Shown here piece by piece: positions 1 through 64,000 of a DNA stretch of 64,000 nt. The stretch comes from Caldicellulosiruptor naganoensis (GTDB taxonomy: Bacteria > Bacillota > Thermoanaerobacteria > Caldicellulosiruptorales > Caldicellulosiruptoraceae). Position numbers and translations under genes: made by a program. Where the stretch lies: assembly GCF_026914285.1 (NCBI RefSeq), contig NZ_CP113864.1, positions 1,891,001 to 1,955,000 on the forward strand. The letters run 5' to 3'. The notes beneath the pieces were generated by a model. The model had not been told where the DNA came from. It made no database searches and was given only the letters and a program-made list of their open reading frames with translations. How positions within the stretch are numbered: position 1 is the first letter of the stretch; each line of letters opens with the position of its first letter.

Positions 1-1324
<1,324 letters not shown>

Positions 1325-1348
1325 TTACACCCACCTTTTTGAGTTTTT

Positions 1349-4300
1349 TTACTCGTTAAAATCGTCGTCTGCACCTTCATCTTGTTCTTGACTTGCGTCC
1401 ATTAAATCTTCGTAGAATTTTTCTTTGTCCTCTTCTTCTTCAACGTTTTCAGACTCCTCAAATCCTTGTTCAAAACTACTTAGTCCTTGTGGTTGTTCAT
1501 CTTCATCGGTAAACTCTTTGAGATCTATCTCCTTGTTATCTTCTGATAGTAGTTTTACATCCAGGCACAAGCTTTGAAGTTCTTTTACCAAAACCTTAAA
1601 CGACTCAGGAATACCTGGTTCTGGAATATTCTCACCTTTTACAATCGCCTCGTAAGTCTTTACTCTTCCTGTGACATCGTCAGATTTGACAGTTAATAGC
1701 TCTTGCAGTGTATATGCAGCACCATATGCTTCAAGTGCCCAAACTTCCATCTCACCAAATCGCTGTCCTCCAAACTGAGCCTTACCACCAAGCGGCTGCT
1801 GTGTAACAAGCGAATAAGGACCGGTTGAACGTGCATGAATCTTGTCGTCAACAAGGTGAACAAGCTTCAACATATACATGTATCCTACAGTGACTTCATT
1901 ATCAAATGGTTCACCCGTTCTGCCATCATAAAGTATAGTCTTCCCATTTGGTGAAAGTCCTGCAAGTTTTAAAGCTTCTTCAATGTCTTCTTCTTTTGCA
2001 CCGTCAAATACTGGTGTTGCTATCTTCCAACCAAGTACCTTTGCTGCATAACCCAAGTGCGTCTCCAAAATCTGACCAATGTTCATACGCGATGGCACAC
2101 CTAATGGGTTTAACACTATGTCAACTGGAGTCCCATCTGGTAAAAATGGCATATCTTCAACAGGTAAAATCCTTGAAATAACACCTTTGTTACCATGTCT
2201 TCCTGCCATCTTGTCGCCAACTGAAATCTTTCTCTTCTGTGCAACATATACCCTTACAAGCTGATTCACACCTGGTGGCAGTTCATCGCCTTTGTCGCGT
2301 GAGAACACTTTTACATCAACAACTATTCCACCCTCGCCATGTGGTACTCTTAAAGATGTATCCCTTGTCTCTCTCGCTTTTTCGCCAAATATAGCACGAA
2401 GAAGTCTCTCCTCTGCAGTGAGCTCTGTCTCACCTTTTGGTGTAACTTTTCCTACAAGAATATCCCCACTTTTTACTTCTGCGCCAATTCTGATAATTCC
2501 TCTCTCGTCTAGGTCTTTAATTGCATCTTCACCAATATTTGGTATGTCTCTTGTAATCTCTTCTGGACCAAGTTTTGTGTCTCTTGCTTCACACTCGTAT
2601 TCTTCTATATGAATGGATGTATAGACGTCCTCTTTTACAAGTCTTTCAGAAATCAATATAGCATCTTCGTAGTTGTAACCTTCCCATGGCATGAACGCAA
2701 CAAGGACGTTTTTACCAAGCGCAAGCTCCCCGTGGTCTGTTGATGGACCGTCCGCTATAACCTCGCCTGCCTTCACTTCTTGGCCTTTTTTCACGATTGG
2801 TCGCTGGTTGAAACATGTTCCTTGGTTTGTCCTCTTAAACTTCAAAAGATGGTATACATCCTTTGTGCCGTCATGGTTCTGGATGACAATCTCATCACTT
2901 GAAACTTTTTCAACAATACCATCTTTTTTAGCAAGAACACAAACACCAGAGTCTACTGCAGCTCTGTATTCCATACCTGTTCCAATAATTGGAGCTTCTG
3001 TTGTCAAAAGCGGCACTGCCTGACGTTGCATGTTAGAACCCATGAGTGCACGGTTTGCGTCGTCGTTCTCTAAAAATGGTATCAATGATGTAGATACAGA
3101 AACAATCTGTTTTGGTGATATATCAACAAGGTCTACCTCGTGCTTGTCAACCTCAATGATATCCTCACCAAATCTTACTGTAATTCTCTGGTTGATAAAT
3201 CTTCCTTCCTCATCTACAGGCTCTGTTGCCTGAGCAATCTTATATATGTCCTCTTCGTCTGCTGTAAGGTATACTACCTCATCAGTCACTCTTGCTTCTT
3301 TTTTATCTACTTTTCTATATGGCGTTTCTAAAAATCCATACTCATTGACCCTTGCATATGTCGCCAAAGATGTTATAAGACCAATGTTTGGACCTTCTGG
3401 TGTTTCAATAGGACACATTCTTCCATAGTGAGAGTGATGAACGTCTCTTACCTCAAATCCTGCTCTGTCTCTTGAAAGACCTCCAGGACCAAGTGCAGAA
3501 AGTCTTCTCTTGTTTGTCAAAGCCGCAAGTGGATTTACCTGGTCCATGAACTGAGAAAGCGGGCTTGAACCAAAGAATTCTTTAATTGCTGCTGTTACAG
3601 GGCGTATATTTATAAGTGTCTGCGGTGTTACAGAAGCAATATCCTGTATATTCATTCTCTCACGAATAACTCTTTCCATTCGTGCAAAACCAATTCTAAG
3701 TTGGTTCTGCAAAAGCTCACCAACAGCTCTTACTCTTCTGTTTCCAAGGTGGTCTATGTCATCCGTATGACCAATGCCATATTTTAAGCCCAAGAAATAG
3801 CTTGTTGCAGCAAATATATCATCTATTGTAAGGCAATATGGCACGAGTTCTCTTTCTCTCTCTTTAATCAACTGTTTGATTTCATCTACATTGTTTGTTG
3901 TTGACAAAATTTCCTTTAACACAGGTAAATATACAAGTTCTTTGATGTTCAAATCAGAGACATCAAATTCCACATACTTCTCAAGTTTGACAGTGTTGTT
4001 TCCAACTACTTTGAATACTCTATCATCTTCTACATATATCAAAACCTCATTAATACCTGCATCTTGAATAGCAAGCGCTGTTTCTCTTGATATTATCTCG
4101 CCCTCTTTTACAAGTATCTCACCTGTTCTCTCATCAACAATGTCTTGAGCAGCTCTTCTGTTGAAAATTCTCTTCCACAACGACAATTTTTTATTTAACT
4201 TATATCTTCCTACTTTTGCCAAATCATACCCTCGTGAGTCAAAATACATCCTCCTTAGCAGATTCTTTGCATTTTCAACATTTGGTGGCTCACCAGGTCT

Positions 4301-5038
4301 GAGCCTTCTGTAAATTTCTAAAAGTGCATTTTCAACTGGATTGCCAAGCTCACCTTTGTTTGCTTCTTTTTCAAGAGAAGCTTTTAATCTCTCATCTTCA
4401 CCAAATTTGTTAAATATTAACTGCTGACTGTGAAGTCCCAATGCTTTAAGAAATGTAGTTAAAGGTACTTTTCTTGTTCTGTCCAGTCTCACAGATAAAA
4501 GCTCACTTGCGTCTGTCTCGAACTCAAGCCATGCGCCTCTATTTGGAATCAAAGTACCAGAGAAAATCTTTCGACCTTGTTTGTCAATAGAAGATGCAAA
4601 ATAACATCCTGGCGAACGTATGAGCTGGCTCACAATTACTCTTTCAGCACCATTAATTATAAATGTTCCAGTTTCGGTCATTATTGGAAAATCGCCCATA
4701 TAGATGTCTTGTTCTTTTATTTCACCTGTTTCTTTGTTTATTAATCTTACCTTGACTTTAAGAGGTCTTGCGTATGTTGCATCTCTTTCTTTACACTCTT
4801 GCTCAGAATACTTTGGTGGCCCATCAAAATAGTAGTCCACAAACTCTAAAAGCAAGTTCTCAGAGTAGTCCTTGATAGGAGATATCTCTCTCAAAACCTC
4901 TCTAAGTCCTTCGTCTAAAAACCACTGAAATGACTTTTTCTGGATTTCCAATAGATATGGTAAATCCAGAACCTCTTTTACTTTTCCATAGCTCATTCTC
5001 TGTACTTTTCCATATTGCACAGGACGAGGTAGTGCCAA
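1349..5038 (-). CDS. rpoB: RNA polymerase beta subunit
   Basis: 1229-residue beta subunit, full length for the family. The start is a TTG at 5036-5038 preceded by AGAGGTGATT; the N-terminus [12 protein letters not shown] aligns with other Gram-positive RpoB proteins. The rifampicin pocket (about residues 490-525) is clear: SPLSQFMDQ, then [15 protein letters not shown]. Residue 509 (codon 3512-3514) is Asn where E. coli has His526. The C-terminal segment [20 protein letters not shown] is conserved and is followed by a roughly 50-residue, highly acidic tail ending [10 protein letters not shown]. Unusually for a clostridial genome, no rplJ-rplL genes precede it; a lone cheB lies upstream and rpoB has its own strong promoter at 5185-5213. 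Confidence 0.98.
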
Positions 5039-5184
5039 CTAAATCACCTCTTGAAAAAATTTCCTTCTCATTAATATTGTCTCTTTAAACTTACAAGTAT
5101 ATTCATGAAAGCATTTACCGACATTAAGCTTTTTAGAGCAGCCTATGTTGAAAGGAACTCCCACCCATATTAACGCATTTTGTT

Positions 5185-5213
5185 ATTATAACATAAGCAT
5201 TTTTGAGTGTCAA
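5185..5213 (-). promoter_or_regulatory. consensus sigma-A promoter of rpoBC
   Basis: Read on the minus strand, a perfect -35 TTGACA (5208-5213) and a perfect -10 TATAAT (5185-5190) are separated by exactly 17 bases. The predicted start near 5178 gives a 5' leader of about 140 nt before the rpoB TTG. Both elements match the vegetative consensus at all twelve positions, suiting a highly expressed operon. Confidence 0.88.
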
Positions 5214-5242
5214 TTAATTGAAAAATTTTTTGCGCAAAATTA

Positions 5243-5276
5243 AAGATGACCACCATTAAATTGTTGGGGTCATCTT
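5243..5276 (-). terminator. Rho-independent terminator downstream of cheB
   Basis: Minus-strand hairpin with a 9-bp stem (AAGATGACC / GGTCATCTT) and a 16-nt loop that can partly pair, followed by TAATTTTG and later runs of T. It lies about 35 bases past the cheB stop and before the rpoB promoter, separating the two units. Confidence 0.7.
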
Positions 5277-5312
5277 CAGCAAATAGATACTATGAATTCT
5301 CAAAAGCAGTAA

Positions 5313-6347
5313 CTATATCATATTTAGCAGTTCAACAATCTCCTCAGGGCTCATAACAAATTCAATTGCATCTATTTCAATAGCTGCCTTAGGCATCCCA
5401 AAGACCACACATGTCTTTTCGTTCTGCGCGATAGTAATTGCTCCCTTTTTTCTCATTTCCAATATACCATCACTTCCGTCAGAGCCCATGCCAGTCATAA
5501 TTATACCTATAGCATCTTTTTCACACGCCTCTGCAATTGAACTAAAAAGAATATCTGCTGAAGGTTTGTGGCTTTTTATTTTCTCAAGGTCAAGTACCCT
5601 TGTATAAAGTTTCCCCTGTCTTTCTTCTACAGCTAAGTGATATCCGCCCTTTGCAATGTATATACATCCTGGTTTTACTTCTTCATTGTCTTCTGCTTCT
5701 TTAATACATTTTGATGTTATAAATGCAAGCCTTTCTGCAAATGCTTTTGTGAAGTTTGGTGGCATATGCTGAACGACCAAGATTGGCAAAGGAAAGTCAC
5801 TTTTGAGGCTTTTGAACATCTTTTCTAAAACAGGTGGTCCACCAGTTGAAATCCCAATACCAACTACCTTAGCAGACTTCGCCCTTTCAATTAAGCTTTC
5901 TTCGAGCAAAATTTTTCTGCCTTTGATTTCTTCTAAGGTTTCTTTGCTCCGGATCTTTTTATACTCTTCACATGCAGCAGTTACCTTTTTAATCAGCTCA
6001 TACTTAAACTCTTTTATTTCATCTTCTCCAGAGGGTTTTAAAATATAATCAAATGCACCTGCTGAAAGTGCTTCAAAAGTGGTATGAGCACCAGGGTGCG
6101 TATATGCACTTATCATTAAAATTTTGCTGTCTGTAATTTCTTTTATTTTCTTTATAAGTTCAACACCGTTCATGTACGGCATTTCATAGTCAATAGTTAT
6201 CACATCGAATTTAAACTTTCTCACCCTGTCAAGGGCAATAAGAGGTGTCTGAGCAACCATTACAGAAAATCTTCCTGTCTGCTCTAAGATTGATTTGATG
6301 AGCTGTCTCATAAATGCTGAATCATCAACCACCAATACTTTATACAT
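5313..6347 (-). CDS. cheB: Chemotaxis response regulator / protein-glutamate methylesterase CheB
   Basis: 344-residue two-domain protein. Residues 1-120 are a receiver domain (KVLVVDDSAFM start, phospho-acceptor D53 in TIDYEMPYMNG). Residues 160-344 are the CheB methylesterase/deamidase with catalytic S167 (GISTGGPP), H194 (VQHMPPNFT) and D290 (MTGMGSDGSDG). CheB removes methyl groups from chemoreceptor glutamates in sensory adaptation. I start it at the ATG at 6345-6347, behind GGTGATGG; an upstream in-frame start would add 25 residues outside the receiver fold. It follows the glycerol-1-phosphate dehydrogenase closely and no other chemotaxis gene is nearby, so its partners must be encoded elsewhere. 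Confidence 0.95.
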   Translation of the reverse strand: MYKVLVVDDSAFMRQLIKSILEQTGRFSVMVAQTPLIALDRVRKFKFDVITIDYEMPYMNGVELIKKIKEITDSKILMISAYTHPGAHTTFEALSAGAFDYILKPSGEDEIKEFKYELIKKVTAACEEYKKIRSKETLEEIKGRKILLEESLIERAKSAKVVGIGISTGGPPVLEKMFKSLKSDFPLPILVVQHMPPNFTKAFAERLAFITSKCIKEAEDNEEVKPGCIYIAKGGYHLAVEERQGKLYTRVLDLEKIKSHKPSADILFSSIAEACEKDAIGIIMTGMGSDGSDGILEMRKKGAITIAQNEKTCVVFGMPKAAIEIDAIEFVMSPEEIVELLNMI

Positions 6348-6418
6348 AAATCCATCACCAAAAAATCGAAATCTCATTATTATTTTTTCCCTCTTCAAAA
6401 ACCTTAAAACAAAGTATT

Positions 6419-7640
6419 TCAAAAACTATTTACAACATCTTGTGTCAAACCTAAAAACTCATACAGATGTAAAATGGTAAATCTGTCTCTTATGTTTGGT
6501 GCGCAGGTAAAAGCTATAAAAAACAGTGCATCATCTATACCAAGATCTCTATAGTGCATTGGCATATCTAAGAATCTATATGCGTGGATTAAATCTTTAT
6601 AAATGGTAAGTGTCTCATAAATTATTTTATCTATTGAATCCTTCTTCTCAACAAGCTTTTTTATAAGTTCTTCTCTGAAAGTTTTATCATTCAGTCTGTT
6701 TACTCTTTCAAGATTTGCTCTAATTACACTTTCATAAGCAAATTTAAAATATCTTCTCATCAAATCTTGCCATGCGTCTATATCCAGAGTATAATGTATC
6801 ATTCCGAGAATTTCATCTTTACTCAAACTTAAAAAATGTTTATAAAATCTTAAGATATAAAGCGTCGCCAAGCCAACCTTTATGCCATGATAAGTTTTAA
6901 CACCATGATATTCTAAAAAATGTGAAATATGATGCTCACTTCCTGAAGCTGGTCTTGAAGATCCAACTTTTGTCATCATCAGACCAGAAATTATCAATCC
7001 TTCAAGAAGGTTTTTGGAAAATTCTTTGGTCTCAATCGCGTAAAGAGTCTTTAAATAGGTATTTTTTACAGTTTCCAGTACATCAAGGTCAATTTTTTCA
7101 CCTGTTAGAAAATGCGAAAGTTGCCAGTCGAGAAAAGCAGTAATCTTTCCCATCAAATCTCTAAAACCTGCTTTTTTTAAAGTTAAAGGAGCGTTATCTA
7201 TTACTTCATTATCAATAAATACAGCTTCAGGGGCTTTTGCTGCAACTGTTGTCTTTAAATTGTCAATTGTAAGTGCAGCACCAGAAGATGTAAAACCATC
7301 CATCGAAGGTGCTGTTGGAAACAAAATGAAAGGAATTTTTAGCTTATAGGCTGTATATCGTGTTATATCTGAGATTGTTCCACTTCCCACTCCAACGAAG
7401 AATATCATTGTTGCTTGTCTCAAACAATACCCTGCCAATTGCATATTCATCAGCAACTAAATTTTCACTATCAAAACATACTACCCTGCATTCAATCCCT
7501 GTATTTTTTATTAGTTTATGAATTTTATTTCCACAAACATTATATGTATTCTTATCACATATAATCAACGGAGATTTGTATGAATTTTTCTCTAAGTACT
7601 CTAAAAGTTCTTCATAAGGATTCTCCCAAAAAATTTTCAT
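6419..7640 (-). pseudogene. sn-glycerol-1-phosphate dehydrogenase (AraM/EgsA family), frameshifted
   Basis: Two overlapping reading frames together make one AraM-type dehydrogenase. The N-terminal frame starts at the ATG at 7638-7640, behind AAAGGA, and gives the first 80 residues up to ...ETSNNDI. The second frame resumes at GVGSGTISDITRY, the nucleotide-binding motif, and runs to 6419. The switch needs one base skipped near 7398-7402, in the context GAT-ATT-CTT-C-GTT. The metal-site region (ASGSEHHISHF) is intact. Family members reduce dihydroxyacetone phosphate to sn-glycerol-1-phosphate, the archaeal-type lipid backbone, also made by some Bacilli. With one lesion only, this may be recent inactivation, a sequence error or +1 recoding. 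Confidence 0.82.
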
Positions 7641-7692
7641 TTTCAAGCATCCTTTCAAAAATATTTCTAACGAAAAAATCTATTTTAAAAAA

Positions 7693-7735
7693 GGCTGCCA
7701 AAGCCCAATTAATTCCTTTCACGTTGCTTGCAGCC
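7693..7735 (-). terminator. Rho-independent terminator downstream of thrS
   Basis: Minus-strand stem GGCTGC / GCAGCC, extended by an AAGC/GCTT inner pairing, then a TTTTTT tract. It starts 14 bases past the thrS stop and separates thrS from the dehydrogenase gene. Confidence 0.8.
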
Positions 7736-7748
7736 TCTATTTTTTTTT

Positions 7749-9668
7749 CTATTCTATCGCCTTTGTTTCAACTTTTTCTCTAACTAACTTAATAAACTCC
7801 TCAATAGTAAAAGCCCCTAAATCACCTTTCCTCCTATCTCTCACTGCTATCGTATTATTTTTTTGTTCTTTTTCACCAACAATCACCATATATGGTATTT
7901 TTTGTAATTGGGCATCTCTTATTTTATATCCTACAGTTTCTGATCTGTAGTCTTCTTCAACTCTGAATCCATTTTCCTTTAGTGTTTGGGATATTTTTGC
8001 TGCATAATCATTGAAATTATCAGATACTGGTATTACTCTTATTTGAGTTGGTGCTAACCATACCGGAAATGCACCAGCAAAGTGTTCAGTAAGTATTGCA
8101 ATAAACCTCTCTATACTGCCAAAGACAACTCTGTGTAACATTACCGGCCTATGTTTTGCACCATCTTCACCTATATAATATAAGTCAAACCTTTCTGGCA
8201 TTTGAAAATCAAGTTGAATTGTTGCACACTGCCATGTTCTTTTCAAACTATCTTCAAGATGAAAATCAATTTTGGGTCCATAAAAAGCTCCGTCACCTTC
8301 ATTTATTTTGTAATTTATACCTACTTCCTCTAAAGCTTCTTTAAGGGCAGTTTCAGCCATATTCCATTGCTCATCTGTTCCCATTGAATTTTCGGGCCTT
8401 GTTGAAAGTTCAACATGATATTTGAAACCAAACACACTATAAAAATAGTCAATAAGCTCAATTACACCTTTTATTTCATCTTTTATCTGTGAAGGTAACA
8501 TGAATATATGAGCATCGTCTTGTGTAAAGCATCTTACTCTCATAAGACCATGCAATACACCAGATAGCTCATACCTGTGAACAAGCCCAAGTTCACACAA
8601 ACGCTGAGGAAGTTCCCTATATGAATGTTGCTTTCTCTTATACACCAATATACTACCTGGACAGTTCATAGGCTTTATTGCAAATTCCTGATCATCTATT
8701 TTGGTAAAATACATATTTTCTTTATAATGATCCCAATGTCCTGACTGAATCCAAAGGTCTTTTGTCAACATTATAGGAGTTTTTATTTCCTGATAACCTC
8801 TTTTTTTATGTTCCTCTCTCCAAAAATCCTCTAATATGTTCCTTATAATCATCCCTTTTGGCAAAAAGAAAGGAAATCCTGGTCCTTCGTCAAATATGTC
8901 AAATAAATCAAGTTCTCTTCCAAGCTTTCTATGATCTCTTTTCTTTGCTTCTTCAAGCATTGAAAGGTGTTCATCAAGTTGCGATTTTTTCTCGTATGAT
9001 ACTCCATAAACTCTTTGAAGCATCTTATTTTTAGAATTTCCGCGCCAATACGCACCTGCCACAGAAAGTAGTTTGAATGCCCTCACTCTCCCTGTTGAAG
9101 GAAGATGGGGTCCTGTGCAAAGGTCAACAAATTCACCTTGCCTGTAAAAAGATATAGTTTCATCCTCTGGAATGTCATTTATAAGCTCAACTTTATAATT
9201 TTCTCCCCTCTCCTGCATAAACTTGATTGCCTCATCTCTTGTGAGTTCAAATCTTTCAATCTTTAAGTCTTCTTTTATTATTTTTTGCATCTCTTCCTCA
9301 ATCTTTCCCAAAAGCTCCATTGTAATAGACTCGTCAACATCAAAGTCATAATAAAAACCATTGTCAATAGCAGGTCCAATACCAAGCTTGACTTTGTCAC
9401 CAAAAATCCTTTTGACTGCCTGGGCTAAGATGTGTGAAGTTGTGTGCCAGTACACTTTTTTTCCTTCATCGCTTGAAAATGTAATGACTTCAAAACTACA
9501 ATCCTCATCCAGCTTTGTCCACAAATCTTTTAAAATTCCATTTATCTTGCACGCCACTGCCTCTTTGTAAAGTTTCATGCTAATCGATTTTACTAAATCT
9601 AAAGCACAAGTCGACTTTTCAACTTCAATTACTTTACCATCCGGAAGAGTAACTTTTACTTTTTCCAT
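7749..9668 (-). CDS. thrS: Threonyl-tRNA synthetase
   Basis: 639-residue class II synthetase charging tRNA-Thr. Domains in order: N-terminal TGS domain (VTLPDGKVIEV), editing domain with HTTSHILAQ and the CTGPHLP segment, the catalytic core with zinc-binding KPMNCPG and motif 2 (RCFTQDDAHIF), motif 3 (VVFGSIERFIA), and a C-terminal anticodon-binding domain. I start at the ATG at 9666-9668; an AGGAGG site lies about 12 bases upstream. An in-frame TTG at 9695 lacks a good site. It follows the TPR/HTH gene by 42 bases, leaving no room for a T-box, so any such control would have to sit upstream of the operon. Confidence 0.97.
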   Translation of the reverse strand: MEKVKVTLPDGKVIEVEKSTCALDLVKSISMKLYKEAVACKINGILKDLWTKLDEDCSFEVITFSSDEGKKVYWHTTSHILAQAVKRIFGDKVKLGIGPAIDNGFYYDFDVDESITMELLGKIEEEMQKIIKEDLKIERFELTRDEAIKFMQERGENYKVELINDIPEDETISFYRQGEFVDLCTGPHLPSTGRVRAFKLLSVAGAYWRGNSKNKMLQRVYGVSYEKKSQLDEHLSMLEEAKKRDHRKLGRELDLFDIFDEGPGFPFFLPKGMIIRNILEDFWREEHKKRGYQEIKTPIMLTKDLWIQSGHWDHYKENMYFTKIDDQEFAIKPMNCPGSILVYKRKQHSYRELPQRLCELGLVHRYELSGVLHGLMRVRCFTQDDAHIFMLPSQIKDEIKGVIELIDYFYSVFGFKYHVELSTRPENSMGTDEQWNMAETALKEALEEVGINYKINEGDGAFYGPKIDFHLEDSLKRTWQCATIQLDFQMPERFDLYYIGEDGAKHRPVMLHRVVFGSIERFIAILTEHFAGAFPVWLAPTQIRVIPVSDNFNDYAAKISQTLKENGFRVEEDYRSETVGYKIRDAQLQKIPYMVIVGEKEQKNNTIAVRDRRKGDLGAFTIEEFIKLVREKVETKAIE

Positions 9669-9710
9669 CTTACGTATGCTCCTCCTTCTGTACAAAATAA
9701 AGTTTACAGC

Positions 9711-11096
9711 TTATACATCTTCTCCTAATAAAAGTCCCTTGAATTCCTTAAACCATCTTGAGAAAACTGTCTGAGAAATACCAAAATGTCCTGCTATATC
9801 TTTCTGATTTACTTTTTGCCCGCAAAGGTATTTTTTGTACACGTAATAGACAACTGCCGCAATTGCAGCAAGGTTTAGTCTTTTTCTCTCAAGCGGAAGA
9901 GTACTTAGAAGTCTATAAACGTCATTTTTCTCCTTATCATTTAACTTTACATTTTTGGTTATAATATCCACTATTTTGTTTGCATTTTCTTCAAATGTCT
10001 GAGAAAAGTACAAGTCAATGTGTTTTTGAAGTTGTTTTCTAAACTCTTTTTCTTCGGATAGTGATATAGCTTCACTACCTGTTTCAAAATAGTCTATTGT
10101 GTCCTTTTTAAAGGTCTTTATCACATTATCAACTTTCTTTAGAAAGTAGTCAATCTTTATCTCAGGCATATTATAACTTCTTTTCAGCTCTTGCCATATC
10201 TTTTTGGCTTTTATATACTGCCGTGTATTGTACAAACTGATAGCCTGGATATGCTTAAAATAAGGCTCTTTTGTAATTTCAAAAAGCTCTGCTGCCCTCT
10301 CAGCAATTGCAGCATGTTGGTTTAATTTTATCAATGTGTCTAACACTTTAATCTTGTCTTTATAGTCGTACGTCTTAAGGTCCAATATTGTTTTCAGCTG
10401 TTTTCTAAGCTCTTTTGTTTTGCCAATTGTGCTGTAAAAAAATGCTAAATTGCAATTTGCATACACATTGTATTTATCAACTTCTAAAACCTTTTTTGCT
10501 TCCTGTATTGCTTTTTCAATCTCCCCCATATAAAAATAAGCAAGTGACAAATTATTTCTTGCAGCAAAGATTGTATCGTCTTTGGACAATATCATCTTAA
10601 AATATTTTACAGCATCTTCATATCGACCATTTTCTAAAAGAAAATTACCTCTTTCTAAAAGTTTTGTAAGTTTCTCCATCTCTCTTTGTTCTTTTTCAAA
10701 TTCCTGTTGAGTCTCTATAAAGTCAAGGAGGTCCTCTGCTGCTTCCTTAAATTCCTTGTTATTGCTAAGTTGAAGGTACCTTTTTAAAAAATGTTTTGCT
10801 TCTTTTAGCTTGCCCATCTCAAAGAAATTACAACCAAGTCCAAAAAGTGAATCGTAAAACTCAGGATTGTCTTGAGCAAGTTCTTGCAAAAGCCTATTTG
10901 AATTTTCAAAGTCTCCCACCTGGGCTAAAAGTCCTGCCAAGTTGAATTTTATCTCAATATTCTTACTATCAAGCTCAAGCGCTCTTTTCAGCCTTTCAAT
11001 GGCAAGATCTATCTCACCTTTTTCATAATGTTTAATTCCTATCCTAAAAAACCTTGATGATGTAGGATGCAAATTCACAACCTTACCTTTCACCAT
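9711..11096 (-). CDS. TPR-repeat protein with C-terminal cyclin/TFIIB-like helix-turn-helix
   Basis: 461-residue soluble protein with no signal peptide. Residues 15-330 are tetratricopeptide helices (for example a YEKGEIDLAIERLKRALELD unit) in two blocks joined by a charged coiled segment around 120-150. Residues 400-461 form a different domain: LNLAAIAAVVYYVYKKYL, then QKDIAGHFGISQTVFSRWFKEF, which reads as a helix-turn-helix and resembles the last helices of a TFIIB cyclin repeat. Function unknown; I infer a DNA-binding or sigma-interacting regulator that senses a partner through its TPRs. It sits between the AlbA_2 regulator and thrS, probably in one operon. Intact. Confidence 0.75.
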   Translation of the reverse strand: MVKGKVVNLHPTSSRFFRIGIKHYEKGEIDLAIERLKRALELDSKNIEIKFNLAGLLAQVGDFENSNRLLQELAQDNPEFYDSLFGLGCNFFEMGKLKEAKHFLKRYLQLSNNKEFKEAAEDLLDFIETQQEFEKEQREMEKLTKLLERGNFLLENGRYEDAVKYFKMILSKDDTIFAARNNLSLAYFYMGEIEKAIQEAKKVLEVDKYNVYANCNLAFFYSTIGKTKELRKQLKTILDLKTYDYKDKIKVLDTLIKLNQHAAIAERAAELFEITKEPYFKHIQAISLYNTRQYIKAKKIWQELKRSYNMPEIKIDYFLKKVDNVIKTFKKDTIDYFETGSEAISLSEEKEFRKQLQKHIDLYFSQTFEENANKIVDIITKNVKLNDKEKNDVYRLLSTLPLERKRLNLAAIAAVVYYVYKKYLCGQKVNQKDIAGHFGISQTVFSRWFKEFKGLLLGEDV

Positions 11097-11115
11097 CTTT
11101 GATACATACTCCTCT

Positions 11116-12240
11116 TTACAGTTTATCTATTGGCGGTAAGATAATCTTAAAGGTGTTCTGAGAATTTATATTTATTATCTTTGCAGAAGGATAAGTCTTT
11201 TTAATTCTTCTAAGACCTTTACCGCCTCTTAAGAATAGATTATGTTCGTCCAAAACTATCATCTTTTGGTAAATCCAAGGATTCCGCCTTCGGGGTATAA
11301 TCTCCCTTCCCATATTATAAACCATATTACCCTCTAAAAGACACCCTGGGTTCACAATTTCTATAAATTTCTCACTAATTTTGACAGCTGCTGCCCTTGT
11401 TATATCATAATAGTCTCTGTGTACAAGAGCATTTGCCACAGCCTCAAACAGTGCCCATAAATTCTTTCGAGGATATTTACTCGTGAGATCACTTATCACT
11501 GCATTTATTATACTATATATGTTACCACAAATAATTCGGTTGTGGTCAAAAAATTCAAAAATCAAATAAGCAGAAGGTATAAAACGCTCTGGGCACTTAC
11601 CAAAGACAAGCATTCCAGCCATAGTAGGATAAAAATTTCCGTTTTCTCTGTCTCTTTGAATAATTCCAAAACTCTCGAGTAAAATTGGATTGTCCCACTC
11701 AGAAGCAATTCCGCTTTTTTTAAAAAATAAGTTTATCAAATCCGGATCAAAGTCAGAAATATTTGCATTTCTTATAATTGTCATTTCAAAGTTGACAATA
11801 CCACTTTCTCCAAACATAGAAGCAATCTCTTCTCGTTTTGCAACATCTGTTGTAGATCCACGTCTTATATAAAACACTCCATTTTGGACCATTTGATGGG
11901 GGCGCAAACTGCTTTTGTAAATAGTAAGAATTCCTAATTTTTTACTTTCATACTCCACAATCTCAAACTTAATTGAAACAGGCGGGTCACATCTGCTTGA
12001 GATTGTCTGCTGAATTTTCTCCTCGGTAATATTGTCATCGTTTATTCCAACAATTCTTTTGGTTTTGTCTTCAACACCAAAGATGATATATCCTCTGCCA
12101 CCTCTTGAATTTGCAATAGCAATTACATCCTTTACAAGTTCCTTTTTTTCACTTTCTGTTTCTAAAGAAAGCTTACTTTTAAAATCAAGTTTAGGTCCTT
12201 CATCAGACTCAAGTAATGCTTTAAGTTTGTACTTGTCCAT
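11116..12240 (-). CDS. AlbA_2/Schlafen-type ATP-binding transcriptional regulator
   Basis: 374 residues. The N-terminal 130 residues are an AlbA_2 (divergent AAA-4, Schlafen-like) domain: E-x-x-x-LDFKSKLS, then IANSRGGRGYIIFGV and FYIRRGSTT, all typical. The C-terminal 180 residues contain the GHKL-like segment ALFEAVANALVHRDY and the NPGCLLEGN motif of RecG-C-terminal-like ATPases. Such proteins are usually annotated as putative transcriptional regulators; the target is unknown. It lies 11 bases after the HD-GYP gene and 19 before the TPR gene. Intact, although its upstream neighbour is broken. Confidence 0.85.
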   Translation of the reverse strand: MDKYKLKALLESDEGPKLDFKSKLSLETESEKKELVKDVIAIANSRGGRGYIIFGVEDKTKRIVGINDDNITEEKIQQTISSRCDPPVSIKFEIVEYESKKLGILTIYKSSLRPHQMVQNGVFYIRRGSTTDVAKREEIASMFGESGIVNFEMTIIRNANISDFDPDLINLFFKKSGIASEWDNPILLESFGIIQRDRENGNFYPTMAGMLVFGKCPERFIPSAYLIFEFFDHNRIICGNIYSIINAVISDLTSKYPRKNLWALFEAVANALVHRDYYDITRAAAVKISEKFIEIVNPGCLLEGNMVYNMGREIIPRRRNPWIYQKMIVLDEHNLFLRGGKGLRRIKKTYPSAKIININSQNTFKIILPPIDKL

Positions 12241-12251
12241 CTATCTTCATC

Positions 12252-13887
12252 TCAACATTTAAATTTTTTTTCCTCTTCTAAAACCTCTAAGAAAGCCTCA
12301 AATATCTCAGGGTCAAATTTTTTCCCCACATCTTCTTTCATTATCTTAAGTGCTTCCTCTTCAGAAAAGGCTTTTCTGTAGGGTCTGTCAGTTGAAAGTG
12401 CATCAAATACATCCGCTATTGCTATTATTTTGGACTCTATAGGAATTTTATCTCCTTTTATACCAAGTGGATAGCCACTTCCATCAATATTCTCATGGTG
12501 ATATAGAACAATCTCTTTTATACTATCAAAGTATTCAATATTTGAAAGAATGTTATAACCATCTAATGAATGCCTTTTGACAATAGAATATTCCTCATCA
12601 GTGAGCTTTCCTCTTTTGTTGAGAATATTTTCTGGCACTACAATTTTACCAATGTCGTGTAGGTATGCAGCTATTTCTAAATCAAATAAATTTATGTTAT
12701 ATCCTTTTTGATTGACAAGTTTTTGCCCAATCTCTTTACTGTACTTCATCACCCTTTCAGCATGTCCTTTTGTATATGGGTCTTTCATTTCAATTAAAGA
12801 TATAAGAAGTTTAATTGCTCCTTCAAAATTCCTCTTCTCTTTTTCAAAAAGTTCTCTTAAAAGCTCATCCTGCTTCTGCAAAATTGAAATTCTGTTTTTT
12901 ATTTCATTTGAAAAATAAGTGAGTATTACCTCTACATTTTCGAATTTTCCTTCTCTTTTTATAGCTGGTTTTGGAACTGTAGCTTTACCGTTTATTGTCG
13001 AAAACAGTTTTATTGCATATTCTTCAAGTTTAAGTATTTTCCTTGTCAAATATACTCCACTTGCAAATGATATAAACAAAGTTAGATGTGTTAACAGAAT
13101 AAAAATGATTAACAAAAGTTTTTCAAAACGTCTTTTTATCATAACAAGAGGCTTTTCGTCATGGTCTACAACTATACTGCCAAGAAAGTTATTATTTGTA
13201 TCGTATATGACAAGTTCGTTTCTGACTAACTTATTTGTGTGACTCAAAATTCCTTTAGGTTGAAAATAGGCCTTATTTACAACAAAAGGCTGAATTAAAG
13301 AGACAAACTCTTTTATCTCTCTTGCCAAAAAAAGAGCTCCAATTACTGGCTTGTTTAAATCTTTGTTATCTAAAACAGGAGAGCAAACAAAAGCATAGAC
13401 TCTCTCATTAAATTTCAAAAAACCTTTTTCAACAGGTATTAAATTGATATCATTATAACCATACTTTTTGTTTATTGTCTTTTGTACAACTTCAAACAAG
13501 TTTTCAGTAATTATATCCCTGAGAGGTTGATACCTTGAATACGATGCAATAATACCTCTCTTTTTGTAAAAACCAACAATAATTGAAAAGTCATATGGTT
13601 TTTGGCTTAACCAATTTGTCCAGTAAAACTCAATTGTTGTGAAATCATCGTTTAGAACTGCCTGGTAAATCTCATTCCAGATAGAATAGTCCTTTGCTAT
13701 GATTGTCATGTCATCAAATACTTTTTGTGTTATCCTCTCTAACGATTTTTTTGTTGATTTATGAAATAGTCATAAGTTATTTTCTCATACTGAGGTATTA
13801 CGTTTGTCATAACATACGCAGCCACAATTGACGAGGGTAAAATGCTATTAAGATTGTTACAATAAGTATTTTAATCCTTAGTTCCAC
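12252..13887 (-). pseudogene. CHASE4-like sensor / HD-GYP cyclic-di-GMP phosphodiesterase, two frameshifts
   Basis: The long frame (12252-13709) encodes an extracytoplasmic CHASE4-like segment, a membrane helix near 195-215 and a C-terminal HD-GYP domain (AAYLHDIGKI, HHENIDGSGYPLG). It starts too late for a sensor because the N-terminus is split over two more frames. A GTG at 13885-13887 behind GGATGTGG begins VELRIKILIVTILIA, the missing first membrane helix; a one-base deletion in a T4 run (13839-13842) shifts to LPSSIVAAYVMTN; a second one-base deletion in an A7 run (13746-13752) joins the main frame at KSLERITQKVFDD. HD-GYP enzymes hydrolyse cyclic-di-GMP. The truncated remainder could still be made from an internal start, but its topology would be altered. 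Confidence 0.8.
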
Positions 13888-13920
13888 TTTGCCACATCCT
13901 CTATTTTAAGCTTTGCCTTT

Positions 13921-13947
13921 TGTCGAATTCTGTCTAAATTTAGTATA
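13921..13947 (-). promoter_or_regulatory. possible extended -10 promoter with an adjacent Spo0A-type box
   Basis: Upstream of the HD-GYP gene the minus strand has TGTTATACT (TATACT at 13942-13947), an extended -10, without a well-placed -35. Just downstream, the plus strand reads TGTCGAA (13921-13927), a perfect match to the Spo0A box. A 7-mer is expected several times by chance in 64 kb, so only its position gives it weight. Confidence 0.3.
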
Positions 13948-13989
13948 ACATATCGTGAGTTAACAAGTCATTTGTAAAAAATGAACAAA

Positions 13990-14574
13990 CTACATACCAC
14001 CTTCCCTTTTAAAATATATAAAATCCTTCTCCGAAATTTCAAATGGCCTTTTCTGCCCAATTATCTCACCCTTTTTTATTGTCTTACCTTTCTGTATATA
14101 TGTGCTATCTAAATTCTCTAATATGTACAAGACCTTTTTCTTGTCCTGAATTACAATGTCAAATCTACCAGCTTTGTTTTTTATAGAGACAACCTTACCA
14201 CTGCATGGAGCAATTATGTTGGTTGCTTTTGCAACAACTATAAAATACTCTCCATCTTGGGAAATTTCTATTTGTCCATCTGCTGGATACAAAAAAGTAT
14301 CTGCCTCTTTTTTGTCAGTTGAGTATTTTTTAAAATATTCCCAAATATACTCTTTACTTCTAAAAAATTTCTGATGAAGTCTTTTGTATTATTGTAAACT
14401 TTTTCATCGTACAGATAATCTTCTGAGATCTTCAAAACTAAAACCGTTAATCTTGAAACATTGATATTTTGAAAGCATTACAAAAGACACTAAAATCAAA
14501 ACTACCAATAACTTGGCACCCTAGAAATTACTTGGTGAATCTGAACTGGTCTTTATAATTTTTCTTTTTTTCAC
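13990..14574 (-). pseudogene. SpoIVFA-like LytM-fold sporulation protein with three in-frame stops
   Basis: A single frame of 195 codons runs from a GTG at 14572-14574 (behind AGAGGTG) to 13990, interrupted by TAG (14521-14523), TGA (14404-14406) and TAA (14389-14391). The pieces read as a short cytoplasmic N-terminus, one membrane helix (AKLLVVLILVSFVML), a linker, and a degenerate M23/LytM fold (IIAPCSGKVVSI, YIQKGKTIKKGEIIG) lacking the catalytic histidines. That architecture resembles SpoIVFA, which restrains the SpoIVFB protease that activates pro-sigma-K. The last 100 residues remain open from 14292 but lack the membrane anchor. All three stops can derive from CAG, CGA and CAA by C-to-T changes. 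Confidence 0.6.
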
Positions 14575-14636
14575 TTGCTACACACCTCTTTTTGTCCATT
14601 GTTTTCCTGTTTAATTTTTATTCTCTCTGATAAAAA

Positions 14637-14666
14637 AAGATGATAGCAAGCTTTTGCTATCATCTT
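14637..14666 (-). terminator. Rho-independent terminator of the gerW operon
   Basis: Minus-strand 11-bp perfect stem (AAGATGATAGC / GCTATCATCTT), 8-nt loop and a long T tract. It overlaps the gerW stop codon and separates this operon from the SpoIVFA-like gene. Confidence 0.85.
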
Positions 14667-15046
14667 CTTTGAATAATTTCCTTTATATCTTCAATAATAA
14701 TAGATGGAATAATATCAATAATCCTTTCAACACTGCTATTTGCAGATACATTCAAAAGTCTTATTTGATCCTGTGTTACAACCAAAAAGGCGATGGGCAT
14801 AACCGAAATTCCAGCACCAGTTCCACCTGCAAAAAGAGGAGAATTTTCATCTGTCTTGTTGTTCTTGCTGCTTTCCTGTTTTATATCTCCACCGCCCGCA
14901 ACAAATCCAAATGACACTTTAGAAACCGGAATAATTGCAGCACCGCCAGAACTCTGGACAGCATCACCCACAATTGTGTTTACATCAATCATCTGTTTTA
15001 AATTCTCCATAGCAGTTTGCATCAACATCTCAATCGGATGTGCCAC
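14660..15046 (-). CDS. Sporulation protein GerW/YtfJ family
   Basis: 128 residues, intact. It begins MAHPIEMLMQTAMENLKQMI and carries the family features: VSKVSFGFVAGGG and the glycine-rich FAGGTGAGISVMPIAFLVV segment. In Bacillus subtilis YtfJ (GerW) is a spore protein needed for germination; related proteins occur in most endospore-forming Firmicutes and some non-spore-formers. It overlaps the end of the DUF2953 gene by 25 bases, the order seen in Bacillus (ytfI-ytfJ). No damage is visible, in contrast to the two genes flanking it. Confidence 0.9.
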   Translation of the reverse strand: MAHPIEMLMQTAMENLKQMIDVNTIVGDAVQSSGGAAIIPVSKVSFGFVAGGGDIKQESSKNNKTDENSPLFAGGTGAGISVMPIAFLVVTQDQIRLLNVSANSSVERIIDIIPSIIIEDIKEIIQRR

Positions 15047-15560
15047 AACTTAACACCCCTCAGATTTTCTATTATTCTTTCTGAATTTTTGACAATTTGC
15101 AGGGGAAAAACTTTTAGCCTTAAATTTAGCTTAAAATAGCTTTCAATAAGCTGACCTTCAGAAAATCTTTTATACTCAATTTTCACATCTTGCCCATACG
15201 ATAATAATATCCCCTGCAAAGAGAATACTATTCCACTTAAAATGCTCAAGATAAAAACATCTTTGCAATGTAACCTTACAACAACACTTTCTACTTTTAG
15301 ACTGGAAATCGATAGAAATATTTTGAAAAGCTCCCATAGATTTTTAAAACTGCGTTTCCTTTTTTCTTTACAATAGGCACTTCTTTGTATTTACTTCTAT
15401 TTGGAAACTTGTAAGAGAATGTTTTGATATAAAATATTAAGAACTTAAACTTTAACCTAATCTTTACGCACTCTTTAACTTCTGCCTCAATCTCAAAAAC
15501 TTTAGGCAAGCAGAGATATACCATGGCAGCTAAAAGCAAGATTAAAAAAATACACTTCAA
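15022..15560 (-). pseudogene. DUF2953 (YtfI-like) protein, frameshifted
   Basis: Two frames join into one DUF2953 protein of about 179 residues. The first starts at a TTG at 15558-15560 with a hydrophobic leader (FLILLLAAMVYLCL) and ends at a TAA near 15296. The second supplies VESVVVRLHCKDVF and continues to 15022 through SILSGIVFSLQGILLSYG. One base is missing around 15291-15301. Function unknown; the family is commonly linked to gerW. The downstream half might be expressed alone by translational coupling. It lies 74 bases after scpB, beyond a terminator. Confidence 0.75.
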
Positions 15561-15622
15561 GTTTTTTTAAACTTCTTCCTTCTCAGAGGACAAACTTTAT
15601 TATAATTATTCCCACAAAACAA

Positions 15623-15655
15623 AAAGAGGATACATCAAATTGATGTATCCTCTTT
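15623..15655 (-). terminator. Rho-independent terminator at the end of scpB
   Basis: Perfect 15-bp inverted repeat (AAAGAGGATACATCA with its complement) and a T-rich tail on the minus strand. The stem includes the last codons and stop of scpB, so the coding end doubles as terminator. Confidence 0.85.
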
Positions 15656-16171
15656 AGCTTCAACAAGCTTTTGTTTTAATTCTTCTAAATTTTTTATCCC
15701 TAAGGAGTTGTAAAAAAGTTCTGTCACCTCATACAAAGTCGGTCTTCCTATTGTGTCAAGCCTACCCGCTTCTTTTATAAGCCCTTTTTCCAGCAGATTT
15801 TTTATTACATTTTCACAGTTAACCCCTCTTATTTTTTCTATCTCCTGTCTTGTTATTGGTCCATTTAGTGCAACTATAGATAGCACCTCGTATGCAGCCT
15901 GTGAAAGTGAAGACTGTTTTTGTTCAAACTCAAAATACTCTTTTATATACTTTGAATTCTCAGGGTTTGTAATCAAAACATATCCTTTTTCTTCTTTTAC
16001 AATCAAAAAACCTCTTTTCTCTGCAATGTACTCTTCTTTCAGCTCCTCAACATAATTTTCTACTTCTTCTTCAGAGATACCTAAAATTTTTGCAACTTTG
16101 CCTATTTCAAGCGGTGATGTACTTAACAAAAGTATACTTTCAATCACTGACTTTGCAGCCATTTTATCCAT
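15635..16171 (-). CDS. scpB: Chromosome segregation and condensation protein ScpB
   Basis: 178 residues with two winged-helix domains. ScpB dimers bind ScpA to complete the SMC-ScpA-ScpB condensin that loads at origins and organises the chromosome. Typical family motifs: ILLLSTSPLEIGKVAKILGI near the N-terminus, SQAAYEVLSIVALNGPITRQEIEKIRG and GRPTLYEVT. The start ATG follows GCGAGG. It lies 14 bases after scpA in the usual scpA-scpB order. Confidence 0.95.
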   Translation of the reverse strand: MDKMAAKSVIESILLLSTSPLEIGKVAKILGISEEEVENYVEELKEEYIAEKRGFLIVKEEKGYVLITNPENSKYIKEYFEFEQKQSSLSQAAYEVLSIVALNGPITRQEIEKIRGVNCENVIKNLLEKGLIKEAGRLDTIGRPTLYEVTELFYNSLGIKNLEELKQKLVEAKEDTSI

Positions 16172-16185
16172 CTTTTTGAACCTCG

Positions 16186-16893
16186 CTACTTTTTTGTAAT
16201 TTTAATGTCGTCAAACATCTTTTGCTGATGTACAGAAATATGTCCTAATTTACATAGCTCTAAAATAGCTAAAAATCTGTACACTATCTCCTCTTTTGAA
16301 ATTCCTTTTATAAGAGCGCTAAAATATAAAGCACCTCTTTGTTTTATATGCTCAAGGACTTGTCTTATCACCTTTAAAATAGAAATTGTTGGCTTTTTAG
16401 TTATCTCTTGGAGCTTCTTGTCATTCTCATTTTCAACAGGAATTGTTTCTCTTTTTGTTAAAACATTTCTATATGCCTCAAAAAGTTTATTTATCTCAAG
16501 CTTTATTGCAAAATCCTTCTCAAAAGTTTCAAAACTAACTGCTCTTTTGTAACTTTCTCTATACGGATGATTTTCTTTTAAGTAAATTGCCACCTCTTTG
16601 TACTTTTGATACTCTCTAAGTCTTTCAACAAGTTCCTGCCTTGGGTCCTCTTCCTCCTGTTGCAGTTTTGGTAAAAGCATCTTTGATTTAATCTCCAAAA
16701 GTGTTGCTGCCATAACCAAAAATTCAGATACAGAGTCCACATTTATGCTGTCTAAATGCTTTATATACATTAGATACTGATTAGTAATCTCAGCAATTGG
16801 AATTTCGTAGATGTTTATCTTTTCCTTTTTTATAAGATAAAGCAATAGGTCAAGCGGCCCTTCAAAATTGGGAAGCTTTACCTCAAAGCTCAT
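16186..16893 (-). CDS. scpA: Chromosome segregation and condensation protein ScpA (kleisin)
   Basis: 235 residues. The kleisin subunit bridges the SMC head and neck. The N-terminus has the hallmark NFEGPLDLLLYLIKKEKINIYEIPI; the C-terminal winged helix contains ALIKGISKEEIVYRFLAILELCKLG. The ATG overlaps the last four bases of trpS, indicating translational coupling. The length is slightly short but normal for Clostridia. Confidence 0.95.
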   Translation of the reverse strand: MSFEVKLPNFEGPLDLLLYLIKKEKINIYEIPIAEITNQYLMYIKHLDSINVDSVSEFLVMAATLLEIKSKMLLPKLQQEEEDPRQELVERLREYQKYKEVAIYLKENHPYRESYKRAVSFETFEKDFAIKLEINKLFEAYRNVLTKRETIPVENENDKKLQEITKKPTISILKVIRQVLEHIKQRGALYFSALIKGISKEEIVYRFLAILELCKLGHISVHQQKMFDDIKITKK

Positions 16894-17867
16894 AACAGCC
16901 CTGCCCTATCCTTTGCCTCTTTTAATGTTTTGGATGCAATAGCGCGTGCCTTTTTTGCACCTTCCTCAATCACACCAAAAACATAGTCTATATCATTTTC
17001 AAGCTCTTTTCTTCTACTTTGAATTGGCTCTAAAAACTGAGAAAGACTTTCAAACAGCTTCTTTTTACATTCAACACAGCCAATTTTCCCTTCCCTGCAA
17101 CTTGATTCTATCTCATCAATGGAATTTTGACTAAAAATCTTGTGATAAGCAAATACAGTACAAACCTCAGGATGACCAGGGTCGTTCTTTCTGATTCTTG
17201 CAGGGTCTGTGACCATGTTCATTACCTTTTTTCTCACACTTTCTAAATCTTCAGACAAAGCAATTGTATTGCCATAGCTTTTACTCATCTTTCGTCCATC
17301 TGTGCCAATTAAAACTTTCACGGTATTTAAAATTGGTTGTGGTTCTGGGAAAGTCTGTCCATACAAGTAATTGAACCTTCTTGCAATTTCTCTTGTCAGT
17401 TCCAAATGTGGAAGCTGGTCTTCCCCAACCGGCACAAGCTCAGCTTTGTATATCAAGATATCTGCTGCTTGCAAACAGGGATACCCCAAAAAACCATATG
17501 TCGCGATATTTCGCTCTTTTAGCTCTCTCATCTGGTCTTTATAAGTTGGGCACCGGTAGAGCCAAGAAAGTGGCGTTATCATTGAAAACAAAAGATGAAG
17601 CTCCACGTGTTCTGGCACATGCGACTGAACAAATATTGTGCACTTATTTGGGTCAAGCCCACATGCCAAAAAATCAATAACTACCTGTTTTGTATATTCT
17701 CTTAAATTTGAAGTATCTTCATACCCTGTTGTAAGTGCATGCCAGTCAGCAACAAAAAAGAAACATTCATATTGGTCTTGGAGTTTTACCCAACTTTCTA
17801 TTGCACCAAAGTAGTTGCCCAAATGTAAAATACCTGTCGGTCTTGTACCTGATAAAACCCTTTTCAT
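16890..17867 (-). CDS. trpS: Tryptophanyl-tRNA synthetase
   Basis: 325-residue class I synthetase charging tRNA-Trp. It begins RVLSGTRPTGILHLGNYFGA with the HIGH-type motif HLGN, and carries the KMSKS loop as GRKMSKSYGN near residue 195. Full length and intact. The spacing to the M50 protease upstream is 53 bases, too small for a T-box leader, so it probably depends on a promoter further upstream in the lysA region. It overlaps scpA by four bases. Confidence 0.97.
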   Translation of the reverse strand: MKRVLSGTRPTGILHLGNYFGAIESWVKLQDQYECFFFVADWHALTTGYEDTSNLREYTKQVVIDFLACGLDPNKCTIFVQSHVPEHVELHLLFSMITPLSWLYRCPTYKDQMRELKERNIATYGFLGYPCLQAADILIYKAELVPVGEDQLPHLELTREIARRFNYLYGQTFPEPQPILNTVKVLIGTDGRKMSKSYGNTIALSEDLESVRKKVMNMVTDPARIRKNDPGHPEVCTVFAYHKIFSQNSIDEIESSCREGKIGCVECKKKLFESLSQFLEPIQSRRKELENDIDYVFGVIEEGAKKARAIASKTLKEAKDRAGLL

Positions 17868-17920
17868 TCTAACCTTCTCCCATCCTTTGATGTTTCAAAT
17901 TTTACATTCCAAAAAAACTT

Positions 17921-18553
17921 TTAAGGAAATAGTTTCACGATAATATCTATGAAACTAAAGATAAAATAAGCAATTGGTTGCAGTACAAACGAAAGCAGAT
18001 ACGGTGCAAAGAATATGCATGCAATTAGTATTATCTGCCCAATTATTTCAAATCTATCGTAAAATTCCATATATTTTGCTGGTGCAAATAGAAATAATAT
18101 TTTCGAGCCATCAAGTGGCGGTATTGGTAAGAGGTTAAACACAGCAAGATATACATTTATTAAATATGCCTGCTGCAGCATAACTAAAATATACCTGTTT
18201 GAAATAAGACTGTAACTGTCAACATACTTTAAAATTAGAGCAAATGCAATTGCAGATAAAATATTTGCTACAGGTCCAGCCAAAGCAGTAATTCCCATAC
18301 CGACCTTTGGATTTTTGTAGTTTCTCGGGTCTGTTAAAACAGGTTTTGCCCACCCAAAACCAAATAACATCAAAGCGATTATTCCAAAAATATCAATATG
18401 TGGCAGCGGATTTAATGTAATCCTTCCCTGCCTTTTTGGAAGATCATCTCCTTGCAAATAAGCAACATATCCATGGGCTGCTTCGTGTACAGATATTGCG
18501 AATAAAAGACCTGGAATTCTAAGTAACATCGTTGAAATATCTGGCAGACTCAT
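17921..18553 (-). CDS. Site-2 protease family (M50) membrane metalloprotease
   Basis: 210 residues with about six membrane helices. The zinc-binding HExxH appears as VHEAAHGYVAY in the first helix and the second metal motif as NLLPIPPLDGSKIL. I start at the ATG at 18551-18553, ten bases after GGAG; an in-frame TTG six codons upstream is possible. This small rhomboid-sized M50 type (YwhC-like) cleaves within the membrane, but its substrate is not known. It is distinct from SpoIVFB, which carries CBS domains. Between lysA and trpS in a compact operon. Confidence 0.9.
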   Translation of the reverse strand: MSLPDISTMLLRIPGLLFAISVHEAAHGYVAYLQGDDLPKRQGRITLNPLPHIDIFGIIALMLFGFGWAKPVLTDPRNYKNPKVGMGITALAGPVANILSAIAFALILKYVDSYSLISNRYILVMLQQAYLINVYLAVFNLLPIPPLDGSKILFLFAPAKYMEFYDRFEIIGQIILIACIFFAPYLLSFVLQPIAYFIFSFIDIIVKLFP

Positions 18554-18575
18554 AATTCTTTCTCTCCACAACCTT

Positions 18576-19877
18576 TTATATTTCTAAATCATTTCTGACT
18601 ATATCTTCATATGTCTCACGCTTCACAATCACTTTAGCTTGTCCGTCTTTTAAAAGTACAACCGCCGGACGTGGAAATCTGTTGTAATTGCTCGACATAG
18701 AATAATTATATGCACCTGTTGCTAAGATAGCAAGGTGCTGCCCTGTTTTTAGCTCAGGAAGTTTTATGTCTTTAATGAGTATATCTCCCGACTCGCAACA
18801 TCTTCCTGCAATTGTGTAAACTTTTGTCTTTTCGCCAAGCGGATTTTCAACAACATATGCGTCATATTTTGCCTGGTAAAGTGCATAGCGGGGATTGTCT
18901 GTCATGCCACCGTCAACAGATGCATAGTTTCTGACATTGGGAATCTCTTTTATACTACCGATTGTGTAAAGAGTAATTCCAGCCTCACCAACAATCGAAC
19001 GCCCTGGCTCTAAGACTATAAAAGGTTTTTTGAGCCCTTTTTGCTGGCAAAATTCTTCTACCTCTTCAGCTATAGCCTCTATAAACTTTTCTAATTGAGG
19101 TGGCTGGTCAAATGCAGTGTATTTAATACCAAATCCGCCGCCTAAATCCAAAATCTCTATTTCATAACCAAGTTCTTTCTTTATTTTTAATATAAACTCA
19201 AGCATAACCCTTGCTGCAAGCTTAAATGGTGCTGTCTCGAAAATCTGTGAACCTATATGGCAGTGAAGGCCAAGTAAGTTTAGCTGCTTTTTCTCTAATA
19301 TCTTTTTCACCATTGAAAATGCTTCACCGTTTTCAAGGGCAACACCAAACTTAGAGTCTATCTGACCTGTTCGAATAAATTCATGAGTGTGTGCTTCAAT
19401 TCCCGGCTTTACTCTGATAAGAACATCTGCACGCTTTGCCTTTGTCTCACAAATAAGACTCAGCATCTCAAGCTCATCAAAGTTGTCAATTACAATTTTT
19501 ACTTCCTTTTCAACTGCCATTTCAAGCTCATCATATGTTTTGTTATTTCCATGGAAAAATATTTTATCAGTTGGAAAATCTACCGAAAGAGCAGTGTAAA
19601 GCTCTCCGCCTGAGACAACATCAAGTCCTATCCCTTCTTGTTTTGCAATCTGGCACATTGCTTTTGTACAAAAAGCTTTTGAGGCATAGATTATCAGTCC
19701 ATTTTCTCCAAAATATTTTTGTAATGCGTTTTTGAATCTATTTATATTTTCCCTAATCATTCTCTCATTCATAACATAAAGAGGTGTTCCGTACATCCCT
19801 ATCAAATCAAGAAGGTCAATCCCTTCCCATGAAAGATTGCCCTTTGGCGATATTTCAAGGTTGTATCTAAGCTGCAT
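18576..19877 (-). CDS. lysA: Diaminopimelate decarboxylase
   Basis: 433 residues, fold-type III PLP enzyme converting meso-diaminopimelate to lysine. Motifs: PLP lysine in IYASKAFCTKAM (about residue 65), glycine-rich LDLGGGFGIKY, GRCCESGDILIKD with the catalytic cysteine, and the C-terminal TGAYNYSMSSNYNRFPRPA. Start ATG behind GGAGGGAAG. No lysine riboswitch fits in the 79-base upstream gap. Its presence fits the DAP-type MurE in the dcw cluster. Confidence 0.96.
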   Translation of the reverse strand: MQLRYNLEISPKGNLSWEGIDLLDLIGMYGTPLYVMNERMIRENINRFKNALQKYFGENGLIIYASKAFCTKAMCQIAKQEGIGLDVVSGGELYTALSVDFPTDKIFFHGNNKTYDELEMAVEKEVKIVIDNFDELEMLSLICETKAKRADVLIRVKPGIEAHTHEFIRTGQIDSKFGVALENGEAFSMVKKILEKKQLNLLGLHCHIGSQIFETAPFKLAARVMLEFILKIKKELGYEIEILDLGGGFGIKYTAFDQPPQLEKFIEAIAEEVEEFCQQKGLKKPFIVLEPGRSIVGEAGITLYTIGSIKEIPNVRNYASVDGGMTDNPRYALYQAKYDAYVVENPLGEKTKVYTIAGRCCESGDILIKDIKLPELKTGQHLAILATGAYNYSMSSNYNRFPRPAVVLLKDGQAKVIVKRETYEDIVRNDLEI

Positions 19878-19956
19878 CCTTTCTTCCCTCCAAAAACGGT
19901 TTTAATAATTCTAACATATTAATTTGTTTAGATTCAACCCACACTTTGCAACATTT

Positions 19957-21618
19957 TTAGGCTGTTTCAATATTTGCTGCATCGTGAAGATTTAACATAT
20001 CTATCGCCATCTCACGAAGCTTGTACTTTTGGACCTTGCCATTAGCAGTTGTAGGAAAGCTATCGACAAACATGACATATTTGGGGGTTTTGTGACGTGA
20101 TAAGTTTTGCCTTACATATTCTTTTATCTCTTCCTCAGAAACTTTTGCCCCATCTTTTAAAATTATAAACGCCATTATCTCCTCACCATAGACTTTGTCT
20201 GGAACTCCAACCACCTGAACATCCTTGACAGCAGGGTGTGTGTATAAAAACTCTTCTATTTCACGCGGATATATATTTTCCCCACCTCTTATTATCATGT
20301 CTTTGAGCCTTCCAGTAATTCTCAAATATCCATTTTGGTCTATGTACCCTAAATCCCCTGTGTGAAGCCAACCATCTTGGTCAATTGCCTGCCTCGTTGC
20401 CTCAGGCATTTTATAATACCCTTTCATGATATTATAGCCCCTTGCACAAATCTCACCAATTGTCCCGTTTGGCACCTCTTTTTTTGTGTTTACATCAACT
20501 ATTTTAATCTCAACACCTTCTAATGGCTTCCCCACAGTTGACACTCTAAACTCAAGCGGGTCGTCTACCCTTGTTTGAGTTATCACAGGAGATGCTTCTG
20601 TCTGACCATATGCAATTGTTATTTCCTTCATATTCATCTTCTCAACAACTTCCCTCATAACTTTGATAGGACAAGGTGCTCCCGCCATGATACCAGTTCT
20701 GAGTGAAGAAAAATCAAACTTGTCAAAATCAGGATGCTGCAGGATTGCAATGAACATTGTTGGTACACCATGAAGAGCCGTACATCTTTCATAGTGGACT
20801 GTTTCCATTACCATAAGTGGATTGAAATGGTCAAGAGGTACCATTGTAGCACCTTTTGTTACACAAGCAGTGATGCCCAGTACAAGTCCAAAACAATGGA
20901 AAAATGGAACAGGAATACAAAGCCTGTCCTTATGAGTGAGTTTCATGCACTCAGCAATTGCATAAGCGTTGTTTAGAATATTTCTGTGTGTGAGCATAAC
21001 CCCTTTTGGAAACCCTGTTGTTCCAGAGGTGTACTGCATATTTATAACCTCATCAGGATGCAGGCTTCTTTGTCTTTGGTAAAGATCTTCGTCTGTAACC
21101 TTCTTCCCAAGTTCTACAACTTCATTCCAAGTATACATCCCTTTTTGAGGCTCTTCTCCAATGAAAATTAGTCTTTTTAAATATGGTAAATTCGGATTCT
21201 CAAGTTTTCCTTTTTCACAAGTAGCAAGCTGAGGATTTAGTTTTTTTACAATCTCAAGATAATTAGAATCTTTAAAACCTTCTATAAATATGAGAGTTGA
21301 ACTATCTGATTGTTTTAGCAGATATTCAAGTTCGTAGATTTTGTAGTTAGTGTTTACTGTAACCAAAACAGCTCCAATCTTTGCAAGAGCAAAAATAGAG
21401 ATAAGATATTCTAACCTGTTTGTTGCCCACACAGCAACATGTTCACCTTTTTGAATTCCTATTGCCATAAATCCCTTTGCTGCATCTTCTACCATTTTTT
21501 TTAGCTCAGTATATGTGAGATAAATTTTTTTATGATGATAAATTACAGCAAGATTTTCTGCATACTTTTTTGCTATCATATCAAAATAATCAGGAATAGT
21601 CATATCAATCAAAGCCAT
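19957..21618 (-). CDS. Long-chain acyl-CoA synthetase (AMP-forming)
   Basis: 553 residues of the ANL superfamily, activating a carboxylic acid (probably a fatty acid) as acyl-AMP and then acyl-CoA. The P-loop is YTSGTTGFPKGVMLTH; the hinge region reads WLHTGDLGYIDQNGYLRITGR followed by MIIRGGENIYP; the catalytic lysine lies in TANGKVQKYKL near the C-terminus. Start ATG behind GGGGGCAATGGCAGG. No beta-oxidation genes are adjacent, so the substrate cannot be fixed from context. A terminator at 21647-21683 separates it from sigG. Confidence 0.92.
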   Translation of the reverse strand: MALIDMTIPDYFDMIAKKYAENLAVIYHHKKIYLTYTELKKMVEDAAKGFMAIGIQKGEHVAVWATNRLEYLISIFALAKIGAVLVTVNTNYKIYELEYLLKQSDSSTLIFIEGFKDSNYLEIVKKLNPQLATCEKGKLENPNLPYLKRLIFIGEEPQKGMYTWNEVVELGKKVTDEDLYQRQRSLHPDEVINMQYTSGTTGFPKGVMLTHRNILNNAYAIAECMKLTHKDRLCIPVPFFHCFGLVLGITACVTKGATMVPLDHFNPLMVMETVHYERCTALHGVPTMFIAILQHPDFDKFDFSSLRTGIMAGAPCPIKVMREVVEKMNMKEITIAYGQTEASPVITQTRVDDPLEFRVSTVGKPLEGVEIKIVDVNTKKEVPNGTIGEICARGYNIMKGYYKMPEATRQAIDQDGWLHTGDLGYIDQNGYLRITGRLKDMIIRGGENIYPREIEEFLYTHPAVKDVQVVGVPDKVYGEEIMAFIILKDGAKVSEEEIKEYVRQNLSRHKTPKYVMFVDSFPTTANGKVQKYKLREMAIDMLNLHDAANIETA

Positions 21619-21646
21619 CCTGCCATTGCCCCCTTAAAATTTATAA

Positions 21647-21683
21647 AGCCTTTTACCTTACTTTGTGAATAAGGTAAAAGGCT
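21647..21683 (-). terminator. Rho-independent terminator of the sigG unit
   Basis: Perfect 14-bp inverted repeat (AGCCTTTTACCTTA and complement) with a 9-nt loop and a T-rich tail on the minus strand, 57 bases past the sigG stop. Confidence 0.85.
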
Positions 21684-21740
21684 TATGACAACTTTAGATT
21701 ATTATAAATTTTCAATGCATAAATTGTCAACAGAGAAAAA

Positions 21741-22508
21741 CTAAATATACTTCTTAATATGTCCAATTGCACTTTTCTCTATTCTTGACACTTGCGCTTG
21801 TGAAATACCAACAATAGTTGCTACTTCCATTTGTGTTTTGTCTTTGTAATATCTCAGGTATAAAATCTCTTTTTCGCGTTTTGTGAGCCTGCTCAAGGCA
21901 TCTTTCAATGATATCTCTTCAAGCCATACACTTTCGCAAGATTTTTGGTCACTGACTTGGTCAACCACATACATTGTATCAGTGCTATCTTGGAAGACTG
22001 GTTCATAGAGGGAAATAGGTTCTTGAATAGAGTCAAGAGCAAAAACAAGGTCTTCCTTTGATATAGAAAGCTCTTTGGCTATTTCTTCTAATGATGGTTC
22101 TCTATTATTTTGGCTTATAAACTTTTCTTTTATTTTAAGTGCCTTATAGGCTGTGTCTTTCAATGACATTGATATTCTCATTGTATTGTTGTCCCTAAGA
22201 TACCTTCTTATCTCCCCAATTATCATTGGCACTGCATATGTTGAAAATTTGACATTTTGGGATATGTCAAAGTTGTCAATAGCTTTGATAAGACCTATGC
22301 AACCAACCTGAAAAATGTCATCTAAATTTTCACCACGGTTTGCAAACTTTTGAACAACACTTAAGACAAGTCTCAAGTTACCTTCTATGAATTGTTTGCG
22401 CGCTTCTTTATCTCCATTTTTCATTCGCTTTAAAAGTTCAACTTTTTCCTCATGACTTAGTACAGGGAGAGTGGAAGTGTTAACCCCACAAATCTCTACT
22501 TTGTTCAA
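21741..22508 (-). CDS. sigG: Sporulation sigma factor G (forespore)
   Basis: 255-residue sigma-70 family factor. The N-terminus NKVEICGVNTSTLPVL is diagnostic of sigma-G; region 2 (FQVGCIGLIKAIDNFD, FSTYAVPMIIGEIRRYLRDN) and region 4 (KTQMEVATIVGISQAQVSRIEKSA) are intact. The best start is the TTG at 22506-22508, six bases after GGGGGAGGT; an earlier TTG would place that ribosome site inside the gene. Sigma-G drives late forespore genes in spore-formers. It follows sigE in the conserved order. That it is undamaged while sigE, spoIIGA and sigK are broken is notable. Confidence 0.93.
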   Translation of the reverse strand: MNKVEICGVNTSTLPVLSHEEKVELLKRMKNGDKEARKQFIEGNLRLVLSVVQKFANRGENLDDIFQVGCIGLIKAIDNFDISQNVKFSTYAVPMIIGEIRRYLRDNNTMRISMSLKDTAYKALKIKEKFISQNNREPSLEEIAKELSISKEDLVFALDSIQEPISLYEPVFQDSTDTMYVVDQVSDQKSCESVWLEEISLKDALSRLTKREKEILYLRYYKDKTQMEVATIVGISQAQVSRIEKSAIGHIKKYI

Positions 22509-22595
22509 AATACTACCTCCCCCTTTTTTCAAAAGTTTTGCTAAGGTTTATTATTTACTGTGAGGGAGGCAATTATTCTGAAAGTAATTTTCATC

Positions 22596-23329
22596 TTATA
22601 TAATCTTTGCCAGTTCTTTTTTAAGCCTTGTAATAATCTTTTTCTCAAGACGTGAGATGTAACTTTGAAAAATCCCCAGCAGTCAGCAACCTCTTTTTGT
22701 GTTTTTTCACCTTCATCTCCAAATCCGAATCTTAACTCAACAATTCTTTTCTCTCTCTTTGGAAGTTTTTGTATTGCTTTTAAGAGCGCTTCTTTTTCTA
22801 TATTGTTTTCAATACTGCTATAAACACCTTCTGTGTCAGTTCCCAAAACATCAGAAAGCAAAAGTTCATTCCCATTCCAATCAATATTCAATGGCTCGTC
22901 TATCGAAAGTTCAAGTTTTCTGTGAGAGTTTCTCCTTAAGAACATTAAAATCTCATTTTCAATACACTTTGACGCATACGTTGCAAGCTTGATATTTTTG
23001 TGAGGGTTATATGTATTTATTGCTTTAATCAGACCAATTGTTCCAATTGGTACCAAATCTTCAAGGTTGACCTTGGTATTTTCAAATTTCCTTGCTATAT
23101 ACACAACAAGTCTCAAATTTCTCTCAATAAGTACTTTTTTAAGTTCTTCCTTTCCTTCATAATGAATCTTATTCAAAACCTCAGTCTCTTCTTCTGGAGT
23201 AAGTGGAGGCGATAATGTTTCACATCCACCAACATAAAATAATTCAGTTATTTGTGAATCAGAAAGCTGAAAACCAAGCTTTTTTAAAAGGCCCAAAACA
23301 TAATTCAAAAGTCTTGATCTAAATTCCAT
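22596..23329 (-). pseudogene. sigE: Sporulation sigma factor E (mother cell), frameshifted in region 4
   Basis: The first 210 residues are a normal pro-sigma-E: an amphipathic pro-peptide, a processing site like FYVGGCE, RLVVYIARKFENTKVN and PLNIDWNGNELLLSDVLGTD. One base is missing near 22681: after EKTQKEVAD the frame reads CWGFFKV..., whereas the +1 frame gives the expected LGIFQSYISRLEKKIITRLK and stops at 22596. Unrepaired, translation runs on to 22541 with a nonsense tail and loses the DNA-binding helix that reads the -35 element. Start ATG behind AAGGAGGGG. Sigma-E is the first mother-cell sigma of sporulation. Confidence 0.9.
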
Positions 23330-23349
23330 TCTTTACCCCTCCTTAAAAA

Positions 23350-24184
23350 TCAGATTAAATCAGGACCAAGCAAGGTTGAATACCTGCTTGATATCTTTTT
23401 GTCATATAGGGCAATTGCCACGTCCTTCTTTGTCCATGTACTTTTGTTGTCTGAGATGTAAAACTCATCAGGTATTACTCCAACTAAAACTCCATGTTCC
23501 TGTCCAATAGAGTTATAAGGAATGAGAACAATTCTGTTGCCAAGCTGTTTTTGAAGATTTTCTAAATTTTGAGCAGATATATCTGCTTGCTTACAATTTT
23601 CGTTCAATAAATCTTTCTCAATTATCACCACAGGTCTTCCTGAAAACGGCTCTCTTAGATTATTCCCTGTATCAACATAGGCTATGCAGTTGTATTCTGC
23701 GTCATTTATCTTGAATTTTATGTATCTCATAAGGGATTCTTTGTATTATTCTCTTGACTATTAGCTCATATGAGAGTTTAAGCACAATCAAAGAACAACC
23801 AAGAGCTATTAGTACATTTTTAAGTTTTATTTGAATACCAACCACAAAGGTATCTTTTGTTATATAATAGAGGAAAAACACCATACCACCAAACATTATT
23901 GTGACAAGATAAAAACTCAGGAGCTGTCTTAGAAAGACTAAAAATTCTTTTGGCCAAAAGGTAAGATACACAATTAATACAGACACAACCATCTTGCCAA
24001 ATACTGAATATAAGAACTGCATGAGAGGATAAAACTGTAAAAGAGAATAGATTGAGGCAATAATACTTCCTAAAAGAATTCTGAAACTATTAACGTTTGT
24101 TTTTGTAAAATATGCAGTTGTCAGCAAGATAAAGTAGTTGATAACCAGGTTTTCCAGAACATAAACGTCAGCATAAATAATCAT
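23350..24184 (-). pseudogene. spoIIGA: Pro-sigma-E processing protease SpoIIGA, frameshifted
   Basis: An N-terminal five-helix membrane domain (MIIYADVYVLENLVINYFIL start) ends in one frame at HKIQDK; the aspartic-protease domain continues in another frame from MRYIKFKINDAEYNCIAYVDTGNN (catalytic DTGN) to 23350. One extra base in AATCCCTTATG near 23731-23736 separates them. SpoIIGA cleaves the sigma-E pro-peptide on a forespore signal. The two halves overlap by 29 bases, so a split two-polypeptide protease is formally possible. It directly precedes sigE, as in all spore-formers. Confidence 0.87.
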
Positions 24185-24232
24185 GTTTTATTCAAAATAT
24201 TGTGCCTTTCAGAATGGTATTTCTATGTAATA

Positions 24233-24265
24233 ATTATACTTCTCTACAAGTAAAATTTATGTCAA
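24233..24265 (-). promoter_or_regulatory. spoIIG-type promoter with over-long spacer
   Basis: Minus strand: -35 TTGACA (24260-24265) and -10 TATAAT (24233-24238) are both perfect but 21 bases apart. Bacillus spoIIG is known for a sigma-A promoter with a 22-base spacer that needs Spo0A~P. The -35 region (TTTGACAT) also resembles a reversed Spo0A box (TTCGACA). Confidence 0.65.
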
Positions 24266-24326
24266 AATACAAAATAAACTAAATTTTTCTTTCTTACAAA
24301 TTCCCTTACATTTCTACATTAAAAAA

Positions 24327-24348
24327 CCCCCTGCCATATTACAGGGGG
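24327..24348 (-). terminator. Rho-independent terminator of the dcw cluster after ftsZ
   Basis: Minus-strand stem CCCCCTG / CAGGGGG with an 8-nt loop and a TTTTTT tract, 26 bases past the ftsZ stop. Confidence 0.9.
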
Positions 24349-24373
24349 ATTTCATTTCATTTTGACTTGTTTT

Positions 24374-25456
24374 TTATTTTTTGTTCTTCAAGAATATTGG
24401 TATCTCAAATATATCATCGTCCTGGAAAAGGCTCTGCAAATTACCCACTTTTGATGAAGAAATCTTACTGCTCTGTTGACTCTGCTGGTTTTCTTCAATG
24501 GAATCAAAGCCAGTTGCAATGACAGTGACTTGTACTTCATCCTTCATCTCTTCGTTGAACACAATCCCCATGATAAAGTTGACATTCTCATCCGCCTCAG
24601 ATGAGATAAGTTCATTTGCCTTTTCAATCTCATCAAGCAGAAGCTCTTCTGGGTTACCTGTATAATTTACTAAAACTCCCTTTGCACCTTTTATTGATGT
24701 TTCTAAAAGCGGGCTGTTAATAGCCTGCTCCAAGGCCTTTAGAACTTTATCATCGCCCTTTGCCTTCCCAATACCCATATGTGCATATCCTTTATTCATC
24801 ATAATAGCTCTAACATCTGCAAAGTCAACATTGATAAGCCCCGGATTTAATATTATATCAGAAATGCCCTGAACACCCTGCCTTAGAACATCGTCTGCCA
24901 TTCTGAAGGCATCTGATATTTTTAGACTCTTATTTGTTGAGAGCATAAACAGCCTATCATTAGGCACAATTATTATGGTATCTACAATCTTCTTGAGCTC
25001 CTCAATTCCCTTTTCTGCATTGATTCTGCGTTTTGCACCTTCACTCTTAAACGGCTTTGTGACAACTGCAACAGTCAATATTCCAAGCTCTTTTGCAATC
25101 TCAGCAACCACAGGTGACGCACCTGTTCCTGTACCACCACCCATACCCGCTGTTATAAATACCATGTCAGCACCTTTTAAAACCTGCGCAATGTCTTCTT
25201 TGCTCTCCTCTGCTGCTTTTCTCCCAATTTCCGGATCGGCTCCTGCTCCAAGTCCTTTTGTTATCTTTTCACCTATTTGAATCTTATAATGAGCTTTAGA
25301 ACGCTGCAGAGCTTGTTTGTCTGTATTTACTGCAATAAATTCAACTCCAGAGACTCCAACATCAATCATCCTATTTACTGCATTATTACCCGCCCCACCA
25401 ACACCAATTACTTTTAGCTGAGCAACAGTCATTTTTTCAGTGTCAAAACTAATCAT
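24374..25456 (-). CDS. ftsZ: Cell division protein FtsZ
   Basis: 360-residue tubulin-like GTPase that forms the Z ring. The GTP-binding T4 loop is [19 protein letters not shown]; the N-terminal nucleotide site is [13 protein letters not shown] and the T7 loop is [11 protein letters not shown] variable acidic/glutamine-rich linker ([12 protein letters not shown]) precedes the C-terminal peptide [18 protein letters not shown] that binds membrane anchors. The start ATG follows AAGGAGGAG and overlaps the end of sbp. No ftsA lies next to it, so the membrane anchor (FtsA or SepF) must be elsewhere. Confidence 0.98.
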
Positions 25457-25814
25457 TCTTGTTCTCCTCCTTAGTTAAACTCTTGTTTTTTAGCAAAAGC
25501 ACTCTTCGCATCTCACCAAAGTTCTGAAAAATTCTGACCCCAAACGCCACAACTGCCGCTTGGTACAAAGGAATACCAAGCTTGTCGCCCAAATATGCAA
25601 AAAGCATAGCAATTAATGTATTTCCAACAAAACCTGAGATAAATATGTCAATTTTAAAATCACCCTTCAAGGTCGATTTCAAAGCACCAAAAATTGAATC
25701 AAGTGCTGCAAGAAGTCCTACCGCAACATATGAGGAATAATCCTGTGGAATACTCACTGGAATAAACATTCCTATTAAGATACCTATTACCAATGCAAGT
25801 ATAAGTACAACCAT
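25449..25814 (-). CDS. sbp: Small basic membrane protein (DUF1290, Sbp-like)
   Basis: About 121 residues, three to four membrane helices, with the family segment [20 protein letters not shown] and a short basic C-terminal tail. It sits between DUF881 and ftsZ, the place of Bacillus sbp. I use the ATG at 25812-25814; a GTG seven codons upstream, inside the DUF881 stop region, is the alternative. Molecular function unknown. Confidence 0.85.
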
Positions 25815-25821
25815 CTTCTCA

Positions 25822-26565
25822 TCAACTTCCCTCACTCTTTATCTTTGCGTAATTGAATTTCAAAGTCCCTGTATACCTTGGAATTACAATATTTGAAGCT
25901 TCTTCAATTTTAACCTCAATAGAAAACTCTTTTAAAAGATCTATAATACCACCCCGCATCATCAGTGAATTTTTCAAAATTTTGGGATCACCAATAGCCT
26001 TTATTATGTACGGGGCAGAATAGCGTGTATTGTTTATACTGATTGTTGGACCTGCGCATCTTATCTCTGTTGTAGCCACTATTCTCTGGTCATTTATTGA
26101 TATTGCCTCAGCTCCTGCTGCCCTCAGTTCATTTATAACCTGCAGGATATCTGAATCATGCAAAAGAAAGCTGTTTGGGTCAACATTCGGTGTTGCAGGA
26201 AGCTTACTGTCGTCAAGTGTAATTATTATACCAGGTCCCTCAACGTCTGTAAGTCCCGCCAATATCTTTACCTTGTCAAGTTCATCTTTTAAAAGCTCTG
26301 TCGTCTTGCTAATACTTGCGGCAGAATCTTGGTACTCTTTAATCTTGCTCTCCAGCTCATAGATTTGAGCCCTCAAACTGCTATTTTCCTTTCTCAGCTG
26401 GTTTATCTGTTCAGCAAGTTCAATGGCTCTTGCTTTTTCAAGGTTTTTCAGTTCATTGCTCTGTTTAACACTCTTTATCTGCATTGAAATTAAAATTCCT
26501 AAAATGAGTAGTAAAATCGCAGTTGCAATCTGTCCACCTGTTGGTTTTTTTACCTTTAATTTCAT
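25822..26565 (-). CDS. DUF881 membrane-anchored coiled-coil protein (YlxW/YlxX-like)
   Basis: 247 residues. One N-terminal membrane helix (ATAILLLILGILISM), a coiled coil over residues 38-90 (heptads in LAEQINQLRKENSSLRAQIY) and the DUF881 domain with GPGIIITLDDS, INELRAAGAEAISIND and MRGGIIDLLKEF. The topology suggests an extracytoplasmic C-terminal domain. Placed between ftsQ and sbp as in many Firmicutes dcw clusters; a role in division or envelope assembly is inferred from context only. Confidence 0.88.
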   Translation of the reverse strand: MKLKVKKPTGGQIATAILLLILGILISMQIKSVKQSNELKNLEKARAIELAEQINQLRKENSSLRAQIYELESKIKEYQDSAASISKTTELLKDELDKVKILAGLTDVEGPGIIITLDDSKLPATPNVDPNSFLLHDSDILQVINELRAAGAEAISINDQRIVATTEIRCAGPTISINNTRYSAPYIIKAIGDPKILKNSLMMRGGIIDLLKEFSIEVKIEEASNIVIPRYTGTLKFNYAKIKSEGS

Positions 26566-26570
26566 AATAA

Positions 26571-27305
26571 TTAGTTTTCCTCCTCAGTGTTTGGACTAAA
26601 TGTGGCTATTCCATTTGAATTAAGAGTTATTGTCCCTTCTATACGTTTCGGAAGCTTGTCATACACACTTTTCAAAAGCTTCAATTTATAATCTATCTCT
26701 GAGATATCTCCTACTTTAACCAGCAGCTTGTCCATTTTAAGTTCAACGTTGTTGATATTCTTCAATAAAACAACAACATGGTCAACATCAAATTTCCTAA
26801 AAACATCAAAATTTTTCAAACTACTTGCCACCTGCAGACCCTCATCAAGTAGAAGATGATCCTCTACATCAAGTTTTTTGCCAACCATCGCCTCATTTAC
26901 TTTAAGTCCTTCAAATACTATTGTTTTTTTGGGTAAGTCCCCTTCTATTCTTATTACATACCCATTTTTATCAATTTCTATATAAGAATTTAAATACTTT
27001 ATAAGACCAATTGTTTCTTTTTCATAAATCTCCAAAACTAATACATTTGGTAGACGTCTTGTAATCCTGATATCTTCAATTTCTGGATTTTCTAAAAGTT
27101 TTTGTCTAATTTCTTTTGTATTTATACTCAGTATATTCTGATTTTGATATTGTTGTAGTATTTTTATAATATCATCTTTTTTGACTCTTTTCAAATTATG
27201 TATACTAAATTCTTTCACGTTAAAGTAATCTAATCTGAAAACAAATACAAGTGTTATCAGAACTAAAAGCAACAATACAATAATCTTTCTCACCAATCTA
27301 CCCAT
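26571..27305 (-). CDS. ftsQ: Cell division protein FtsQ/DivIB
   Basis: 244 residues. A short cytoplasmic N-terminus is followed by one membrane helix (IIVLLLLVLITLVFVF), a POTRA domain (FNVKEFSIHNLKRVKKDDII) and the FtsQ beta domain (ITRRLPNVLVLEIYEKE and later YKLKLLKSVYDKLP). It forms the FtsQ-FtsL-FtsB (DivIB-FtsL-DivIC) complex that activates septal synthesis. Full length; it follows the murA locus by 45 bases. Confidence 0.92.
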   Translation of the reverse strand: MGRLVRKIIVLLLLVLITLVFVFRLDYFNVKEFSIHNLKRVKKDDIIKILQQYQNQNILSINTKEIRQKLLENPEIEDIRITRRLPNVLVLEIYEKETIGLIKYLNSYIEIDKNGYVIRIEGDLPKKTIVFEGLKVNEAMVGKKLDVEDHLLLDEGLQVASSLKNFDVFRKFDVDHVVVLLKNINNVELKMDKLLVKVGDISEIDYKLKLLKSVYDKLPKRIEGTITLNSNGIATFSPNTEEEN

Positions 27306-27350
27306 TTGTCATTTTCACTCACCTTATGATATCAAATACAAATTACAATT

Positions 27351-28587
27351 TCAGTGTATCCTTCTAATCTTAGCACCCAAGGCTGAATATTTCTCTTCTA
27401 TCCTTTCATATCCCCTGTCAATATGATCAACCCCTAAAAGCTCTGTTGTGCCTTCAGCACAAAGTCCTGCAATTAAAAGCGCCGCACCACCTCTTAAATC
27501 CTGTGCAAAGACCTGACATCCTCTTAGCTTTTCTACCCCATTTATAATGGCTATATCTTTTTCCACGTGTATTCTCGCGCCCATCTTATTGAGCTCTGGA
27601 ACATGTTTGAACCTGTTTTCGAATATTGTCTCCTTTATTATTGTCATACCCTCTGCTACAGAAAATACACTGCAAACTGGTGCCTGAAGGTCTGTTGGAA
27701 ACCCTGGATAGTAGTGTGTTGTTATTCTTTGATTCCCTTTTAGCCTTGCTCCTTTATTTTACACCCTGCACCTTTTAGAATGTGGAGTATAGAATCTAAA
27801 TGACGTGGCAAGACACCTTTTAATAATACTTCTCCACCACAAGCTGCAACTGCGCAGAGATATGTCCCAGTAACAATTCTATCAGGAATGACTACATGTT
27901 CAACTATGTTATTTTTTAGTTCTTTTACTCCTTCAATTTTAATTGTGTGTGTACCGGCACCTTTTATTCTGGCTCCAAGCTTGTTTAAAAAATGGCACAG
28001 ATCTGCTATCTCTGGCTCCTTTGCAGCGTTTTTTATTATAACCTCACCATCACAAAAAATTGAAGCAAGTATAATATTCTCGGTCGCTCCAACAGATGGT
28101 AGTGGCAAAAAATATTTCCCCGCTTTTTACAACATCACATCTGCATTCAATTGTGTTGTCATACTCAAAAACATCTATGCCAAGCTGCAAAAATGCAGAT
28201 ATATGAGGATCAATTGGTCTTTGACCTATCTCACACCCCCCCAGGATAGTTTGTAAGTCTTACTTTCCTAAACTTGCTCAAAATTGCTCCAAGAAATAAT
28301 ATACTTGAGCGCATCATCTTGGCATACTGTGGGGGTATTGTAAATTTGTCAACTGAAGCCGGATCAATAAAGGCAATATCGTTTTCAAATTCTGTTTTGC
28401 ATCCAAGATATTCAAGTATCCTAAGCGTGTGTCTTACATCAGCAATGTCAGGTACATTTTTAATTATAACCTGTCCTTTTGCTAAGATAGAGGCTGTCAA
28501 AATAGGAAGAGCAGCATTTTTTGATCCCTCAACATCAATTTCACCATTTAAAAACGTTGGACCGTCAATTATAAGTTTTTCTTCCAT
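27351..28587 (-). pseudogene. murA: UDP-GlcNAc 1-carboxyvinyltransferase, three frameshifts
   Basis: MurA makes the first committed peptidoglycan precursor, UDP-GlcNAc-enolpyruvate. Three consecutive segments in different frames together cover a full enzyme: 28587 to about 28236 (VEGSKNAALPILTASIL, EYLGCKTEF), a middle part with GATENIILASIFCDGEV, and 27647-27351 (RGGAALLIAGLCAEGTTEL). Lesions: an extra base in a C7 run on the plus strand (28236-28242), an extra base at CCCC (28118-28121), and a missing base near 27744-27749. Conceptually repaired, all three junctions read through smoothly (TNYPGGCEIGQ, KSGKYFLPLPSVG). Firmicutes often have two MurA paralogs, so loss of this one could be tolerated. 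Confidence 0.9.
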
Positions 28588-28650
28588 GTTTACACCTAAA
28601 TAGGTTCCATATGTGTCGCATATTATTTTATTCGTAAGCCTTGATATTTG

Positions 28651-29763
28651 TTACAATGATAGATATTCTTCAATAAGTTTTCCTATATTCTGGGTAGCAT
28701 CAGGTTTCCCCAACTTTTTGCTACTATTGCTCATTCTTTCATACAAAGCTTTGTCGTAAATAAGTTTTTCAAGGAAAAGCTTAAGCTTGTTACTTTCTAA
28801 TTCATTTTCGAGGACAACAAAACATGCTCCTTCTCTTTCAAGAAATCTTGCATTGTACTCTTGGTGGTTGTTTGCTACATATGGTGAGGGAACAATTATA
28901 CTTGGCTTCCCCAGCGCAGTTATCTCTGAGATTGCAATTGCCCCTGCTCTTGATATTACAACATCTGAGGCGGCCAAGTATCTTGGCATGTCCGAAATAT
29001 ATGGCAGTATTCTGATGTTGGATTTTACCCCTAAACCATCTGCAAAGTCCACAGCTTCTGAATATTTTTTATCGCCTGTTGAGAGAATAAAATATACATT
29101 CTTATCATTCTCAAATTCCTTGGCAAGCTTAATCACTGCTTTATTGAGATTCTCAGCCCCTCTACTACCGCCAATTGCTAAAACCACTGACTTGTCTTCC
29201 ACACCTAACGAGCTTTTTGCAGCTTCTTTGCTGTAAGAGAAAAGCTCAAGTCTTATAGGGTTACCTGTCAGTACTACATTGCTTGAATTCTTGAAAAATC
29301 TTCTGCTCTCTTCAAAGCTGATCAAGATCTTATTACAAAATCTTGAAATTATTCTATTTGCAAGCCCGGGATGTGCATTTTGTTCATGCAGCACTATTTT
29401 AATCCTTAGCTTTTTTGCTGCAAGTGCAACAGGAAGAGATACATAACCTCCTGTTACAAAAACTAATTCGGGCTTTACCTTCTTTAATATGTGCAGAGCT
29501 TGTCTGTAGCCATTTAAAAACTTAATAAATACATCTGCATTCTTTAAACTCAAACTCCTTTTTAGCCCCTTTGCCTGAATGTATTCTATGTGATATCCAT
29601 GCTGAGGCACTATCTTAGATTCTAATCCTTCATGCGTGCCTATAAATACTATATCCAATCCACTATGTCTTTTCCTTAGATAATCAGCAACAGCAAGCGC
29701 TGGATATATATGTCCACCAGTACCTCCACCGCTGAAAACAATAGTTATTTTTTCTTGGTTCAT
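28651..29763 (-). CDS. murG: UDP-GlcNAc:lipid I N-acetylglucosaminyltransferase
   Basis: 370-residue GT-B transferase converting lipid I to lipid II on the inner membrane face. The N-terminal glycine loop (FSGGGTGGHIYPALAVADYL) and the second-domain motifs (AIGGSRGAENLNKAV, SRAGAIAISEITALGKPSI, NHQEYNARFLE) are all present. The ATG overlaps spoVE by four bases, showing tight coupling. Intact. Confidence 0.97.
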   Translation of the reverse strand: MNQEKITIVFSGGGTGGHIYPALAVADYLRKRHSGLDIVFIGTHEGLESKIVPQHGYHIEYIQAKGLKRSLSLKNADVFIKFLNGYRQALHILKKVKPELVFVTGGYVSLPVALAAKKLRIKIVLHEQNAHPGLANRIISRFCNKILISFEESRRFFKNSSNVVLTGNPIRLELFSYSKEAAKSSLGVEDKSVVLAIGGSRGAENLNKAVIKLAKEFENDKNVYFILSTGDKKYSEAVDFADGLGVKSNIRILPYISDMPRYLAASDVVISRAGAIAISEITALGKPSIIVPSPYVANNHQEYNARFLEREGACFVVLENELESNKLKLFLEKLIYDKALYERMSNSSKKLGKPDATQNIGKLIEEYLSL

Positions 29764-30857
29764 TTTAACACCTTAATCCTCCTTGAAATGCTCAAAAGTA
29801 TGCCAACTCCAAACATATGAAAAAGTATCGAAGAACCTCCGTAGGTAATAAATGGCATTGGCACACCTGTTGCAGGAACAGAGGCTGTAACAACTGCTAT
29901 ATTCAAAATAGCTTGAATAGCAATTATGCTTGTGATACCAAATGCCAGAAGTAGTCCAAACCTGTCAGGTGCATGAAGAGCAATAACAATACCACGCCAG
30001 ATGAAGAGTATAAACAACACTATTACAAATAAAGCTCCTACAAACCCGAGTTCTTCACATAAGATAGAGAAAATAAAGTCAGTATGAGGCTCAGGAATGT
30101 ACAAAAGTTTTTGTCTGCTTTGACCAAGTCCCATACCAAAAAGCCCACCAGAGCCGATTGCATACAGTGACTGAATTATCTGGTAACCCTTGTCAGTTGG
30201 GTCTGCCCATGGGTTAAAAAGCGCTTGGATTCTTTCAACTCTGTATTCTTCTTTGACTGTAAGATAATACAAAACTGGCAAAGCCAAAAAACCAATTGTC
30301 ACAAAGTAGCCTATGTTAAGCCCCCATGCAAAGATCATTAGCATTGCAATAGCAAGTATTAAGATAGATGTACTCATATTTGGTTCTTTGTATATAAGCA
30401 TAAAGTAAACTCCACTCAAAATCATGGATATAACAAAAACCCTAAACTTTGATTTGGTTTCAGCTGTATTATCAAAATAGCTTGCAAGCAGTATCACAAG
30501 AGCATACTTTGCAAGTTCTGATGGCTGAAACTGGACAGGTCCAATATCAATCCATCTACGTGCATTGTTTACAAGTTTACCTATACCAGGAATCAAAACG
30601 AGTATAAGGAATATTACTCCTATTATATATAAGATTACCGATAACTTTTTAAGAATTCTATAATCTATCTGACTTGTTATATACATAACTACTATGCCCA
30701 AAATAAGACCTATTAATTGCTTTTTTAGAAAGTAATAACTATCATTGAATTGATAGTATGCATAGTAATAACTTGCACTAAATATCATGACAACTCCAAT
30801 TAGCGATAACAAAAGAGCAATGTATAAAAGTGGATAGTCAATCATCTTCCTTTCCAT
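29760..30857 (-). CDS. SEDS-family peptidoglycan polymerase FtsW/SpoVE
   Basis: 365 residues with about ten membrane helices. SEDS glycosyltransferases polymerise lipid II with a partner class B PBP. Signature segments: YKEPNMSTSILILAIAMLM, GSGGLFGMGLGQSRQKLLYIPEPHTDFIFSILCEELG and VPMPFITYGGSS. In Bacillus the gene at this position of the cluster is spoVE (sporulation), while many Clostridia use one copy for division as well; I cannot tell which applies. Two in-frame ATGs at residues 1 and 5 are possible starts. Confidence 0.93.
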   Translation of the reverse strand: MERKMIDYPLLYIALLLSLIGVVMIFSASYYYAYYQFNDSYYFLKKQLIGLILGIVVMYITSQIDYRILKKLSVILYIIGVIFLILVLIPGIGKLVNNARRWIDIGPVQFQPSELAKYALVILLASYFDNTAETKSKFRVFVISMILSGVYFMLIYKEPNMSTSILILAIAMLMIFAWGLNIGYFVTIGFLALPVLYYLTVKEEYRVERIQALFNPWADPTDKGYQIIQSLYAIGSGGLFGMGLGQSRQKLLYIPEPHTDFIFSILCEELGFVGALFVIVLFILFIWRGIVIALHAPDRFGLLLAFGITSIIAIQAILNIAVVTASVPATGVPMPFITYGGSSILFHMFGVGILLSISRRIKVLK

Positions 30858-30884
30858 TTATCTTTCACATCCCACAAACAGACT

Positions 30885-32246
30885 TCAAAGCTCATTCACA
30901 TATTGTTTGAAAAGCCTTCCTCTCTGTTCATAGTTTTCAAACATATCCCAGCTTGCACACGCAGGCGAAAGAAGGATTATGTCACCCTCCTTGGCGTCTT
31001 TATAGCTTTTTAAAACTGCCTCTTTTAAATCTTCTACAAATTCAAAATTGAAGTACCCTATTTTCTTGAGGTCTTTTGCAATCTTTTCTTTTGTTTGACC
31101 AAGTAAAAATACCTTTTTGACCTTCTGGGAGATTAATTTTGCAAACCTCTCAAAGCTTTCTCCTTTATCATAACCACCTGCAATCAAGATTATTGGCGAG
31201 TTAAAAGCATTTAAAGCTTTCGAAGACGCATCTGTATTTGTACCCTTTGAGTCGTTATAAAATTTAATCCCATTTATTTCTCTAACAAACTCTATCCTAT
31301 GCTCTACTCCTTTGAACTCTTTCAGTACCTTTTCTAAAACATTCGGTTCAATGGCAAAAGGCAGTACACAGGCAATTGCTGCAAGTGCATTTTCTAAATT
31401 GTGCTTACCCGGGATAAATATGTCATTTTTATTCATCACTTTTTCTGCTTTGCCACAAAAGTTATAGTAGATATAATCTCCATCCACAAAAACACTATTT
31501 TTTTCTTCTAATTTGTTTTTTGAAAATGCTATTACTGTCCCTTTTGCATCCCCTACTAAATCCCTTGTTATACTGTTGTCCATATTGAGCACAGTAAAGC
31601 CTTCTTCATCAACATTCTCAAATATCCTCATCTTCGCCTTTATATAGTTTTCCATGTTTACATGCCTATTCAAATGGTCAGGTGTTATGTTTAAAATGCA
31701 CGCAACTTTGGGTTTGAAATATTTTATTGTCTCTAACTGAAAACTTGAAACTTCAATGACAAAGATTGTATCAGCACTTGCATTTTCTATGCAGTCAATA
31801 AATGGTACACCAATGTTTCCACATACAACCACATCATCATAAGCTTCTTGTAAAATTCTGCCTACAAGTGTGGTTGTTGTGGTTTTTCCGTTTGTTCCTG
31901 TTATCGCAACTATGTTTTTGCTTCCACAAAATCTATATGCAAGTTCAAGCTCGCCAATTACCTCAATGCCTCTTTTGTGAGCAAATAGAATATACCTTTT
32001 TGTAAGCGGTACACCTGGACTTACAACAACTAAGTCTACTTTTTCTAAAACGCTATCAGGCAAATATCCAAAGAAAAGCATCTCTGCAAATTGCTGTAGG
32101 ATCTTTATATCTTCAGGTCTCATCTCATCTTCTTTTTTTTCATCAAAACCAATAACATAAGCACCATGTCTTTTTAAAAACCTTGATGATGATATTCCAC
32201 TTTTGCCCAGTCCAACTACCAAAACATTTTTTTTGTTTAAATCCAA
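30885..32246 (-). CDS. murD: UDP-N-acetylmuramoyl-L-alanine:D-glutamate ligase
   Basis: 453 residues. The start is a TTG at 32244-32246, eight bases after GGAGG; an earlier in-frame start would overlap mraY and add an unrelated leader. N-terminal uracil-binding Rossmann part (NVLVVGLGKSGISSSRFLK), ATP loop AITGTNGKTTTTTLVGRIL, VIEVSSFQLETIKYF and the C-terminal YNDSKGTNTDASSKALNAF. Adds D-Glu to UDP-MurNAc-L-Ala. MurC, the preceding enzyme, is not encoded in this cluster. Confidence 0.96.
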   Translation of the reverse strand: MDLNKKNVLVVGLGKSGISSSRFLKRHGAYVIGFDEKKEDEMRPEDIKILQQFAEMLFFGYLPDSVLEKVDLVVVSPGVPLTKRYILFAHKRGIEVIGELELAYRFCGSKNIVAITGTNGKTTTTTLVGRILQEAYDDVVVCGNIGVPFIDCIENASADTIFVIEVSSFQLETIKYFKPKVACILNITPDHLNRHVNMENYIKAKMRIFENVDEEGFTVLNMDNSITRDLVGDAKGTVIAFSKNKLEEKNSVFVDGDYIYYNFCGKAEKVMNKNDIFIPGKHNLENALAAIACVLPFAIEPNVLEKVLKEFKGVEHRIEFVREINGIKFYNDSKGTNTDASSKALNAFNSPIILIAGGYDKGESFERFAKLISQKVKKVFLLGQTKEKIAKDLKKIGYFNFEFVEDLKEAVLKSYKDAKEGDIILLSPACASWDMFENYEQRGRLFKQYVNEL

Positions 32247-32263
32247 TTTTAAAACCTCCAGTT

Positions 32264-33220
32264 TTATATTTGTAGAATTGCCAGAGCCACTAAACAGAAT
32301 ATAATTGTAAATATCCAAAATACAACAACAACCTTTGCCTCATCCCACCCCAAAAGCTCAAAGTGATGATGCAAAGGTGCCATTTTGAATATTCGTCTTT
32401 TTGTAAGCTTATAGTATATCACCTGTAAGATGACAGAAATTGCCTCTATGATATAAAGCCCACCTATAATCATCATCAAAATGGGCTGTTTTAGCATTAC
32501 AGCCACTGCAAAAACTGCCCCACCAAGCATCAGCGACCCTGTGTCTCCCATAAACACCATTGCAGGATGTGCATTATATCTTAAAAACCCCATACAACTT
32601 CCCACAACTGATCCGCTAAAGATTGCCATGTCATGTTTTTTTGAAAAGATTGAAATAATGGCTAAAAACAGACCTACAATGAGAGTAACACCACTTGCAA
32701 GCCCGTCAAGCCCATCTGTGAGGTTAACAGCATTTACAGTAAATACCATTAGAATTGACATGATGGGTATATATGCCCACTCCAAATCTACATACCTGTT
32801 CAAAATAGGTATGTAGACATCAGTACCTAAATACTTTTGCACAAAATATAAAAACGTTATGCTAATCAAAAACTGCAAAACAAGTTTTTCGCGTGCACGC
32901 AAACCCAATGACCTTTTTAAAACAACCTTTATAAAGTCGTCAATAAATCCAATTAGTCCAAAGGCAGATGCACAAGCAAGCGGTGCTCCTATTTGCGGAT
33001 ACTTTTTATAAAAAATTAATGAGGTTATCAGAATACTTAATAAAATTACAAGCCCGCCCATAGTAGGAGTACCACTTTTTTTATGGTGAGTCTGTGGTCC
33101 ATCGTCACGAACCACCTGCCCGCATTTTAAGTATCTTAAAAATGGAATTGCAACTGGCATTACAATTAGTACAATCAAAAATGAGATTATAATTGCAAGT
33201 ATTGTCTCAACGTCAAGCAT
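32264..33220 (-). CDS. mraY: Phospho-N-acetylmuramoyl-pentapeptide transferase
   Basis: 318 residues with ten membrane helices. It transfers phospho-MurNAc-pentapeptide to undecaprenyl phosphate, giving lipid I. Family motifs: [50 protein letters not shown] and [13 protein letters not shown]. Start ATG behind a GGGGGC site, four bases after murF. Confidence 0.97.
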
Positions 33221-33224
33221 ATTT

Positions 33225-34574
33225 TTAAAGCCCCCTGAGAAAGTTATCTACAAGTTCATCAAGCTTTACACCTCTTGATGCTTTGAATAGCACAACTGAT
33301 TCTTTTTCCAGTTCTTTATGAAGAATATCAAGACACTCTTCTTTTGATACAAAATAGGATTTAATCTTGCCGCTTTTTCTTATTTCATCAAATATATAAA
33401 AGGCATCTTTCCCAGTGCAAATGACAACATCAACTGGTTTTGAAACTATGTAACTGCCAACCTTCCTGTGCTCTTGTTCAGAAAAACTACCAAGCTCTAA
33501 CATATCGCCAAGCACTAATATCTTTTTGCCTTTAAAATTACATATGCTATCTATTGCAGATATCATTGAATGTGTACTTGCATTGTAGGTGTCATCAACA
33601 ACTGTAACACCATCTTTTTTTATTACTTCAAACCTTCTTTTAAGCCCACCTTTTTTCAGTATCCCCTTCTCGATCGCTTCTTTTTCAATTCCTAAAATCC
33701 TGCCAACTGCAATTGCAAAAAGTGAATTGTATATATCATGAAAGTTGAAACTTTCTATAAAGTACTTATAATTATCCACCACGAAGAAAAATCCATTGTC
33801 TACTTTTTGAATATCCATTGCCCTAAAATCCGAATCATTTTCAATACCAATTGTTATAACCCTTCTTTTGAGTTCCCTTTTATGCAAATGTAAAATGTCA
33901 TTATCATTGTTTATAATAAGTATTCCATCATCTGGCATACCATCTTGTATCTCAGACTTTGCAAGAAAGATATTGTATCTTGTTTTAAGATTTTCAATAT
34001 GTGCAACTCCTATATTGGTAATTATTCCTATATTAGGCTTTGCAATTTTTGAAAGAAAAGATATTTCTCCAAAATTGCTCATGCCCATTTCTAAAACTGC
34101 TATTTTTGTTTTATCTGGAATATTTAGTATAGAATATGGAAGTCCTATATGGTTATTGTAATTTCCTTGATTTTTATACGTTTCATAGGTAGTACTAAGT
34201 ACGCTGTAGATATACTCTTTTGTTGTTGTTTTGCCTACACTTCCTGTAATTCCAACTACAGTAATGTCCTTTTTCTTTTCTCTATAAGCTTTAGCCAAAT
34301 CCTGCATAGCTTTTAATGTGTCAGCTACTTTCAGATAAGGGCAACTTTTTTTTGGCTTGATATCCTTTTGTGTAAGAAAACAAATTGCACCATTGTCAAT
34401 CGCCTCGTCAATAAAATCATGGGCATCAATCTTGCTGCCCTTTAAAGGAATAAACATCGCATTTTTCCCAATATCTTTGCTGTTAATCGAAAAGCTCTCT
34501 ATTAACATATCCTCTTTGAAATTCTCAACAGGAACACTTAAAAGCCTTCCAATTTCGCTTAAGAAAAAGCTCAT
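33225..34574 (-). CDS. murF: UDP-MurNAc-tripeptide:D-alanyl-D-alanine ligase
   Basis: 449 residues. Adds D-Ala-D-Ala to complete the muropeptide. ATP loop [20 protein letters not shown]-terminal [18 protein letters not shown], central [18 protein letters not shown] and C-terminal [16 protein letters not shown] with [11 protein letters not shown]. The ATG overlaps the end of murE by four bases. Confidence 0.96.
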
Positions 34575-36031
34575 TCTTTTAGCTCCTCCAAGATACTTTT
34601 CACAACCTCTCTCTCGTCAAAGTGGATAGTCCTGTCTTTTAGTATTTGGTAAGTCTCATGCCCTTTGCCCGCAAGGACAATAAAGTCGTTCTCTTTAGCA
34701 TTTTTTATAGCATATTTGATTGCTTCAAATCTGTCTGGAATAACCACATACTCGGCATTTGTCTTTTGCAACCCAACAAGGATATCTTCTATTATCTTCA
34801 GTGGGTCTTCTGTACGCGGATTGTCAGATGTGACAATCACAAAATCAGCCATTTTTCCAGCTATCTCACCCATAATCGGTCTTTTTGTCCTGTCCCTGTC
34901 TCCTCCACAACCAAAAAGAAGTACCTTTCTTCCTTTTGCAACCTCATCCACAGTTTTCATCAAATTTAAAAGTCCATCTGGTGTGTGAGCATAGTCAATT
35001 ACAATTGTAAATTTGTCGTTTGACTCAACTATCTCAAACCTGCCGGGGATTGCCTTGACAGATTCAAGTCCTTTTTTGATTGTTTCTAAATCTATTCCAA
35101 GTGAGGCTGCACAAGCAGCTGACGCTAAAGCATTGTAGACTGAAAAAATGCCAGGGATGTTAAGGGTAATTTGCTGTATTTGCCCTTTGCAGCAAAGATC
35201 AAATTGGTTTTTGTTTACAAAAAGTTTTATATTCTTTGCCATTACATCCCCGCTACTTTCCTTAGCATAGGTTATTGAATCAGGGTATATACTGATAATC
35301 TTTCTCCCCCACTCATCGTCATTGTTTACAACTCTTTTTTTACTCATCTTAAAAAGTTTCAATTTAGCAGCAAAATAGTTTTCCATTGTCCCATGAAAAT
35401 CAAGATGGTCCTGAGTTAGATTGGTAAACACTCCGACATCAAAGTCACAGTCATCAACCCGATGTAAATCAAGCGAATGCGATGATACTTCCATCACAAC
35501 ACTGTCCACATTTTCTTTTTTCATCTCAAAAAATAGTTTTTGCAAATCATAAGACTCAGGTGTTGTGTGCTTTGCCTCTATCTCCTTTTGGCCAATCATA
35601 TTCTTAACTGTTCCAATAAGACCAACCTTATGACCACTTTGTTCAAGGATTGACTTTATCATAAAGGTTGTTGACGTCTTGCCGTTTGTCCCTGTCACAC
35701 CAATGAGTAAAAAGTCTTTTGACGGATGTTCAAAAAAGTTAGCAGAAATAATTGAAAGAGCTTTCCTTGTATTTGATGTTTTTATAAAGAGTACTTTATC
35801 CTTCAACTTTGAGGTGTCGAAAAATTCATCGACAACTATAAGCTTTGCACCTCTTTTAATTGCCTCATCTATATACTCATGACCATCTGTCTTAAACCCT
35901 TTTATACATACAAATGCAAAGCCATCTTTTACGTTTTTTGAATTATAAGCAATATCTTTTATATCTTCATCAAAATTTTTTATATTTGTCTCAATTATAT
36001 TCAAACCTTTTATTAGCTTGTTTACTTTCAC
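34571..36031 (-). CDS. murE: UDP-MurNAc-L-Ala-D-Glu:meso-diaminopimelate ligase
   Basis: 486 residues. ATP loop GVTGTNGKTSTTFMIKSIL; VMEVSSHSLDLHRVDDCDFD; and TSDNPRTEDPLKIIEDI. The DNPR tetrad is the known specificity signature for meso-diaminopimelate, so the wall is of the DAP type, matching lysA in the window. It precedes murF with a four-base overlap. Confidence 0.96.
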   Translation of the reverse strand: MKVNKLIKGLNIIETNIKNFDEDIKDIAYNSKNVKDGFAFVCIKGFKTDGHEYIDEAIKRGAKLIVVDEFFDTSKLKDKVLFIKTSNTRKALSIISANFFEHPSKDFLLIGVTGTNGKTSTTFMIKSILEQSGHKVGLIGTVKNMIGQKEIEAKHTTPESYDLQKLFFEMKKENVDSVVMEVSSHSLDLHRVDDCDFDVGVFTNLTQDHLDFHGTMENYFAAKLKLFKMSKKRVVNNDDEWGRKIISIYPDSITYAKESSGDVMAKNIKLFVNKNQFDLCCKGQIQQITLNIPGIFSVYNALASAACAASLGIDLETIKKGLESVKAIPGRFEIVESNDKFTIVIDYAHTPDGLLNLMKTVDEVAKGRKVLLFGCGGDRDRTKRPIMGEIAGKMADFVIVTSDNPRTEDPLKIIEDILVGLQKTNAEYVVIPDRFEAIKYAIKNAKENDFIVLAGKGHETYQILKDRTIHFDEREVVKSILEELKE

Positions 36032-36056
36032 CTCAAAGCCCCCTTGTCTTCAAGCT

Positions 36057-38216
36057 CTATTCAGCATTTTCTTTGTCAGCAAACTCAACTTCAACTATTG
36101 ATCCAATTGGCACTTTTATGCCTGGCTGTGGGTCTTGTCTTATGGCTTTTCCTTTTATTCCTTTTATTTTTATATTAAGCATATTACTTGTCAAAACTCT
36201 CTGAGCATCTTGTATACTCAGCCCTATCACATTTGGCACAACAACATCTGATTGTTGCAGTATTTCAGTAAAAAGAACTATGGTTGAACCCTCTTTCAGC
36301 ATAAACCCTGCCTTTGGTACCTGGTCAACTACATTTTTGCCATTTCCTATAATCTTAACATTGAACTTGCTGCTTGAGACTATCTTTTTTGCATTTTTAA
36401 TATCCATACCAACGACATTTGGTACAATATACTCTTTGTAAAATTCAATTTGTTTTAGCTCATCAGCTGTGTACTGTGGTTGTATCTCAAGGTATCTTAA
36501 AATATCATTTAACAGGTCACGCGCAACAGGTGCTGCAATCAAACCACCATAATAAAGCGACGGGTCTGGCTCATCTATAACTACAAGCACAGACACTTCT
36601 GGATTGTCAGCTGGCGCAAATCCACCAAAGGATGCTATATACCTCTTTGCGCTTTTATCATATTTTTGCGATGTACCAGTCTTGCCAGCAACCCTATAGC
36701 CTAAAAGATAAGCATTGTGACCAGTACCATTTGTTACAACAGATTGCAAAATGGTTCTTAATCTTTTAGCAATGCTGCTGTCCAAAACCCTTCTTTTTTG
36801 TGGATTGTCAAATGACTTTATTATCCTCTTGTCTTTGTCATAAATAGCCTTAACAATATGTGGCTGGACCCATACACCATCATTTGCAACAGCGTTTATC
36901 ATGCTAATTACCTGAATAGGTGTTGCTGAGATACCCTGCCCAAACGATATTGTCGCAAGTTCAACAGGTCCTACCTTGTCAATTGGTTGGACAATACCCT
37001 TTGCCTCCCCTGGAAGATCAATCCCTGTCTTTTGCCCAAACCCAAAGAGGTTTATATATTTATACAGCTTCTGTTTGCCAAGCCTCTGAGCAACTTCTAT
37101 AAATACTGGGTTGCATGAATTTTGCACACCTTCCACAAAATTCTCTGCTCCATGTGGATTGTAATATCGCCAGCACCTAAGTGTAGCATTTGCAACCTTT
37201 ACATAACCCCTGCAGTAAAACTGAGAGTTTTCATTCACAACTCCTTCCTCAAGACCTGCAGCTGCAGTGACAATCTTAAAAGTGGAACCTGGTTCGTATA
37301 CATCGTTTAGCGCTCTGTTTCTCCACATTGATTGAATAATTTTTGTCTTCTCAGACTGTGGGAGTTTATCAAAATCAGGAAATCTATCTTTGTAAAGCAT
37401 CTCAAAAGGCCTGTTGGGGTCAAAATCAGGTTTTGATGTCATTGCTAAAATCTCGCCTGTTTTGACCTTTTCAACTATTATTGTAACACTTTTTGCTTTG
37501 TTATCATACAAGGCTTTTTGTGCGTATTTTTCTGCAAAGTGCTGTATTGTCTCGTCAATTGTAAGCATTAGGTCATATCCATCAACTGGTTTTTTAAAAA
37601 ACTCTTCAGAAAACGGCGCTGACCTTCCGCTTGCATCAGTCTCTGAAGCAATACTTCCTGGTTTCCCTCGCAAATACTTGTCATAGTAAAGTTCAAGCCC
37701 GGCCAAGCCCTGGTCATCAATTCCAGTAAATCCAAGCACTTGTGATAAGAAATTCCCATTTGGATATACCCTTTTTGTCCCACCTGTGAGATAAATCCCT
37801 GGCAGGTCATATTTTCTTATTTTATTTGCTTTGTCTTTGTCTATATTTCGTGCTATGTAAACGTCAGAAACTCCTTTTGTATTGAGTTTTTTCAAAATCT
37901 TCTCGTAGTCCATATCCAAAATATTTGAAAGTACTCTTGCTGTATACTCTTTGTCTTTTACCTGACTCAAAGATGCAACAACTGTCTCTGCTGTAATTGA
38001 CATTGCCAAAATTTTACCATTTCTGTCAACTATACTACCTCTTTTGGGAGCAACAAGTCTTTCTCTGGTCCACTGGGCAAATGCCTTTTTTTTGAGCTCT
38101 TCTCCTTTTATTAGCTGAAGGTATGAAAGTCTTCCTACAAGCAATACAAAACTCAAAAAAAATATCATCATAACAAATATAACTCTCTTTTTCACCTTGA
38201 TTGATGCTTCTTTCAA
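36057..38216 (-). CDS. Class B penicillin-binding protein (SpoVD/FtsI type) with two PASTA domains
   Basis: 719 residues, starting at a TTG (38214-38216) nine bases after GGAGG. One N-terminal membrane helix (VIFVMMIFFLSFVLLVG), a dimerisation domain (residues 60-200), then the transpeptidase: active serine YEPGSTFKIV, SxN motif NSCNPVFI and KTG motif AGKTGTSQKYD. Two PASTA repeats follow (about 598-660 and 664-715; VPNVVGMDIKNAKKI and VPNVIGLSIQDAQRV). It cross-links septal peptidoglycan with the SEDS partner. Bacillus has separate pbpB and spoVD here; only one gene exists in this cluster. Confidence 0.93.
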   Translation of the reverse strand: MKEASIKVKKRVIFVMMIFFLSFVLLVGRLSYLQLIKGEELKKKAFAQWTRERLVAPKRGSIVDRNGKILAMSITAETVVASLSQVKDKEYTARVLSNILDMDYEKILKKLNTKGVSDVYIARNIDKDKANKIRKYDLPGIYLTGGTKRVYPNGNFLSQVLGFTGIDDQGLAGLELYYDKYLRGKPGSIASETDASGRSAPFSEEFFKKPVDGYDLMLTIDETIQHFAEKYAQKALYDNKAKSVTIIVEKVKTGEILAMTSKPDFDPNRPFEMLYKDRFPDFDKLPQSEKTKIIQSMWRNRALNDVYEPGSTFKIVTAAAGLEEGVVNENSQFYCRGYVKVANATLRCWRYYNPHGAENFVEGVQNSCNPVFIEVAQRLGKQKLYKYINLFGFGQKTGIDLPGEAKGIVQPIDKVGPVELATISFGQGISATPIQVISMINAVANDGVWVQPHIVKAIYDKDKRIIKSFDNPQKRRVLDSSIAKRLRTILQSVVTNGTGHNAYLLGYRVAGKTGTSQKYDKSAKRYIASFGGFAPADNPEVSVLVVIDEPDPSLYYGGLIAAPVARDLLNDILRYLEIQPQYTADELKQIEFYKEYIVPNVVGMDIKNAKKIVSSSKFNVKIIGNGKNVVDQVPKAGFMLKEGSTIVLFTEILQQSDVVVPNVIGLSIQDAQRVLTSNMLNIKIKGIKGKAIRQDPQPGIKVPIGSIVEVEFADKENAE

Positions 38217-38247
38217 ACTTTACATCCTCCAGAAAAAGTTAAAATAA

Positions 38248-38742
38248 TCAAAATAGTTTCTTAATAAAGTTTATTATTGAAAAGATTCTATTATTATAGT
38301 TTGCCTTATCTTTCCTTGCTAAAACCTTGTCTTTGCTACTGCTGTTGTCAACAGCTACATAAATAATCTGCGAAGAGTCAGGATAGGTCATTGAATACTT
38401 CTGTGTGGCTATTCTCTCTATTTCAGAAAGTGTAAACTTGCCATCTATCTGAAGTTTTAACTCCTTGTTAATGTCATTTTGGATTTTCAATTCATTTTGG
38501 AGTTTTGCAAGTTTTGCCTTCTCAGCTGTGATATTTACATAGCCACACATCAAAACTATCGAGAGACAACAAAATAAACTCACAAACACAAGCCGCCTCA
38601 CTAACTTTAACTTCTCAAGTCTTCTTTGTTTACTTATCTCTTTTCTTAGCTCATTTTTTTTGATTATCTCTTCTTCAATCTCTCTTTTCCTAAGCCCTTC
38701 TAAAAAATCATCATTATAAAGGGCAGAAGCTTCTCTTGCCAT
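38248..38742 (-). CDS. ftsL: Septum formation initiator-type protein (FtsL-like)
   Basis: 164 residues, with a charged cytoplasmic region (residues 1-45, rich in EEEIIKKNELRKEISKQRR), one membrane helix (LVFVSLFCCLSIVLMCGYV) and a coiled coil (KLAKLQNELKIQNDINKELK). The C-terminal IERIATQKYSMTYPD is typical of FtsL/DivIC. The call rests on topology and on its position between rsmH and the PBP; sequence conservation in the family is low. Confidence 0.82.
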   Translation of the reverse strand: MAREASALYNDDFLEGLRKREIEEEIIKKNELRKEISKQRRLEKLKLVRRLVFVSLFCCLSIVLMCGYVNITAEKAKLAKLQNELKIQNDINKELKLQIDGKFTLSEIERIATQKYSMTYPDSSQIIYVAVDNSSSKDKVLARKDKANYNNRIFSIINFIKKLF

Positions 38743-38769
38743 AATAAATAAAGCCTCCTTCTCACTTAT

Positions 38770-39693
38770 TTATATCTTCTCAGCCACCCTCAGTTTTGCA
38801 CTGTGGCTTCTTTTGTTCTTCTCAATCTCCTCTTTGGTAGGGGTTATTGGCTTCTTTGTGATAATATTTAACTCCTTTTTCTTCCCACACACACAAACTG
38901 GTATATCCTTTGGGCATACACACTCAAGCGAGTGATACTTAAAAAACTCTTTTACTATCCTGTCTTCAAGAGAATGAAATGATATGACACAAATTCTCCC
39001 ACCACTTTTTAAAAATCTAAGGCTCTTTTCAAGCGCCGTTTTTATCTCATCGAGCTCGCCGTTTACCTCAATCCTGATTGCCTGAAATGTTCTTTTCGCG
39101 GGATTTGACCCGTCTTTTGGTCGTGGAACAACTGAGTTTATTAAATCATTCAACTCCTTTGTGCTCACAATTGGCTTTTGCTGTCTTCTTTTTACAATCT
39201 CCTTTGCAATCTTTTTAGCATATCTTTCTTCCCCATATTCTCTTATTATTCTCTCTAAGTCTTTTTCTGAGTACTTGTTGATAACATCAAATGCAGTGAG
39301 TTTGCTTGTCCTATCCATCCTCATGTCTAAAAAAGAATCGCTATTGTATGAAAACCCTCTATCCTCTTTGTCAAGCTGCAAAGACGACACACCAAGATCA
39401 AAAAGTATTCCATCAATTTTGTCAATTCCAAGAGAGGTAAGTACCTCATCTAACCTTGAAAATAGTGAATGAACAATCTTTATATTATCGCATCCCTTAA
39501 ACTTTTCTTTGCCTATGTCAATTGCTTCTTTATCTCTATCTATTGCTACCAACAGACCTTTGTCTGACAGTTTTTCAAGTATCTTTTTTGAATGACCTCC
39601 AAGTCCAAATGTCGCATCCACATAAACTCCATCTGGATTTGTCACTAAATACGATACCGATTCTTCAAGTAAAACTGGTATATGATCATACAT
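38770..39693 (-). CDS. rsmH: 16S rRNA (cytosine-1402 N4)-methyltransferase
   Basis: 307 residues (formerly MraW). SAM-binding YVDATFGLGGHSKKILEKL, GILFDLGVSSLQLDKEDRGFSY, KRTFQAIRIEVNGEL and CVISFHSLEDRIVKEFF are all diagnostic. It methylates N4 of C1402 in the ribosomal P site. The C-terminal NKRSHSAKLRVAEKI ending is conserved. Start ATG behind an AGGTG site, 27 bases after mraZ. Confidence 0.97.
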   Translation of the reverse strand: MYDHIPVLLEESVSYLVTNPDGVYVDATFGLGGHSKKILEKLSDKGLLVAIDRDKEAIDIGKEKFKGCDNIKIVHSLFSRLDEVLTSLGIDKIDGILFDLGVSSLQLDKEDRGFSYNSDSFLDMRMDRTSKLTAFDVINKYSEKDLERIIREYGEERYAKKIAKEIVKRRQQKPIVSTKELNDLINSVVPRPKDGSNPAKRTFQAIRIEVNGELDEIKTALEKSLRFLKSGGRICVISFHSLEDRIVKEFFKYHSLECVCPKDIPVCVCGKKKELNIITKKPITPTKEEIEKNKRSHSAKLRVAEKI

Positions 39694-39720
39694 TCTGTTT
39701 TCACCTGTGCTCTTTCAATC

Positions 39721-40152
39721 TTATATTCCAAGTTCTTCCATTTTTTGAGCTATCCTTTCCACAGAAAGACTTTCATCAGCCATTTCTCTTTTCCAGTTCT
39801 CTTCACTCCATATTTCTATTCTGGTCATAACACCAATGATAAATACCTCTTTTTGCAAGTTAGCATACTCCCTTAAGTTTTGGGGTATTAGAATTCTCCC
39901 TTGTTTATCAACTTCACACTCACACGCCCCCGCAAAGAAAAATCTTAAAAAAGCCCTTGCCTCTTTGTTTGTAAGCGGTAGCTTCTTTAATTTTTCTTCT
40001 AATACTGCCCACTCTTTGAGAGAATACCCAAAGAGGCAGTTGTCAAGCCCTTTTGTAAGTATAAACCTATCACCAAGTTCTTCTCTAAATTTAGATGGCA
40101 AAGTTACTCTTCCTTTGCTATCCACCACATGCTTGTATTCACCTATTAACAT
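39721..40152 (-). CDS. mraZ: Transcriptional regulator MraZ
   Basis: 143 residues, made of two AbrB-like SpoVT half-repeats ([23 protein letters not shown]; second [16 protein letters not shown]). MraZ forms a ring that binds tandem short repeats at its own promoter and tunes the division cluster. The repeats are present at 40157-40184, so autoregulation is well supported here. First gene of the dcw operon. Confidence 0.97.
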
Positions 40153-40156
40153 TTAA

Positions 40157-40184
40157 CCACTTTACTCCACTTTACACCACTTTA
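40157..40184 (-). promoter_or_regulatory. three tandem MraZ boxes
   Basis: On the minus strand the octamer TAAAGTGG occurs three times at exactly 10-base spacing (40177-40184, 40167-40174, 40157-40164), between the mraZ promoter and its ATG. AAAGTG[T/G] repeats are the known MraZ target in several bacteria. One helical turn between repeats places all boxes on one DNA face. Confidence 0.85.
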
Positions 40185-40191
40185 TAAAAAT

Positions 40192-40220
40192 ATTCTATAT
40201 CAATTCGAAAAATCCTTCAA
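40192..40220 (-). promoter_or_regulatory. sigma-A promoter of the dcw cluster
   Basis: Minus strand -35 TTGAAG (40215-40220), 17-base spacer, -10 TAGAAT (40192-40197). The predicted transcript starts near 40185, immediately upstream of the MraZ boxes, so bound MraZ would block elongation or open-complex formation. Confidence 0.65.
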
Positions 40221-40229
40221 TAAAAGAAA

Positions 40230-40258
40230 AAAAAAATAGGGCATCACCTTGCCCTATT
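40230..40258. terminator. bidirectional-looking terminator downstream of spo0E
   Basis: Stem of GGGC/GCCC extended by AATA/TATT (AATAGGGC ... GCCCTATT) flanked by long A and T runs on both sides. On the minus strand it ends the spo0E transcript about 70 bases past the stop, just before the mraZ promoter. Confidence 0.75.
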
Positions 40259-40328
40259 TTTTTTATACCCTTATCTTTATTTTCTCTCGGCGTATAATCC
40301 CCCCGCTCATGTTAAAAAAGCCGCTCTT

Positions 40329-40508
40329 TCAAGCTTTCCCCTCTTTTTGTTTCAGCTTTTTGAACATTACCTCATTTTGCTCCTTATAGTAGTCCAATAT
40401 CAGCTTGTCCAACTCAATACTAACATGGTATATGGCATCATAATCTGCATTACTACTGATAAGTTCATCCAGTTTTTCTCTTAGTTTCATTATCTTTTCA
40501 GTTATCAT
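40329..40508 (-). CDS. Spo0E-like aspartyl-phosphate phosphatase
   Basis: 59-residue protein. The start is an ATG at 40506-40508 behind GGTGGGA. It begins MITEKIMKLREKLDELI and carries the family core SIELDKLILDYYK (the SxELD signature) near residues 30-42, predicted as two antiparallel helices. Spo0E-family proteins dephosphorylate Spo0A~P and so delay sporulation. It has a perfect sigma-A promoter and its own terminator, so it is a monocistronic gene beside the dcw cluster. Intact. Confidence 0.87.
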   Translation of the reverse strand: MITEKIMKLREKLDELISSNADYDAIYHVSIELDKLILDYYKEQNEVMFKKLKQKEGKA

Positions 40509-40539
40509 ATTCCCACCATCTTACAGAGATTGTATTTTA

Positions 40540-40568
40540 ATTATAATACCAAATGCGCATTTTGTCAA
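40540..40568 (-). promoter_or_regulatory. consensus sigma-A promoter of spo0E
   Basis: Perfect TTGACA (40563-40568), 17-base spacer and perfect TATAAT (40540-40545) on the minus strand, about 30 bases upstream of the spo0E ATG and just after lgt. Confidence 0.85.
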
Positions 40569-40605
40569 CAAAAATACTCTAAAAAGACATTGTGCTGATT
40601 TTTTG

Positions 40606-41409
40606 CTATATTTTGTCGAAATACTGTAGCCTTGATTTTAAAATAATAGCTGTTCCAATGACAATACAAATTACTGCGACAAGTTGTGATATCCTGATTG
40701 ATCCAAGCATCAGACTATCTGTTCGCAGAGCTTCTATAAAAAACCTGCCGGCAGAGTACAATATTAAATAATATCCAAAAATCTCACCATCTTTTTTCTT
40801 ATATCTCCTCAAATAAAGCAGAGTAAAGAACACGATAAAATCCCAAATCGACTCGTACAAGAAGGTGGGATGGACTTCTATACGCCTTCCTGCCTCAAAG
40901 CTGTAAATTTGCATACGCCAAGGAAGATTTGTCTCATATCCATAGGCCTCACGGTTTGCAAAGTTCCCCCACCTTCCAATTGCTTGCCCTAAGATAAGAC
41001 CATAACTGCCAATGTCGCATATTTTTAAAAAACTAAGCTTTTTTATTCTACAGTATACATAACTGCTAAGAAGAGCTCCTATCACAGCACCATAAATTGC
41101 AAGCCCACCTTGGCGTATGGCAAATATGCTGGCGATGTTTTCCTTAAATTCTCTGAAATTAAACACTACATAATATACCCTTGCGAATATAATTGCAATC
41201 GGTGTTGAAATTATTGCAATATCAAGCAAAACATCTGTTTGTACATTCTCTTTTTTTGCAATATAATTGGAAACAAGAAAGCCGCAAAGAAAACCTACTG
41301 CAATTATAATTCCATACCATCTTATCTCAAGACCGAAGATTTTAAAGGCAACTGGACTAAAATCAAACTTGAGGTGAAGGCCCGGGAATACTATGCTATT
41401 ATCAAACAT
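40606..41409 (-). CDS. lgt: Prolipoprotein diacylglyceryl transferase
   Basis: 267 residues, seven membrane helices. Lgt transfers diacylglycerol from phosphatidylglycerol to the lipobox cysteine of prolipoproteins. The signature GRWGNFANREAYG and the HPTFLYES motif are present, and the YGIIIAVGFLCGFLVSNYIA N-terminal helix is typical. It follows the M16 peptidase pair by 26 bases. Confidence 0.97.
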   Translation of the reverse strand: MFDNSIVFPGLHLKFDFSPVAFKIFGLEIRWYGIIIAVGFLCGFLVSNYIAKKENVQTDVLLDIAIISTPIAIIFARVYYVVFNFREFKENIASIFAIRQGGLAIYGAVIGALLSSYVYCRIKKLSFLKICDIGSYGLILGQAIGRWGNFANREAYGYETNLPWRMQIYSFEAGRRIEVHPTFLYESIWDFIVFFTLLYLRRYKKKDGEIFGYYLILYSAGRFFIEALRTDSLMLGSIRISQLVAVICIVIGTAIILKSRLQYFDKI

Positions 41410-41435
41410 CTACTTTTTCACATCCATCAAATTTT

Positions 41436-42728
41436 TTACTGTACTGGCAACACAATAGAGATACAACTTTTGTCCTCATCAAAAAGACTTTTTAGCCTGT
41501 TTTGACAATCTTCAAACGATGCTGAACTTATTTCTTTTACATATTCGAATATATTTACACCTTTGAAATAGCTATATATAAACTCAACAGAAAGCTTTTC
41601 CAGATTGTCAAACTTTCGCAGCTGGCTTCCTAATACAACCTTTTTTGCCCTCTCAAATTCTTCCTTGTCAATACCTCTCTTCTTAACATCCTCAATATGC
41701 TCAAGTATCCTTTCATAAACCCTATCTGGTTCCTTGCTTTCCCCACCTATCATGAAAAACGAATATTCAGGCTCACAATTGTATTCAAATCCAAAACTCT
41801 GATTGATTAGTCCTTCTTTGTAAAGCTGTTCATAAAAATCTGTAGACTTTCCAAAGAGAATCTCAGCTAAGATTTGCGTGTGTATATCTTTCATTATCAT
41901 TTCATATGGTGGAAGGTCATTAATAACATCTTTGAAGCCTATATAAAAAATAGGGGTTGAAATAGCAAGCTTTTCTTCTATTCTCTTCTGATTTATTCTG
42001 TCGGGTTCTTCAGGATAGATTCTTTCAATTAATTTCTGATACTCTTTTGTCTTTGTCATCTTTTCAATCATATCAAAAACCTTTTGCGGGTCAACATCGC
42101 CACATACAACAACAATCATATTGCTCGGATGGTAAAACGTATTGTAGCACAGGTAAAGATCATCCTTTGTTATTTTTTGTATACTTTCAAGTGTACCTGC
42201 TATGTCAATCTTTACAGGATGTTCAACATACAGAGCATTTAATAGATTAAAATAGACTTTCCAATTTGGATTGTCCTGATACATTCTTATCTCTTGGGCA
42301 ATTATACCCTTTTCTTTTTCAACATTCTGATCTGTAAAATACGGATTTTGCACAAAGTCCAAAAGTATCTCAAAATTTTCATAAAAGTTCTGGGTTGAGA
42401 TGAAGTAGTAAACTGTCTCCTTAAATGAAGTAAAGGCATTTGCCATAGCACCAAATTTTGCAAACCTGTCAAACACATTTCCTTCCCGTTCTTCAAATAG
42501 TTTATGTTCTAAAAAGTGTGCAATCCCCTCTGGTACTTCAACTACTTCATTTGTCCTCGGGTGAATAAACTTGCTGTCAACAGACCCATACTTTGTAGCA
42601 TACCCTGCAAAGGCTTTGCTGAAGTTTTTCTTTTTAATCACAAAAGCTCTAAGCCCATTTGGATATGAGTTTATATAAATCTCTTCGTGCAAAACATCAT
42701 CATATATTCTCTCCATTGTACACTGCAC
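41436..42728 (-). CDS. M16 family zinc peptidase (YmfH-like, catalytic)
   Basis: 430 residues with a complete HxxEH zinc site (AHFLEHKLFE, about residue 70) and the downstream glutamate in the NAFTSFKETVYYF region. This is the active partner of a two-gene M16 pair (YmfF/YmfH type). It overlaps the upstream partner by 29 bases. Substrate unknown; homologues are annotated as peptidases or as EF-P-modification-associated, without firm proof. Confidence 0.9.
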   Translation of the reverse strand: MQCTMERIYDDVLHEEIYINSYPNGLRAFVIKKKNFSKAFAGYATKYGSVDSKFIHPRTNEVVEVPEGIAHFLEHKLFEEREGNVFDRFAKFGAMANAFTSFKETVYYFISTQNFYENFEILLDFVQNPYFTDQNVEKEKGIIAQEIRMYQDNPNWKVYFNLLNALYVEHPVKIDIAGTLESIQKITKDDLYLCYNTFYHPSNMIVVVCGDVDPQKVFDMIEKMTKTKEYQKLIERIYPEEPDRINQKRIEEKLAISTPIFYIGFKDVINDLPPYEMIMKDIHTQILAEILFGKSTDFYEQLYKEGLINQSFGFEYNCEPEYSFFMIGGESKEPDRVYERILEHIEDVKKRGIDKEEFERAKKVVLGSQLRKFDNLEKLSVEFIYSYFKGVNIFEYVKEISSASFEDCQNRLKSLFDEDKSCISIVLPVQ

Positions 42729-44010
42729 CTCTGTTTCTCAAAAAATATACTGTATCAAGCTCAAACCTGTTGGCAATCTCTTTTACATCAGAAATCTTTA
42801 CATTTTTGAGCCTTTCAAAAACATCTTTTGGTTCTAACATCTCACCCACCAAAGCCTGATTGAGGTAAAATCCAAGAAGGTCCCTTGGGTTGTCATAAAT
42901 AGCCATTAGTGCTGTCTTGTAATAGTTGACGGCACTTTCATATTCAATATCTGTAATATTCCCATTTTTTATATCTTCAATCTGTTGTAAAATAAGATTC
43001 AAAGCCTTTTCATAGTTTTCTATTTCTATACCAGAGCTTATGACCATGACCGATTTAAACCTGTCAACCCTTGAAAATGCATAGTAACATAGCGAAGCCT
43101 TTTCACGCACATTTTCAAATAGTTTTGACTTTGGCGATGCACCTAAAATACCATTTAGCATCAAAAGTTTGTAGTAATCAGAAGTTGTAGTATCAACGTT
43201 TGTCCTTATACCGAGTGAAATCTTGCCTTGGTTTACTTCCATTTTTTCTGTCACATATTTTGTACCGTTAAATGGAATATTTATAGAAAAATCATTTTTA
43301 ATATCTTCTCTTTCTCTCTGCCCAAATACTTCTAACGCTTTAGAAATAGCATACTCTTCATTGTAGTCGCCATAAATCATCACATACATTGGCTTTTTCT
43401 CAACAACTTCTTTGTACTGGGAAAATAGCCTATCTTTTGTGATATATGCTAAATCTTCAACATTTCCTTTCTCATAAAGAGCATAACTTTGCCCTTCAAA
43501 CATTATCTCCATACACCTGTCAATTGCATACTGCACCTTGTCGTTTATCCTGCTTTCTATCTCCTGTCTTAGATTATTCTTTTCCTGGTCTATCACCTCT
43601 TCTTCAAACCCACCACCATATTCTATTGGTCCATATATTATGTCATGCAAAAAGTGCAAAGACTTTTCAAAAAGCTGCTCGCCAGCAAATCTATCGTTCA
43701 AAAAGCTCAGCCCAAATGTGACTATCTGCAAATCACCTTTTTTATCAACGTCAATGCTTAAAGACGCCCCATACATATTGTCCAAAAACCTGTTTATCTC
43801 TTTCATATTTTTATACTTGTTATTTCCCCTAATCAAAACCATTGGGAATAGTGCATTTAAAGTGTTTTTCTCTTTTTCAAGCCTGTCTATAAATGCTACT
43901 ACCACTCTGTTTATCTTGAATCTATCATCGTAAAATGCCATATAGAAATTGTTATTTGAATCTATCTTTTGCACTTTTCTCATCTCCTCAGAAACTACTT
44001 TTAAATCCAT
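42700..44010 (-). CDS. M16 family peptidase-like protein (YmfF-like, non-catalytic)
   Basis: 436 residues with the M16 fold (GASLSIDVDKKGDLQIVTFGLSF; LLMLNGILGASPKSKLFENVREKASLCYY) but no HxxEH motif. It most likely forms a heterodimer with the catalytic M16 protein encoded next. The overlapping start shows coupled translation. Intact and full length. Confidence 0.88.
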   Translation of the reverse strand: MDLKVVSEEMRKVQKIDSNNNFYMAFYDDRFKINRVVVAFIDRLEKEKNTLNALFPMVLIRGNNKYKNMKEINRFLDNMYGASLSIDVDKKGDLQIVTFGLSFLNDRFAGEQLFEKSLHFLHDIIYGPIEYGGGFEEEVIDQEKNNLRQEIESRINDKVQYAIDRCMEIMFEGQSYALYEKGNVEDLAYITKDRLFSQYKEVVEKKPMYVMIYGDYNEEYAISKALEVFGQREREDIKNDFSINIPFNGTKYVTEKMEVNQGKISLGIRTNVDTTTSDYYKLLMLNGILGASPKSKLFENVREKASLCYYAFSRVDRFKSVMVISSGIEIENYEKALNLILQQIEDIKNGNITDIEYESAVNYYKTALMAIYDNPRDLLGFYLNQALVGEMLEPKDVFERLKNVKISDVKEIANRFELDTVYFLRNRGAVYNGENI

Positions 44011-44068
44011 AATGTTTTTAAATTTATTTTACCCTTTTTTTGCAAATACATCAACAAATTTGCCATCT

Positions 44069-44470
44069 TTATAGCTCAGAAGATATTATATCTTCAAATT
44101 TTAAAAGTAACTTTCTAAACAGCTCTACGTACTCAAATTTAATGTTTTGATAAATCTCATATGTCATTTTTTGGTTATATAAGTGTGAAGTCATATTTCT
44201 ATCTGAAAGCATTTTAAGCCACTTGTCACCGTCTTCTATAATGCCGTTTTGATATGCATACTTTATAACGCCCCGTGGATTGTTAATCTCTAAACCAGTA
44301 TACTTCAAATACTCCCTCATGAGCTTCCACGAAAGTTCAAAGACAAATTCAAATCTCTGGATTGCCCCGTCCATAATAATATCCTTGTCCGGCTGTATAC
44401 TTATACCTTCTTCTAATCTTTTCAAAGCACTCTTAAAATCTTCAAACTTCTCTACTATTCTCTCTTTCAT
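44069..44470 (-). CDS. HEPN-domain RNase toxin (HepT-like)
   Basis: 133-residue all-helical HEPN protein of the HI0074 nucleotidyltransferase-substrate-binding family. The catalytic RX4HXY motif is present as DRNMTSHLY near residue 90. In characterised MntA-HepT pairs HepT is an RNase (tRNA cleavage has been shown) whose motif tyrosine is AMPylated by MntA. It overlaps the nucleotidyltransferase gene by 29 bases. Confidence 0.87.
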   Translation of the reverse strand: MKERIVEKFEDFKSALKRLEEGISIQPDKDIIMDGAIQRFEFVFELSWKLMREYLKYTGLEINNPRGVIKYAYQNGIIEDGDKWLKMLSDRNMTSHLYNQKMTYEIYQNIKFEYVELFRKLLLKFEDIISSEL

Positions 44471-44777
44471 ATATAACTACTCCTTCTTTCATGATACTTT
44501 CTTTGAGACTTTCTTTTGTAATACTATTGAACGTGACAATATCAAATAATAATATTGTATTAACTTCTTCCAATTCATCCTCAATTTTGTAAATTGGATT
44601 TTCACCATTATCTTCAAGCCAAATACATATATCTACGTCAGAAGCTTTCTTGAAGTCTCCTCTTGCTCTTGAACCAAAGATACAAGCTTTTTTAACTTGC
44701 TTATATTTTTTAAAAATTTCGATAATCTTATCCAAGATTTCTTCCTCTATTCCAAACTTTTTGGTTTCCACTTTCAT
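44442..44777 (-). CDS. Minimal nucleotidyltransferase antitoxin (MntA-like)
   Basis: About 111 residues with the MNT signature GSRARGDFKKASDVDICIW (GS-x10-D-x-D) near residues 38-57. Such proteins AMPylate and neutralise the cognate HEPN toxin encoded next. I use the ATG at 44775-44777, five bases after AAAGG. Antitoxin-first order and overlap match known pairs. Confidence 0.87.
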   Translation of the reverse strand: MKVETKKFGIEEEILDKIIEIFKKYKQVKKACIFGSRARGDFKKASDVDICIWLEDNGENPIYKIEDELEEVNTILLFDIVTFNSITKESLKESIMKEGVVIYERENSREV

Positions 44778-44807
44778 TCTCACCTTTTTAAAAAATTTAA
44801 AAAAGAG

Positions 44808-44841
44808 GGAGCTTTCTTTTGAATATTTACAAGAAAGCTCC
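44808..44841 (-). terminator. Rho-independent terminator of gatCAB
   Basis: Minus-strand 10-bp stem GGAGCTTTCT / AGAAAGCTCC with a 14-nt loop and a downstream TTTTTT run, 13 bases past the gatB stop. Confidence 0.85.
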
Positions 44842-44853
44842 TTATCTTAAAGT

Positions 44854-46296
44854 TTAGATTTTTTCAAGCTCTTCTTTTAAAATTTCATTTACAAGCTGTG
44901 GATTTGCTTTGCCTTTTGTTATCTTCATAACTTGTCCTACCAAAAATCCAAACGCCTTCTCTTTGCCATTCTTGTAGTCTTGTACGGATTTTGGATTGTT
45001 TGCTATCGCCTGTTTTACAGCTTCTAAAATTACGTTCCTGTCTGTTATCTGAACAAGCCCTTTCTCTTTTACAATAACCTCTGGGTCTTTGCCTGTTTCA
45101 AACATCTCTTCAAAGACTTGTTTTGCAATAGTATTTGAAATTGTCTTGTTATCAACAAGGTTAATGAGGCTTGCAAGCTGATTTGGCTTAATTTTTATAT
45201 TGTCAATTTCCTCAGGCTCTAATCCTTTGTCATTTAAGATTCTCATAATCTCTCCCATCATCCAGTTGCTTGCAGCCTTTATGTTTTGAGTATATTTTAT
45301 ACACTCTTCAAAAAAGCTTGCTATAGCCTTTGATGAAGTCAGAACACTGGCATCATATTCTGGAAGTCCATACTCTTTTATATACCTTTCCTTTTTCTGG
45401 TCAGGTAGCTCAGGAATTCTCTTTCTGATCTCCTCAATCCAGCTGTCGTCTACAATTATAGGTGGAAGGTCAGGTTCTGGGAAATACCTGTAGTCATGTG
45501 CCTCTTCTTTTGTCCTCATTGAAAGGGTAATACCTTTTGCCTCGTCCCATCTTCTTGTCTCTTGGACAACAACACCGCCACTTTCCAAAACCTCTATTTG
45601 CCTCTTTGCTTCATATTCAATTGCCCTCACAACAGACCTAAATGAGTTTAGGTTCTTCATCTCCGTTCTTGTTCCAAACTCTTTTGAGCCTTTCGGTCTT
45701 ACAGAAAGATTTACATCTACTCTGAGCGAACCTTCCTGCATCTTGCAGTCAGAAACCCCTGTGTATTGCAAAATTGCCTTTAGCTTTTCAAGGAAAATTC
45801 GTGTCTCTTCGCTTGAACGTAAATCAGGTTCTGTAACAATTTCTATCAAAGGTACACCACATCTGTTAAAGTCAACAAGGCTCCCTTCTTCCCACTGGTC
45901 ATGAAGAAGCTTTCCAGCATCTTCTTCAATGTGAATTCTCTTTATTCCTATTCTCTTCTTTTCACCATTAACTTCAATATCTATATAACCATCATAGCAA
46001 AGTGGAAGGTCATATTGCGAAATCTGATATGCTTTTGGTAGATCAGGATAAAAATAGTTTTTTCTATCCTGTTTGCTATATTTTGCAATCTTGCAGTTTG
46101 TTGCAAGCCCTGCCATTATGGCATATTCAACTGCCTTTTTGTTCAAAACAGGAAGAACTCCTGGCATACCAGTGCAAATAGGACAGCAGTGGGTATTTGG
46201 CTCACCGCCAAACTCTGTTGTGCAGCTGCAAAATATTTTCGACTTTGTTGCAAGCTCTGCATGAACCTCTAAACCTATTACAACTTCATATTCCAT
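44854..46296 (-). CDS. gatB: Asp/Glu-tRNA(Asn/Gln) amidotransferase subunit B
   Basis: 480 residues. GatB binds mischarged tRNA and phosphorylates its side chain. N-terminal [20 protein letters not shown] and cysteine-rich [19 protein letters not shown] segments; kinase-like core [32 protein letters not shown]-terminal YqeY-like tail. Completes the GatCAB complex with the two upstream genes. Confidence 0.97.
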
Positions 46297-46336
46297 CTTC
46301 TTTTTTCACCTCTTGATTAATAACTTTTGTAGAGAT

Positions 46337-47797
46337 TTATAAATTCTTGGGTTTTAGGTTTTTATGTCCACTGTTTTGTTCATAGGTATATGCAACTCTC
46401 AAGATAGTCTCTTCATCAAACGCCTTTCCTATTATTTGAAGTCCTATTGGAAGACCATTACTATCAAATCCGCATGGAATAGAAATAGCAGGAAGCCCAG
46501 CAATATTTACAGGCACTGTACATATATCAGACATATACATCTCAAGAGGATTTGAAATTCTTTCACCTATTTTAAAAGCTGTTGTTGGACTTGTAGGAGT
46601 AATTATTACATCATATTTTTGAAAAGCTTCGTCAAATGCCTGCTTAATTAATGTCCTAACCTGAAGCCCTTTTTTGTAGTATGCATCATAATACCCTGCA
46701 GAAAGTGCATATGTGCCAAGCATAATTCTTCTTTTTACCTCAGGTCCAAATCCTTCAGACCTTGTCTTTTTGTATAAATCAATCAGGTCCTCATAATTTT
46801 GTGTTCTATATCCATATTTGATTCCGTCATACCTTGCCAAGTTTGAACTTGCCTCAGATGATGCAATGATGTAGTATGTTGGAAGAGCATACTCAACAAT
46901 TGGTATAGAAAACTCTTCATAATCTGCACCCAAAGATTTTAAAAGCTCAAGAGCTTTTTCAACAGCTTTTTTTACTTCATCGTTAATTCCTTTTTCCATA
47001 TATTCTCTTGGAACTCCAATCTTAAGACCTTTGACATCATTTACAAGAGCCTTCGTAAAGTCAGGAACATCAACTGGTGCTGATGTTGCATCATATGGGT
47101 CATGTCCGCAGATGATATTCATAGCTAAAGCACAGTCTTCAACATCTTTTGTCAAAGGTCCTATCTGGTCAAGAGAAGATGCAAATGCAACAAGGCCAAA
47201 TCGCGAAACCCTTCCATATGTTGGTTTCATACCAACAACTCCACAAAGTGAAGCTGGCTGTCTGATAGACCCACCTGTGTCAGAACCAAGTGTGAAAAAT
47301 GCTTCATCTGCTGCAACAGCTGCAGCAGACCCACCTGATGAACCCCCCGGAACTCTTTCCAAATCCCACGGATTTCTTGTTGTGTGGAAAGCAGAGTTTT
47401 CTGTTGATGAGCCCATTGCAAACTCGTCCATATTGAGCTTTCCTAAAAGCGTCATATTGTTTTCTTTTAGCTTTTTCACAACAGTTGCATCGTAAGGGGG
47501 AACAAAGTTGTAAAGGATTTTAGATGCACAGGTTGTTTTTATTCCATTTGTGCAAAGATTATCTTTCAGGGCAATTGGAAGACCGTAAAGCATCCCTACA
47601 TCTTCGCCTTTTGCTATCTTCTCATCAATCTTCTTTGCATTTTCTAAAGCTTCTTGTTCTGTGATTGTTATATACGACTTTACTTTATCTTCAACTTGTT
47701 TAATTCTCTCAAGAACACTTTCAACAACTTCTTGACACTTGACCTCTTTTTTCTTGATAAGATCAATTGCCTCGTGCGCAGTTAGTTTGTAGAGCAT
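46337..47797 (-). CDS. gatA: Asp/Glu-tRNA(Asn/Gln) amidotransferase subunit A
   Basis: 486-residue amidase that frees ammonia from glutamine. The Ser-cisSer-Lys triad is visible: lysine in [12 protein letters not shown], serines in [13 protein letters not shown] and [13 protein letters not shown]. Full length. Start ATG behind AAGGAGG. Third in the transcript order gatC-gatA-gatB as the middle gene. Confidence 0.97.
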
Positions 47798-47827
47798 TTT
47801 TTGTTTTGCCTCCTTACATATAAAGAT

Positions 47828-48112
47828 TTATTCCACTATCTTTGGGACTTTTATACAAACATCGTCATGAGATGGAGCATTTTTCAAAATCTCTTCACGT
47901 GGATATGAAGGTTTTACCTCATCGTTTCTAAAAACATTGTAAAGATTCAGAACATGCGCAGTTGGTTCAACCCCTTCAGTATTTAGCTCAGAAAGCTTAT
48001 TTGCAAACTCGATTATAGCTCCAAGCTCTTTTGTCATCTTCTCTATCTCTTCTTCTGTCAAAGTTAGCCTTGCAAGGTTTGCAACATATTCAACATCGTT
48101 TCTTGTAATCAT
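47828..48112 (-). CDS. gatC: Asp/Glu-tRNA(Asn/Gln) amidotransferase subunit C
   Basis: 94 residues. Stabilises the GatA-GatB interface. ITRNDVEYVANLARLTLTEEE and the C-terminal NVFRNDEVKPSYPREEIL segment are diagnostic. First gene of the operon with an upstream sigma-A promoter. Confidence 0.96.
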   Translation of the reverse strand: MITRNDVEYVANLARLTLTEEEIEKMTKELGAIIEFANKLSELNTEGVEPTAHVLNLYNVFRNDEVKPSYPREEILKNAPSHDDVCIKVPKIVE

Positions 48113-48162
48113 GCCTTATCTCATCTCCTTTTGTTTTTAAAGCTTTTTTGCTACTCTTCTTT

Positions 48163-48191
48163 ATTTTATAGTAAAAAAATCTCATTATCAA
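48163..48191 (-). promoter_or_regulatory. sigma-A promoter of gatCAB
   Basis: Minus strand -35 TTGATA (48186-48191), 17-base spacer, -10 TAAAAT (48163-48168), about 50 bases before the gatC ATG. Confidence 0.65.
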
Positions 48192-48227
48192 GAAAAAGAA
48201 GAGGGGTACTTATCCACAAAAAAATAA

Positions 48228-48244
48228 AGCCTTGTGCTAAGGCT
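48228..48244 (-). terminator. Rho-independent terminator after the ABC permease
   Basis: Minus-strand 6-bp stem AGCCTT / AAGGCT followed by TTATTTTTTTG. Short, but well placed between the ABC permease and the gatC promoter. Confidence 0.7.
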
Positions 48245-48332
48245 CTTATTCCCTTTAATCGCAATTAAGGAGGCTTTTGAAATTGGTAAGTTAACAAAGT
48301 GTTACAGCAAAGATTTTATTTCCAAAAGAAAA

Positions 48333-49568
48333 TTAAAATTTAAGTAACAAACCTTGGAGAATTATTACGCCACACAACATTAAGAACTTAACTTTCTCAT
48401 TTTGCCAAAAAATTTTCAACACAAAAAACAAGAGTGAATCTAATACTAAATACCAAATCACTTTGTAATACCAAAACGGTTGTAAAAAGGCAAGTAGTAA
48501 GAAATTTAAAAATATATTAATAAGCACAAAAGACAATGCCGAAAATGTTAATTTTAAGTTGTTCAATCTATGCATATAGAAATATATATGTTCTTTTGTA
48601 TCCATCAGGTAGAATAGTAAAAGGTAAAATAACATAAAGCTATGAATGATAAAATAGCAATATGGCTGCACACTTAATTGCAGTTTTGGCATGATAATAA
48701 TCGATAATATAGTTATCAACAATAACAATATTAATTGCCTCAAATAGACTCTCTTAAAAATCAAAAATTGGTGTAAAAAGATATTAAATGGGAATGATAG
48801 CACAAAATCATAAGATTTCTTTTCATTAAAATCAATCAACTTCTTATATTCTTCACTTACTTCTACAAGTAATCCCCAGTCACCTCTTGCAAATCCCCAG
48901 TTTGATTTATATATAATCTTGCTATAATTTAGCAATTTCTGTATATCAATGTTTTTCAAAATTATGGGTATTAACACTATCTCAATTGCTGATAATATAA
49001 GAAAAACTTTTTCATTCAAAAAATAAACTAATAAAACAAATATCAACAACGATAGCGTTTTTATTATGAAAGAATATTTTAAAAAAAGAGTAAACGAACA
49101 GATAAACTTGATTGACTCTGAAAAAATGTCTGTTACAATAAACAGAAATAAAATTTCCTTTGTTACAAAATAATGTAAATTATCACCAAATATATATATC
49201 ATGATTTTATATAAAAAGTAAAATAAAAAACTTCTTGAAATTAAGTAGTTGATAAGTCTCATTATTATTACAAGTCCAAGTCTATAAAAATTTTGCGTAT
49301 AAAAATGAACAAATGTAGGAAAATAAATGTAGAAGTTAGTATTTTTAGATATATATATCTTCAAAGTAAAGAATAATGTAATAGCTGAAAAGATCATCCA
49401 TCTATTCGCTAAATAATTTAATTTATTTAAATAATGGGTATCAATCAAATTTGGCATTATCCAAAATAATAATATCAATCCAAATGCAAGTATTACTCCA
49501 GAACGTTTAAATATCAACATTTGCATTCGTAGTTTATCTTTATATTCAACTAAAAGTAACTTTAACAC
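48333..49568 (-). CDS. ABC-2-like transporter membrane subunit
   Basis: 411 residues, with some ten to twelve hydrophobic segments (for example LILLFWIMPNLI, LLILFVLLVYFL) and almost no other recognisable motif. Rich in Phe, Ile, Leu and Tyr. GTG start eleven bases after GGAG, two bases past the ATPase stop, so the two form one exporter. The family is too divergent to name a substrate; its neighbourhood (a tiny membrane protein and peptide-like remnants) hints at peptide export or immunity, which is inference. Confidence 0.72.
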   Translation of the reverse strand: MLKLLLVEYKDKLRMQMLIFKRSGVILAFGLILLFWIMPNLIDTHYLNKLNYLANRWMIFSAITLFFTLKIYISKNTNFYIYFPTFVHFYTQNFYRLGLVIIMRLINYLISRSFLFYFLYKIMIYIFGDNLHYFVTKEILFLFIVTDIFSESIKFICSFTLFLKYSFIIKTLSLLIFVLLVYFLNEKVFLILSAIEIVLIPIILKNIDIQKLLNYSKIIYKSNWGFARGDWGLLVEVSEEYKKLIDFNEKKSYDFVLSFPFNIFLHQFLIFKRVYLRQLILLLLITILSIIIMPKLQLSVQPYCYFIIHSFMLFYLLLFYLMDTKEHIYFYMHRLNNLKLTFSALSFVLINIFLNFLLLAFLQPFWYYKVIWYLVLDSLLFFVLKIFWQNEKVKFLMLCGVIILQGLLLKF

Positions 49569-49569
49569 T

Positions 49570-50211
49570 TTACTCTACTCTCCTCTTAAGTTCAATCACT
49601 CTGTCTATCAAACTTTTTATATATTCAACTTCATGTGATGTTAATATTATAGTCTTTCCACTACTTTTTATTATAGATAATATTTCGAATAAAGCCTTAA
49701 CAGAATCAGAATCCAAAAAATTAAATGGCTCGTCAGCTATTAACACCTCAAAATCCTTTAGCAAACCACAACACAGCATTACTTTTTGTTTATTACCACG
49801 CGAAAGTTGAGAAGGTAAATAATTCAAATATTCTTTTAAATTAAATACACTAACATATATATTTACAATTTCTCTTGCTTCTTCGTCTTTTAAACCATAC
49901 ATTGAGGATATAAAATTCAAATGCTCTTTTACTGTTAAACCTTCATAAAAAATTGGTTTATCTGGTATATAACTGATTGGATAATTATGTAATTTTATCT
50001 TTTTTAAGCTTACGCCTTTAAATTTTAGTTCACCATTCCATAAATTATCTAACTTTGCAATAATATTGAGTAGTGTAGTCTTTCCTGCTCCATTTGCTCC
50101 TTTTAAATAAACGAATTCATTTTCATATATTTCAAAACTCAGTTTATCTATAACCATTTTATTCCCAAATTTTTTTGTTAATTCAGTGGCAATATAAATT
50201 GGAAAAGACAT
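49570..50211 (-). CDS. ABC transporter ATP-binding protein
   Basis: 213 residues with a full nucleotide-binding domain: Walker A GANGAGKTTLL (about residue 40), signature LSRGNKQKV (variant of LSGGQ), Walker B VLIADEPF and the switch histidine in ILTSHEVEY. Start ATG behind GGAGGG. Pairs with the downstream permease, the usual two-gene ABC-2 exporter. Confidence 0.93.
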   Translation of the reverse strand: MSFPIYIATELTKKFGNKMVIDKLSFEIYENEFVYLKGANGAGKTTLLNIIAKLDNLWNGELKFKGVSLKKIKLHNYPISYIPDKPIFYEGLTVKEHLNFISSMYGLKDEEAREIVNIYVSVFNLKEYLNYLPSQLSRGNKQKVMLCCGLLKDFEVLIADEPFNFLDSDSVKALFEILSIIKSSGKTIILTSHEVEYIKSLIDRVIELKRRVE

Positions 50212-50407
50212 TACAGTTACCCTCCAAAAAAAGTTACTAAGTCTCTTCTCAGTTGTTCTTTCAATTTACATTTGTAAAATTCAAGAGAATATGAAACTTT
50301 AGAAACAGCTATGACAATATACTGAGAAGTATGTTTTTGGATTTAATTATTGTATTTTACGGACAAAATTTTTGTACCAGGATCAAACTAATAAACAAAA
50401 TAAACAG

Positions 50408-50438
50408 GGGTAGGCAATTATTTACTTTTTGCCCACCC
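50408..50438 (-). terminator. Rho-independent terminator of the small membrane protein gene
   Basis: Minus-strand 10-bp stem GGGTGGGCAA / TTGCCTACCC (one G-T pair) followed by a T-rich tract. It separates the 56-residue membrane protein from the ABC transporter, which therefore needs its own promoter in 50212-50400; I see no convincing one there. Confidence 0.8.
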
Positions 50439-50463
50439 TAACTATTGTCATTGAATCATATTT

Positions 50464-50634
50464 TTATTTCTGACTAAAAATAGTTTGATATATATAGGTA
50501 GCAGTTAAAACTGAAAGAATAAACAAAAGACTTACGTTTGTATCTTGGAATATAAAGAAAGCTGTAAACATAAAAACAAAGGTTATTGTTCCTATAATGG
50601 TTAAAGCGCCTTTCCAATCATTTTTTTTGTTCAA
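50464..50634 (-). CDS. 56-residue two-helix membrane protein, unknown function
   Basis: Starts at a TTG (50632-50634), nine bases after GGAG, and has a proper terminator. It begins NKKNDWKGALTIIGTITFVF and has two membrane segments (about residues 10-28 and 34-50) with few charged residues. Size and topology resemble bacteriocin immunity or accessory peptides, but no homology is recognised. The preceding ORF ends two bases before its start region. Confidence 0.55.
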   Translation of the reverse strand: MNKKNDWKGALTIIGTITFVFMFTAFFIFQDTNVSLLFILSVLTATYIYQTIFSQK

Positions 50635-51237
50635 GATTGAATCACTCCTAAAATTTGAATTTTAATTAATTGTTTGGCCTCCGCTGCATCTTTGCTAACA
50701 TTTATTGACATGGGAGTAAGATACATTAAGTGAATAGCCAGCACCATTGAGTCCCACATCAGAAATCGAAGCAGAAGGTCCTCGTTAATTTTTTTATCAC
50801 ACCTCCTATGCGCACAGTAGAGATTGTGACCGTACATCAAAAGTAAGATTGCTCAAATCTTAGTATATTCCCCTGCCTTACATAGCAGTATTTTCCACTC
50901 ATTATCCGTATACTTTTGCTAAATATAGCTTTTGTGTTTTTTTCTTGTTCTATTATGATTTTTGCTACAATTAATCTTTTAACCACTTATTCCCTGTAGT
51001 TTTCTGTTTAAATTTTATACAACTACTTGCAACTTCGTCAACGATCAATTTTGCTTTTTTTAGTCAAAGTAATTTCATTTTTTGAGTTTAGATCTCGATT
51101 AAATTAAAAATTCTCACCTCAATATATTTTTCTGTAGAAGAGTAAATATTTTGACATATTTAATCCAAAAAATAAAGGACTGCAAAGCGCAGTCCCTCTC
51201 CTTACAAAACACCTTTCAAGCATATACTTACCTCACC
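50631..51237 (-). other. degenerate region with short peptide-like coding remnants
   Basis: No complete gene is convincing in these 600 bases. Minus-strand pieces look protein-like: (i) 50986-50837, GTG start, 49 residues beginning VVKRLIVAKIIIEQEKNTKA, perhaps continuing an out-of-frame segment LIVDEVASSCIKFKQK just upstream; (ii) after a perfect AGGAGGTG at about 50800-50810, a frame reading KKINEDLL followed one frame over by ISDVGLNGAGYSLNVSYSHV, ending NKC and a stop, which resembles a small secreted-peptide precursor. A weak promoter (TTGACG-16-TATAAA) lies near 51020-51045. I read this as a decayed accessory locus. Confidence 0.35.
51177..51195 (-). terminator. Rho-independent terminator after the PH-like gene
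   Basis: Minus-strand perfect stem GGACTGC / GCAGTCC with a 5-nt loop and TTTATTTTTT, 43 bases beyond the stop. Confidence 0.85.
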
Positions 51238-51564
51238 TTAGCTTGCCATTCTCTTTGTCAAAACCTCGCAAACCCTTTCTTCAATCCCAAGTAAATAAAT
51301 CTTGAAATTATTTGTTGCAATCACTGTTCTTCTGTCACCTGTTTTGCTGGGGTATGCATCTTTAAAATCTGTCCATTTAACAACTCCGAAATGCTTTTTA
51401 GAAGGGTCAATCAAATAAAAACCATTCTGACAAACATGCAACTTCATCCTGCCCTGGTACTTGATATCAGGATGACCTTCAATGTACTCAACATCAAGCG
51501 GCTCACAGATGTCGCGCCCAAGCTCTTTTATCTGTTTTGGAACACCTAAACCAAAAAGGCCCAT
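51238..51564 (-). CDS. Conserved hypothetical protein, possibly PH-like fold
   Basis: 108 residues, no signal peptide or membrane helix. It begins MGLFGLGVPKQIKELGRDI; the rest is beta-rich (KLHVCQNGFYLIDPSKKHFGVVKW; RRTVIATNNFKIYLLGI) and ends in a helix, an order reminiscent of bacterial PH-like domains. Start ATG behind GGGGGGATC. Own terminator; monocistronic. Function unknown. Confidence 0.7.
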   Translation of the reverse strand: MGLFGLGVPKQIKELGRDICEPLDVEYIEGHPDIKYQGRMKLHVCQNGFYLIDPSKKHFGVVKWTDFKDAYPSKTGDRRTVIATNNFKIYLLGIEERVCEVLTKRMAS

Positions 51565-51688
51565 CTGTGATCCCCCCTATTCATTTCCTAATTTTATTAT
51601 ACCATTTTTGAAAATTGTTTAACAACTTTAATCTAATTTCTGATTACGCTGATTTAATTCAGTCCAGCCTTCATTACTAAAAGAACAA

Positions 51689-51723
51689 AAAGGGAAGAAG
51701 GATTACATTCCCTTCTTCCCTTT
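51689..51723 (-). terminator. Rho-independent terminator of hppA
   Basis: Perfect 13-bp inverted repeat (AAAGGGAAGAAGG and complement), 9-nt loop, T-rich tail on the minus strand, 20 bases past the hppA stop. Confidence 0.88.
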
Positions 51724-51742
51724 TGTTTTTCTAATTAAATTC

Positions 51743-53878
51743 TTATCTGAACAAGGATACAAATACTAATGTAATAGTTGATATAAGCTTTACAAGAACA
51801 TGCAAGGACGGACCTGCTGTGTCTTTGCAAGGATCTCCAACTGTGTCACCAACAACTGCTGCCTTGTGCGCATCAGACCTTTTTCCACCATAATTACCAA
51901 GCTCAATGTATTTTTTAGCATTGTCCCATGCACCACCACCGTTGTTGAGGAATAGTGCCAAGATAACACCTGCAATTGTGCCAATCATCAAAAATCCTGC
52001 TGCTGCCTCTTTGCCAAGTAGTATTCCAACAAGTATTGGTGCAATTACAACTATCAGACCAGGAACAACCATCTCTTTTAAAGCACCTTTTGTAACAATG
52101 TCAACACATTTTGCATAATCTGGCTTTGCTCTTCCTTCCATAAGTCCAGGTATCTCTTTAAACTGTCTTCTTACTTCCAAGATAACATACTGAGCAGCTC
52201 TTCCAACTGCTCTTATTGCAGTTGAGCTAAAGAGGTATACCACCATCGCACCTATAAATGCACCGATAAATACCTCAGGTTTGCCAATGTCAACAGAGAA
52301 CCAAGACTCAAGTGGTCTTCCCAGTATCTTTTTGACCTCATCAAGGTAAGCTGAGAAAAGTAAGAAAGTTGCAAGAGCAGCAGAGCCAATTGCATAACCT
52401 TTTGTAAGAGCCTTTGTTGTATTTCCACAAGCATCAAGCCTGTCTGTAACATTTCTTACCTCTTCAGGTGCGCCTGACATCTCAGTGATACCACCGGCAT
52501 TGTCTGTAATAGGACCAAATGTATCCATTGCTAAAATATATGTACAAGTTGAAAGCATACCCATTGTAGCAATAGCTGTGCCGTAAAGACCGCCTGTTGC
52601 AAACCCGGGAAGTGCATGTTCACCAAGCTTGTATGCAATATAAATCGCAATTGAGATAAATATAACCGGCAGGGCTGTTGATTCCATACCAACAGACATA
52701 CCTGTTATGATATTTGTTGCAGGACCTGTTGTAGATGCTTTTGCTATCTCCTGAACAGGTCTGTAATGGTATGATGTATAGTAATCTGTAAGCCATACAA
52801 ATATATAGCTAAGAATAATTCCTGTCACTGCACAGCCATACAACAGCCACCAGTTAACTTCCTGCCCATTTGGTAGCTTTCCACTTAACATTGCCTTTAC
52901 TACAAAAATCAAAACAATCAAGTTCAAAATTGTTGTCACAAAATATCCCTTATTCAAAGCTTTCATTGGATCTTTGCTTTCATCTTTCGTGTTTACAAAG
53001 AAAAGCCCGATTACAGATGATACAATACCAATAGCACGCGCAACAAGTGGGAAGAGTATTCCTTTCCAGCCAAACACAGGATATAACGCAACACCAAGTA
53101 TCATAGCACCTATATTCTCAGCTGCTGTTGACTCAAAAAGGTCAGCACCACGGCCTGCACAGTCTCCAACATTGTCACCAACAAGGTCAGCAACAACAGC
53201 TGGGTTTCTTGGATCGTCTTCAGGAATTCCTGCTTCTACTTTACCCACAAGATCAGCGCCAACGTCAGCTGCTTTTGTGTAGATTCCACCGCCCAGCTGA
53301 GCAAACAGAGCCACAAACGATGCACCAAATCCAAATCCGACAATCAGTGAAGGTGCCTCTTTTATAAGATTCTCCTTACCAGAAGCTCCTCCGTACAGTA
53401 AAAACAGTGTTGCAACACCCAAAAGCGAGAGGGCTGTCACAGCCAGACCTGTTACAGCACCGCCACGAAGAGCTATCTGCAAGGCTCTATTTAAACCTTT
53501 CCTTGCACCTGCTGCAGCTCTTACGTTAGAATTCACTGCAATATACATTCCCAAATACCCAGATATTGCTGAGCAGAGTGCACCTGTTATAAAAGCAAAA
53601 CCTATATGAAAAGCAATCGAAGCAGCCTGTGATGAACCTTTTGAAAGGTTACCAAAATAGTTCGCAATGATAATTATAACAGCTACAATCAACGCAAGAA
53701 TACCAATAGTTTTGTATTGCCTGTTTAAAAATGCCATGGCACCTTCTCTGATTGCACCCGCAATCTCCTGCATCTTTTCATTGCCTTTTTCTTGAGAAAA
53801 AATAAATCTGACAAGCCCAATGATTACAAGAATTGCAAATACAATTACTCCATAGATTAAAGCTATGTAGGCTCCCAC
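51743..53878 (-). CDS. hppA: Membrane-bound proton-translocating pyrophosphatase, K+-independent type
   Basis: 711 residues, about sixteen membrane helices. It couples pyrophosphate hydrolysis to ion pumping. Substrate motifs: DVGADLVGKVEAGIPEDDPRNP, GDNVGDCAGRGADLFE and the C-terminal GDTVGDPCKDTAGPS. The residue that separates subclasses is Lys (GNTTKALTKG), which marks the K+-independent H+-pumping class; K+-dependent enzymes have Ala. GTG start behind GAGGAGGG. PPi-based energetics is typical of anaerobic thermophiles. Confidence 0.96.
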   Translation of the reverse strand: MGAYIALIYGVIVFAILVIIGLVRFIFSQEKGNEKMQEIAGAIREGAMAFLNRQYKTIGILALIVAVIIIIANYFGNLSKGSSQAASIAFHIGFAFITGALCSAISGYLGMYIAVNSNVRAAAGARKGLNRALQIALRGGAVTGLAVTALSLLGVATLFLLYGGASGKENLIKEAPSLIVGFGFGASFVALFAQLGGGIYTKAADVGADLVGKVEAGIPEDDPRNPAVVADLVGDNVGDCAGRGADLFESTAAENIGAMILGVALYPVFGWKGILFPLVARAIGIVSSVIGLFFVNTKDESKDPMKALNKGYFVTTILNLIVLIFVVKAMLSGKLPNGQEVNWWLLYGCAVTGIILSYIFVWLTDYYTSYHYRPVQEIAKASTTGPATNIITGMSVGMESTALPVIFISIAIYIAYKLGEHALPGFATGGLYGTAIATMGMLSTCTYILAMDTFGPITDNAGGITEMSGAPEEVRNVTDRLDACGNTTKALTKGYAIGSAALATFLLFSAYLDEVKKILGRPLESWFSVDIGKPEVFIGAFIGAMVVYLFSSTAIRAVGRAAQYVILEVRRQFKEIPGLMEGRAKPDYAKCVDIVTKGALKEMVVPGLIVVIAPILVGILLGKEAAAGFLMIGTIAGVILALFLNNGGGAWDNAKKYIELGNYGGKRSDAHKAAVVGDTVGDPCKDTAGPSLHVLVKLISTITLVFVSLFR

Positions 53879-53943
53879 AATAATCCCTCCTCTTTAGAAT
53901 AAAATTTTTTGTCAATAGTTTGACGACCTTTAAAAAAGCGTAC

Positions 53944-53972
53944 AATATATTTTTATTCTACGCAAAGGTCAA
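53944..53972 (-). promoter_or_regulatory. sigma-A promoter of hppA
   Basis: Minus strand -35 TTGACC (53967-53972), 17-base spacer, -10 TATATT (53944-53949), about 65 bases before the GTG start. It begins about 25 bases after the tRNA terminator. Confidence 0.65.
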
Positions 53973-53996
53973 AAAATCCTTCTTTGGAAAACAAAA

Positions 53997-54023
53997 AACC
54001 TGCTCATTTCTGCTGAGCAGGTT
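53997..54023 (-). terminator. Rho-independent terminator of the tRNA cluster
   Basis: Minus-strand perfect 10-bp stem AACCTGCTCA / TGAGCAGGTT, 7-nt loop and TTTTTTG, just past tRNA-Cys. Confidence 0.9.
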
Positions 54024-54041
54024 TTTTATTTTCAAATCTGG

Positions 54042-54113
54042 AGGCGCCACCCGGATTTGAACCGGGGAATCAGGATTTTGCAGACCCTTGCCTTACCGCT
54101 TGGCTATGGCGCC
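54042..54113 (-). tRNA. tRNA-Cys (GCA)
   Basis: Minus-strand cloverleaf, acceptor GGCGCCA/TGGCGCC, T arm with GGTTCAAATCC, anticodon loop CTGCAAA with GCA. Discriminator U73 as expected for Cys; CCA not fully encoded. Last of five tRNAs. Confidence 0.95.
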
Positions 54114-54138
54114 ACTTTTTCTCCTTATAAAATTTTGG

Positions 54139-54211
54139 AGCGGGAAACGGGACTCGAACCCGCGACATCTACCTTGGCAAGGTAGCGCTCTACCACCTGA
54201 GCTATTCCCGC
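54139..54211 (-). tRNA. tRNA-Gly (GCC)
   Basis: Minus-strand cloverleaf, acceptor GCGGGAA/TTCCCGC, anticodon loop TTGCCAA with GCC, T loop GTTCGAGTC, discriminator U. CCA not fully encoded. Confidence 0.95.
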
Positions 54212-54233
54212 TCGTAAGAAGTATTTTGTTTGG

Positions 54234-54306
<73 letters not shown>

Positions 54307-54317
54307 ATGTATTAAAC

Positions 54318-54394
54318 TGGCGACCCAGAAGGGACTTGAACCCTCGGCCTCCAGCGTGACAGGCTGGCGCTCTAACCGACTGAGCTACTGGGCC
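54318..54394 (-). tRNA. tRNA-Asp (GTC)
   Basis: Minus-strand cloverleaf, acceptor GGCCCAG/CTGGGTC, anticodon loop CTGTCAC with GTC, discriminator G and an encoded CCA end. Confidence 0.95.
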
Positions 54395-54400
54395 AACCTT

Positions 54401-54476
54401 TGGTGGGCAGTGCAGGGCTCGAACCTGCGACCCCCTGCTTGTAAGGCAGGTGCTCTCCCAGCTGAGCTAACCGCCC
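54401..54476 (-). tRNA. tRNA-Val (TAC)
   Basis: Minus-strand cloverleaf, acceptor GGGCGGT/ACTGCCC, anticodon loop CTTACAA with TAC, encoded CCA. First of the cluster. Its U34 is a likely substrate for the TrhP/TrmR 5-methoxyuridine pathway encoded at 62-64 kb. Confidence 0.95.
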
Positions 54477-54492
54477 ATTTTACTTTTTCTTT

Positions 54493-54520
54493 GTCGCCGC
54501 TGCTTTTAATCAGCGGCGAC
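54493..54520 (-). promoter_or_regulatory. 5'-leader hairpin of the tRNA operon
   Basis: Perfect 10-bp GC-rich stem GTCGCCGCTG / CAGCGGCGAC with an 8-nt loop. The predicted transcript starts at about 54521, so the RNA would begin directly with this hairpin, 17 bases before tRNA-Val. It is not followed by T residues on the minus strand, so it is not a terminator for hslO; a processing or 5'-stability element is inferred. Confidence 0.5.
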
Positions 54521-54527
54521 ATGTTTT

Positions 54528-54556
54528 ATTATACTTGACATCTTAGGGTTTTTCAA
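54528..54556 (-). promoter_or_regulatory. sigma-A promoter of the tRNA cluster
   Basis: Minus strand -35 TTGAAA (54551-54556), 17-base spacer, perfect -10 TATAAT (54528-54533), 50 bases before tRNA-Val. Confidence 0.75.
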
Positions 54557-54648
54557 TAGTACTTTTTGGGCAGAAATAAATTAAATTTTCTCATTTTACT
54601 TTATTTTTTTAGATTTTCTCACTCAGGCTAAAGATAGCTTAATTTTTC

Positions 54649-55509
54649 TCACTCTTTTGAGCCATATTTAATCTTGAAAGCTTCTTCTTTTGTAAAATGA
54701 TATTTTTTTTCACAAAAGCTGCAGACAATTTCTATTCTATCATCCGAAATCTCCTCATCAGTAAGAAGTGGAATCATACTCTCTACCTTTTCTTTTGAAC
54801 AGTCACACTTGTATCTTGGAAAATACTCCTCCAAAACCTCATATTCAATGTCACCGAAAAGATCTGCAGCAATCTGCAAAACATCTTTTTCTGCTGACAC
54901 AGAAGAAATATTTGAAAAGTTTTTAAGCCTTTCTTCAAGTTTTTCAATCAACCATTGAGGTGTTTCAGGCAGTACTTGAATTATAAACCCACCCGCTGAT
55001 CTTACACTTTCATCAGTGTCTATTAAAACACCAAGCGCAACAGCAGATGGAATCTGCTCAGATAAAGCAAAATAGTGCGTTATATCCTCTGCAATTTCGC
55101 CTGATACAAGTTCTATCTGTCCAATGTAAGGCTCTTTTAAACCCAAATCCTTTATTACTGTAAGTGTTCCCTCTCCTATAGCTCCCTTGACATTCAGCTT
55201 TCCTGCTTCGTTTATCTCTGTGAACACATCTTTGTTTTTTACATAGCCTTTGACATTTCCTTTTGAATCAGAAACTGCAACCAAACCCTTTAAAACTCCA
55301 CTGCAAGAAATCTGAATTGAAAGAGTGTGGTTCTCACCTTTTAACATAACTCCCATCATTGAGGCGGCAGTCAAAAGCCTACCTAAGGCTGCTGTTGGAA
55401 TAGGAGGGAGATCATGTATTTTTCTTGCTTCCTCGACTATGTCTGTTGAGTCCATAATGAAAATTGCGACATTTTTATCCTTTGATAGTGATCTTAATAT
55501 CCGTGCCAT
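54649..55509 (-). CDS. hslO: Redox-regulated chaperonin Hsp33
   Basis: 286 residues. The substrate-binding domain begins RILRSLSKDKNVAIFIMDST; the C-terminal redox switch has the four zinc cysteines in CDC and CSFCEKKYHF. Oxidation releases zinc and activates holdase function. Start ATG behind GGAGG. Intact and full length. No terminator is obvious in the 90 bases after it. Confidence 0.96.
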   Translation of the reverse strand: MARILRSLSKDKNVAIFIMDSTDIVEEARKIHDLPPIPTAALGRLLTAASMMGVMLKGENHTLSIQISCSGVLKGLVAVSDSKGNVKGYVKNKDVFTEINEAGKLNVKGAIGEGTLTVIKDLGLKEPYIGQIELVSGEIAEDITHYFALSEQIPSAVALGVLIDTDESVRSAGGFIIQVLPETPQWLIEKLEERLKNFSNISSVSAEKDVLQIAADLFGDIEYEVLEEYFPRYKCDCSKEKVESMIPLLTDEEISDDRIEIVCSFCEKKYHFTKEEAFKIKYGSKE

Positions 55510-55576
55510 AAGTTTTTATTACCTCCGATGCAAAAGTTAAAATTTTTATAGATTTTATTTTACACCAAATACAAAA

Positions 55577-55604
55577 AAGCTTCCAGCAAAATTGCCAGAA
55601 GCTT
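55577..55604 (-). terminator. Rho-independent terminator of the cold-shock gene
   Basis: Minus-strand 12-bp stem AAGCTTCTGGCA / TGCTGGAAGCTT (two G-T pairs), 4-nt loop and TTTTTTG; overlaps the stop codon. Confidence 0.82.
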
Positions 55605-55803
55605 ATTTTACCTTTCTCACATTCACCGCCTGGTTTCCTCTTTCGGTCTTTACTATATCAAACTCCACCATCTGTCCTTCTGCTAAAGTTTTGTACCCTT
55701 CCATGTCGATGGCTGAAAAATGAACAAATACATCATCCCCATTTTCTGCACTAATAAACCCATACCCCTTCTCAGGGTTGAATCATTTTACTTTTCCACG
55801 CAT
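55603..55803 (-). pseudogene. Cold-shock protein with in-frame UGA at codon 7
   Basis: 67 codons, ATG at 55801-55803. The frame reads MRGKVK, then TGA (55783-55785), then [22 protein letters not shown] and a normal ending QAVNVRKVK. In the CspA family the position after KVK is an almost invariant Trp (KVKWFN), so TGG has become TGA. Everything else, including RNP1 (KGYGFI) and RNP2 (VFVHF), is intact, with a strong terminator behind it. Possibilities: a nonsense mutation, UGA readthrough or a base-call error. Another Csp elsewhere would cover its role as RNA chaperone. Confidence 0.87.
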
Positions 55804-55880
55804 TTTAAAAAACTCACCTTCTTTTTCGTTTGAGTCATCTTACAGCTAATATTGCCTCTCTTCTGAGAATTTTATGCTAT

Positions 55881-56606
55881 TCAATTTTTCTTACACACAT
55901 AACACACCTTTGAACAAAAAGAAGTTTTAATAGGACTTTTGTAGTCATAAATCTTTTTAACAATTAAAAAGCCACTCTTTACAAGCATTTTTTCAATTTC
56001 TTTTTCTGGATAGATGTACTGGATAATTTCATCGTGAATTGTCTTGTTGGTATCAAAAACAGAAAAGTCAATAATAATTTTTTTTCCTCTCTTCTTAAAT
56101 TTCCAACCAAACAATGTATCTTCTATTCTCTTTACTGCCTTTTTTCTTTTGCCCAATTTTCCCAAATACTCTTGAGTGTTTAAATCAAATATAAATATAC
56201 CGTTTCTTTTCAATAACCTTCTTACCTTTTTTAAATATTTCAGCACACGTTGTTTATCTACATGATTTAAAACGTCCATAGTAGAAAGTATAACATCAAA
56301 CCTATTTTTCGGCTCAAAGTTTAAAAAATCTTCATTGTAGAGTCTTACATTAGCAGATGAGAGTACATGACAAGCCACTTTTATCATTTGAGTTGACTTG
56401 TCAATACCATAAAGTTTCTCAAATCCCATCTTTGCTAAAGAACGCAAAAGAGAACCTGTTCCACATCCAACATCCAATATTCTTGCCCTTTTTGAAATAT
56501 CAAACTCACAAAATATTTTTTTCAAAAACCTCAAAATCAATATCTTGTCAAAAAACACATTAGAAAACATCTTGTAGTAGTTTGCAATATTGTCATAAAA
56601 GTTCAT
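55881..56606 (-). CDS. SAM-dependent methyltransferase (class I)
   Basis: 241 residues. Motif I is ILDVGCGTGSLLRSLAKMG (residues 40-60) and the acidic motif II follows in LYGIDKS; later VILSTMDVLNHVD and NGIFIFDLNTQEYLG. Substrate unknown; many such genes are small-molecule methyltransferases. ATG overlaps plsY by one base. Confidence 0.85.
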   Translation of the reverse strand: MNFYDNIANYYKMFSNVFFDKILILRFLKKIFCEFDISKRARILDVGCGTGSLLRSLAKMGFEKLYGIDKSTQMIKVACHVLSSANVRLYNEDFLNFEPKNRFDVILSTMDVLNHVDKQRVLKYLKKVRRLLKRNGIFIFDLNTQEYLGKLGKRKKAVKRIEDTLFGWKFKKRGKKIIIDFSVFDTNKTIHDEIIQYIYPEKEIEKMLVKSGFLIVKKIYDYKSPIKTSFCSKVCYVCKKN

Positions 56607-57214
56607 TATCGCAGTTTTACCCTCTCTCCAACCTTTCTCTCGGTTCCATTTAAAAGTCTCTTAATGTTTTCTCTGTGACGGATTATAATGACAATCATTA
56701 TAACAAGAGCTAAAAACCAATACTCTCTTGCAAATATCAAAATAGCAAAGAAATACAAGATGCTACCTACTATACTTGTTAAAGACATATATCTTGTTAA
56801 AACAAGTACAATCAACGCAAGGGGTATCACAACAAGGGTAATAACAGGTGTTGCGACAAGCGCAACACCAATAGATGTTGCAACTGCTTTTCCTCCTCTA
56901 AATCCAAAGTATAAGGGCCAGTTGTGACCACAGATAACTGCAAATCCGGCAAGTGTAACACCCAAAACAACGTCATCTGGCATGAAAATCTTTGCAAACA
57001 ACGTTGCCACAACACCTTTTAAAACGTCAATGGCAAATACCAAAATTGCAGGACCTATCCCCATTGTACGAAGAACATTGGTAGTGCCTGGATTTCCGCT
57101 CCCGTATTTTCTAATGTCAACTCCATTTAACATTTTGCCAATTATAAGAGCCGGGAGCACACTTCCGAGCAAGTACCCTACTGCAAGCACAATTAAAATC
57201 TGAAGTGCCTTCAT
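56606..57214 (-). CDS. plsY: Glycerol-3-phosphate acyltransferase PlsY
   Basis: 202 residues, five membrane helices. The three family motifs are present: GSGNPGTTNVLR, the GHNWPLYFGFRGGKAVATSIG glycine loop and a C-terminal RHRENIKRLLNGTE. It acylates sn-glycerol-3-phosphate with acyl-phosphate, opening phospholipid synthesis. The bacterial G3P route is thus intact, so the broken glycerol-1-phosphate dehydrogenase is dispensable for bulk lipids. Confidence 0.96.
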   Translation of the reverse strand: MKALQILIVLAVGYLLGSVLPALIIGKMLNGVDIRKYGSGNPGTTNVLRTMGIGPAILVFAIDVLKGVVATLFAKIFMPDDVVLGVTLAGFAVICGHNWPLYFGFRGGKAVATSIGVALVATPVITLVVIPLALIVLVLTRYMSLTSIVGSILYFFAILIFAREYWFLALVIMIVIIIRHRENIKRLLNGTERKVGERVKLR

Positions 57215-57216
57215 TT

Positions 57217-58533
57217 TTACTGTTCCCCTTTCTCTCTTATTAGAAATATTATAGGCACCCCTGTGAAGTCAAATATCTTTCTGAGATAGTTTTCAATGTA
57301 TCTCTGATATGAAAAATGAAATAAATCCTTGTCATTTACAAATATAGCGATTTTTGGCGGCTTTTCTCCTACTTGTGTCATGTAGTAAATTTTAAGCTGT
57401 CTTCCCTTATCACTTGGTGGCTGGTAGATTGTTGTTGCTTCTGCTAAAACATCGTTTATTTGTCCTGTTGTAATTCTTCGTGTATAATTGCCGTATACAT
57501 ACAAAACAGTTTCCAAAAGCTTCTTCACTCTAAAACCTGTCTTTGCAGAGATAAACAAAACAGGTGCAAATTTGAGAAAACTGAGCTTTTCTTCTATTTG
57601 CTTTTTGTATTCATCTGCCGTCTTTTCATCCTTCTCAACTGCATCCCACTTGTTTACAGCAATAATGCATCCTTTCCCTGCCTCATAAGCATACCCAGCT
57701 ATCTTTGCATCCTGTTCAGACACCGGCTCTGTCCCATCAATAAGTATAATACAAATGTCACTTCTTTCTATTGCAGAAAGAGTCCTGAGCATACTGTAGC
57801 GCTCAATATTGTCATAAATTTTGCTCTTTCGCCTAAGACCTGCTGTGTCAATCAAAGTTAGAGGAATACCTTCAAACTCAACATATGAGTCTATTGCATC
57901 TCGCGTTGTACCTGGAATATCGCTTACAATAACCCTCTCCTCTCCAAGAATATAGTTTACAAGAGATGATTTTCCTGTATTTGGCTTTCCTATTATAGCA
58001 ACCTTTATTGAATCTTCTTCTATTTCATTTATTCCCACTTTACCAAAATGACTAACAACTGCATCTAAAACATCTCCAACACCTGTCCCGTGTTCTGCTG
58101 ACATCGCAATTGGGTCAGAAAGTCCTAAGCTATAAAACTCATAAATTACAGACTGCTCTGATATATTGTCAACTTTATTTACTGCAAGTACAATAGGTTT
58201 TTTCGAAGCTCTTAACATATTTGCAACTTCTCTGTCTGCATCAGTAAGCCCAGTTTTGCCATCTACCATAAAGATTATTACATCAGACATGTCAATAGCA
58301 AACTGTGCTTGGCGTCTCATCTGTTTTAGAATAATATCTTCAGAATAAGGTTCAATACCGCCTGTGTCTATTACATTAAAGGTAATCCCTCTCCACTCTG
58401 TCTCGCCCATAATCCTGTCGCGTGTAATACCCGGCGTGTCATCGACAATTGCACGCCTCTCACCAATTAGCCTATTGAAAAGCGTAGATTTCCCTACATT
58501 TGGTCTTCCCACAATCGCAACAGTTGGCTTCAA
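57217..58533 (-). CDS. der: Ribosome biogenesis GTPase Der (EngA)
   Basis: 438 residues with two tandem G domains, G1 motifs GRPNVGKSTLFN and GKPNTGKSSLVN, DTPG and DTAG switch motifs and NKVD/NKWD specificity motifs, then a C-terminal KH-like domain. Needed for 50S assembly. TTG start (58531-58533) behind GGTGG, overlapping the DUF512 stop by four bases. Confidence 0.97.
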   Translation of the reverse strand: MKPTVAIVGRPNVGKSTLFNRLIGERRAIVDDTPGITRDRIMGETEWRGITFNVIDTGGIEPYSEDIILKQMRRQAQFAIDMSDVIIFMVDGKTGLTDADREVANMLRASKKPIVLAVNKVDNISEQSVIYEFYSLGLSDPIAMSAEHGTGVGDVLDAVVSHFGKVGINEIEEDSIKVAIIGKPNTGKSSLVNYILGEERVIVSDIPGTTRDAIDSYVEFEGIPLTLIDTAGLRRKSKIYDNIERYSMLRTLSAIERSDICIILIDGTEPVSEQDAKIAGYAYEAGKGCIIAVNKWDAVEKDEKTADEYKKQIEEKLSFLKFAPVLFISAKTGFRVKKLLETVLYVYGNYTRRITTGQINDVLAEATTIYQPPSDKGRQLKIYYMTQVGEKPPKIAIFVNDKDLFHFSYQRYIENYLRKIFDFTGVPIIFLIREKGEQ

Positions 58534-59831
58534 TCCTTTTCACCACCTTTCAGTAAATAATAGAGTAGTTTTCTGCCATGATTTTCTACAGGATAAACTG
58601 GACATTTAAATCTCTTTTTTAACTCATCTATATGAATATCATCTAAAAACTTATTTTCGTGGTTAAGAGCACAGGAAGGAATCAATATATATTCACCAAT
58701 ATTAACATTTTGTAGCTGATCAATTATGTCTTTGCCAGTGAGAAGTCCTGCAACTGTAATAGTATGCCCAAAGAAATTGTTCACAATTTTTACAATATCA
58801 ACTTTCACATTTGGAAATTTTCTGTTAAATACTTTTATTAAACCTTTCAGAAAATCATATGCTGAAATACCTGTTATAAGTGTTACATGCTTTTTAAGAT
58901 GATAATCTGGCTTTAGTCTCTTTAAAGCTCCTAAAAATTGTCTTCTAAACAGGGCAAGCAAACCCACCCCATTTTCTATTTGCCTAAAATCCTCGTAAAA
59001 CTCATAATCTGGTATGTCCTCTTGAGCCTTGATATAAAACTCATCAGCCGCAAATACAAGCTTTGTACCATACTCTTTTTCAAATTTTTTTTGCCATCCT
59101 GATATTTGATTTAAGACCTTCTTTGCATCGTCTTTAGAAAAAGGCTCCAAAGGAAATAATCCCTCACGGTATTTTGTAAGCCCAACTGGTACAACTGCTA
59201 TAGAGCGAATATTAGGATAAAATTTTGACAAATCAGAAATTGTTCTGTCAAGCTCAAAGCCGTCATTTATTCCTTTCATAAGAACAATTTGAACATCAAA
59301 CTCTATATGATTCTTTGCTAAATACTCGAGCTGGTCCAAAATCAATGCAGCCTTAGGATTTTTTAGTATAAATTTCCTTAAGGTTGGGTTTGTTGTATGA
59401 ACAGAGATTTTAAGAGGACTTAAATGGAATTTAACTATTCTTTCAAAGTCCTTTTCTGTCAAGTTTGTAAGTGTAATGTAATTACCACTTAAAATTGAAA
59501 GTGCAGTATCATCATCTTTTATATAAAGAGTCTTTCTCATACCTTTTGGGAGCTGGTCAATAAAGCAAAATATACATTTGTTCACACACCTTTTAATTTG
59601 CTTGTATTCAAATTCCATCCCAAGTGGTTTTAATTTCTTGTTTATAAGCCCAATTTTATAAAGTTTACCATCTCTCAAATATTCAATTATAAGTTTCTCT
59701 TCCTTAGAATAGTACAAGTAGTCAATTATATCATTTATCTCCCAATTATTTATTTTTAAAACTATATCCCCTGGTTTAAATCCACACTTTTCCGCCAAGC
59801 TTTTTTGCTGTATATTAGAAATTTTTAACAT
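58530..59831 (-). CDS. DUF512 radical-SAM-like protein
   Basis: 433 residues. Residues 1-80 are PDZ-like (KCGFKPGDIVLKINNWEI), then a cysteine cluster CVNKCIFCFIDQLPKGMRKT of radical SAM type (CxxxCxxC) and the DUF512 tail with VTLITGISAYDF and LIPSCALNHE. Widespread in Firmicutes, usually next to der as here. Activity unknown. Confidence 0.9.
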   Translation of the reverse strand: MLKISNIQQKSLAEKCGFKPGDIVLKINNWEINDIIDYLYYSKEEKLIIEYLRDGKLYKIGLINKKLKPLGMEFEYKQIKRCVNKCIFCFIDQLPKGMRKTLYIKDDDTALSILSGNYITLTNLTEKDFERIVKFHLSPLKISVHTTNPTLRKFILKNPKAALILDQLEYLAKNHIEFDVQIVLMKGINDGFELDRTISDLSKFYPNIRSIAVVPVGLTKYREGLFPLEPFSKDDAKKVLNQISGWQKKFEKEYGTKLVFAADEFYIKAQEDIPDYEFYEDFRQIENGVGLLALFRRQFLGALKRLKPDYHLKKHVTLITGISAYDFLKGLIKVFNRKFPNVKVDIVKIVNNFFGHTITVAGLLTGKDIIDQLQNVNIGEYILIPSCALNHENKFLDDIHIDELKKRFKCPVYPVENHGRKLLYYLLKGGEKD

Positions 59832-59857
59832 GCCTTCACCTTTTCAGACTAAAAATA

Positions 59858-60655
59858 TTAATCTAAAAATCCTTCCCTTGCCTTTGTAATATATTCCATA
59901 CAAAACTCATCTTGACCTGAAAGAGCCTCTGCAGCGTAAATCAGTTTCATCAAAACATCATCTAATGGGTCAGCGATACAGCTATTTAACCCAAAATAAA
60001 TGGCAATGGGCAAAAATGCTCTATTTAACCATCTTCTTTTTGGAAGTCCAAATGACACATTTGAAAGACCGCAGATGATATTTACATTTTCAAATTCTTT
60101 TCTAATGAGTTTTATTGTCTCAAGCGCAACATCAACATATCTTTGGTCAACAGACACTGGCTGGAGCATTGGATCTAAGAATATGTCTTCTTCAAGAATG
60201 CCATTACTTGTTAACCTGTCAACAAGCCTTTTTGCAATCTCAACTCTTTTTTCAGGCTCATCAGGTATACCAACATCGTCCATCAAAAGAGCAACCACTT
60301 TCATGTTGTACTCTTTGATAATAGGGAGTGCTCTTGACAAGATCTCCTCTTCGTATATTACAGAGTTAAAAATGGCTCTTTCTCCTTTATAAATTTTCAT
60401 AACCTCTCCAATGACCTCTGGTCTTGGACTGTCAATTGAAAGCGGGACACTTACCTCTTTTTGAATACTTTCAACCATTTTTTTTAAAATTTCAGTCTCT
60501 TCATCCACAAAAGCGCCTGCATTTACATCTATATAATGAGCTCCTGCCAAATACTGTTTTTTTGCAAGCTCTACAATGTATTCAAAATTGCCCTCTTTTA
60601 TTGCATCAGCAACATTCTTGACTGTTGAGTTTATCTTTTCGCCAATTATTATCAT
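59858..60655 (-). CDS. Pterin-binding methyltransferase (methyltetrahydrofolate:corrinoid/AcsE-like)
   Basis: 265 residues, TIM barrel. IIIGEKINSTVKNVADAI, AGAHYIDVNAGAF, PLSIDSPRPEVI, LDPMLQPVSVDQRY and GLSNVSFGLPKRRWLNRAFL match the MeTr family that moves the methyl group of methyl-THF to a corrinoid protein. No carbonyl-branch genes are nearby; a role in methionine synthesis or C1 transfer is possible. Its start overlaps the DUF402 gene by 50 bases. Confidence 0.88.
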   Translation of the reverse strand: MIIIGEKINSTVKNVADAIKEGNFEYIVELAKKQYLAGAHYIDVNAGAFVDEETEILKKMVESIQKEVSVPLSIDSPRPEVIGEVMKIYKGERAIFNSVIYEEEILSRALPIIKEYNMKVVALLMDDVGIPDEPEKRVEIAKRLVDRLTSNGILEEDIFLDPMLQPVSVDQRYVDVALETIKLIRKEFENVNIICGLSNVSFGLPKRRWLNRAFLPIAIYFGLNSCIADPLDDVLMKLIYAAEALSGQDEFCMEYITKAREGFLD

Positions 60656-61130
60656 CGTTATTTAAATTCACTCCTTTTTTAAGATACTCTTCAACCTTGT
60701 CCAGCTTAAAGCCATTGTAAAGATCGTTAAGTAGAAGGTTTAATCTCTCCAATGCCATAAGAACAATTTCTTCTGAAATCTTGTTTTCTCTTCTCAGAGA
60801 AACAAGTTCATCAATGTCAACAATCCTATAGCTTTTATCTGGAAAAACTATAACATCAACCAGCAAATCCTCTGTGACAATCTTATCACTCTCAATATGC
60901 GTATCTATAATATCACAATAAGTATATAGCAATCTATCATTATAATCAAAAACCTTGCTAATTTTAACCCCTTTCTTAAGATACACACAAGAAGCACCCC
61001 ATTTGATATCTTCTCTTTTTTTAATAGGAAGCCACTTTGTTATAAGGACTTCATCGTTCATGTAAACTATTTCATCAGATGAGATATCTATTTCTTCTTC
61101 GGGGTAAAACCTTTTTCTGATTAACTTCAA
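60606..61130 (-). CDS. DUF402-domain protein
   Basis: 174 residues. The DUF402 signature regions are KRFYPEEEIDISSDEI, YTYCDIIDTHIE, DLLVDVIVFPDKSYRIVDIDEL and EIVLMALERLNLLL. TTG start eight bases after GGAG. The last 17 residues lie inside the next gene in another frame. FomD/Ntdp-like members are nucleotide phosphatases, but function here is unproved. Transcribed from a promoter that overlaps the tRNA-Pro promoter. Confidence 0.87.
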   Translation of the reverse strand: MKLIRKRFYPEEEIDISSDEIVYMNDEVLITKWLPIKKREDIKWGASCVYLKKGVKISKVFDYNDRLLYTYCDIIDTHIESDKIVTEDLLVDVIVFPDKSYRIVDIDELVSLRRENKISEEIVLMALERLNLLLNDLYNGFKLDKVEEYLKKGVNLNNDDNNWRKDKLNSQECC

Positions 61131-61150
61131 ATTGATTACTCCTTCTGCAA

Positions 61151-61178
61151 TTGATTTTTTTGAAAATTATTATATAAT
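61151..61178 (+). promoter_or_regulatory. sigma-A promoter of tRNA-Pro
   Basis: Plus strand -35 TTGATT (61151-61156), 16-base spacer, perfect -10 TATAAT (61173-61178), about 50 bases before the tRNA. Confidence 0.7.
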
Positions 61179-61197
61179 GTAAAGTAGAGATTTGCAA
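61169..61197 (-). promoter_or_regulatory. divergent sigma-A promoter of the DUF402 operon
   Basis: Minus strand -35 TTGCAA (61192-61197), 17-base spacer, perfect -10 TATAAT (61169-61174). The -10 shares two bases with the opposing -10 of tRNA-Pro, so the two promoters exclude each other. Confidence 0.65.
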
Positions 61198-61229
61198 ACA
61201 AGAATTCAAAAATGAACAAACCGAAAGGT

Positions 61230-61307
61230 CGGGATGTAGCTCAGTTTGGCTAGAGCGCCTGGTTCGGGACCAGGAGGTCGCAGGTTCAAGTCCTGTCATC
61301 CCGACCA
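61230..61307 (+). tRNA. tRNA-Pro (CGG)
   Basis: Cloverleaf with acceptor CGGGATG/CATCCCG, anticodon stem CCTGG/CCAGG, loop TTCGGGA (anticodon CGG), T loop GTTCAAGTC, discriminator A and encoded CCA. The only gene on the plus strand; its end abuts the tail of the sigK pseudogene. Confidence 0.95.
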
Positions 61308-61309
61308 TT

Positions 61310-61981
61310 TTAATAGCTTTCATTACAGCTCTTTTGTAATTCATTATACAACTTTTTCAAAGCTTTTTTCTCAATCCGTGACACATATGAACGGGATATT
61401 CCCAATAAATTTGCAACCTCCATCTAAGTTCTTTCTCTGCCATTTTTAAGCCCGTACCGAAGCTCAATTATGCGTTTTTCCCTCCCTTTTAAAATCTTGT
61501 CAAGCTTCCTCAATAAATTTTTTATCTATATCTTTATATCTACTTGATCATCTATATCATCTTGGTCACTTTGCAAAACATCTATAAGCAGAATTTCATT
61601 CCCATCTTTGTCACTGCCAATTGGATTTTCAAGCGAAACCTGAGATAAAAACTTTTTGTTTTGGCGAAGATACATCAATATCTCATTTTCAATACACTTT
61701 GCTGCATATGTTGAAAGTTTTGTATTCTTGTCTTGAGAATACGTCTCAATAGCTTTAATAAGGCCAATAGTCCCCACAGAAATAATATCATCTGTCAAAT
61801 TTGGAAAAGACAAGGTATACTTTTTAGCAATATGAGCAACAAGGCGCAGATTCTTTTCAATTAGAATGTTCCTTGCTTCAACACAGCCTTGCCACATCTT
61901 TTCTAAATACATTTCCTCTTCCTCATCAGTAAGAGGATGGGGGAACGAGTTTGCGTTTTCAATATAAAACATCTTGCACAT
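61310..61981 (-). pseudogene. sigK: Sporulation sigma factor K (mother cell), two in-frame amber codons
   Basis: A single frame of 224 codons reads through as sigma-K: FPHPLTDEEEEMYLEKM, NLRLVAHIAKKY, IISVGTIGLIKAIETYSQD, KLSTYAAKCIENEILMYLRQ, REKRIIELRYGLKNGRERT and MEVANLLGISRSYVSRIEKKA. It is cut by TAG at 61526-61528 and 61424-61426. In both places the family has Gln (IQIK and RTQ-xEVA), so each is a one-base CAG-to-TAG change. The product stops before region 4. The pro-sequence is also short. Start ATG at 61979-61981 close behind AGGAG. Sigma-K is the last mother-cell sigma. Confidence 0.9.
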
Positions 61982-62064
61982 GAACTCCTAATCAGTAGCC
62001 TTTTGGTCGCATACAATTATATGATCATTCCCCCGTTTTGTTGCATGTCCATCAAAAATTTTTA

Positions 62065-63288
62065 TTATTCTACTTTTTTTCTAAGCATTGCAAATTCAAC
62101 AACCGGTCTGTCAAATTTTATTTTAGTAAGCTGCTGAGCGTGTGGTACAACATCTAAAGGGTTGCCTTCCAAGTCGAAAATGTTATCAAGTTTCTGTACA
62201 AAATATGTCCCATCTGGCAGCATCACCTCAGCTACATCCCCTTTAAAAAACCTATTGCGCTGTTCAACCACTGCCCAGCCATCTTCTAAAATCTCTTTTA
62301 CAATGCCAATAAATTCATATTCACGAATGTATTTGCTTGAGTCAAATTTATAATCATTGTGTGTTGGTTTTCCAAAGTAGAAGTTTGTTGTATAGCTTCT
62401 GTGCGAGCACTTTGCTATCTCCTCAAGCCACTGAGGGTCAGCTTCAAAGTGTTCTGGGTCTTGTAAGTATCTGTCAATTGCCTTTCTGTACACACTTACA
62501 ACAGTTCCAACATAGAAGCTGCTCTTCATCCTTCCTTCTATCTTGAAGGCATCAATTCCTGCTTCTACTAACTTGTCAATATGCTCAACCATGCAAAGGT
62601 CTTTTGAGTTGAAGATATACGTTCCATCAACATCTTCAAATACCTCAAAATACTGACCGGGCCTTTTTTCTTCCATGATATAGTATTTGTATCTGCAAGG
62701 ATGTGCACACTCACCCCTGTTTGCATCTCTGTATGTCATATATGCGCTCAGAAAACACCTTCCCGAGTATGAAATGCACACAGCCCCATGGACAAAAGCT
62801 TCAAGCTCAAGATCTTGGGGTACATTTTGGCGAATCTCTTTTATCTCTTCTAAAGAAAGCTCTCTTGCCAACACTATCCTCTTTGCACCAAGTTCATGCC
62901 AAAACCGTGCACTTTCAAAATTGGTAGTGTTTGCCTGAGTGCTTATGTGAATAGGAATTCCAAGTCTTTTTGCTTTTTTGAAGATACCTAAATCTGAAAC
63001 TATTATTCCATCAAAACCTAAATCCTTTATGCTATCAAAAAACTCATCTACCTTTTTTATATCCTCATTTCTTGCGAATATATTTGCTGTGAGATATACC
63101 TTTTTACCATACCTGTGTGCAAACTCTATACCTTCCTTCATACTATCGAAGTCAAAATTTCCAGCGTATTTTCTCAGTCCAAATTCTTTGCCGCCTATAT
63201 AGACGCTATCAGCACCATACACTACCGCAACTTTTAGTTTTTCTAAGTCTCCTGCCGGTGCAACAAGCTCAGGTCTTTTTGTTTTCAT
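62065..63288 (-). CDS. U32 family protein, tRNA 5-hydroxyuridine synthesis (TrhP/YrrO-like)
   Basis: About 407 residues, starting at the ATG at 63286-63288 eight bases after GGAGG; a GTG five codons upstream is inside that site. PELVAPAGDLEKLKVAVVYGADSVYIGG start, cysteine motif CISYSGRC and GECAHPCRYKYY, KIEGRMKSSFYVGTVV. U32 proteins of this type make 5-hydroxyuridine at tRNA position 34 in Bacillus. Next to trmR, which methylates that base. Confidence 0.88.
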   Translation of the reverse strand: MKTKRPELVAPAGDLEKLKVAVVYGADSVYIGGKEFGLRKYAGNFDFDSMKEGIEFAHRYGKKVYLTANIFARNEDIKKVDEFFDSIKDLGFDGIIVSDLGIFKKAKRLGIPIHISTQANTTNFESARFWHELGAKRIVLARELSLEEIKEIRQNVPQDLELEAFVHGAVCISYSGRCFLSAYMTYRDANRGECAHPCRYKYYIMEEKRPGQYFEVFEDVDGTYIFNSKDLCMVEHIDKLVEAGIDAFKIEGRMKSSFYVGTVVSVYRKAIDRYLQDPEHFEADPQWLEEIAKCSHRSYTTNFYFGKPTHNDYKFDSSKYIREYEFIGIVKEILEDGWAVVEQRNRFFKGDVAEVMLPDGTYFVQKLDNIFDLEGNPLDVVPHAQQLTKIKFDRPVVEFAMLRKKVE

Positions 63289-63302
63289 TTTTAAAACCTC
63301 CA

Positions 63303-63941
63303 CTACTTTTTGATAGCAATTAAAACTCCATCGCTAATTGGCAAAAGTGTCATTACAAACTCTGGGTCATCTTCAATCATCTTTATAAACTTGTTCATTC
63401 TTTTAGCAATTGTAATCATTCTTCGAACTAAATACCTTCTTCCAACAACCATACCTTTGAAAAGTACATTGTCACAAACAAGTAAACACTCTTTTGACAT
63501 CTTATCTTTCGTAAGATTAAAATAGTCAATGTACTGGGCTTTGGCAGCATCAAAAAATATCATGTCAAACTCCCCATCTATCGCCTGCAAAACCTCTTCT
63601 GCCTCGCCACCAATGATAGTTATTTTATCTTCTGCATTAAATTCTTTTACATTCTTTTTTGCTTGCATAACCATGTCAAAGTCCTTCTCAATGGAAATTA
63701 TCTTAGCTTCAGGAAAGCCAATATGCATTGAAAGTGTTGAATAACCAATAGCTGTCCCAATCTCTAGTACTCTTTTTGGTTTTCTCAACATTGTTAGGAT
63801 TGTAAGAAGCCTTGAAACCTCTCTTGAAACAATTGGGATATTATTCTTTTTGGCATATTCTTCAATTTTTAGAAGTTTCTTGTCAATATTTGTAAGTTTT
63901 GACCTTATAAACTGATTTAAAATATCCTGGGATATATCCAT
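63303..63941 (-). CDS. trmR: tRNA 5-hydroxyuridine methyltransferase (TrmR/YrrM-like)
   Basis: 212 residues of the class I O-methyltransferase family. PKRVLEIGTAIGYSTLSM (motif I), IISIEKDFDM, FDMIFFDAAKAQYIDYF and DNVLFKGMV are typical. In Bacillus YrrM methylates ho5U34 to mo5U34 in tRNAs reading Val, Ser, Pro, Thr and Ala codons. Between mltG and trhP, the Bacillus yrrL-yrrM-yrrN order. Confidence 0.85.
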   Translation of the reverse strand: MDISQDILNQFIRSKLTNIDKKLLKIEEYAKKNNIPIVSREVSRLLTILTMLRKPKRVLEIGTAIGYSTLSMHIGFPEAKIISIEKDFDMVMQAKKNVKEFNAEDKITIIGGEAEEVLQAIDGEFDMIFFDAAKAQYIDYFNLTKDKMSKECLLVCDNVLFKGMVVGRRYLVRRMITIAKRMNKFIKMIEDDPEFVMTLLPISDGVLIAIKK

Positions 63942-63945
63942 GGTC

Positions 63946-64000
63946 TTATTTTTTCCCTTCTTTTAGTTGTTTTTGTGCTTTCAAATGTTCTTCATAGGTC
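63946..64000 (-). CDS. Endolytic transglycosylase MltG-like, C-terminal end only
   Basis: Only 17 codons plus stop are visible, reading TYEEHLKAQKQLKEGKK. MltG/YceG proteins commonly end with a TYEEH segment, and yrrL (mltG) precedes yrrM in Bacillus, so context supports the call. The rest lies beyond the window. Confidence 0.6.
   Translation of the reverse strand, partial: TYEEHLKAQKQLKEGKK

Follow-up and report, generated by a model that had tools for sequence, protein, structure and literature searches.

A TPR protein of the bacterium Caldicellulosiruptor naganoensis ends in a five-helix domain that very probably adopts the cyclin-repeat fold of TFIIB. TFIIB-type cyclin repeats are viewed as belonging to the transcription of archaea and eukaryotes. 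The gene was found in a window of 64,000 nucleotides (contig NZ_CP113864.1, positions 1,891,001 to 1,955,000), which is the whole stretch of DNA analysed here, and the tail of its product represents a divergent form of a widespread bacterial domain. We regard it as an evenly poised proposition that a genuine homolog of the TFIIB cyclin-like repeat, in its complete five-helix form, was retained or gained early by bacteria and serves there as a DNA-binding module outside the sigma factors; as the tail of TPR, SEC-C and other proteins it would be present in a fifth or more of the Bacillota species genomes.

Such a domain bears on the relationship of bacterial sigma factors to TFIIB. The helix-turn-helix (HTH) units of sigma factors have been proposed to be simplified descendants of the five-helix TFB repeat (PMC8131849), and a widespread bacterial five-helix domain would provide concrete material (structure, DNA sites and tree) to test this model. 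Moreover, DUF6398 and the YvcD-type TPR proteins, named and unexplained for two decades, would gain a fold and a testable function.

The Gene and Its Conservation

The gene spans positions 9711..11096 of the window and encodes a protein of 461 amino acids; the coordinates given in the preliminary description are exact, and the strand is the minus strand. The open reading frame starts with ATG, preceded by a ribosome-binding-like GAGGAG, and is present in one copy in the complete 2.49-Mb genome of the host. Full-length orthologs occur in 12/12 genomes of the genus (71-85% identity in the 11 others) and, at 44% identity, in the sister genus. Within the genus, dN/dS amounts to 0.07 for the whole gene and to 0.05 and 0.10 for the TPR part and the HTH, respectively. 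Since the full length is kept in both genera and dN/dS is low, the reading frame is not a product of chance, and purifying selection acts over the entire gene, including the tail. The latter (residues 380-461) evolves faster than the TPR part (dN/dS 0.17 versus 0.05), and therefore the TPR part may outweigh the tail in importance. The product contains only three cysteines, at positions 89, 215 and 425, and is best explained as a soluble cytoplasmic TPR protein.

Pfam TPR models far exceed their cut-off across residues ~15-240 (10377..11054, minus strand), and the nearest solved sequences of this array are designed consensus TPRs and OGT. Residues 241-330 (10107..10376, minus strand) form a conserved continuation of the repeat region, with a fraction of 0.62 of the residues invariant in the genus and a dN/dS of 0.04, and are devoid of strong TPR model matches. 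Thus, of the 330-residue TPR array proposed earlier, the family models bear out the portion up to about residue 240.

Predicted Structure of the Tail

The AlphaFold model of the tail has a pLDDT of 92.5 and comprises five helices, formed by residues 346-382, 387-397, 409-424, 431-437 and 442-457. The cyclin-repeat (TFIIB-like) domain delineated by the model, Foldseek searches and profile comparisons covers residues ~369-457 (9726..9992, minus strand). Its predicted helix 3, LAAIAAVVYYVYKKYL, corresponds to residues 409-424 (9825..9872, minus strand), and helices 4 and 5 form a predicted HTH (residues 431-457; 9726..9806, minus strand), whose recognition helix is presumably helix 5. Both peptides on which the likeness to TFIIB had originally been based are present in the protein, where LNLAAIAAVVYYVYKKYL occupies residues 407-424 and QKDIAGHFGISQTVFSRWF residues 431-449.

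Upon searching the window tail against all PDB entries with Foldseek, ranks 1-7 were all taken by TFIIB or Brf (probability 0.89-1.00, TM 0.48-0.61), while sigma region 4 appeared only at ranks 36 and 47 with a probability of ~0.3. The E-values of these matches are weak (0.33 and worse) and the TM scores do not exceed 0.61, and hence the structure matches of the window tail, taken alone, are suggestive. The strongest fold figures belong to relatives rather than to the window's own tail. The model of a canonical relative, L043, is a cyclin repeat with a pLDDT of 93.5 and helices at residues 4-17, 24-40, 50-64, 71-78 and 82-96, reaches a TM of up to 0.82 (to Brf2), and its ranks 1-49 in the PDB are occupied exclusively by TFIIB, Brf, cyclin or Orc6, at probabilities of 0.91-1.00. 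The fold of Orc6 is TFIIB-like. Cyclin C and Ccl1 are also among the structural matches to the tail domain.

The preliminary description had likened the C-terminal 62 residues to the last helices of a TFIIB cyclin repeat, and had named a best match to an ordinary HTH, such as sigma region 4, as the outcome that would speak against it. The resemblance to TFIIB and cyclins is supported by the predicted structure, with TFIIB and Brf at the top and sigma region 4 far lower, and independently by the sequence profiles described below; its extent has to be widened to the entire five-helix repeat.

Profile Evidence for a Relationship with TFIIB

As single queries, members of the window's genus did not reveal the relationship: the window protein scores below the reporting level against the Pfam TFIIB model (PF00382), a same-genus C-terminus retrieved nothing useful from the PDB, where family profiles did match, and a survey of the window protein with Pfam and NCBIfam yielded TPR and sub-threshold HTH matches only. 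Many generic HTH models, Sigma70_r4 among them, match the tail weakly in Pfam. An alignment of 53 members of the bacterial tail domain, from which the window's genus was excluded (profile A5), was compared with 177,635 PDB sequences, and the eight best matches were all TFIIB (9.9e-9 to 3.3e-6), followed by the first unrelated match at 0.012. Smaller alignments gave the identical order of matches. Both TFIIB repeats align in register with the bacterial profile, and the similarity is significant over ~89 columns. TrpR and Mu transposase, considered as nearest relatives of the tail, are far weaker matches than TFIIB.

A direct comparison by hhalign employed a reference of 20 TFIIB repeats, derived from eight archaeal plasmid genes and from archaeal and human PDB sequences. 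The bacterial family matched this reference with a probability of 95.9 (E 2.6e-9), and the window-type C-termini alone, without bacterial intermediates, with a probability of 64.5 (E 8.4e-6); the corresponding probabilities for sigma region 4 were 0.5 and 0.4, respectively. The real hhalign scores of 50.1 and 30.8 compare with 10.4 and 14.1 for the best of 100 column-shuffled decoys. Conversely, PF00382 produced five matches at 0.01 in 299 Bacillota genomes: the top one, and the sole one above the curated cut-off, is the L043 protein, and the second-best (in G080) is likewise a member of the tail domain. Because of these profile scores, common ancestry with the TFIIB repeat, as opposed to convergence, is quite likely.

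Distribution and Architectures of the Tail Domain

Full-length relatives outside the genus align with the window protein in both the TPR part and the tail, and some of them carry a cleaner version of the latter, with the pattern WAAALEY ... TQKELAEKYGVSxSSVSxxYxxI. In most relatives, few stretches of the tail are as well conserved as the HTH motif TQKE.A..Y.VS.S.VS. Window-type tails are joined to the family by hhalign probabilities of 94.7-96.6, and the tail of the window protein thus falls, by profile alignment, within a bacterial domain family as one of its divergent members.

With one of the cleaner domains as query, matches were obtained in 41/299 Bacillota genomes. Profile A5 extends this count to at least 66/299 genomes and 50/214 genera, which is a lower bound, as most copies in the window's own genus escape A5, which detects one ortholog there (at 2.6e-5). 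The profile search proposed earlier to establish the phyletic range hence reveals a domain that is widespread in Bacillota, the phylum surveyed. Its three main settings are TPR arrays, proteins with SEC-C zinc motifs and another protein of ~570 amino acids. In the SEC-C proteins (L045-L048, L053, L055, L058 and L064) the TFIIB-like domain is mostly C-terminal and the zinc motif is found at the opposite end. Several genomes of the window's genus also contain short ORFs of 116-156 amino acids that weakly match the tail profile (1e-4 to 1e-3; e.g., G003:C1:2246999-2247226 and G006:C1:266945-267169) and are possibly stand-alone relatives. No relative of the tail domain was found in phages, and plasmids gave two weak matches, one of which is labelled DUF6398 in Microvirga.

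To follow the complete architecture, named genomes were scanned with a full-length alignment of 12 proteins that can be aligned end to end (A4). The scan returned 443 relatives, and the best 80 of these stem mostly from Paenibacillus, Alicyclobacillus, Cohnella and Tumebacillus. An HMM identified the tail in 77 of the best 80, and in one more in a shifted frame; in the remaining two (L117 and L160) the tail is strongly diverged and the TPR part remains. In a Bacillaceae-like genome (L089) the gene for the TPR protein with tail adjoins trxB, as does yvcD in Bacillus subtilis. From this and the sequence comparisons the window gene apparently belongs to the YvcD-type TPR family; the one observation that points to B. 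subtilis YvcD itself is the trxB-adjacent position in L089. According to PMC1482698, YvcD is a TPR protein of Firmicutes and “might interact with nucleic acids”; its function is recorded as unknown (PMC12245174).

Literature searches covering few subscription journals found no paper on DUF6398 and none linking the TFIIB fold to a bacterial protein as is done here. The assertion that the design corresponds to no described family therefore holds in so far as a likeness to TFIIB is stated nowhere in the literature found; the combination of TPR array and tail as such occurs across Bacillales and other Bacillota, apparently under the name of YvcD, and is a named but unexplained family rather than a one-off.

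Genomic Context

In the genus, the genes are arranged as HD-GYP, Schlafen, TPR and thrS and are separated by short gaps. The threonyl-tRNA synthetase gene thrS (7749..9668, minus strand) is co-directional, lies 42 bp downstream and has its own GGAGGAG ribosome-binding site; it is kept as a neighbour throughout the genus and in the sister genus. The other conserved neighbour, 19 bp upstream, encodes a Schlafen AlbA_2 protein with a RecG-C-like domain (11116..12240, minus strand; Pfam SLFN_AlbA_2, 7.4e-26). Further upstream, a putative c-di-GMP phosphodiesterase with CHASE4 and HD-GYP domains was assigned by Pfam and same-genus orthologs (12252..13709, minus strand). The 5' part of this gene is frameshifted: the start region that matches orthologs of 554-571 amino acids is present at 13709-13890 (minus strand), but relative to them its frame is broken and the gene lacks the N-terminal membrane segment. 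The cause is either a frameshift of recent origin or an error in sequencing. At the locus L071 of G007 an inserted TnpB-like transposon ORF of 492 amino acids (5551-7029) separates the TPR gene from thrS, and an HD-GYP gene is absent.

Elsewhere the surroundings differ. The order prs-TPR-trxB, with both neighbours present, is found at 41/78 Bacillales loci and is common in Paenibacillus and Alicyclobacillus. In eight Bacillota genomes (L079-L082, L084, L085, L087 and L088) the gene adjoins an exoribonuclease gene with OB and HD domains, which we take from sequence knowledge to be that of the 3'-5' exonuclease YhaM. No common genomic partner across lineages points to a target.

As for operon control, Rfam gave no hit in the interval separating the TPR gene from thrS, and no T-box or other RNA leader was detected in the window. 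In G012, the sister genus, the two genes are separated by a T-box leader (L074, 5429-5609), with an Rfam E-value of 1.3e-9, a score below the gathering threshold and the hallmark motif present. An alignment of the region upstream of the HD-GYP gene, inspected by eye, displayed a conserved promoter-like sequence and no evident shared inverted repeat or operator. A promoter scan found 30 promoter-like sites versus 26.9 expected from shuffles, and hence no excess; of the terminator-like sites (six, versus 3.1 expected), none falls between this gene and thrS.

Proposed Function and Alternative Explanations

The best explanation, which we guardedly consider probable, is that the protein is a TPR-gated DNA-binding regulator with a TFIIB-type repeat. 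Its HTH would bind duplex DNA in the manner of TFIIB repeats, a proposal based on the analogy with TFB, the conservation of the HTH and the basic character of the tail (15 K/R versus 8 D/E). From what is generally known about TPR domains, the TPR superhelix may bind another protein or a peptide, and this partner would control where or when the tail binds. The protein would then act in trans as a transcriptional or nucleoid regulator. Among the components of this scheme, nucleic-acid binding is fairly probable; a role as transcription regulator in the narrow sense is put forward tentatively.

The preliminary description had instead suggested that the protein may regulate its own operon, thrS included. 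The order Schlafen-TPR-thrS, preserved in the sister genus and at those loci of the genus that were examined, and the short gaps suggestive of co-transcription would fit such an autoregulator. However, the gene adjoins prs and trxB in Bacillales and YhaM elsewhere, the T-box of the sister genus gives thrS in that genus a control of its own, and no conserved operator was evident by eye. Given the varying neighbours and the T-box, a dedicated role on thrS is unlikely and the conserved function should be exerted in trans; autoregulation of the local operon is a decidedly improbable explanation. The view that the tail is an ordinary bacterial HTH, akin to sigma region 4 or similar and TFIIB-like only as all HTHs are, fares even worse. 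HTH families resemble each other, the weak Pfam matches to Sigma70_r4 and many other HTH models are in line with this view, and so is the published derivation of sigma HTH units from TFB repeats; yet the hhalign probabilities and Foldseek ranks of sigma region 4 are low, and the TFIIB matches cover all five helices and both TFIIB repeats, which renders an ordinary HTH very improbable.

Two further explanations, both unlikely, concern what the domain contacts. The tail might act on RNA or the ribosome instead of promoters, making the TPR protein a post-transcriptional or ribosome-associated adaptor. Neighbours linked to RNA or translation in several lineages (thrS in the genus, YhaM in eight genomes) are compatible with such a role, as is the presence of the same tail at the end of SEC-C proteins; SEC-C zinc motifs occur in SecA and YecA. 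But the nearest known relatives by fold bind duplex DNA, and the neighbours, which vary by lineage, include trxB and prs without a link to RNA. Alternatively, the cyclin fold might serve protein contacts only, like that of cyclins; the HTH would then be an architectural remnant and the protein a scaffold. The structural matches to Cyclin C and Ccl1, the lower conservation of the tail relative to the TPR part within the genus, and its strong divergence in L117 and L160 with the TPR part remaining would all agree with a scaffold, whereas the HTH motif belongs to the best conserved portions of the tail in most relatives and is its most constrained part within the genus.

Comparison with Known Systems

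Within the YvcD family, the window gene stands apart by its Schlafen/thrS context, a shorter linker and a diverged tail. DUF6398 (PF19935) appears from sequence comparisons to be a branch of the tail domain superfamily, because relatives of the window protein reach its cut-off: the SEC-C protein L064/L094 scores 27.8-30.7 bits against a cut-off of 27.2, while other relatives attain 22 bits and the window protein itself gives no match at the gathering threshold. Typical DUF6398 proteins are short (~150 amino acids) and without TPRs, in contrast to the window protein with its TPR array.

The combination of a TPR array and an HTH in one bacterial regulator is shared with the RRNPP regulators (PlcR, NprR, Rgg and PrgX), in which an XRE-type HTH precedes the TPRs. 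The HTH of the window protein is C-terminal and of a different fold, and an RRNPP identity is ruled out by its location at the opposite end. Region 4 of sigma70 also is an HTH, but a simplified one instead of a five-helix domain, and shows no profile similarity to the window domain.

The closest likeness is to the repeats of TFIIB/TFB (PF00382; PDB 1ais and 5wh1) and of Brf1/Brf2, which have in common with the tail a five-helix repeat whose last three helices comprise an HTH. Published structures of TFB reveal a typical DNA-binding HTH in the final three helices of each of its five-helix repeats (PMC8131849). As a whole protein, TFIIB/TFB combines an N-terminal zinc ribbon with two tandem repeats, whereas the window protein has no zinc ribbon (its three cysteines are scattered), begins with TPRs and is not itself a TFIIB: it carries a single repeat, C-terminal, behind a TPR array and in a bacterial host.

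Follow-up and report, generated by a model that had tools for sequence, protein, structure and literature searches.

Results

The spoIIG locus and its promoter element

The window, by which the whole 64,000-nucleotide stretch of Caldicellulosiruptor naganoensis DNA analysed in this study is meant, carries the spore genes spoIIGA, sigE and sigG on its minus strand, and sigK in another part (Table 1). Upstream of spoIIGA, a perfect TTGACA and a perfect TATAAT were read directly from the sequence at 24233-24265 of the minus strand with a gap of 21 bases, exactly as the original prediction had described them, and spoIIGA starts at 24184, which is 48 bases downstream of TATAAT. The element resembles spoIIG-type promoters in lying directly upstream of spoIIGA-sigE, in having a consensus-like -10 and in having a spacer of 21 to 22 rather than 16 to 18 bases.

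Table 1. Features of the spoIIG locus and of sigK in the window
Feature	Position	Strand	Remark
TTGACA, -35 place; GACA read as predicted downstream Spo0A box	24260..24265	-	exact sequence; conserved in genus and more widely
21-base spacer	24239..24259	-	length 21 in 11/11 genus genomes
TATAAT, -10 element	24233..24238	-	exact; 11/11 in genus
Terminator-like hairpin after ftsZ	24327..24348	-	separates ftsZ from spoIIG promoter
spoIIGA, 5' part	23702..24184	-	frame intact for 161 residues up to one-base insertion near 23747
spoIIGA, 3' part, in another frame	23350..23730	-	
sigE	22541..23329	-	C-terminal part out of frame after one-base loss near 22682
sigG, intact third gene of cluster	21741..22532	-	dN/dS 0.052 (215 codons compared)
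sigK	61313..61972	-	two in-frame TAG codons, Gln in relatives; protein otherwise near-identical

At the ordinary sigma-A distance of 16-18 bases from the -10, the hexamers are ATAAAT, CATAAA and ACATAA, and no -35 hexamer was found among them. Moreover, a standard scan for promoters whose spacers are 16-18 bases long gave no match at this site on the minus strand, its single match on that strand lying inside spoIIGA. Throughout the genome, TGACA and TATAAT were found paired at a distance of 15 to 24 bases in 103 cases; among the 100 listed, the spacer peaked at 17 bases (32 pairs), and 21 bases occurred in 7, a flat background like that from 19 to 24. Therefore, 21 bases is not a general sigma-A gap in this genome. 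Since one-mismatch pairs of the present layout numbered 2 in the window, against a shuffled mean of 1.0 with 27 of 100 shuffles reaching 2, the hexamer pair alone is no proof of a promoter, and the proof lies in conservation.

Other promoter-like sites were also observed. Near-identical sequences of the TGACAG...GTGCATAATCTTGATATAAT type with a 17-base gap occur in the genome (C1, near 15520, 40670, 52206, 55029, 213711 and 2462169) and resemble a repeated element. At 21698-21730 of the window, a second TTGACA stands, in the better reading, 18 bases from a near TATAAT; this ordinary-looking site precedes an acyl-CoA ligase-like gene.

Broken spore genes in this genome and across the genus

The original prediction had placed two broken genes behind the promoter, and the frames of spoIIGA and sigE are indeed lost relative to intact relatives, with one frame-breaking difference per gene (a single-base insertion in spoIIGA and a single-base loss in sigE). 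In addition, spoIIE of this genome is spread over several frames, and a spoVB-family gene, whose family match falls under the curated cut-off, is frameshifted. Three multi-frame genes were counted in this window; five comparisons between relatives, over about 60 kb, gave none among 51, 49, 48, 48 and 46 orthologs; in-frame stops numbered 0 to 4 there, start differences included.

Against the relative G003, dN/dS was 0.121 for spoIIGA, 0.047 for sigE (with a second value of 0.063), 0.070 for sigK and 0.168 for spoIIE, and the comparison of G003 with G011, another relative, gave 0.110, 0.083 and 0.061 for the first three genes. The median of 48 window orthologs was 0.079, with a 10-90% range of 0.043-0.149. 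These ratios are at a functional level; the genes were therefore under selection for nearly their whole history and were lost late. The single lesion in each of spoIIGA and sigE, the functional dN/dS and the two nonsense codons of sigK all agree with the recent gene death that had been proposed, and by their sequences spoIIGA, sigE, sigK and spoIIE look truly and recently dead.

Disrupted frames were also seen in genes of other kinds. The murA gene of the dcw cluster (27351-28632) lies in three frames, and a second murA of 429 aa is intact elsewhere in the genome. The gene at 12267-13887 is disrupted at its 5' end, which lies in other frames, and its relative matches HD-GYP type phosphodiesterases.

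Among 12 genomes of the genus, lesions of spore genes were found in further members. In G008, neither profile nor protein gave a spoIIGA match, nothing matched at sigE, sigG or sigK level, and spoIIE was partial. In G009, a frame change occurs close to the end of sigE, and in G002 (locus L009) two frames, recombinase-like and transposase-like, form an insertion between spoIIGA and sigE. Inactivation of the operon would belong to a wider decay that has affected spore genes of the genus repeatedly, and sporulation has presumably been lost in this strain. In the excerpts available of an earlier report, Caldicellulosiruptor is described as non-sporing while carrying many spore genes (PMC3533761).

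Conservation of the element within and beyond the genus

A spoIIGA match was present in 11 of the 12 genus genomes, all but G008, and the spacer of exactly 21 bases and the -10 TATAAT were found in all 11, with TTGACA as the first hexamer in nine and CTGACA in two. The original prediction had named the alignment of relatives' spoIIGA upstream regions as its check, and a lack of conservation as the outcome that would speak against it; the alignment returned both elements at the same spacer in every member with the gene. Over a 50-base stretch that begins just above the box and ends 12 bases past the -10, 45/50 and 44/50 positions were identical to the nearest two relatives, and in the 100 bases above the promoter core only 56/104 and 58/104 were identical to the same two.

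Beyond the genus, 249 Bacillota genomes were drawn, with a spoIIGA match in 216, and 91 upstream regions were compared (30 best-match loci, 60 others, mostly one per family and picked blind to their promoters, and one locus of the sister genus; G052 was excluded where its contig ends). When one mismatch was allowed, a TGACA-TATAAT pair lying no more than 250 bases from the gene had a spacer of 21 bases in 62/91 regions and of 22 in 6/91, and each of the other spacers from 12 to 30 bases occurred in at most 4 of 91; 20 shuffles gave at most 1 at spacer 21. When both T were ignored, the pattern was found at 21 bases in 58/91, at 22 in 6/91 and at neither in 27/91. For 26 regions without a strict match, re-scoring with a profile placed the best score at 21 bases in 13 and elsewhere in 13. 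The upstream region of C. naganoensis itself scored 19.3 with the profile, and one set of 100 letter shuffles reached 18.7.

In a named set of 80 loci, which is redundant, being mostly from Paenibacillus, Brevibacillus and other Bacilli, the spacer was 21 bases in 67, 22 in nine and neither in four. Examples with 22 bases are Bacillus infantis, Peribacillus muralis and one Brevibacillus. Thus, 21 bases is the norm and 22 a minority form in these samples. The proposed likeness to the Bacillus spoIIG promoter stands as far as the long spacer is concerned, which recurs widely, but the 22 bases of that promoter represent the rarer form.

Nature of the -35 hexamer

A logo was made from 64 sequences (62 of other genera and two of the genus), in which G, A, C and A occurred in 58, 64, 64 and 64 sequences, counts that are inflated by the use of TGACA in the selection. 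The first T position was random (A22 C7 G18 T17 of 64). In the 58 matches of the pattern blind to both T, the first position was A, T, G or C in 17, 17, 17 and 7, and the second was T, C or A in 46, 7 and 5; in the Paenibacillus-rich named loci, the second position was A in 48/67. Among columns free of selection, a C 10 bases above the C of GACA was present in 56/64 and the adjoining A in 48/64, and the two together occurred in 45/64 logo sequences and in 72/76 matches of the named set. A run of T 3 to 5 bases after GACA, likewise free of selection, was found in 57, 55 and 45 of 64; the first base of this run is A in the present promoter.

A reading of the first hexamer as a sigma-A -35 was considered and rejected, as its leading T is random outside the genus and GACA alone is fixed. 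A Spo0A box is the better reading because one would expect a sigma -35 to retain its leading T, and a tandem Spo0A site to retain GACA and its 10-base repeat. The 0A box reads TTCGACA or TGTCGAA, depending on orientation, and tandem boxes stand 10 bases apart. The conserved GACA with C(A) 10 bases upstream fits predicted tandem Spo0A boxes, and the predicted box over the -35 place of C. naganoensis, TTTGACA, differs from TTCGACA by one letter. Of the proposal that Spo0A~P binds over the -35, the long gap over a putative Spo0A site remains the best reading, but the hexamer itself is no conserved sigma-A -35.

Within the genus, the upstream CA (10 bases up, -6/-5) was present in 0/11 members, and no tandem second half-site was found 10 bases upstream. 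The promoter, which had been proposed to be preserved, is therefore not wholly so: its core is intact, but judged by these alignments the genus is without the upstream one of the two tandem Spo0A half-sites. Putative Spo0A binding in this genus may thus be weak or follow another arrangement.

The spoIIE promoter and Spo0A

The other operon driven by Spo0A and sigma-A is spoIIE. Upstream of Bacillota spoIIE, the same layout was found at 21 bases in 17/30 loci, at 22 in 1/30 and at 16 in 5/30; of the five matches at 16 bases, two overlapped a 21-base match, one lay elsewhere in a locus that also had the 21-base form, and two (L136 and L137) were separate. In the genus, the 21-base element was found upstream of spoIIE in 0/11, and the best profile scores there were weak, up to 8.7, and at another spacer. 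These regions (L166-L176) hold at best weak ACAACA-21-TA(G/A)AAT-like remnants, which may be a decayed promoter.

An open frame for Spo0A is present in 12/12 genus genomes, and 103 residues of the DNA-binding domain could be aligned to two Spo0A chains of solved structure, 1lq1_A and 1fc3_A. TGTCGAA is given as the core Spo0A box in excerpts of one study (PMC3485338), and according to work cited in the available part of another, the steps on which Spo0A~P acts at spoIIG are those that follow the binding of polymerase (PMC12090719).

Discussion

The element upstream of spoIIGA in C. naganoensis is very probably the promoter of spoIIG, of the sigma-A type that Spo0A activates, with TATAAT as the -10 and, 21 bases away, a predicted Spo0A box at the -35 place, left with its core intact before an operon that was recently inactivated. 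The sequence, its conservation, the gene lesions and the intact Spo0A gene are shown by the present data, and Spo0A binding and transcription are inferred. In B. subtilis, Spo0A~P over the -35 place repositions sigma. By the same scheme, sigma-A polymerase would sit on and read the -10, Spo0A~P on the box at the -35 place would hold the upstream part of sigma and so replace the normal -35 contact, and the 21-base gap would keep the promoter off without Spo0A. The rigid gap may be the signature of this arrangement, common to spoIIE.

The same stretch could be an ordinary sigma-A promoter whose true -35 lies some 17 bases away from the -10, TTGACA being accidental, a view to which the perfect -10 and the 17-base centre of this genome's sigma-A promoters would be congenial. 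However, the three hexamers that stand at 16-18 bases and the scan of these spacers, which lists none here, argue against it, as does the maintenance of GACA at 21 bases across the genus and beyond, and we regard this reading as very improbable. Even less credit is due to a chance pair without any role; about one one-mismatch pair is expected per window, but the same spacer at the same place before spoIIGA recurs in every genus member with the gene and in most of the two wider samples.

A different doubt concerns the genes, which might be broken by assembly errors in an operon that is functional. Consistent with such errors, spoIIGA and sigE are each off by a single base, and the dcw-cluster murA, which is usually needed, is in three frames as well. 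A census against G003 covered 132 orthologs within 460 kb of the C. naganoensis genome; 121 were intact and 11 were flagged as broken, and some of these 11 are unconnected with spores, which is also in line with errors. In the reverse search, 4 of 146 were flagged, one being sigE and the others short or antisense-looking frames. Nevertheless, the two in-frame TAG codons of sigK are substitutions and not indels, the second murA is intact, and separate damage was found in the relatives G008, G009 and G002. Moreover, of 12 broken genes (the 11 and sigE), five were assigned to sporulation from their family match or their position, a count that includes the spoIIE stretch, which was retrieved deliberately, and the spoVB match under the curated cut-off. 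The suspicion of assembly indels that the broken murA had raised was largely rejected on the sigK codons and the second murA; single indels could still be errors, and a functional operon behind such errors is unlikely. With the genes taken as broken, the spoIIG promoter looks to be driving dead genes now.

On balance, we favour the broader view that spoIIG and spoIIE of the Bacillota share one composite element, consisting of CA, 10 bases, GACA, a T run and a rigid 21 bases to TATAAT or TATACT, which would replace the sigma -35, with 22 bases as a minority form. The genus would then have lost the upstream half-site and be losing its spore genes one by one, with the core promoter in place. No paper on a 21-base spoIIG rule was found in the open-licence literature that was searched. 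The kind of promoter was already known, and the value added is the phylum-wide 21-base rule together with a clear case of ongoing spore loss. A textbook oddity of one species becomes a measurable rule, in which distance and motif are fixed over the whole phylum; Spo0A-driven promoters become findable by sequence, and the spacer is the thing to mutate. Furthermore, the genus offers a dated series of spore loss, from the intact operon through single lesions and an insertion to the gene being gone.

Among known systems, the spoIIG promoter of B. subtilis, a sigma-A promoter activated by Spo0A~P with a spacer of 22 bases, is like the present one in serving spoIIGA-sigE and in having perfect-looking hexamers, an over-long gap and, over the -35 place, a Spo0A box, which in the present promoter is a predicted one. 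It differs in that the spacer here is 21 bases, the genus has no CA 10 bases upstream and the downstream genes are broken; B. subtilis itself lies outside the sequence samples. The spoIIE promoter of B. subtilis, also read by sigma-A and activated by Spo0A, has the same spacer of 21 bases between GACA and TATAAT, but it serves another gene, and its layout was not found before spoIIE in this genus. According to the excerpts available of the C. difficile study, Spo0A binds upstream of both spoIIGA and spoIIE of that species with low affinity (PMC3485338). The spoIIGA upstream region of C. difficile, bound by Spo0A without a perfect 0A box, is comparable to the putative Spo0A target of C. naganoensis, and the low affinity of this binding sets it apart (PMC3485338).
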